The notes beneath the pieces are model-generated. The model had not been told where the DNA came from, did no database searches, and saw only the letters and a program-made list of their open reading frames with translations. From a virus: a stretch of DNA of 21,109 nucleotides. Shown here piece after piece: positions 1 to 21,109 of this stretch. Both the position numbers and the translations under genes were made by a program. Position 1 is the stretch's first letter; every line of letters begins with the position of its first letter. The stretch lies in the IMG/VR virus record IMGVR_UViG_3300024432_000077, positions 1 to 21,109 of that record; one strand, 5' to 3'.

Positions 1-209
1 TAATCCAACAAATATATAGTATCTCCGACGCCTTTCGTCAAACTAGATACAGGGCCGACTTCATCTTCAGTAGGTTTATCTCCATATTCTATCATACTCA
101 ATACTTTATATTCTGGTATGTTGTGTCCAGGATGCATTCTTCCTGTAGGAGTAACTTTATATATATAAACCCAATTTAATTCAGAAGATATATAATATTG
201 ATCTTGCAT
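1..209 (-). CDS. Hypothetical protein, 3' end beyond the window
   Basis: A leftward reading frame starts with ATG at 209 and stays open for 69 codons to the window edge, so its C-terminus is missing. I do not recognise the product. The visible part is a soluble, mixed-charge polypeptide beginning MQDQYYISSELNWVYIYKV, with a glycine/proline/histidine stretch (GRMHPGHNIPEY) and no membrane segment or signal peptide. It lies 35 bases downstream of the next leftward gene and is probably co-transcribed with it. There is no canonical AGGAGG upstream; instead an 11-base motif TTGTAAGATAA (minus strand, 224-214) sits just before the start, and the same motif precedes the neighbouring gene. Confidence 0.6.
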   Translation of the reverse strand, partial: MQDQYYISSELNWVYIYKVTPTGRMHPGHNIPEYKVLSMIEYGDKPTEDEVGPVSSLTKGVGDTIYLLD

Positions 210-244
210 ATGGTTATCTTACAAGAAAAAAGAGATTACATAAC

Positions 245-424
245 TCATCTGCTATCATATACTCTCTTCTTTTTGTCTTTAAAGTAATCATCAAAAATAA
301 TATTTATGGCACTGTGTTTGTTTATTTGCGACACACGGTAGTAGTCTTTTGCCAACTTAAGAGCTTCACTCACACCTAAAACAATCAAGAGTTCTTCTTC
401 CCCAGTAGCCAACCAAATATCCAT
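245..424 (-). CDS. Small hypothetical protein, 59 aa
   Basis: A short leftward gene starts at ATG 424 and ends at TGA 247-245. The 59-aa product begins MDIWLATGEEELLIVLGVSE and looks like a compact helical protein with a basic C-terminal tail (KDKKKRVYDSR). I do not recognise the family. Support is the absence of any competing gene in the interval, a plausible amino-acid composition, and placement between a terminator hairpin upstream (445-470) and another leftward gene 35 bases downstream. The motif TTGTAAGATAA (minus strand, 442-432) precedes the start, as it does for the next gene; no consensus SD is visible. Confidence 0.55.
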   Translation of the reverse strand: MDIWLATGEEELLIVLGVSEALKLAKDYYRVSQINKHSAINIIFDDYFKDKKKRVYDSR

Positions 425-444
425 GATATATTTATCTTACAAAT

Positions 445-471
445 AAAGGGAGCCTGTTAGAGCTCCCTTTT
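445..471 (-). terminator. Hairpin terminator of the leftward two-gene unit
   Basis: A perfect 9-bp stem AAAGGGAGC (445-453) / GCTCCCTTT (462-470) encloses an 8-base loop. On the minus strand it follows the stop of the 489-1022 gene by about 18 bases, and the descending arm ends in a T-rich run (TTTATTTG). It is flanked by A/T on both sides, so it could work in either orientation, but only leftward genes read into it. It probably separates the 489-1363 transcript from the genes to its left. Confidence 0.7.
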
Positions 472-488
472 AAGTTAGTTGAAAGAGA

Positions 489-1022
489 TTAGTTTTCTTC
501 TTCTAAATCTTTGACTTTGATTTTTCTTTCAACTTTAGTGAAAGAACCTATCTCGTTAAAGATAAACTCAATAAGGTCTTTTTTGACCTTCTTTTTAATT
601 TCGGGTGTGAGGTCTAATTCTAACATAGCAGTTTCTTTGTCTTTAGATACAACTTTTTGTTCGTGGATAATCTCACACTCTTTTTTGTCTACTACGGTCA
701 CTTCGAAAACTTTCATCAAATTTTCCTCCTTAGTTTTATTTTCTTCTTTAGTTTCTTCTTTATCAAAAGCATCTTTAATTAGTTTTTTAAATTTGTCTTC
801 ATCAAAATCGCTACCGCTACTGTAGGGGTAAGTTGAAATCCACGGATATGGAGATATCTCAATTTTACCAATTTGTGGTTGGCACGGAGTATAATCTGGG
901 TCTCCCCAATAATGTTCTTTATAGTTTGGGTAAACTGCTGAAGTTCTACCATCTATCCAAGCTGTTAAATCTGTTCCATTCGATGTCGTTAATTTATAAT
1001 CCCAGTTGTTTTCATTGCTCAT
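489..1022 (-). CDS. Hypothetical protein, two-part, with strong internal start (177 aa)
   Basis: Product not recognised. ATG codons lie at 1025 and 1022; I prefer 1022 because GGAGG then sits 5 bases upstream, whereas the first ATG is only 2 bases away. The N-terminal half (about residues 1-75) is rich in Tyr, Trp and Pro (for example KEHYWGDPDYTPCQPQIGK). A Glu/Lys/Thr linker (about 88-102, KEETKEENKTKEEN) leads to a C-terminal domain of about 75 aa, with beta-like then helical segments and a charged tail. The linker DNA encodes a consensus AAGGAGG 8 bases before an in-frame ATG at 716, so the C-terminal domain may also be made alone. The gene lies 11 bases behind the 1034-1363 gene, whose stop overlaps the SD, and a terminator hairpin follows it. 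Confidence 0.75.
   Translation of the reverse strand: MSNENNWDYKLTTSNGTDLTAWIDGRTSAVYPNYKEHYWGDPDYTPCQPQIGKIEISPYPWISTYPYSSGSDFDEDKFKKLIKDAFDKEETKEENKTKEENLMKVFEVTVVDKKECEIIHEQKVVSKDKETAMLELDLTPEIKKKVKKDLIEFIFNEIGSFTKVERKIKVKDLEEEN
714..731 (-). promoter_or_regulatory. Internal ribosome binding site and in-frame start
   Basis: On the minus strand AAGGAGG (731-725), 8 spacer bases and ATG (716-714) lie inside and in frame with the 489-1022 gene. Initiation here would give a separate 75-aa protein (MKVFEVTVVDKKECEII...) ending at 489. This SD is closer to consensus than those of many genes in the window. The low-complexity Glu/Lys linker it encodes could produce such a purine-rich string by chance, so dual initiation is an inference. 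Confidence 0.5.
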
Positions 1023-1033
1023 CATTGCCTCCT

Positions 1034-1363
1034 CTATTCTATTTCTATATCCTTTGCCGAAGTATACATTTGAGCTGCATTAGAAGTCCCATCGCTACTA
1101 CTTTCACCTATACAACTGTACGAAACATTATTAAGTTGAAGTTTATTCTCTGAGAAGTTAAGAGACCATTGAGATGGATTGCTTAATGACAAACTCCTTA
1201 TACTGTCGCTAGAAACTAAATCTGGTAAATCACTTATCTCATGGCCTAATCGCCACTTCATATAGCCTTCTAATTCTTGCGAAGCTTTCCCTTTAAATTT
1301 CTCTTTGAATTTATCCCAGACTTTCGAGTCGAATGATACTCCAGCTTGTTTTTTACCGCTCAT
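1034..1363 (-). CDS. Possible ribbon-helix-helix (Arc/MetJ-like) DNA-binding protein
   Basis: The 109-aa leftward gene starts at ATG 1363 behind CGGAGAT (SD-like) and ends at TAG 1036-1034. The N-terminal 40 residues (KKQAGVSFDSKVWDKFKEKF then a second helix ending MKWRLGHE) resemble a ribbon-helix-helix fold: one short strand with alternating residues, then two amphipathic helices. The C-terminal 65 residues are Ser/Asn rich and match nothing I recognise. It is the first gene of the leftward unit, next to the divergent control region at 1364-1546, where an autoregulator would be expected, but the DNA-binding role is inference from a weak pattern. Alternatively it is a small structural or unknown phage protein. 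Confidence 0.65.
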   Translation of the reverse strand: MSGKKQAGVSFDSKVWDKFKEKFKGKASQELEGYMKWRLGHEISDLPDLVSSDSIRSLSLSNPSQWSLNFSENKLQLNNVSYSCIGESSSDGTSNAAQMYTSAKDIEIE

Positions 1364-1546
1364 AATTTTATCTCCGTTATATATATAGGATATATATAAA
1401 TTAACTTATGCGTCTATCACGATTATTTGAGAAATTTCTAAAAAACTTTCAATCGTGCCAAGTGTCTCACGATTGCTAGTAGAAACAAATAACTTCTCAA
1501 CTAACTACAAGATAATTCTAAGAAACTTTACAGGAACGTATAAGAA
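1364..1546. promoter_or_regulatory. Divergent control region with nested inverted repeats
   Basis: This 183-base gap separates the leftward unit from the rightward virion operon, so both transcripts probably start here. It holds a perfect 10-bp inverted repeat TTATATATAT (1377-1386) / ATATATATAA (1390-1399) with a 3-base AGG spacer. It also holds three copies of a heptamer in alternating orientation: CACGATT (1418-1424), AATCGTG (1451-1457) and CACGATT (1468-1474). The last two are the core of an 8-bp hairpin CAATCGTG/CACGATTG with a 10-base loop. An outer pair TTGAGAA (1427-1433) / TTCTCAA (1494-1500) flanks that hairpin. The TA-rich dyad may supply -10 elements in both directions; no convincing -35/-10 pair or T4 late promoter could be fixed by eye. 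Confidence 0.6.
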
Positions 1547-2374
1547 ATGAGTGATGTATATTATGTACCTTTAATGGCAGAGAACGGAGAATTCATTCTC
1601 ACTGAAGCTGGTGAGCAACTTACAACAGAAGAAGAATTACCTATTAATGACACTGCTCCTACTGGTTCAGGTGGAGTTTACAATTCAATCAAGAATTTCA
1701 TCATGAGAAGACTCGGATATCCTCGAGTCAAAGTCTACATGGTTGAAGAGCAACTTAATGATTGTATCTGGCTTTCTATCAATAGGTATTTCGAATATAA
1801 AGATGTTAATATAATGTCACATAATATGAACTCTCCAAGTGGGCAGAATTCATTTGATCTCCCGCCACAAATAGTACCAGAATTTATTCATGAAGTAATA
1901 TTCAAACCTTCCGATCCTTTGCTTTCTCTTACGGGAGTTATGCAGGATGTTTATATTTTGTATTATCTACAAAATGCAGGTGGCGCTTCTAACTTCATTG
2001 TTGATTACTGGATGACTTTGGCAAGTTATGAAGAGTATGTCAGAGTTCTTGGTAATCAACCACACTGGGAATATCTCAACGGAAAACTTTATGTATACCC
2101 AACTCCATCGATTGACTATAACTTAGTAATCAAATACATGGAAATTCCAGGTGAAACAGTTATCGAGAATACCAGGTGGGTTAGAGAATATTCATTAGCT
2201 CAAGCTAAAATGGTTGAAGGAGAAATACGTTCTAAGTTTAGTTCATTCACTGCTGGATCTGGTGAGATTAGTTTGAATGGAGATGCTCTAAAAGCAGAAG
2301 CATCACAAGAAATTCAGAAGCTTGAAGATGAACTTTTCAGCAAGCAGATTCCTCTCGGATTTATAATGGGTTAG
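1547..2374 (+). CDS. 13: Neck protein, T4 gp13-like
   Basis: The 275-aa product resembles the T4 gp13 neck family, which sits with gp14 at the head-tail junction and lets the filled head join the tail. After a 40-aa N-terminal extension (beginning MSDVYYVPLMAENGEFILTE), the segment FIMRRLGYPRVKVYMVEEQL at 51-70 followed by NDCIWLSINRYFEYKD matches the hallmark N-terminal helix-strand-helix of gp13 (in T4, roughly ILRRLGAPIINVELTPDQI...). T4 gp13 is about 309 aa, so the length fits. It opens the rightward virion operon, with gp14-, gp15-, sheath- and tube-like genes downstream. No strong SD precedes the start (AGGAACGTATAAGA). The assignment rests on recalled family patterns plus gene order. 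Confidence 0.75.
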   Translation: MSDVYYVPLMAENGEFILTEAGEQLTTEEELPINDTAPTGSGGVYNSIKNFIMRRLGYPRVKVYMVEEQLNDCIWLSINRYFEYKDVNIMSHNMNSPSGQNSFDLPPQIVPEFIHEVIFKPSDPLLSLTGVMQDVYILYYLQNAGGASNFIVDYWMTLASYEEYVRVLGNQPHWEYLNGKLYVYPTPSIDYNLVIKYMEIPGETVIENTRWVREYSLAQAKMVEGEIRSKFSSFTAGSGEISLNGDALKAEASQEIQKLEDELFSKQIPLGFIMG

Positions 2375-2377
2375 AAT

Positions 2378-2629
2378 ATGAAGTATTACGGATGGATTGG
2401 ACTAAATCTTCCAGAAAATAGAATTGATTTCATAGTCCAAGAAATTAAGGAAATTTTATCAATGATTGGAGGAGACAGAGTTTCTGCCATAATGGGAAAA
2501 GTTTTATTTATTAATCATCCAGGAGAAGAGTTTTCTTCGGAGCAATCAGTAATTATTTCTAAAGAATTAATATGTAATACTTTACAAGAAGCTATGCATA
2601 ACGTTGTAATAGAGGTTTTTAAGTGGTAA
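2378..2629 (+). CDS. Small hypothetical protein, 83 aa
   Basis: Starts 3 bases after the neck-gene stop. The 83-aa product begins MKYYGWIGLNLPENRIDFIV and appears mixed alpha/beta, with one probable amphipathic helix (about 16-30) and a C-terminal helix; it has no signal peptide or cysteine motif. I do not recognise it. It is the first of six small genes between the gp13-like and probable gp14-like genes. The SD is weak, so translation may depend on reinitiation from the gene before. Its last codons overlap the GTG start of the next gene by 7 bases. Confidence 0.7.
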   Translation: MKYYGWIGLNLPENRIDFIVQEIKEILSMIGGDRVSAIMGKVLFINHPGEEFSSEQSVIISKELICNTLQEAMHNVVIEVFKW

Positions 2630-2904
2630 AAAATTTTAGAAAAGGATTAGTAACATTTTCTAGAGCTGAAGAGGCATTGTATATTGTAAAAGACTTTTCT
2701 CCAACTGAGATGATGAGTTTTATTATGGTAACGAATTCACAAAATTGGGACGATACTGAAGCCATAACAAAAATAGGATATATAAAAGTTAATGAATTAG
2801 ATTTTAGTACTGAAGACGAAGAGATTGCTACTTCTAATCAAATGAGAAATGGAATAAAACAAATATTTGAATTTAAGTTGGTAATACGTCGTGAAATTAA
2901 TTGA
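2623..2904 (+). CDS. Small hypothetical protein, 93 aa (GTG start)
   Basis: Begins at GTG 2623 inside the end of the preceding gene, with AGAGG (2611-2615) 7 bases upstream; no in-frame ATG occurs near the N-terminus. The product (MVKNFRKGLVTFSRAEEALY...) is soluble and acidic in its second half (LDFSTEDEEIATSNQ), ending in a basic strand (FEFKLVIRREIN). Function is not recognised. Position in the neck-gene block suggests a minor virion or assembly role, but that is only context. It overlaps the next gene by 14 bases. Confidence 0.65.
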   Translation: MVKNFRKGLVTFSRAEEALYIVKDFSPTEMMSFIMVTNSQNWDDTEAITKIGYIKVNELDFSTEDEEIATSNQMRNGIKQIFEFKLVIRREIN

Positions 2905-3169
2905 AGCTATGGAAAAGATACAACCTCGTTATGGAACGACTTTCTATGCAGATATAGAAACAGACAAAAAGTCTAAAGTAAAAACTAAAATGGATAGATG
3001 GGGAGCAATCTTGAAAAAGGGAGAACCTTTATCTATCACTCACGCTGTAAATAAAGTACCAAGAATCGAAATCGGTAGTCTGATCTCTAAGTTAAGCAGA
3101 TCTCGCTACAAAAAATATCAAGGAACTGAAGTTGCAATCAGTAAGCTTAAATGGAGGAGAGGCTACTAA
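2891..3169 (+). CDS. Small basic hypothetical protein, 92 aa (GTG start)
   Basis: Starts at GTG 2891, overlapping the gene before it; no ATG lies in frame until MEKIQPRYGTT, 6 codons later. The 92-aa product is strongly basic (many Lys/Arg, ending SKLKWRRGY) with no recognisable motif. A nucleic-acid or phosphate-rich partner is conceivable from charge alone. Its TAA stop shares one base with the ATG of the next gene (TAATG), an arrangement repeated at several junctions in this window and consistent with coupled translation. Confidence 0.65.
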   Translation: MKLIEAMEKIQPRYGTTFYADIETDKKSKVKTKMDRWGAILKKGEPLSITHAVNKVPRIEIGSLISKLSRSRYKKYQGTEVAISKLKWRRGY

Positions 3170-3345
3170 TGAAATTGAAAAAAATAATCGATCAATTCTC
3201 TGAAGATAATTTGAAAGAAGAGAAAAAATCTGGCACATTTAAGTGCTCGATATGTGGAAGCAAAGTTCTCAAGAACACGGGATACTGTGTTAAATGTAAG
3301 AAGAAAGTATCATCTGGTGTAAAAGGCGAGGGAGATGATCAATAG
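3169..3345 (+). CDS. Small zinc-ribbon protein, 58 aa
   Basis: The product has a four-cysteine zinc-ribbon pattern, C26-x2-C29 and C40-x2-C43 (CSICG...CVKC), within a Lys-rich 58-aa chain. I chose ATG 3169 over the in-frame ATG at 3151 because GGAGGAGAGG (3153-3162) ends 6 bases before it and the preceding stop overlaps it as TAATG. The ribbon suggests nucleic-acid or protein binding, but no partner can be named. It sits among small genes inserted in the neck module and overlaps the following gene by 11 bases. Confidence 0.7.
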   Translation: MKLKKIIDQFSEDNLKEEKKSGTFKCSICGSKVLKNTGYCVKCKKKVSSGVKGEGDDQ

Positions 3346-3625
3346 TCCAGAAGATTTAAGAGGCAAGTGGTTTAGTAATGTTGCAGGAAAACCACAAAAT
3401 TATTATTTTGTACTTTTAGTTAAACTTTTAACGAGTAGTCATTTTATTACTGAATATATTAGAGTCGAATCAAAGAGAACAATGCTGGGTCAAAGTACCA
3501 TAATACCATGGGACAATTTCCGCATGTGGGGAGAACCTGTAAAAGATCTTATCACTCTGACTAGAGTAAGACGCAGAGCTATAAAAGGAATGTTCGCGAA
3601 ACAAGAAATAATAGAAGATGCTTAA
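3335..3625 (+). CDS. Hypothetical protein, first of a tandem paralogous pair (96 aa)
   Basis: Function not recognised. The 96-aa protein shares an obvious pattern with the next gene: an N-terminal P-x-x-L-x-G-x-WFSNV motif, a YYFVL strand about ten residues later, a central W-x-x-(F/L)-(R/K)-MWG-(E/D)-P motif, and a C-terminal LTxxRxxAIKG. That argues for a tandem duplication followed by divergence. The strand-rich pattern with conserved Trp and Gly suggests a small beta-barrel (SH3-like) fold, which is inference. ATG 3335 follows GGCGAGGGAG. It ends 8 bases inside the second copy. Confidence 0.7.
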   Translation: MINSPEDLRGKWFSNVAGKPQNYYFVLLVKLLTSSHFITEYIRVESKRTMLGQSTIIPWDNFRMWGEPVKDLITLTRVRRRAIKGMFAKQEIIEDA

Positions 3626-3893
3626 TGACCCAAAAGAATTAATAGGAAATTGGTTTAGTAATGTTACTGGACGACATGATTTTTACTTCGTATTAGAAGT
3701 TAATAAGATAAAGACTCCTACGATATTGCCGGAGTATGGCGAGTTTGTTACAAGACATGTCAAAATTCAACCAAAGAAGGTTAAAGCAGTAAGAGTTGTT
3801 TGGAAAGACTTAAAAATGTGGGGAGATCCCATAACAAATTTAAGCACTCTTACTAAATTAAGGTACAAAGCTATAAAAGGAATAATAAAATAA
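3618..3893 (+). CDS. Hypothetical protein, second of a tandem paralogous pair (91 aa)
   Basis: A 91-aa paralogue of the preceding gene. It keeps the WFSNV-T-G motif, the FYFVLEV strand, the VVWKDLKMWGDP motif and the closing LTKLRYKAIKG. The middle loop (about residues 31-47) differs in length and sequence between the copies, so they may have distinct contacts. Conservation of the Trp/Gly framework suggests both are functional. No family could be named. Its stop overlaps the start of the next gene as TAATG, so the two are likely translated in step. Confidence 0.7.
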   Translation: MLNDPKELIGNWFSNVTGRHDFYFVLEVNKIKTPTILPEYGEFVTRHVKIQPKKVKAVRVVWKDLKMWGDPITNLSTLTKLRYKAIKGIIK

Positions 3894-4411
3894 TGCCAAT
3901 ATATGAATTTGAGCTTTTTGAAGAAGGCGAAAAAATTGAAATGGAACTCTTTAATGAAGTTGATCAAGAGAAGATCAACATCGAAGGAGCACCATTTATA
4001 ATTTGGAAATTCGACTTAGAAGCAACAAAAGAAACTGACGATTCTATACCAGACGACGGGATAGATCTTAATGATTTATATGGAGAAGCATTACCAGAGA
4101 ACATGGTATTTGTTGGTCCATACGGTCCACTGAAAGGGTCATTCTTAGAACCAACGTGGACGCAAGAACTTAGAGCTTTTGGTATTACAGAACCAGAAGA
4201 AGTCAATATTAAATTCAATAAGGATAGCGTCATAGAGTTGCTTGGCAGACCGTTTATGATAGGAGATATTATCCAATCGCACAGAGAAAAACACTACATC
4301 GTAGAAGATGCTTATGTAAGCGAAGAGACACCTCTATGGGCTTACATCCATATAAATGTTATAGGAAGAAAGGTAGACACGACTCAGATTAATCTGCCTC
4401 AAACTGACTAA
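3893..4411 (+). CDS. Probable neck protein, T4 gp14-like
   Basis: The 172-aa protein is acidic at its N-terminus. Its C-terminal half has the layout I associate with T4 gp14: a segment on tail/axis orientation (ELRAFGITEPEEVNIKFNKD), then a GD-(I/L)-I strand (MIGDIIQSHREKHYIVEDAY) and a W-containing strand (PLWAYIHINVIGRKVD). T4 gp14 is 256 aa, so this would be a shortened version. gp14 binds gp13 at the connector to form the neck. Gene order (gp13-like upstream, gp15-like downstream) supports the call, but the similarity is recalled by eye and modest. A different head-tail connector protein is the main alternative. Both ends overlap neighbours as TAATG. Confidence 0.5.
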   Translation: MPIYEFELFEEGEKIEMELFNEVDQEKINIEGAPFIIWKFDLEATKETDDSIPDDGIDLNDLYGEALPENMVFVGPYGPLKGSFLEPTWTQELRAFGITEPEEVNIKFNKDSVIELLGRPFMIGDIIQSHREKHYIVEDAYVSEETPLWAYIHINVIGRKVDTTQINLPQTD

Positions 4412-4863
4412 TGGCTAACTACGAAATAACGATTAGATTGAATAAAAAAGAGATGCCGAGATTCAAAGAAAAATTTGGCGAAATGGTAATGAAAGAAGCT
4501 GGTCCAAAAGTAGTAAAAGCTATTAAAGATATCTTCTTATACAAAAATATGGAACCAGGTACAGGAAAAGGTTGGGGAGATTTCTTAGCCTCGAGCGCTG
4601 GAGTACTACCAGCAGCTATAATGCAAAACATACAAAATAAATATATAAATCATGGCGCTGGCACTTCAACTGGTGTACAGCTTAGATCAATAGCCAAGCC
4701 AAAAGGTGAAGAAATTATTATTAAAGCTGAACTCTCAAAAGAGGCATCTACAAAATTCGTTAACTATAATCCAGAAGCTATAATGAGAATAATAAGTAGA
4801 CTCGATCCTTCTACAGCTAAAGCAATATTTGAAAGAGCAGTAGAAAAAGCAGGGCTAGATTAA
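4411..4863 (+). CDS. Hypothetical protein in the neck module, 150 aa
   Basis: A 150-aa basic protein not recognised at sequence level. It starts with a strand (NYEITIRLN), followed by long amphipathic helices (KEMPRFKEKFGEMVMKEAG), a Gly-rich turn (EPGTGKGWGDFL), a strand pair near residues 100-107 (EEIIIKAEL) and C-terminal helices. The position between probable gp14-like and gp15-like genes suggests a connector or tail-completion role, as for the small helix-strand proteins at this place in other tailed phages; that is inference from order only. It is joined to both neighbours by TAATG overlaps. Confidence 0.65.
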   Translation: MANYEITIRLNKKEMPRFKEKFGEMVMKEAGPKVVKAIKDIFLYKNMEPGTGKGWGDFLASSAGVLPAAIMQNIQNKYINHGAGTSTGVQLRSIAKPKGEEIIIKAELSKEASTKFVNYNPEAIMRIISRLDPSTAKAIFERAVEKAGLD

Positions 4864-5588
4864 TGCATACAAATTATCCAATTTTCGCAGAGTATAATTA
4901 CTATCTCAAGAAATGGTTAGTAAGTTTAATGCAACTTCCAAGAATTACTAATCTCGGTTTAGAAATACCAGTTGTATATAGTTCACCTCGTAGAGCATTT
5001 GCTCTTGGAGGATCTGAATCAACCGTAGGTGGAGAAGGTGGAGAGCCACTCTACTCGCCACCTAACGAGGGCAACAACTTCTTACCTATTATGACTTTTC
5101 GATTAAATGCTATCGCACCAGTACTTGGAAAAACTATTCCCTACGAGCACGTTTTAGTCAAACAAGTGAAAGATAATAATAACAATGTTATCGGATATAG
5201 TAAAAATAAACCTTTACTAGTTTACGAAGTTGGTTACATTGGGACATTGTATGCTGCACTGATGCAAGATGCAGATATTTTGATGTTTAAGTTTATGACA
5301 GAATTTAAACCAAATGCCAACGTTTGGATCGGTCCTTGTGATAAAGCAGGAGATTCAAATTATGGCGTATGGGCTCATATGATTTTAGATGGTATTGCTG
5401 ATGCAACAGAATATGAGCCACTAGATATAGGTGAAAGAGTGGTAAGAAAAGATTTCAGTTGGACGATAACAGATGCATTCGTACCAACAACAGAAGCTGA
5501 ACTTGACACAGATATAATTGAAGAAATATATACCGACCTTTATACTGGAATATATGTTCAAGAGGTTGAAATAGAGGTCAACGAGTAA
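4863..5588 (+). CDS. 15: Tail completion and sheath stabiliser protein, T4 gp15-like
   Basis: The 241-aa product matches the layout of T4 gp15 (272 aa), the hexameric ring that caps tube and sheath at the head-proximal end of the tail and takes part in head-tail joining. Recognisable blocks in order are a YNYYLKKWLVSLMQLPRI helix near the N-terminus, a VPxxYxSPRRAFAL-like strand (IPVVYSSPRRAFAL), LPIMTFRLNAI, a Tyr-rich strand/helix with TLYAALMQDADILMFKF, and FSWTITDAFVPT before an acidic tail. Its place a little upstream of the sheath gene agrees. The stop is followed after a 7-base gap by a 66-aa gene. Confidence 0.75.
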   Translation: MHTNYPIFAEYNYYLKKWLVSLMQLPRITNLGLEIPVVYSSPRRAFALGGSESTVGGEGGEPLYSPPNEGNNFLPIMTFRLNAIAPVLGKTIPYEHVLVKQVKDNNNNVIGYSKNKPLLVYEVGYIGTLYAALMQDADILMFKFMTEFKPNANVWIGPCDKAGDSNYGVWAHMILDGIADATEYEPLDIGERVVRKDFSWTITDAFVPTTEAELDTDIIEEIYTDLYTGIYVQEVEIEVNE

Positions 5589-5595
5589 GATAAAT

Positions 5596-5796
5596 ATGAA
5601 ATATTTAGTAAAGAATAAAACAACAAAAAATATTGTATTATTAATTAACGGCTCTACACATTTCTTATATCCAAAAAACAATAAGAAAGGTAGGAACCAA
5701 TTAGTGGTGGACGAATTAACACCACAACTTAAAAATATTAAGAAATTAAAATTCATACAAATTTCTAAAGTGGAAAAGACTAAGGAGGCTTATTAA
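5596..5796 (+). CDS. Small protein preceding the sheath gene, 66 aa
   Basis: A 66-aa basic, strand-rich protein (MKYLVKNKTTKNIVLLINGS...). I do not recognise a family. Short beta proteins in this position, immediately before the sheath gene, occur in other contractile phages (for example the Mu region), so a small virion or assembly role is a fair guess. No clear SD is visible before the ATG (TAAGATAAAT). Its stop overlaps the sheath ATG as TAATG, and the sheath SD AAGGAGG lies inside its last codons. Confidence 0.65.
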   Translation: MKYLVKNKTTKNIVLLINGSTHFLYPKNNKKGRNQLVVDELTPQLKNIKKLKFIQISKVEKTKEAY

Positions 5797-8579
5797 TGGC
5801 TCACGATATTAAAAGCGCTGGCATATCAGTACAAGTAATAGATCAAACTGCGTATGCAGCAGCAACAGCCGGTACAGTTGCGGCAGCAGTTGGTTTTGCT
5901 GAGAAAGGGCCAATTGACGAACCTACATTGATATTATCAAAAGAAGAATACCAAAATACATTTGGTGATCCAATAGTAGATAACTACTATCTCGGACTAT
6001 TTGCTGATAGATTCTTAGATTACTCAGTAGGTTATTTTACAAGGATAGCAAAGGAAGTAGATTATGAAGCTATAACTGGGACAGTATTACCTGGATTAGA
6101 TTTTACATCAATTGCAAATCCTGAAATGTTTATAGAACTATCAGGATATCCAGAACCAAATAATGGACTTTATAGAGTTACTTGGGCTTCTGGTACAACT
6201 TACACAGATGTAGATGCATTAGCACTTGCGATGAATACAGCTTTTGCATTAGTAAACTTAGCTGATGGTACTACTAAGCTTTCTGCTTATGTGACAGCAC
6301 AAGGAAATGCTTCGTTCCTCGAACTCATATCAGTTTTGACAGGAAATGTAGAAATCACAGTTCTAGCAACAGAAGTTGTGGCAGAAAATGTAGTAAAAAT
6401 TACTGGTGCCGGCCATCTTGGAATGGCAGATGGAGCATCGTCAGCTGCAATTAATAATTACGCTTATCCATTTGTACGAGTTCCAATTGATGAAGTAGCA
6501 GCTACAGCGGGTACAATCGTTGGTGGTGGAGCAGTTACACCTCAAGGTTTAAATACTCTTAGTGCTTGGAACAAAGTGAATATTCTAGTAGATAATGATG
6601 GAACTAACCCTTATAAAACTTACGAAGATGTTAATATAGTTCCAGCAACTGGAATAGCTGCTACATTTGCAGCCCTTCAAGCATTGTTAGTACCAGATCT
6701 AGGTCATGACTGGACTACTGGTACTCAAACAATCGATATTACTCTTGCTGGTTTTTATGATTTCATAAGTGGAGACGCCACAGGAGACGTAAATAAAACT
6801 CATACATTAGCTTCTATTGTTTACGACGGTTCAACTCAAACAACTCTTTCTCAACTTTTGACTGCATTAAACGCACGTCTTGCAGCATTAGCTACTACTA
6901 GCGGAACTATGGATGAGTATATTCAGTTCGCAGTTTATGACACAACTAAAATACAAATTGTAAAAGGAACTGATGCGACTCTATTTAATTTAGGCTCACA
7001 ATGCACAGCATTAGTAGCAAATGGAGCCTCAGGTGGTCTTATTGCAGATCTCGGTTATACTACTACAATTAATGATAACTCTACCGGGGTAAATTCAACT
7101 TACACAGCAGAAGGAGTAGCAGCTAAGATCGCTTCTGTTGTTATAGAAGCTACAGCTTCTTCTGCCACAGATATTATTTCTATATCTAGTAACAGAACAG
7201 GGATAACCAGTTATATTGAAATTGAAGATGCAACTGCTACAGCTCAAAATGCTCTTGTAACTGGTGCTATTTTCGACGGAATTTTTACAACAGATGATTC
7301 AGATTCTGGATCTAATTCCTCAAATAGCGGAGTAGCTAATTTTATTGTTAAAGACGCTGGGACCTGGGGTGACAACGTTAAGATTAGAACTTATAATTCA
7401 ACAAACCCAGTAACCTCTGTAATAGAATATTACATCGAAGTATTCGACAGTGATGACAGTGTAGAAGTTTGGGGACCAGTTGATTGGACAGATGATACAG
7501 CTACTAATTTCGTAACAACTGTCCTTGAAGGCTCTAACTATATCAGAATGGACTTCGGTGAAACAATTGAGTATCCTAACACAGATACTGATGATCCACC
7601 AACATCTACACCACCTAATAACGCAGATACCGGCATGCCTCAGTATTGGCAATTAGCCGGAGGAGATGATGGAATCCCATCTGTTACAACTGAAGCAGAT
7701 GCATTAGCAGTAACCGCTCTAGATGAATACAATGATAAAGAGCAGTATATAATTGACTTATTAGTAGCACCAGGATTTACAGGAAGTGCAGTAGTAAGCA
7801 AACTACAATCAGTAGGAGAAGCTAGACAAGATATCTTGGCTATAGTAGATCCACCACCATTCTTAACTTATACAGAAGCTATCGATTGGCACAACGGAAA
7901 TTATACTAATGGCGGCGGTTCTTCTACTTCATTGACTTCAAGTTATATAGTATTTTCATGGGGCTGGCAAAGAGACTTCGATGCCGCTAACGAACAATAT
8001 GTTGATCTACCACCTTCAATTTATGAAGCAGTTGCTGTTGCAAAAACACAACAGAATTATGAACTATGGGAAGCACCAGCTGGAACTACAAGAGGAATAG
8101 TAAATTCTATTTCTTCTTACACAAGACCAACAGCAGCACAAAGAGAATATCTATATAATGATATTGATCCAGCATGTGTTAATCCTATCGTCCAATTCCC
8201 AACAGAGGGAGTTTTGATATATGGACAGAAAACATGCTTGAAGCAGAACAAAGCAACTAACAGAATCAACGTTAGAAGATTAGTCAATAATGTAGTTAGG
8301 AATATAGAATCGATCGGAAGAAAATATATCTTTGATCTTAACAATGCATCAACTTGGGCAAGCATAACAAGAGAGATAAATTCTTTCTTGAGTAACATCC
8401 AAGAAAGAGGAGGACTACAATCCTTCGGAGTATACTTTGATGCATCAACAAATACGGCTGACAGAATCGACCAGGGTATTATGTATGGTAAGGTATTCAT
8501 ACAGCCAGTAAGAGTAGCAGAGAGAATCTTTATCGATCTTACAATACAAAGAACAGGAGCATTAGCTGCTGAGGTATAA
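5796..8579 (+). CDS. 18: Tail sheath protein, T4 gp18-like, enlarged (927 aa)
   Basis: This is the contractile sheath subunit. Residues 1-95 carry the classic sheath N-terminus (ISVQVIDQTAY..., VGFAEKGPIDEPTLILS, EEYQNTFGDP). Residues about 511-927 carry the conserved core: NFIVKDAGTWGDNVKIR, an AGGDDG block near 621-626, LLVAPG at 655-660, and the C-terminal sheath domain with YIFDLNNASTWASI (844-857), GGLQSFGVYFD (872-882), TNTADR and RVAERIFIDLTIQRTG. Between them (about 96-510) is a large Ala/Thr/Gly/Ser/Asp-rich insertion, which makes it 927 aa against 659 in T4. The insertion should form outward-facing domains. A strong AAGGAGG (5782-5788) precedes the start. The tail tube gene follows after a 95-base leader. 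Confidence 0.93.
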   Translation: MAHDIKSAGISVQVIDQTAYAAATAGTVAAAVGFAEKGPIDEPTLILSKEEYQNTFGDPIVDNYYLGLFADRFLDYSVGYFTRIAKEVDYEAITGTVLPGLDFTSIANPEMFIELSGYPEPNNGLYRVTWASGTTYTDVDALALAMNTAFALVNLADGTTKLSAYVTAQGNASFLELISVLTGNVEITVLATEVVAENVVKITGAGHLGMADGASSAAINNYAYPFVRVPIDEVAATAGTIVGGGAVTPQGLNTLSAWNKVNILVDNDGTNPYKTYEDVNIVPATGIAATFAALQALLVPDLGHDWTTGTQTIDITLAGFYDFISGDATGDVNKTHTLASIVYDGSTQTTLSQLLTALNARLAALATTSGTMDEYIQFAVYDTTKIQIVKGTDATLFNLGSQCTALVANGASGGLIADLGYTTTINDNSTGVNSTYTAEGVAAKIASVVIEATASSATDIISISSNRTGITSYIEIEDATATAQNALVTGAIFDGIFTTDDSDSGSNSSNSGVANFIVKDAGTWGDNVKIRTYNSTNPVTSVIEYYIEVFDSDDSVEVWGPVDWTDDTATNFVTTVLEGSNYIRMDFGETIEYPNTDTDDPPTSTPPNNADTGMPQYWQLAGGDDGIPSVTTEADALAVTALDEYNDKEQYIIDLLVAPGFTGSAVVSKLQSVGEARQDILAIVDPPPFLTYTEAIDWHNGNYTNGGGSSTSLTSSYIVFSWGWQRDFDAANEQYVDLPPSIYEAVAVAKTQQNYELWEAPAGTTRGIVNSISSYTRPTAAQREYLYNDIDPACVNPIVQFPTEGVLIYGQKTCLKQNKATNRINVRRLVNNVVRNIESIGRKYIFDLNNASTWASITREINSFLSNIQERGGLQSFGVYFDASTNTADRIDQGIMYGKVFIQPVRVAERIFIDLTIQRTGALAAEV

Positions 8580-8584
8580 TCCTT

Positions 8585-8600
8585 AGCAGCATATGCTGCT
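8585..8600 (+). promoter_or_regulatory. 16-base perfect palindrome between sheath and tube genes
   Basis: AGCAGC ATAT GCTGCT is perfectly self-complementary and begins 6 bases after the sheath stop. As RNA it gives a 6-bp GC-rich stem with a 4-base loop. No U-run follows, so it is a poor intrinsic terminator; processing, 3'-end protection of the sheath message or partial attenuation fits better. A weaker dyad lies downstream (TCTTTTCAAAAGA, about 8614-8626). Confidence 0.45.
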
Positions 8601-8674
8601 TCAAAAATAAGAATTTAGTTACTCTTTTCAAAAGATATACTTGAAAGGATAAAACTTCTAATGGAGGAATACTA

Positions 8675-9319
8675 ATGGCTATTAGTTTAAGCAGTGCAAT
8701 ATCCGGAAAACGCGAACCAAAGAGAGCCAACCGTTGGGTACTGAAGTTTGAAACAGTACCATATCCAACTTCTGCAGGTAATGTAACAGGAGGTCAGCTT
8801 TCTAATGGTGCTTCCGATGCGGCAGAGTCGCTAGCCATAGACCTAGTATCCGCTTCTAGACCAACTCTGAACGTTAACATGGGCGAGATTGCCAGACTCA
8901 ATGAGAAATGGAAATTCGCACAGAATCCAACTTGGGAACCAATCACTGTCACATTTTATGACTTTGATTCTGGATTAGGTTCAGCAACTCAGATTATATG
9001 GCGATGGATGCAAACAGTTTACGACGTCTTGAATGGCACAATGGGTTACGCTGCTGTTTATAAAGTAGATGCTTCACTTATACTTCTAGGACCTGGTCAA
9101 ACTTCGACCGGCGGAAACAAAGAAGCTTCTACAGATATAGAAATTATCGAAGCATGGGATCTATTTGGATGCTTCCCTAATAATATGTCAACTGGAGAGC
9201 TTTCCTATGAATCAACAGATGCTCTTCGAATAACAGCTGAGATCATGTTCGATTATGCTAATCTACACACCGGATCAGATTCTGGTGGTGCCGGAGGTAG
9301 TTGGTCGAATATCGGATAA
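8675..9319 (+). CDS. 19: Tail tube protein, T4 gp19-like
   Basis: The 214-aa product forms the inner tube surrounded by the sheath. Family features are SRPTLNVNMGEIARLNEKWK (61-80), the PTWEPITVTFYD block (85-96), an aromatic helix IIWRWMQTVYDVLN (107-120), GTMGYAAVYK (121-130), EAWDLFGCFPNN (159-170) and LSYESTDALRITAEIMFDYA near the end. T4 gp19 is 163 aa; the extra length is an N-terminal loop (about 31-55) and a Gly/Ser-rich tail (199-214). GGAGG (8663-8667) sits 7 bases before the ATG. Sheath-tube order is as in T4 and most myoviruses. Confidence 0.9.
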   Translation: MAISLSSAISGKREPKRANRWVLKFETVPYPTSAGNVTGGQLSNGASDAAESLAIDLVSASRPTLNVNMGEIARLNEKWKFAQNPTWEPITVTFYDFDSGLGSATQIIWRWMQTVYDVLNGTMGYAAVYKVDASLILLGPGQTSTGGNKEASTDIEIIEAWDLFGCFPNNMSTGELSYESTDALRITAEIMFDYANLHTGSDSGGAGGSWSNIG

Positions 9320-9404
9320 TGTAGCATAATTTATAATGAATAGAACTGCATTTTTAGTAGGATAGTAACTAATTTAATATAAACTATCTTTACAAGGAGT
9401 AAAT

Positions 9405-10307
9405 ATGTCAGATCCTTCCAAAGAAATTGATATTCCTGAACCTATCAATAAACCTAAAGGCAAACAAGCTACTAAGGCTGGACATCCAACAAAAATGGAA
9501 GTCCAGTCTAAGTCTGCGCCTACACCTATAAGACGAAAATCTAGATTCGAACCTGAAGCTGTACCAGTAGAAATTCCTTCTCGTGGATTCCTTTATAAAG
9601 AAATTACTGATGATGAAGAAGTTGCAAATGGCGTTATTCAAATCAGGCCGATGACTCTTAATGAAGAGAAAATAATCACCACAGATAGACTTGTACAACA
9701 AGGAAAAGCATTAGATATGATCCTTGAAAATTGTGTCAAGTCAAACATTAGCTCATATGATCTTTTGTCAAGTGACAGATTATATATATTATTTTATCTG
9801 AGAGGTATGTCATACGGTCTCAATTATGATTTCGCTATTAGATGTTATCACTGTGGTTTTAATTTCGAACAAACAATCGAAATAGACAAACTACCAGTAA
9901 AAACATGGGAATCTCCTAAGGAAGCTATAGAGCCAATAAATATGACTCTGCCACTAACAAAATTTCTGGTTGAAGCCCATTTCATGAGAGGTAAAGATGA
10001 ATCACGTCTCACAGAAGCTTCTAGAGAAATAAAAAACTTCAACCAAGCAGATGATGATATTGGACAAGCAATCACGCTACTAATAACTAAAATTACTACC
10101 AAAGATGGCGAAATCTTATCTCCAAGAGACAAGGCAGACTTCATTAATAATATGACTGCAGGTGATGCAGACTTCTTTAGAGAAGTAATGAGAGATAAAG
10201 ATTGTGGTATTCAAATGCTGGATCACATCTATTGCCCAAAATGCAATGGACAGCTTGAATTTAATATTCCATTAGGTCGCAACTTTTTTCGTCGATCTAG
10301 ACGCTGA
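9405..10307 (+). CDS. 26: Baseplate/tail assembly protein, T4 gp26-like, zinc-ribbon type
   Basis: The 300-aa product resembles the T4 baseplate family typified by gp26 (hub assembly). After a basic, Pro/Lys-rich 50-aa lead, the core starts VPVEIPSRGFLY (54-64), then IQIRPMTLNEEKI (79-90) and SSDRLYILFYLRGMSYG (122-138). Cysteine pairs C147/C150 and C277/C280 (CYHCG, YCPKCNG) probably bind one zinc, and the C-terminus is GQLEFNIPLGRNFF. AAGGAG (9394-9399) precedes the ATG. The location right after the tube gene is where tail-assembly chaperones lie in many phages. In frame 0 it ends with a basic tail (RRSRR). The next frame opens at the T6C run just before that end, so a frameshifted long form of about 398 aa is possible. 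Confidence 0.75.
   Translation: MSDPSKEIDIPEPINKPKGKQATKAGHPTKMEVQSKSAPTPIRRKSRFEPEAVPVEIPSRGFLYKEITDDEEVANGVIQIRPMTLNEEKIITTDRLVQQGKALDMILENCVKSNISSYDLLSSDRLYILFYLRGMSYGLNYDFAIRCYHCGFNFEQTIEIDKLPVKTWESPKEAIEPINMTLPLTKFLVEAHFMRGKDESRLTEASREIKNFNQADDDIGQAITLLITKITTKDGEILSPRDKADFINNMTAGDADFFREVMRDKDCGIQMLDHIYCPKCNGQLEFNIPLGRNFFRRSRR
10284..10290 (+). other. Candidate slippery site for +1 or -2 frameshifting
   Basis: The run TTTTTTC lies seven codons before the stop of the gp26-like gene. In the +1 frame the last stop is TAG 10273-10275; after it the frame is open through to TAA 10600-10602. Shifting here (+1 or -2, both consistent with re-pairing of Phe-tRNA on U6) fuses the gp26-like protein to another 104 residues. 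Between 10276 and 10378 the second frame has no ATG, GTG or TTG, yet translates into charged, protein-like sequence. A homopolymer sequencing error would give the same picture. Confidence 0.5.
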
Positions 10308-10377
10308 TAGAAATCAACGTCGATATAGCTCACTTCTTGAAGAACAATACAGAATAGCATACATCTCGCAAGGCGCA

Positions 10378-10602
10378 ATGAGCTTTCATGATGCAGGGTG
10401 TTTGTCAACTGAAGAAAGAAAAGATATAGTTAACATAATTACAGATATTAAAAAGCAAGAAAAAGAACAAATAGATAGAGCAACAAAAGGAACGAGAGGA
10501 GAATACAGACCACCAAATTTAAGCAACATCAAACAACCAACTAAATTTAGTTCATTAAATAAAAATTGGTCGAACCCAAGACCTAATATTCCGAAACGAT
10601 AA
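10378..10602 (+). CDS. Tail-assembly downstream frame (74 aa from its first ATG, probably longer by frameshift)
   Basis: If initiated at ATG 10378, where AAGG is 5 bases upstream, the product is 74 aa. The open frame extends back to 10276, and its codons read VDLDADRNQRRYSSLLEEQY then RIAYISQGA before the ATG. These look genuinely coded and continue smoothly into MSFHDAGCLSTEERKDIVNI. The helical LEEQYRIAY...STEERKDIV pattern resembles the helical partner that follows gp26-like proteins in other T4-like phages. The tail is Pro/Asn/Lys rich (RGEYRPPNLSNIKQP). I favour a frameshift extension of the upstream gene, as in tail chaperone G/GT pairs, with independent initiation as the alternative. 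It closes the virion module. Confidence 0.6.
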   Translation: MSFHDAGCLSTEERKDIVNIITDIKKQEKEQIDRATKGTRGEYRPPNLSNIKQPTKFSSLNKNWSNPRPNIPKR

Positions 10603-10617
10603 GCATATTTTTATTAT

Positions 10618-11652
10618 ATGAAAGTAGCAATTTATGCAGACTTGCATTTATATAACCATCACAGACTTTTAGTCAACTCAGAGACAGCACTACGATTTTT
10701 GACGTATTTGAAAACTTACTGCTTAGAGAACGATATCAACACGATTGTCAACGCGGGAGACTTTTTCCATACTAAAGCTAGAGCTTATGCACCACACGTA
10801 ATCCAAGCTCTGTTAAGACTTAAAGATATCAATAAAGCTGGTTTAACGCAATATATGATTGTTGGGAACCACGACATGGCAAATCCTAACAATACAATGA
10901 ACTCTATTGTGTTTGTCTTCAGCGATTATGTTAAAATCATTCCTGATTATTATTTTATAGACTACGAAAACGTACGAGTACATTTCTTAAGCTTTAACAA
11001 CAATTTATTCGAGAATTTTATCATAGCAGAAGAAAAGAAGAATGTGCTTATAGCACATCTTGATATCATCGAATTCATTATGCCAAATGGCTTCAGATCA
11101 ACAAGAGGGTTTAAAATAAGCGACTTCAATGAATTCGACTTAGTTATAACAGGTCATTATCATAAATATCAATCAAGAGAGAATATCGTTTATGTTGGTA
11201 GTCCATACCAAACAAGTTTTGCAGAACGCGACCAACCGCATGGATTTTTAATTCTTGATACAAACAATGTGTCTTGGGAATTTGTTGAATATAGTGATGC
11301 TCCAAAGTATAAAATCATAACTATAAAAAACCTTAAAGACATAAATAAAAATGATATAGTTAGTAATTTTGTAAAAGTCAAATTGCTTAATCATAAGATT
11401 AGTAAATCTAAACTGAGAGATACTCTTTTTGAGATTGGAGCTGTAAGTGTAGATGTTATACCGCCAGAAGATGTAAAAGAGATTGAAAAATACTATGATA
11501 AAGTTTTTGGCGATGAACCATCTGAAGTTGCTTCAGCTTATTTGAATAGCCTCAATAATCTAGATCTTGAGAAAAACAATTTGTTAAAATATTTTACTAA
11601 AATTGAAGAGATATCAACTAAAATGGCGGAATATGAATTAGATGAAATTTAA
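10618..11652 (+). CDS. 47: Recombination nuclease subunit, T4 gp47 / SbcD-like
   Basis: The 344-aa product is a calcineurin-type metallophosphoesterase that pairs with gp46 to resect DNA ends for recombination-dependent replication and host DNA processing. The metal-binding motifs are in order: D8-x-H10 (YADLH), G47-D48 (NAGDFFH), G83-N84-H85-D86 (GNHD), H147 (IAHLD) and G179-H180-x-H182 (TGHYHK). T4 gp47 is about 339 aa. The start is fixed by conservation of MKVAIYADLH, but the 15 bases upstream are GCATATTTTTATTAT with no purine SD, so initiation may depend on coupling with the preceding frame or a leaderless transcript. It overlaps the gp46-like gene by 11 bases. Confidence 0.93.
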   Translation: MKVAIYADLHLYNHHRLLVNSETALRFLTYLKTYCLENDINTIVNAGDFFHTKARAYAPHVIQALLRLKDINKAGLTQYMIVGNHDMANPNNTMNSIVFVFSDYVKIIPDYYFIDYENVRVHFLSFNNNLFENFIIAEEKKNVLIAHLDIIEFIMPNGFRSTRGFKISDFNEFDLVITGHYHKYQSRENIVYVGSPYQTSFAERDQPHGFLILDTNNVSWEFVEYSDAPKYKIITIKNLKDINKNDIVSNFVKVKLLNHKISKSKLRDTLFEIGAVSVDVIPPEDVKEIEKYYDKVFGDEPSEVASAYLNSLNNLDLEKNNLLKYFTKIEEISTKMAEYELDEI

Positions 11653-13462
11653 TTATGTTAAGTTCAAAAACTTCTTAAGCTATGGAGACGACATATACAC
11701 TATACCACTTGCTGAGGTCGGTATAACCTTAATATCTGGTTCTAATCTCAAAGATGGTGGTAGTAACGGCTCGGGAAAAAGTACAGCAATAGTTGAATCA
11801 GTTGTATATGCTTTATTTGGCCAGACGACAAAAAAGCTGAAAGCCGAACAAGTTGTCAATAACAAAATTAAAAAAGACTGTTTTGTAGAAATCTCTTTCG
11901 ATATCAATCAAGACAACTATCTCATCAGAAGATACCGTCAACATAATGAGCTTGAGAATGCTCTCGTCTTTGAGAAGAACGGCGTCGATATATCTATTGA
12001 AAAGATCCGTGCAACGCAGAGACTTATAGAATCTACAATAAAAATTAGTTTCAAATCGTTCATCTTGTCTATTGTGTTATCGCAAGAAAAGATGGCAGGA
12101 TTTGCTGAGAATGATCCAATTGAGAGAAGGAAAATCATTGAGAACCTTCTCATGTATGACTTCATATCGAAATATCATAAAGCAACAAAAGAAACATTAA
12201 GAACTATAAGACCAGAAATCGAATCACTATGTAGAACCTACAAAGACAAGAAAGAGATGGCAAATACTCTAACATCAAGTCTCTTAAATTATGTTGAGAG
12301 ATGGGAAACTTCTGAGAAGACTAAGAGCGATAGAGTTAAAGAACTTAAAGATGAGTTAGACGGATGGAAAGAAATCAACCCATCTGAAGAGATTAAAGAG
12401 CGAGAAGATCTGCAAAAGAAAAAAGAAGAGAAAGAGAATTCTGTCAATAAGAAAGAGTCTTTCGAAAAAAGTTTATTTACTGCTACTGGTGATTTGAAAA
12501 AGTTAAAGGATAAACTTAAACTAAAATCAAAAGAGATCGAAGAAATAAATAAGAACCCTGAAAATTGTCCTGTATGCGGAAATGCAATCAAAAATAAATT
12601 ATTTAAAGATTATCTCCAAAAAAGAATAAATGAGCGTGATGAATCACAAGAACTCATTGACATGCAAAATGAGAACATAAAAGATCTCAAAGCAAAAATA
12701 CGCAAATATGAACGAAAGATTGAGCAAAAAACTGAAGATATTATTAATCTTAATGAAAAAATATATATCGATTTAAGTGATGAAGAAGTTCGTAATTTAC
12801 AAGAAAAGATCACTAGCGCAGAATCTGAAATAAACGTTCTTGAATCTCAAATCGAAACTCCGATTGAAGAAGATGAATATATCGTAAGCACGCAAAAGAA
12901 AGTTAAAAAAGTTAAACTAGAGTATAAGAGAATACATAAAAAGATACAGAGATTAGAAAAAGAACAAACACATTATGAGTGGTGGCGAGATGCATTAGGT
13001 AATTCTCCAAACTCTATGAAGTCTTTTTGTGTCAATCATATCCTTAAGTCCTTAAACAAATATATAAACTACTATCTAGATTTCTTCGGCTACGACATAT
13101 CATATGAACTTAATGCCGAGCTTGAAGATATCATAGTAAAAGACAATGAACAAACTACATTCAATCAATTAAGTGGAGGCGAGAAACGCTCTGTTGAGAT
13201 AAGCTTATTATTCTCACTATATGAGATAATAAGATTGAAGATGCCAGACAATATTAATATAATCGTCTTAGATGAAATTCTTTCTAACTATTTAGATGAC
13301 GTTAGGATCACTGGGGCTCTTGAGATACTATCTGACTTAGAAAAAAGAAAATTAAGTATATTCGTTATAGATCACAGAAATCTTATAAAAGAAAACCTTG
13401 ATTGTAAAGTAATCGAAATCACAAAAGATAAAGACGGATTCTCAAGCTTAGAATTGGGCTAA
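11642..13462 (+). CDS. 46: Recombination ATPase subunit, T4 gp46 / SbcC (Rad50)-like
   Basis: The 606-aa SMC-type ATPase works with the gp47-like nuclease. Residues 1-160 form the N-terminal half of the ATPase with Walker A GSNGSGKST (40-48). Two coiled-coil arms (about 175-300 and 320-450) flank a zinc hook CPVC (C309/C312). The C-terminal half has the ABC signature LSGGEKR (510-516), Walker B IIVLDE (540-545) and the downstream VIDHRN switch histidine (about 575-580). T4 gp46 is about 560 aa, so this is slightly longer. The start, within the end of gene 47, ensures balanced expression. It probably assembles as a gp46-2/gp47-2 complex. Confidence 0.94.
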   Translation: MKFNYVKFKNFLSYGDDIYTIPLAEVGITLISGSNLKDGGSNGSGKSTAIVESVVYALFGQTTKKLKAEQVVNNKIKKDCFVEISFDINQDNYLIRRYRQHNELENALVFEKNGVDISIEKIRATQRLIESTIKISFKSFILSIVLSQEKMAGFAENDPIERRKIIENLLMYDFISKYHKATKETLRTIRPEIESLCRTYKDKKEMANTLTSSLLNYVERWETSEKTKSDRVKELKDELDGWKEINPSEEIKEREDLQKKKEEKENSVNKKESFEKSLFTATGDLKKLKDKLKLKSKEIEEINKNPENCPVCGNAIKNKLFKDYLQKRINERDESQELIDMQNENIKDLKAKIRKYERKIEQKTEDIINLNEKIYIDLSDEEVRNLQEKITSAESEINVLESQIETPIEEDEYIVSTQKKVKKVKLEYKRIHKKIQRLEKEQTHYEWWRDALGNSPNSMKSFCVNHILKSLNKYINYYLDFFGYDISYELNAELEDIIVKDNEQTTFNQLSGGEKRSVEISLLFSLYEIIRLKMPDNINIIVLDEILSNYLDDVRITGALEILSDLEKRKLSIFVIDHRNLIKENLDCKVIEITKDKDGFSSLELG

Positions 13463-13479
13463 CAAGGTCAAAGATAATA

Positions 13480-13965
13480 ATGATGGAGAACACAATAACG
13501 CACTCAAAGATATTTATAGTTGATGGCAATAGCTTAATGGATACTGTGCGACAACTCCTATCAGATGGCTGGCGTAAGAGAAAACCACAAGTCTTTTTTA
13601 AAGAGCGTAATAATTATACTCTTGAAATGAATGGAGAAGATAATCCTCTTTGGCGATTGAAGATAGAGCCTAAGACAAATGAGTTCGATGTGAATGATTG
13701 GAAATTGCTTCAAGATTTAAGAAGAATAAACAATCTTGGTAAGAATAAGTATTTTAAGAAATTGTATGTAAATGAGAAAAACAAGACTGAAATACTTACT
13801 CTCATTAATACTATGAAGCATAATAATTTCAATCTGATCTTCAACAACGACTATATTGTTTTCAGAACTAAACAAAATAAGATTAAAATTTTCAAAGTTG
13901 CCGCAGCTATGGATTTAATTGAACAACCAGATGGTTGGTATGTTGGTCAAAAAAGAATACTTTAG
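13480..13965 (+). CDS. Hypothetical protein, 161 aa
   Basis: Not recognised. The 161-aa protein (MMENTITHSKIFIVDGNSLM...) is a mixed alpha/beta, basic chain with a WRKRKPQVFFKERN segment (about 31-44) and a C-terminal QPDGWYVGQKRIL. Two adjacent ATGs (13480, 13483) are possible starts; AAGG lies about 13 bases upstream, farther than usual. It sits between gene 46 and uvsX, where replication and recombination accessories are common in T4-like phages. No nuclease, helicase or binding motif can be pointed to. Confidence 0.7.
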   Translation: MMENTITHSKIFIVDGNSLMDTVRQLLSDGWRKRKPQVFFKERNNYTLEMNGEDNPLWRLKIEPKTNEFDVNDWKLLQDLRRINNLGKNKYFKKLYVNEKNKTEILTLINTMKHNNFNLIFNNDYIVFRTKQNKIKIFKVAAAMDLIEQPDGWYVGQKRIL

Positions 13966-13973
13966 AGGTCTCT

Positions 13974-14384
13974 ATGGAATTATCAGTTGGAAGTAAAATA
14001 TATCTCGAACGAGATTTTATAAAACAATTCGAGCCGGATAGCAAAACTTCTAGAAGCTTTCAAGTTATAGCAATTACAGATGTAGCAATTGGTTTAAAAA
14101 ATCTAAGAACAAGTAGAACATATACATTATCTCTTGCAAAAGTTGCAGATAACATTGACCATGTTATCATTCAATCTACTACACCTAAGAGTAAAGTAGT
14201 ATTGAGTGTAAGTACTTCACTAACTCTGCCGCCAGAAGAACCAGAGATACCACCACCAGTAAACACACCACCAGAGATGTTCACACATATAGCACCAATA
14301 TCAACTGGTGGACTTAAAATAAAAAGAATAAACGCAATAACACAAATAGAAGGAGACGACCCTTTTGGGAGTCTTTATACTTAG
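13974..14384 (+). CDS. Hypothetical protein with proline-rich linker, 136 aa
   Basis: I placed the start at ATG 13974 because AGAGG (13964-13968) lies 5 bases upstream; the in-frame ATG at 13935 would give 13 more residues and has no SD. The first 75 residues look like a small strand-rich domain (SVGSKIYLERDFI..., SFQVIAITDVAIGLKN). A Pro/Glu-rich linker (about 79-98, LPPEEPEIPPPVNTPPE) then leads to a short C-terminal tail ending DDPFGSLYT. The flexible linker and aromatic acidic tail resemble a tethered protein-binding peptide, which is inference. Family unknown; it stands upstream of uvsX. Confidence 0.65.
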   Translation: MELSVGSKIYLERDFIKQFEPDSKTSRSFQVIAITDVAIGLKNLRTSRTYTLSLAKVADNIDHVIIQSTTPKSKVVLSVSTSLTLPPEEPEIPPPVNTPPEMFTHIAPISTGGLKIKRINAITQIEGDDPFGSLYT

Positions 14385-14393
14385 GAGACGTAA

Positions 14394-14744
14394 ATGATAA
14401 GGAGGAAGCAAAAAACAACTAAAATAGAAGAAATCATAAAATCAACTAAAGACTCATTAGTTTCTCAAATAAAAGAAGCTGAGAAAAAAGAAGATAAAGC
14501 GAAGAAAAAACCAGACTATATGAAATTAGTAGAAAGGATAGTAAATTCCATAGAAAACAAAAAAGAGATAGACACGCTCGCCTACGACGCACTCACGCAA
14601 AAATACCCTCAGACTAAAAATATCATCAACAATCTTATCTCAGAACTCCGAATTTTTTCTATCTATGATGATGAACCGAACACCGTAAACTTCGACTATT
14701 CAGCATATTTAGAACAAATTAAAGCACTTGTAGAAATTGAGTAA
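14394..14744 (+). CDS. Hypothetical helical protein upstream of uvsX, 116 aa
   Basis: A 116-aa, highly charged and largely helical protein. The first 45 residues are Lys/Glu-rich and may form a coiled coil (KIEEIIKSTKDSLVSQIKEA), followed by helical segments and an acidic C-terminus (FDYSAYLEQIKALVEIE). TAGGAGACG supplies an SD before ATG 14394. Lying 14 bases before uvsX, it could be a recombination mediator comparable in position and size to UvsY (137 aa in T4), but I see no sequence feature that proves this. Confidence 0.65.
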   Translation: MIRRKQKTTKIEEIIKSTKDSLVSQIKEAEKKEDKAKKKPDYMKLVERIVNSIENKKEIDTLAYDALTQKYPQTKNIINNLISELRIFSIYDDEPNTVNFDYSAYLEQIKALVEIE

Positions 14745-14758
14745 AAAAGAGGAGATAC

Positions 14759-15904
14759 ATGGATAGAGAACTAAACGTGCTCGAAAAAAGTCTGATGGAA
14801 AATGTCAATAAGAAATTCGGCGAAGATAACCCGATGATTCAACTCAGAGAAGATTCAGAATATGGTAAACCTCGAGGATGGGTTGATACGGGTATATATG
14901 CACTTAATTGGATAATATCTGGCGATATAAATGGCGGTTGGCCTGTAAGCAGGATTTCAGAGCTTGACGGAGACCCTGGAACTGGTAAATCTCTTCTCTG
15001 CGAAATGGCTATGAGAGATCCAACTATTGGTCTCATCATTTATTTTGATACTGAAGCTGCGATGAACACAGATTTTTTAAAGTTCCTCGGAGTTGATATA
15101 AATAAAGTTCTATATCAACCAATAGATACAGTTGAACAACTTCAAGAAATATGTCGAGAAGTCCTCACTACAATCATTACAAATAAACAAACAAAAAAGA
15201 AAGTCTTAATGGTTATCGATTCAATAGCTCTTGCATCTACTGAAAAAGAAATGGATCCAGAAGGTGGTTCAGATATGGGATTCAAAGCAAGAAAGCTTAG
15301 AGAATTTTTCAGAGTATATGCAAGAAAGATTGAAAAGTATAACATTGCTTTGTTAGTGACTAACCACTACACACAAAAAATTGGTGTTATATTTGGTTCT
15401 AAAAAGACGACTACTGGTGGGACGGCACTTCCTTATGCTTCTAGTGTTCGGATCGATTTGAAAATTGAAGAGACTAAAATAGACGAGAAACTCGAGGCTA
15501 TCGGAGCTAGCTCAGTTACACTCAGAGCAACAACAATGAAAAATAGATGCTTCTCTCCTCGAAGACGAATATTCTTTGTATTAGATTTTGAGAAAGGCGT
15601 TCACAGATATAGTGGACTTCTTAAAGTTCTCGAAAATCTTGGATGTACTAAAAAATCGGGTGGCTGGTATTCTATTCCTGCCTGGGACTCAAGTAAGAAA
15701 TTCTTTGCTAAAGATTTCCCTGATCTTGTTGAGAAAAATAAACTACAAGATTTAGTCCAAAAACTTTTAACTGAAGCAGTTCATAGAGACGACGATGAAA
15801 CTCTTGAAATGAATGCTGAAATGGAAACAAAAGCAATTGAAGAAGCATCTGAGAAGGAAGAAGTTGTTGCAGAAAAGAAAAAGTCTAAGGATAAACTGAA
15901 ATAG
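14759..15904 (+). CDS. uvsX: UvsX, RecA-like recombinase
   Basis: The 381-aa RecA-family strand-exchange protein forms filaments on single-stranded DNA in recombination-dependent replication and repair. Features are an N-terminal helix, the WVDTGIYALNWIISG entry to the core (41-55), Walker A GDPGTGKS (71-78), the glutamate of YFDTEA (E99), Walker B VLMVIDS (149-155), and a flexible DNA-binding loop near MDPEGGSDMGFKARKL. The later segment VTNHYTQK...KTTTGGTALPYASSVR is typical of UvsX/RecA L2 and the following strand. The tail beyond 340 is Glu/Lys-rich, as expected for an acidic regulatory tail. T4 UvsX is 391 aa. The SD is AGAGGAG just before the ATG. Confidence 0.92.
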   Translation: MDRELNVLEKSLMENVNKKFGEDNPMIQLREDSEYGKPRGWVDTGIYALNWIISGDINGGWPVSRISELDGDPGTGKSLLCEMAMRDPTIGLIIYFDTEAAMNTDFLKFLGVDINKVLYQPIDTVEQLQEICREVLTTIITNKQTKKKVLMVIDSIALASTEKEMDPEGGSDMGFKARKLREFFRVYARKIEKYNIALLVTNHYTQKIGVIFGSKKTTTGGTALPYASSVRIDLKIEETKIDEKLEAIGASSVTLRATTMKNRCFSPRRRIFFVLDFEKGVHRYSGLLKVLENLGCTKKSGGWYSIPAWDSSKKFFAKDFPDLVEKNKLQDLVQKLLTEAVHRDDDETLEMNAEMETKAIEEASEKEEVVAEKKKSKDKLK

Positions 15905-15913
15905 AGATAAAAA

Positions 15914-16105
15914 ATGATTTTAAAACCATGTCCTTTTTGCGGAAGTAGAAAAATAACTTGGCGAAGCTTAGTCGGTCCCGATGGAACACTTGAAGAATAT
16001 CGAAAGTGTTGCGAGTGTGGATCAAGAGGACCAGTATCAGATGAATCTGGAAGGGCTTGGAATATTAGAAACGCCGAAGTATGGAAGAAGTTTCGTGAAG
16101 AGTGA
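15914..16105 (+). CDS. Lar-like zinc-ribbon protein (restriction alleviation family)
   Basis: The 63-aa product begins LKPCPFCGS and continues with CCECGSRGP and a C-terminal AWNIRNAE segment. This pattern (two CxxC pairs, C6/C9 and C32/C35, then GP...WN-x-R) is typical of the Lar family. The founding member, from the Rac prophage, eases EcoKI restriction by acting on host modification; many phage homologues have no tested role. It follows uvsX by 9 bases. A generic zinc ribbon is the alternative. Confidence 0.7.
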   Translation: MILKPCPFCGSRKITWRSLVGPDGTLEEYRKCCECGSRGPVSDESGRAWNIRNAEVWKKFREE

Positions 16106-16108
16106 AAA

Positions 16109-16306
16109 ATGAAATATATCTTAATAAGGGAAGTGACACCATTTGAATGTTCTTGGCTTGAAGAAACTATTCTTAAAGGAAGAGTAGTAGAAGAATATAA
16201 AGGTGCAACTTATGGATGCATTGGCTCAGAAGGGTTGGCCTGTTGTTATTGGCAAAAAGGTCCTTTTTTCGAATTACCAAAAAGTGCATTGAAAAGTATG
16301 GAGTAA
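16109..16306 (+). CDS. Small hypothetical protein, 65 aa
   Basis: Starts 3 bases after the Lar-like gene and is probably coupled to it. The 65-aa product (MKYILIREVTPFECSWLEET...) has a strand-helix start with TPFECSWL, followed by EYKGATYGCIGSEGLACCYW and a PFFELPKSAL strand/helix. Four cysteines are present but no CxxC pair. The pattern looks like a small conserved phage protein, but I cannot name the family or give a function. Confidence 0.6.
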   Translation: MKYILIREVTPFECSWLEETILKGRVVEEYKGATYGCIGSEGLACCYWQKGPFFELPKSALKSME

Positions 16307-16310
16307 AAGA

Positions 16311-16853
16311 ATGAATGAATACGAAGCTAGAATTAAAAGTTTTGCTAATACCGTAACTGAGATTAGAAGTGCAAGCGGAGCAACTCCTTCAACACTAATG
16401 TTTGCGCTCATGGCTATTATGTTAGCAAAAAACAAAATCACCGATAGAGATGTAGAAATAATGTTCTCTGTTGAAAAAGGGCAAGCACTAAACACATTAA
16501 AAAGTTATTTCGATCAGGGCTATGGCGATCCAGATTTTGAAATAAAAAATGAAGAAGAGCTTAAATTAGCCGAAAAATATTGTATGGGATTTATTGATAC
16601 GATGTCAGAACAAGTGAAAAACACTGCTGAACAACTCAAATCGATTCGCAAAAAGAAAACAGTTGAAACAGAAATAAGTAAACCAAAGCCAGAACATGTT
16701 GAGCCCAGTAAACCGTGGCCAAAACCTTCTAAAAAGAAAGCAGTTACTGAAACAGAGTTGTCAAAGGTAGAAGTTAAAAAAGTAGAAAAGCTTAAAACAG
16801 TCAAAAAGAAAGTCGCCCCAAAGGACAGAAAACCAGTACAGGTACATATCTAA
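16311..16853 (+). CDS. Hypothetical protein with Lys/Pro-rich repeated tail, 180 aa
   Basis: Not recognised. The N-terminal about 105 residues are helical (AMLAKNKITDRDVEIMFSVE is typical of the region) and acidic to neutral. The C-terminal about 70 residues are very Lys/Pro/Glu-rich and contain an imperfect repeat: KKKTVETEISKPKPE (about 113-127) and KKKAVTETELSKVEVK (about 142-157). Such tails resemble histone-H1-like or flexible nucleic-acid-binding extensions, which would make sense near recombination genes but is inference. The stop overlaps the next gene's ATG as TAATG. Confidence 0.65.
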   Translation: MNEYEARIKSFANTVTEIRSASGATPSTLMFALMAIMLAKNKITDRDVEIMFSVEKGQALNTLKSYFDQGYGDPDFEIKNEEELKLAEKYCMGFIDTMSEQVKNTAEQLKSIRKKKTVETEISKPKPEHVEPSKPWPKPSKKKAVTETELSKVEVKKVEKLKTVKKKVAPKDRKPVQVHI

Positions 16854-17125
16854 TGATATTAGAACATAACTTAGAGTGTGATGAATGCGGTAAAGTCTTT
16901 GACGGCGTACGCATAATGCACAGAGATCCAGAAGCATCATATCGCATTCTTTGTACCGAGTGTTTAGAAAGTGTTGAAAAAATTGCAAAACGCAAATGGC
17001 TAAAAGAACTTCGAAAAGGTAAAACTCTAGAACAAAGAGTTGCTTGGCTTGAAGAATGGATTTACTACACAACCGAAGGGCTCAATAGGCTTAATAGCGA
17101 ATTAGATTATAAGGAGAAAAAATGA
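16853..17125 (+). CDS. Zinc-finger protein, 90 aa
   Basis: The 90-aa protein has C9-x2-C12 and C34-x2-C37 (CDECG...CTEC), consistent with a single zinc site. A Lys/Arg-rich helix follows (KIAKRKWLKELRKGK) and then a C-terminal amphipathic helix (EQRVAWLEEWIYYTTEGLN). Nucleic-acid binding or a small transcription-related role is plausible, but no family is recognised. It overlaps the next gene by ATGA and the previous one by TAATG. Confidence 0.65.
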   Translation: MILEHNLECDECGKVFDGVRIMHRDPEASYRILCTECLESVEKIAKRKWLKELRKGKTLEQRVAWLEEWIYYTTEGLNRLNSELDYKEKK

Positions 17126-17394
17126 AATTCAGAAATTTTACTTATAAGAAAAAAGGATTTTACAAACCTAAAGATTATCTCGTTCTTATCACTAGAGAAG
17201 ATCAAACTCATTTTGGTGGAATCGATCTTGCAAAGCTTGACAACAAAGAGATTGAAGTTCTCGTAGATATACAAAAAGAATATGAGACTAATATGAAACC
17301 CCTCATAAAGAAAGCTTACCGTCTATATATTAAAGAGAATGTTATTGATGAAAACGATACTGGTGATCCGCAACAGCTACTTGATTTTAAGTAG
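17122..17394 (+). CDS. Hypothetical protein upstream of uvsW, 90 aa
   Basis: The 90-aa product opens MKFRNFTYKKKGFYKPKDYL and continues VLITREDQTHFGGIDLAKLD, then a helix with KKAYRLYIKENVID. The K-x-x-x-YLVL...GIDL-x-KL pattern looks conserved and familiar from large-phage small proteins, but I cannot name it. AAGGAGA precedes the ATG, and the start overlaps the previous stop as ATGA. Its last 47 bases overlap the N-terminal region of the uvsW-like gene. Confidence 0.65.
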   Translation: MKFRNFTYKKKGFYKPKDYLVLITREDQTHFGGIDLAKLDNKEIEVLVDIQKEYETNMKPLIKKAYRLYIKENVIDENDTGDPQQLLDFK

Positions 17395-18742
17395 TGAAGA
17401 TGAAGATTTGCTGGAAAACATATACGATACTCTTAGTTTTAAAGATGCATCTAAAGCATACACTTACGGTGGACGTTTCGATCCTGACAGGATAGTCGTT
17501 GTAAGATTTTCTAAGTTCGTAGAAGAACTTGATTTACCAAGCTTGAAAGTTCCTATCGGATTTCTCGATTTTATACAGAGTGTTCTCACAGAATATCGAT
17601 ATTCTGTAGTAGATGATAGAAAATCAATTCAAGAAATAGAAGTCGATCAGATTGAAAATCTTGATGGAATTGAATTAATGGACCATCAGCTTGGCGCGAT
17701 ATGCAAAGCTTTATCCTATAGACGTGGGATCATCAAATCACCAACCGGAAGTGGTAAAACAGAAATCTTTCTAGCAATCTTGAATATGCTTGAGAAGCCT
17801 TCGCTAGTCTTATTCAATAGGCAACAACTTACTAGGCAAACTGTTGAGAGAGCTAGAAAGCGTGGTCTCGATGTGGGTATAGTTCAAGGTGCTAATATTG
17901 AAGAAAAAGATGTCACGATGGCTACTATTCAAAGTGTTCATAAAATAGAAAGTATTAAGAGGTATAAAAACCTAATTCTAGACGAAGTTCACAACGTAGC
18001 CTCTAAACAATATCAAAAAATACTTAAACTAAAACACTGGGAGAGAGTATACGGTTTCTCTGCGACTCCCGTGAATCCAAAAAAGATGGACTTGAAGTCT
18101 GCAAAGATTATTGCGAATATAGGTTCTGTGATTTGTGATGTAGGTGCAAAAGATTTAATCGACAAAGGAATAATCGCAAAGCCAAAGATTTTTATGATGC
18201 CCATTGATATGCCTGACAATATAGATGATTTCAGCTACAGAGAAGCCGAGATGGCCGGGATCATATATAACAAATATAGAAACAGACTTATAGCTAGCTT
18301 AGCTGAAAAACACAGAGGCAAGGGTGTTCTCATATTAAATAAATACGTAAATCAAGGCAAAGAGATTCAAAAATTATTACCTGATGCTCCGTTTATATGG
18401 CACGAAATTCCAGTAAAAGAACGACTCGAAGTCGTTGAGAAATTCGACAGAGGTAACACGGAAATACTGATAGCCTCTAGAATATTAGATGAAGGCATAG
18501 ATATTAAAAACTTCAAAGTATTGATTATAGCTAGTGCGGGTCTTAGCTTTATCAAAACTATTCAGCGCCTTGGTAGAGGCTTAAGGGTCACAGATGATAA
18601 GAAGAATATTTTAGTCTATGATTTTATGGACAATACTAATTATAAACTATTAAAACACTCAAAGACTCGCATAAGGACATACAAGATGTTTGGATATGAC
18701 GACATAATAAAAGTCAAGGAGATAGATAATGCCATTGTATGA
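17348..18742 (+). CDS. uvsW: UvsW, superfamily 2 DNA/RNA helicase
   Basis: This is a helicase that remodels branched DNA (R-loops, stalled forks) in T4-type recombination. Counting from ATG 17348 (464 aa), motifs are Q/I region KSPTGSGKT (131-138), motif II DEVH (212-215), motif III SATP (238-241), and in the second domain LIASRILDEGIDIKN (motif V) and IQRLGRGLR (motif VI). The N-terminal 80 residues have the Tyr/Gly/Arg fork-contact pattern (YTYGGRFDPDRIVVVRFSKF). T4 UvsW is 503 aa. The start is uncertain: ATG 17339 is in frame but its purine run touches the ATG, whereas AAAGAGA lies about 10 bases before 17348. The C-terminal 14 bases overlap the FmdB-like gene. Confidence 0.9.
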   Translation: MKTILVIRNSYLILSSEDEDLLENIYDTLSFKDASKAYTYGGRFDPDRIVVVRFSKFVEELDLPSLKVPIGFLDFIQSVLTEYRYSVVDDRKSIQEIEVDQIENLDGIELMDHQLGAICKALSYRRGIIKSPTGSGKTEIFLAILNMLEKPSLVLFNRQQLTRQTVERARKRGLDVGIVQGANIEEKDVTMATIQSVHKIESIKRYKNLILDEVHNVASKQYQKILKLKHWERVYGFSATPVNPKKMDLKSAKIIANIGSVICDVGAKDLIDKGIIAKPKIFMMPIDMPDNIDDFSYREAEMAGIIYNKYRNRLIASLAEKHRGKGVLILNKYVNQGKEIQKLLPDAPFIWHEIPVKERLEVVEKFDRGNTEILIASRILDEGIDIKNFKVLIIASAGLSFIKTIQRLGRGLRVTDDKKNILVYDFMDNTNYKLLKHSKTRIRTYKMFGYDDIIKVKEIDNAIV

Positions 18743-18992
18743 TTACGAGTGTCCTAAATGTGGGTGCAAGAAAGAAGAGTTGATAAAACCAGGAGAAGAG
18801 AAAAATTTCTATTGCAAAAAATGCAAAGTAAAAATGAATAGAAAATTCCCAAATTCTATGTCATTCAAGATGACGGATAATTTTATTATGGGTAGAGATA
18901 AGCCACCAGAAAAAGAAACAGCTGAAAAGTTAGAAGACTTCAAAGAACATCCTGAAAAAGATCCATACAGAAAATTCAGGGAGGCTAAATAA
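18729..18992 (+). CDS. FmdB-like zinc-ribbon protein, 87 aa
   Basis: The product begins MPLYDYECPKCGCKKEELI, the hallmark N-terminus of the FmdB family, with C8/C11 and a second pair C29/C32 forming a zinc ribbon. A basic stretch is followed by a Lys/Glu-rich helical tail. FmdB-type proteins are small putative regulators or nucleic-acid-associated factors; the biochemical role is poorly known. It starts inside the end of uvsW and ends as TAATG with the next gene. Confidence 0.75.
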   Translation: MPLYDYECPKCGCKKEELIKPGEEKNFYCKKCKVKMNRKFPNSMSFKMTDNFIMGRDKPPEKETAEKLEDFKEHPEKDPYRKFREAK

Positions 18993-19189
18993 TGGTAACA
19001 GTTAATGGTAAAAAATATAAACTAAGTAAGGCTAAAGAAAACGAACTCAAAAAGTGGCTAGAAGATAATGCCGAAGTTGCGGCTCAAATTTCTGAAGATC
19101 TTGTAATAGATATAGAAGAAACTGCAGGAGTTGAGATTGAGTATAACGAACTTAACCAAGAAGACGATCTAGAGGATGATAAAAAATGA
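18992..19189 (+). CDS. Small acidic hypothetical protein, 65 aa
   Basis: The 65-aa product begins MVTVNGKKYKLSKAKENELK and ends with a strongly acidic run (NELNQEDDLEDDKK). The N-terminal third is basic and the rest acidic. GGGAGG precedes the start. No family recognised. It overlaps the lipoprotein gene by 4 bases (ATGA) and lies in the same operon as the tubulin-like gene. Confidence 0.6.
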   Translation: MVTVNGKKYKLSKAKENELKKWLEDNAEVAAQISEDLVIDIEETAGVEIEYNELNQEDDLEDDKK

Positions 19190-19434
19190 AAAAGATTATT
19201 TTATTAATTGTAATGATTATGGCAATATCTCTTGTTGGATGTAAAAACGGAGATACAACAATAGAACATCTTGAGAATAAAATCACTCTCATAGTATATG
19301 GATACGATTGGGATAAATTAAAAAACACTGTAGAAGAAACACGAGAAAATTATCCAGAATACGAAATAACAAAATATCTTACTTATTCTTTTCTTAACAG
19401 GATTACCATCGTATTCGAAAAGAAAGGAGAATAA
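19186..19434 (+). CDS. Predicted lipoprotein, 82 aa
   Basis: The N-terminus MKKIILLIVMIMAISLVGC is a type II signal peptide: two lysines, a 15-residue hydrophobic core and a lipobox L-V-G-C with C19 as the lipidated residue. The mature part (about 64 aa) is hydrophilic and mixed alpha/beta (TLIVYGYDWDKLKNTVEET...). It should be exported and anchored to a membrane. Phage lipoproteins act in superinfection exclusion, in lysis (Rz1-like) or in the envelope of the infected cell; Rz1-type would be Pro-rich and overlapping an Rz gene, which is not seen. It ends 2 bases before the tubulin-like gene, whose SD AAAGGAGA lies within it. Confidence 0.75.
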   Translation: MKKIILLIVMIMAISLVGCKNGDTTIEHLENKITLIVYGYDWDKLKNTVEETRENYPEYEITKYLTYSFLNRITIVFEKKGE

Positions 19435-19436
19435 AA

Positions 19437-20516
19437 ATGGCAAGAAGAAGAATGATTTTAGGAGCCGGCCAATGCGGTATGAAATTGGCCCATGACTATT
19501 ACATAAAATTTTCCGATAAGAGTAATGAGTTGGTTGCTCTTAGCACAAGTTCAGAAGACTCAATCAACATACCAAGAATGAGTATCTTACAAGTAACTAC
19601 AGAAGGTAGTGGAAAGAAATTTACCACTGGGAGTAATATTTGGCAAAAAAATATTAATAAATTGTCAAGAGAATTCGGAGACGTAGAAGATACTGACATT
19701 ATTTATTTTACTTCTTCAGGTGGTGGAAGTGGAAGCAGCTCTGTCAGATATGTTGCTGATATCTTGTTAAAGTCAAGTAAAGGTAATCGGATTTTTCTCA
19801 TAATGGTATTGCCGTTTAGATACGAGACACTTCCATTTAAGCCAAACACATTGCGGTCAATCAGTGCTCTCCAAGATGGCGGATATACAGAGAGAATGAG
19901 TATCCTCCTGTTCGACAACGATAGACTTTCAAAACAATATTTTGATGTTGAGAAAATTGATTACGATACTGTAATAAATACTACCAACTTAGAAAAGATT
20001 AATGATCATATAGTAAATTCGACAAGTCTCATACTAGATTTAATTAATGTGTATCATAATCCGTCCAAGTTTTCTCCTTTTACAATTGACGAGATAGAGC
20101 ACGAATCAGTTATTTTTTCAAATGGATTCATTGGAATTGATAGCAAGATTTTTAACGGTAAATCTATTTCAGTCAAATTTGATTACGGAAAAATCTCTAG
20201 TGCAAAGAATGTCATCATAGCAAAATCAGTCCGACTCGGCGAAAGTGATTATACTCTCAAGAACAATGCTGGTAATTTTCTCGAGAAAGTTAAGAGAATT
20301 TCTCGCAGAGCTAAGAATGCTAGAATTATGTATGGTATTGTAAGAACAGACAAGATTGATGATGGGACATATATAATTATAGCAAACAACCTTGACGTCG
20401 ATAAATATATCACGAAAGTGAAAGAAAAAGTCGAAGTTAATGTTGAAGGGTATTTGACTAAAGAGACTAGAGAAAAATTACTAACTGGTAAAGAAAGAAA
20501 TCTGTTTGATATTTAG
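19437..20516 (+). CDS. Tubulin/FtsZ-family GTPase
   Basis: The 359-aa protein shows tubulin/FtsZ landmarks in order: a glycine loop GAGQCGMK (9-16); a T3-like Gly/Ser loop EGSGKKFTTGSN (56-67); the signature loop GGGSGSSS (95-102), where FtsZ has GGGTGTG; the VLPF strand end (124-127); FDND (159-162), like the nucleotide-contacting Asn in FtsZ; a T7-like acidic segment FTIDEIEHES (215-224) with candidate catalytic D218/E221; and a C-terminal domain of FtsZ layout (KNVIIAKSV..., ARIMYGIVRTDK, TYIIIANNLD). Phage tubulins (PhuZ, TubZ-type) form filaments that position phage DNA. This one is divergent. The C-terminal tail KLLTGKERNLFDI is basic/hydrophobic, unlike the acidic tails that bridge PhuZ filaments. 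AAAGGAGA precedes the ATG. Confidence 0.85.
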   Translation: MARRRMILGAGQCGMKLAHDYYIKFSDKSNELVALSTSSEDSINIPRMSILQVTTEGSGKKFTTGSNIWQKNINKLSREFGDVEDTDIIYFTSSGGGSGSSSVRYVADILLKSSKGNRIFLIMVLPFRYETLPFKPNTLRSISALQDGGYTERMSILLFDNDRLSKQYFDVEKIDYDTVINTTNLEKINDHIVNSTSLILDLINVYHNPSKFSPFTIDEIEHESVIFSNGFIGIDSKIFNGKSISVKFDYGKISSAKNVIIAKSVRLGESDYTLKNNAGNFLEKVKRISRRAKNARIMYGIVRTDKIDDGTYIIIANNLDVDKYITKVKEKVEVNVEGYLTKETREKLLTGKERNLFDI

Positions 20517-20518
20517 CA

Positions 20519-20902
20519 ATGAAAATTTTTAAAGAAGAAATAGAAAGATTGCATGAGACGCTAGAGCGCACACAATTGGCGATAGATCAAACTGAAGAGA
20601 AAAATCTCAAAATCAATAAACTTTTGCCAGAAGAAAGAATAGCAATTTATATCTATGAAAAACTTCATGGTGTTACTGTTCAAGGTGAATTCTTTGGCAC
20701 AGTTGGCTGTGTTTGGTTAAATGATATATTAGAGTTTGCCAATAAACGCGCTATTAGAGAATTAAAAGGAAAATCAATATGGGAAGAAGATGTGTATAAA
20801 ACCTATATGGCAGTTGCTAAAAAATTATTGAATGAAATAGGTTTTGAAAAATCTGAAAAAACTGTCGACATAATTTTCACCGCAGTAAGAAGTATGTTAT
20901 GA
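20519..20902 (+). CDS. Hypothetical charged protein next to the tubulin-like gene, 127 aa
   Basis: Begins 2 bases after the tubulin-like stop, with no clear SD, so translation is probably coupled. The N-terminal 40 residues are Glu/Lys-rich and likely a coiled coil (KEEIERLHETLERTQLAID). The rest is a helical domain (RIAIYIYEKLHG..., YKTYMAVAKKLLNEIG). No family is recognised. Immediate adjacency makes a filament-binding or adaptor role attractive but unproven. Its stop (TGA 20900-20902) is followed in the +1 frame by an open, protein-like stretch, so the true C-terminus may be longer. Confidence 0.7.
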   Translation: MKIFKEEIERLHETLERTQLAIDQTEEKNLKINKLLPEERIAIYIYEKLHGVTVQGEFFGTVGCVWLNDILEFANKRAIRELKGKSIWEEDVYKTYMAVAKKLLNEIGFEKSEKTVDIIFTAVRSML

Positions 20903-20999
20903 AGTCCAACTTGATCGATCTTTTAATTTAACACAATTAAATGATTGGGAAGTCTTGTGCTGGGATCCAATTCCACCAGAAAGATTAAAAATAATATGA
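20889..20999 (+). other. Orphan reading frame continuing the 127-aa gene in +1 frame
   Basis: In the frame +1 to the preceding gene, codons from 20889 (just after TAA 20886) are open to TGA 20997-20999 and read EVCYEVQLDRSFNLTQLNDW followed by EVLCWDPIPPERLKII. The composition is protein-like, and the stop overlaps the next ATG as ATGA, the pattern of real gene ends here. There is no ATG or GTG start; the only TTG is late (20955). It may be the true C-terminus of the 20519 gene, reached by a +1 shift or hidden by an indel. Confidence 0.4.
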
Positions 21000-21109
21000 G
21001 AATAAGATACTCGTTCAAAGCTATAGAGAATTTTCTAAAAAGTTTAAATATCGAGTACAGAATTACTCCAGACGGAGAGATAGCAATAAACTCTCCTTTT
21101 ATGAGTGAT
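20996..21109 (+). CDS. Hypothetical protein, 5' part only (cut by window end)
   Basis: Starts at ATG 20996 overlapping the preceding TGA (ATGA) and runs 38 codons to the window edge: MRIRYSFKAIENFLKSLNIE then YRITPDGEIAINSPFMSD. It looks like a small protein with an N-terminal helix and a beta strand; too little is visible to assign a function. It is in operon with the upstream genes. Confidence 0.55.
   Translation, partial: MRIRYSFKAIENFLKSLNIEYRITPDGEIAINSPFMSD

Follow-up and report, generated by a model that had tools for sequence, protein, structure and literature searches.

The virus fragment analyzed here (21 kb from IMG/VR; the whole stretch of 21,109 nucleotides is called the window) encodes a protein of 359 amino acids whose membership in the tubulin/FtsZ superfamily, and in a clade of its own, is well supported. 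The predicted tubulin is not a one-off: it is one of 17 members of a clade, hereafter family T, in uncultured phages that we assign by their genes to the T4 superfamily. We propose, with a probability of roughly 55%, that the protein assembles into a GTP-driven filament by which replicating phage DNA is positioned, separated, or clustered in the absence of a phage nucleus, and that a conserved C-terminal tip serves as its dock. Well-studied phage tubulins come from nucleus-forming jumbo phages and act on the phage nucleus. A separate T4-superfamily clade in whose records no shell protein was found would demonstrate direct use of tubulin filaments by phages on DNA or the replication machinery, and would make it possible to study the function of a phage tubulin independently of the nucleus.

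A divergent tubulin with conserved GTP-site loops

The open reading frame lies exactly where the initial annotation had placed it, and profile, fold, and phylogeny all support its interpretation as a divergent tubulin/FtsZ-family GTPase. The Pfam model PF00091 (Tubulin) matches the protein significantly, at 40.7 bits against a curated cut-off of 33 (E 4.1e-10), and was matched by all 9 family T members scanned (best E 2.9e-15). Matches of the window protein alone to the PHROG PhuZ family (0.011) and to NCBIfam were weak or due to chance and were rejected. The gene and its conserved elements, which include every motif named at the outset (GAGQCGMK, GSGKKFTTG, GGGSGSSS, and TIDEIE of T7), are as follows:

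19437-20516, + strand: tubulin/FtsZ-superfamily GTPase (family T), 359 aa; PF00091, AlphaFold2, Foldseek, 17-member clade
19461-19484, + strand: T1 or glycine loop GAGQCGMK, aa 9-16; G9, G11, and G14 invariant (n = 17)
19605-19631, + strand: T3 loop GSGKKFTTG, aa 57-65; gapless alignment with FtsZ GAGANPEVG
19719-19742, + strand: T4 signature loop GGGSGSSS, aa 95-102; GGGSGSS (95-101) invariant (n = 17)
19911-19928, + strand: T6-like FDNDRL, aa 159-164; N161 invariant (n = 17), compare FtsZ PNDKL
20082-20099, + strand: T7 region TIDEIE, aa 216-221; D218 invariant, position 221 always E or D (n = 17)
20490-20513, + strand: conserved C-terminal tip KERNLFDI; a [DN][IV]-COOH end after a variable linker in 17/17

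The GTP-site loops, GGGSGSS, N161, D218, and the acidic residue at 221 are thus common to all 17 members, and the alignment adds G57 and G65 of the T3 loop to the invariant positions. The serine at the third signature position, initially noted in place of threonine, is likewise found in the entire family, and Thr replaces the Asn of T7. These two substitutions are what would speak for a GTPase switch that does not polymerize, but we regard such a switch as very unlikely because conservation of the other loops extends to members that are only about 30% identical, and because PhuZ members polymerize yet also deviate from the GGGTGTG consensus. The invariant GTP-site and T7 residues occupy both of the surfaces that longitudinal assembly requires.

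At the C terminus, an acidic tail is absent as first described, but that description had overlooked the conserved extreme tip, for which the family consensus is [LFY][DN][IV]. We set aside a probability of 4e-38 calculated for chance sharing of this tip because it ignores common descent. In the family T pair with the lowest dS, dN/dS is around 0.1, which points to purifying selection on the gene.

Predicted fold and structural matches

An AlphaFold2 model built from the 17 sequences (pLDDT 84.7, pTM 0.85) has the expected two-domain, tubulin-like fold composed of a GTPase and an activation domain, with low confidence confined to the linker and tip near the C terminus. Foldseek aligned it over the full length to TubZ (TM 0.74 for 2xka and 0.72 for 4ei7), CetZ (0.65-0.66), and FtsZ (0.58-0.64), and a profile search of the PDB returned TubZ/RepX (1.5e-13), CetZ (7e-13), M. 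jannaschii FtsZ (2e-9), and PhuZ (3.7e-7). Of the two outcomes that the initial annotation would have taken as refutation, lack of a significant tubulin/FtsZ profile match and a fold other than the two-domain tubulin type, neither occurred. Among viral models in BFVD, the best fold match was a metagenomic phage “FtsZ” (A0A6J5RW92, TM 0.74), while PhuZ-type models reached a TM of around 0.6.

Phages that block host division exist, and the match to the FtsZ fold would suit an antagonist or decoy that joins or caps host FtsZ filaments. We consider this role improbable, given that conservation covers the nucleotide face as well as the T7 face, as self-assembly needs, that identity to FtsZ is only around 15-17%, and that family T has its own conserved tip and a gene located in a replication module.

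A clade of tubulins in uncultured phages

Besides the window protein, family T comprises 16 further full-length relatives from IMG/VR with 71% to about 30% identity, and all 17 members come from uncultured phages. In a tree of these 17 sequences together with 8 PhuZ proteins, E. coli FtsZ, and 4 other phage tubulins (TubZ was not included), family T forms one clade with support of 100/100 and three subgroups, apart from the 8 PhuZ sequences that form a separate clade, also at 100/100. IMG/VR also contains more distant phage tubulins that belong to other types (L018, L022 with its duplicate L023, L024, and L025); in L018, L022, and L024, UvsW and/or primase adjoins or lies near the tubulin gene.

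Searches elsewhere returned no relatives at the sensitivities applied: there was no match in 50,697 GenBank phages (tblastn, four tubulin queries) or in plasmids (tblastn, one tubulin query), none in GTDB genomes in two pattern-limited scans, and no tubulin match in T4, RM378, a cyanophage, an SPO1-like phage, a Slopekvirus, or a 595 kb phage. Tubulins of jumbo and huge phages are already known (PMC7824862, PMC7162821, PMC10299810, PMC3678025, PMC8314001). No paper on a tubulin of T4-superfamily phages was apparent from titles and the openings of abstracts in the open-access journal literature searched.

Location in a replication and recombination module

The tubulin gene sits in a replication/recombination module, usually near UvsW, primase, and a DnaB-type helicase, or near a DnaE polymerase. 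In the window, its surroundings are:

14759-15904, + strand: UvsX recombinase (phrog_97, 1.2e-60)
17339-18742, + strand: UvsW-type helicase, upstream neighbor (phrog_16 DNA helicase, 3e-77)
18729-18992, + strand: small Zn-ribbon protein (PF09723, 7.4e-7, below cut-off); cluster c4, a conserved neighbor in the close clade
18992-19189, + strand: small acidic protein; similar small open reading frame at the same place in relatives
19186-19434, + strand: predicted lipoprotein with LVGC lipobox at the 5' junction of the tubulin gene; at this position in the window only
20519-20902, + strand: 127-aa protein separating tubulin from primase; its cluster, c50, is represented in L004 and L050 too
20996-21109, + strand: first part of the primase gene, truncated at the window end (translation MRIRYSFKAIENFLK...); its relative in L001 matches phrog_47 DNA primase (1.8e-24)

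The initial annotation had named UvsW and a lipoprotein gene as neighbors; both are there in the window, but the lipoprotein gene was not seen at that position in relatives. Across the family, primase follows downstream within about 10 genes in 10 of 17 members, UvsW lies upstream in 5/17, and a gene of the DnaE cluster, identified as DnaE in L026, lies upstream in 9/17. Members of the close clade have the tubulin gene flanked by UvsW and small genes on one side and by primase and helicase on the other, it adjoins or lies near primase in L010 and L012, and it is found downstream of the DnaE-cluster gene in the third subgroup as well as in L011 and L014. No primase was present within the flank examined in L006, L008, L009, and L016.

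TubZ is used for partition by Bacillus plasmids and a Clostridium phage, according to literature cited in passages of PMC3678025 and PMC7824862, and profile searches make it the closest solved relative of the window protein, while fold comparison places it among the closest. A similar system in family T would imply an episomal phage whose filament segregates it at host division via a centromere-bound adaptor. This scenario seems unlikely to us: positions 18600-21109 contain no repeat array, no TubR-like or HTH protein was recognized by sequence among the neighbors, and the carriers have T4-type genomes equipped with head, tail, and replication modules. No adaptor was found for the family T tubulin, there were no centromere-like repeats and no excess of promoters or terminators near its gene, and no convincing repeats flank it.

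Several other features of these regions were recorded. An intein-like insertion interrupts the downstream DnaB-type helicase in L001 (12677-15396), L004 (13229-14959), L005, and L012/L020, and its site seems to be shared by all of them. The insertion contains an HNH-type open reading frame in L001 and a related one in L012; L003 lacks the insertion. Further HNH-type insertions are found in the portal gene of L001's record (L043, 2740-6591) and in the DnaE polymerase of L026 (4372-6720). A WGR-PARP protein (L001, 16340-17554) and a nicotinate phosphoribosyltransferase (L001, 17739-18836) are encoded near the tubulin module, and we dismissed them as unrelated neighbors.

Carrier phages and the search for a nucleus shell

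The description of the window as T4-like is supported by its genes for a head-tail adaptor, sheath, tube, baseplate hub, gp46/47-like proteins, UvsX, and UvsW, while the record of the closest relative, L001, adds terminase, portal, protease, and gp23. T4 gp23 was found in the three longest carriers (179, 189, and 201 kb) and three others, with the best two matches at around 30% to a 595 kb uncultured phage and Rhodothermus phage RM378. From this gene content we conclude that the carriers belong to the T4 superfamily. The window also contains two tandem paralogous small genes of cluster c48 (3335-3893).

The best-understood phage tubulins center a nucleus, and some carriers are near-jumbo in size (201 kb), so that a PhuZ-like spindle could in principle serve a nucleus built of a shell protein too divergent for recognition. 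However, the shell family phrog_4795 (ChmA) is present in 8/8 PhuZ phages and in 0 of 13 records searched here (10 of family T and 3 with other phage tubulins), and a phiKZ-type RNA polymerase beta was not found in the records searched either, both absences being limited by metagenomic records that may be incomplete. As family T also forms a separate clade without acidic tail, we view a hidden nucleus as highly improbable.

Relatives without the tubulin gene

A primase scan revealed L048 and L049 (identical over the compared stretch) as well as L050, which have the same module (identities of 69-81% for UvsX, 60-70% for UvsW, and 58-69% for primase) with no tubulin gene upstream of primase, nor is one found elsewhere in their records of 144, 85, and 90 kb. 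L048 is sister to the tubulin-bearing L003 (100/99) in the tree built from UvsX, primase, and UvsW; the UvsW tree alone places it just outside L003, the window, and L001, yet inside the carriers. This nesting indicates that tubulin presence changed at least twice, unless the gene lies on a missing part of the tubulin-less genomes. With the same proviso, the gene looks dispensable to the module, since two close relatives, one of them nested among carriers, keep the gene order but lack tubulin there. Close relatives with and without tubulin at the same site provide a ready natural comparison.

Proposed function

Polymerization and the role of the protein are inferred. The family T tubulin would bind GTP and form head-to-tail polymers in which each subunit's T7 completes the GTPase site of the following one. 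The gene neighborhood suggests a role in DNA organization, and the filament may position, separate, or cluster replicating phage genomes in the host cell, while the flexible conserved tip ending in [LFY][DN][IV] may dock it to cargo or an adaptor, perhaps a replisome protein. Since family T is distinct from the tubulin of nucleus-forming phages, a cytoskeleton may help organize phage DNA without a phage nucleus.

A more specific variant, which we consider less likely and put forward only tentatively, is a replisome-linked cytoskeleton in which the tip would bind a phage replication protein and filaments would gather or space replication forks, again without a nucleus. Such a function is not described for phage tubulins in the literature consulted for this comparison.

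Comparison with known tubulins

Family T shares the superfamily fold and loops with CetZ and FtsZ (profile matches of 7e-13 to CetZ and 2e-9 to M. jannaschii FtsZ), but identity is around 15-18%, the C-terminal peptide is another one (the tip [LFY][DN][IV] replaces the FtsZ-type peptide that binds FtsA and ZipA), and there is no division-gene context. TubZ of Bacillus plasmids and a Clostridium phage is the best solved profile match (1.5e-13) with the highest TM (0.72-0.74); it differs in that no TubR or tubC was recognized near the family T gene, which has the signature Ser and sits in a phage replication module. The top viral fold match, A0A6J5RW92 (TM 0.74), was compared by fold alone and is longer, with 452 aa versus 359 aa.

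Like PhuZ of the Chimalliviridae (phiKZ, 201phi2-1, RAY), the family T protein is a phage-encoded, two-domain tubulin with a conserved GTP site, which is reflected in the profile match of 3.7e-7 and an hhalign match of 95% over the GTPase domain. Yet a long branch sets family T apart as its own 100/100 clade, its [DN][IV] tip stands in place of the acidic, knuckle-forming tails of PhuZ, and its genomes are those of T4-superfamily phages, whose searched records yielded neither a shell protein nor a phiKZ-type RNA polymerase beta. Judging from these sequence comparisons, the family T tubulin is not PhuZ; as a filament acting on the phage DNA, it would serve the cellular function that PhuZ or TubZ has elsewhere, but with neither a phage nucleus nor a recognizable TubR/tubC pair.
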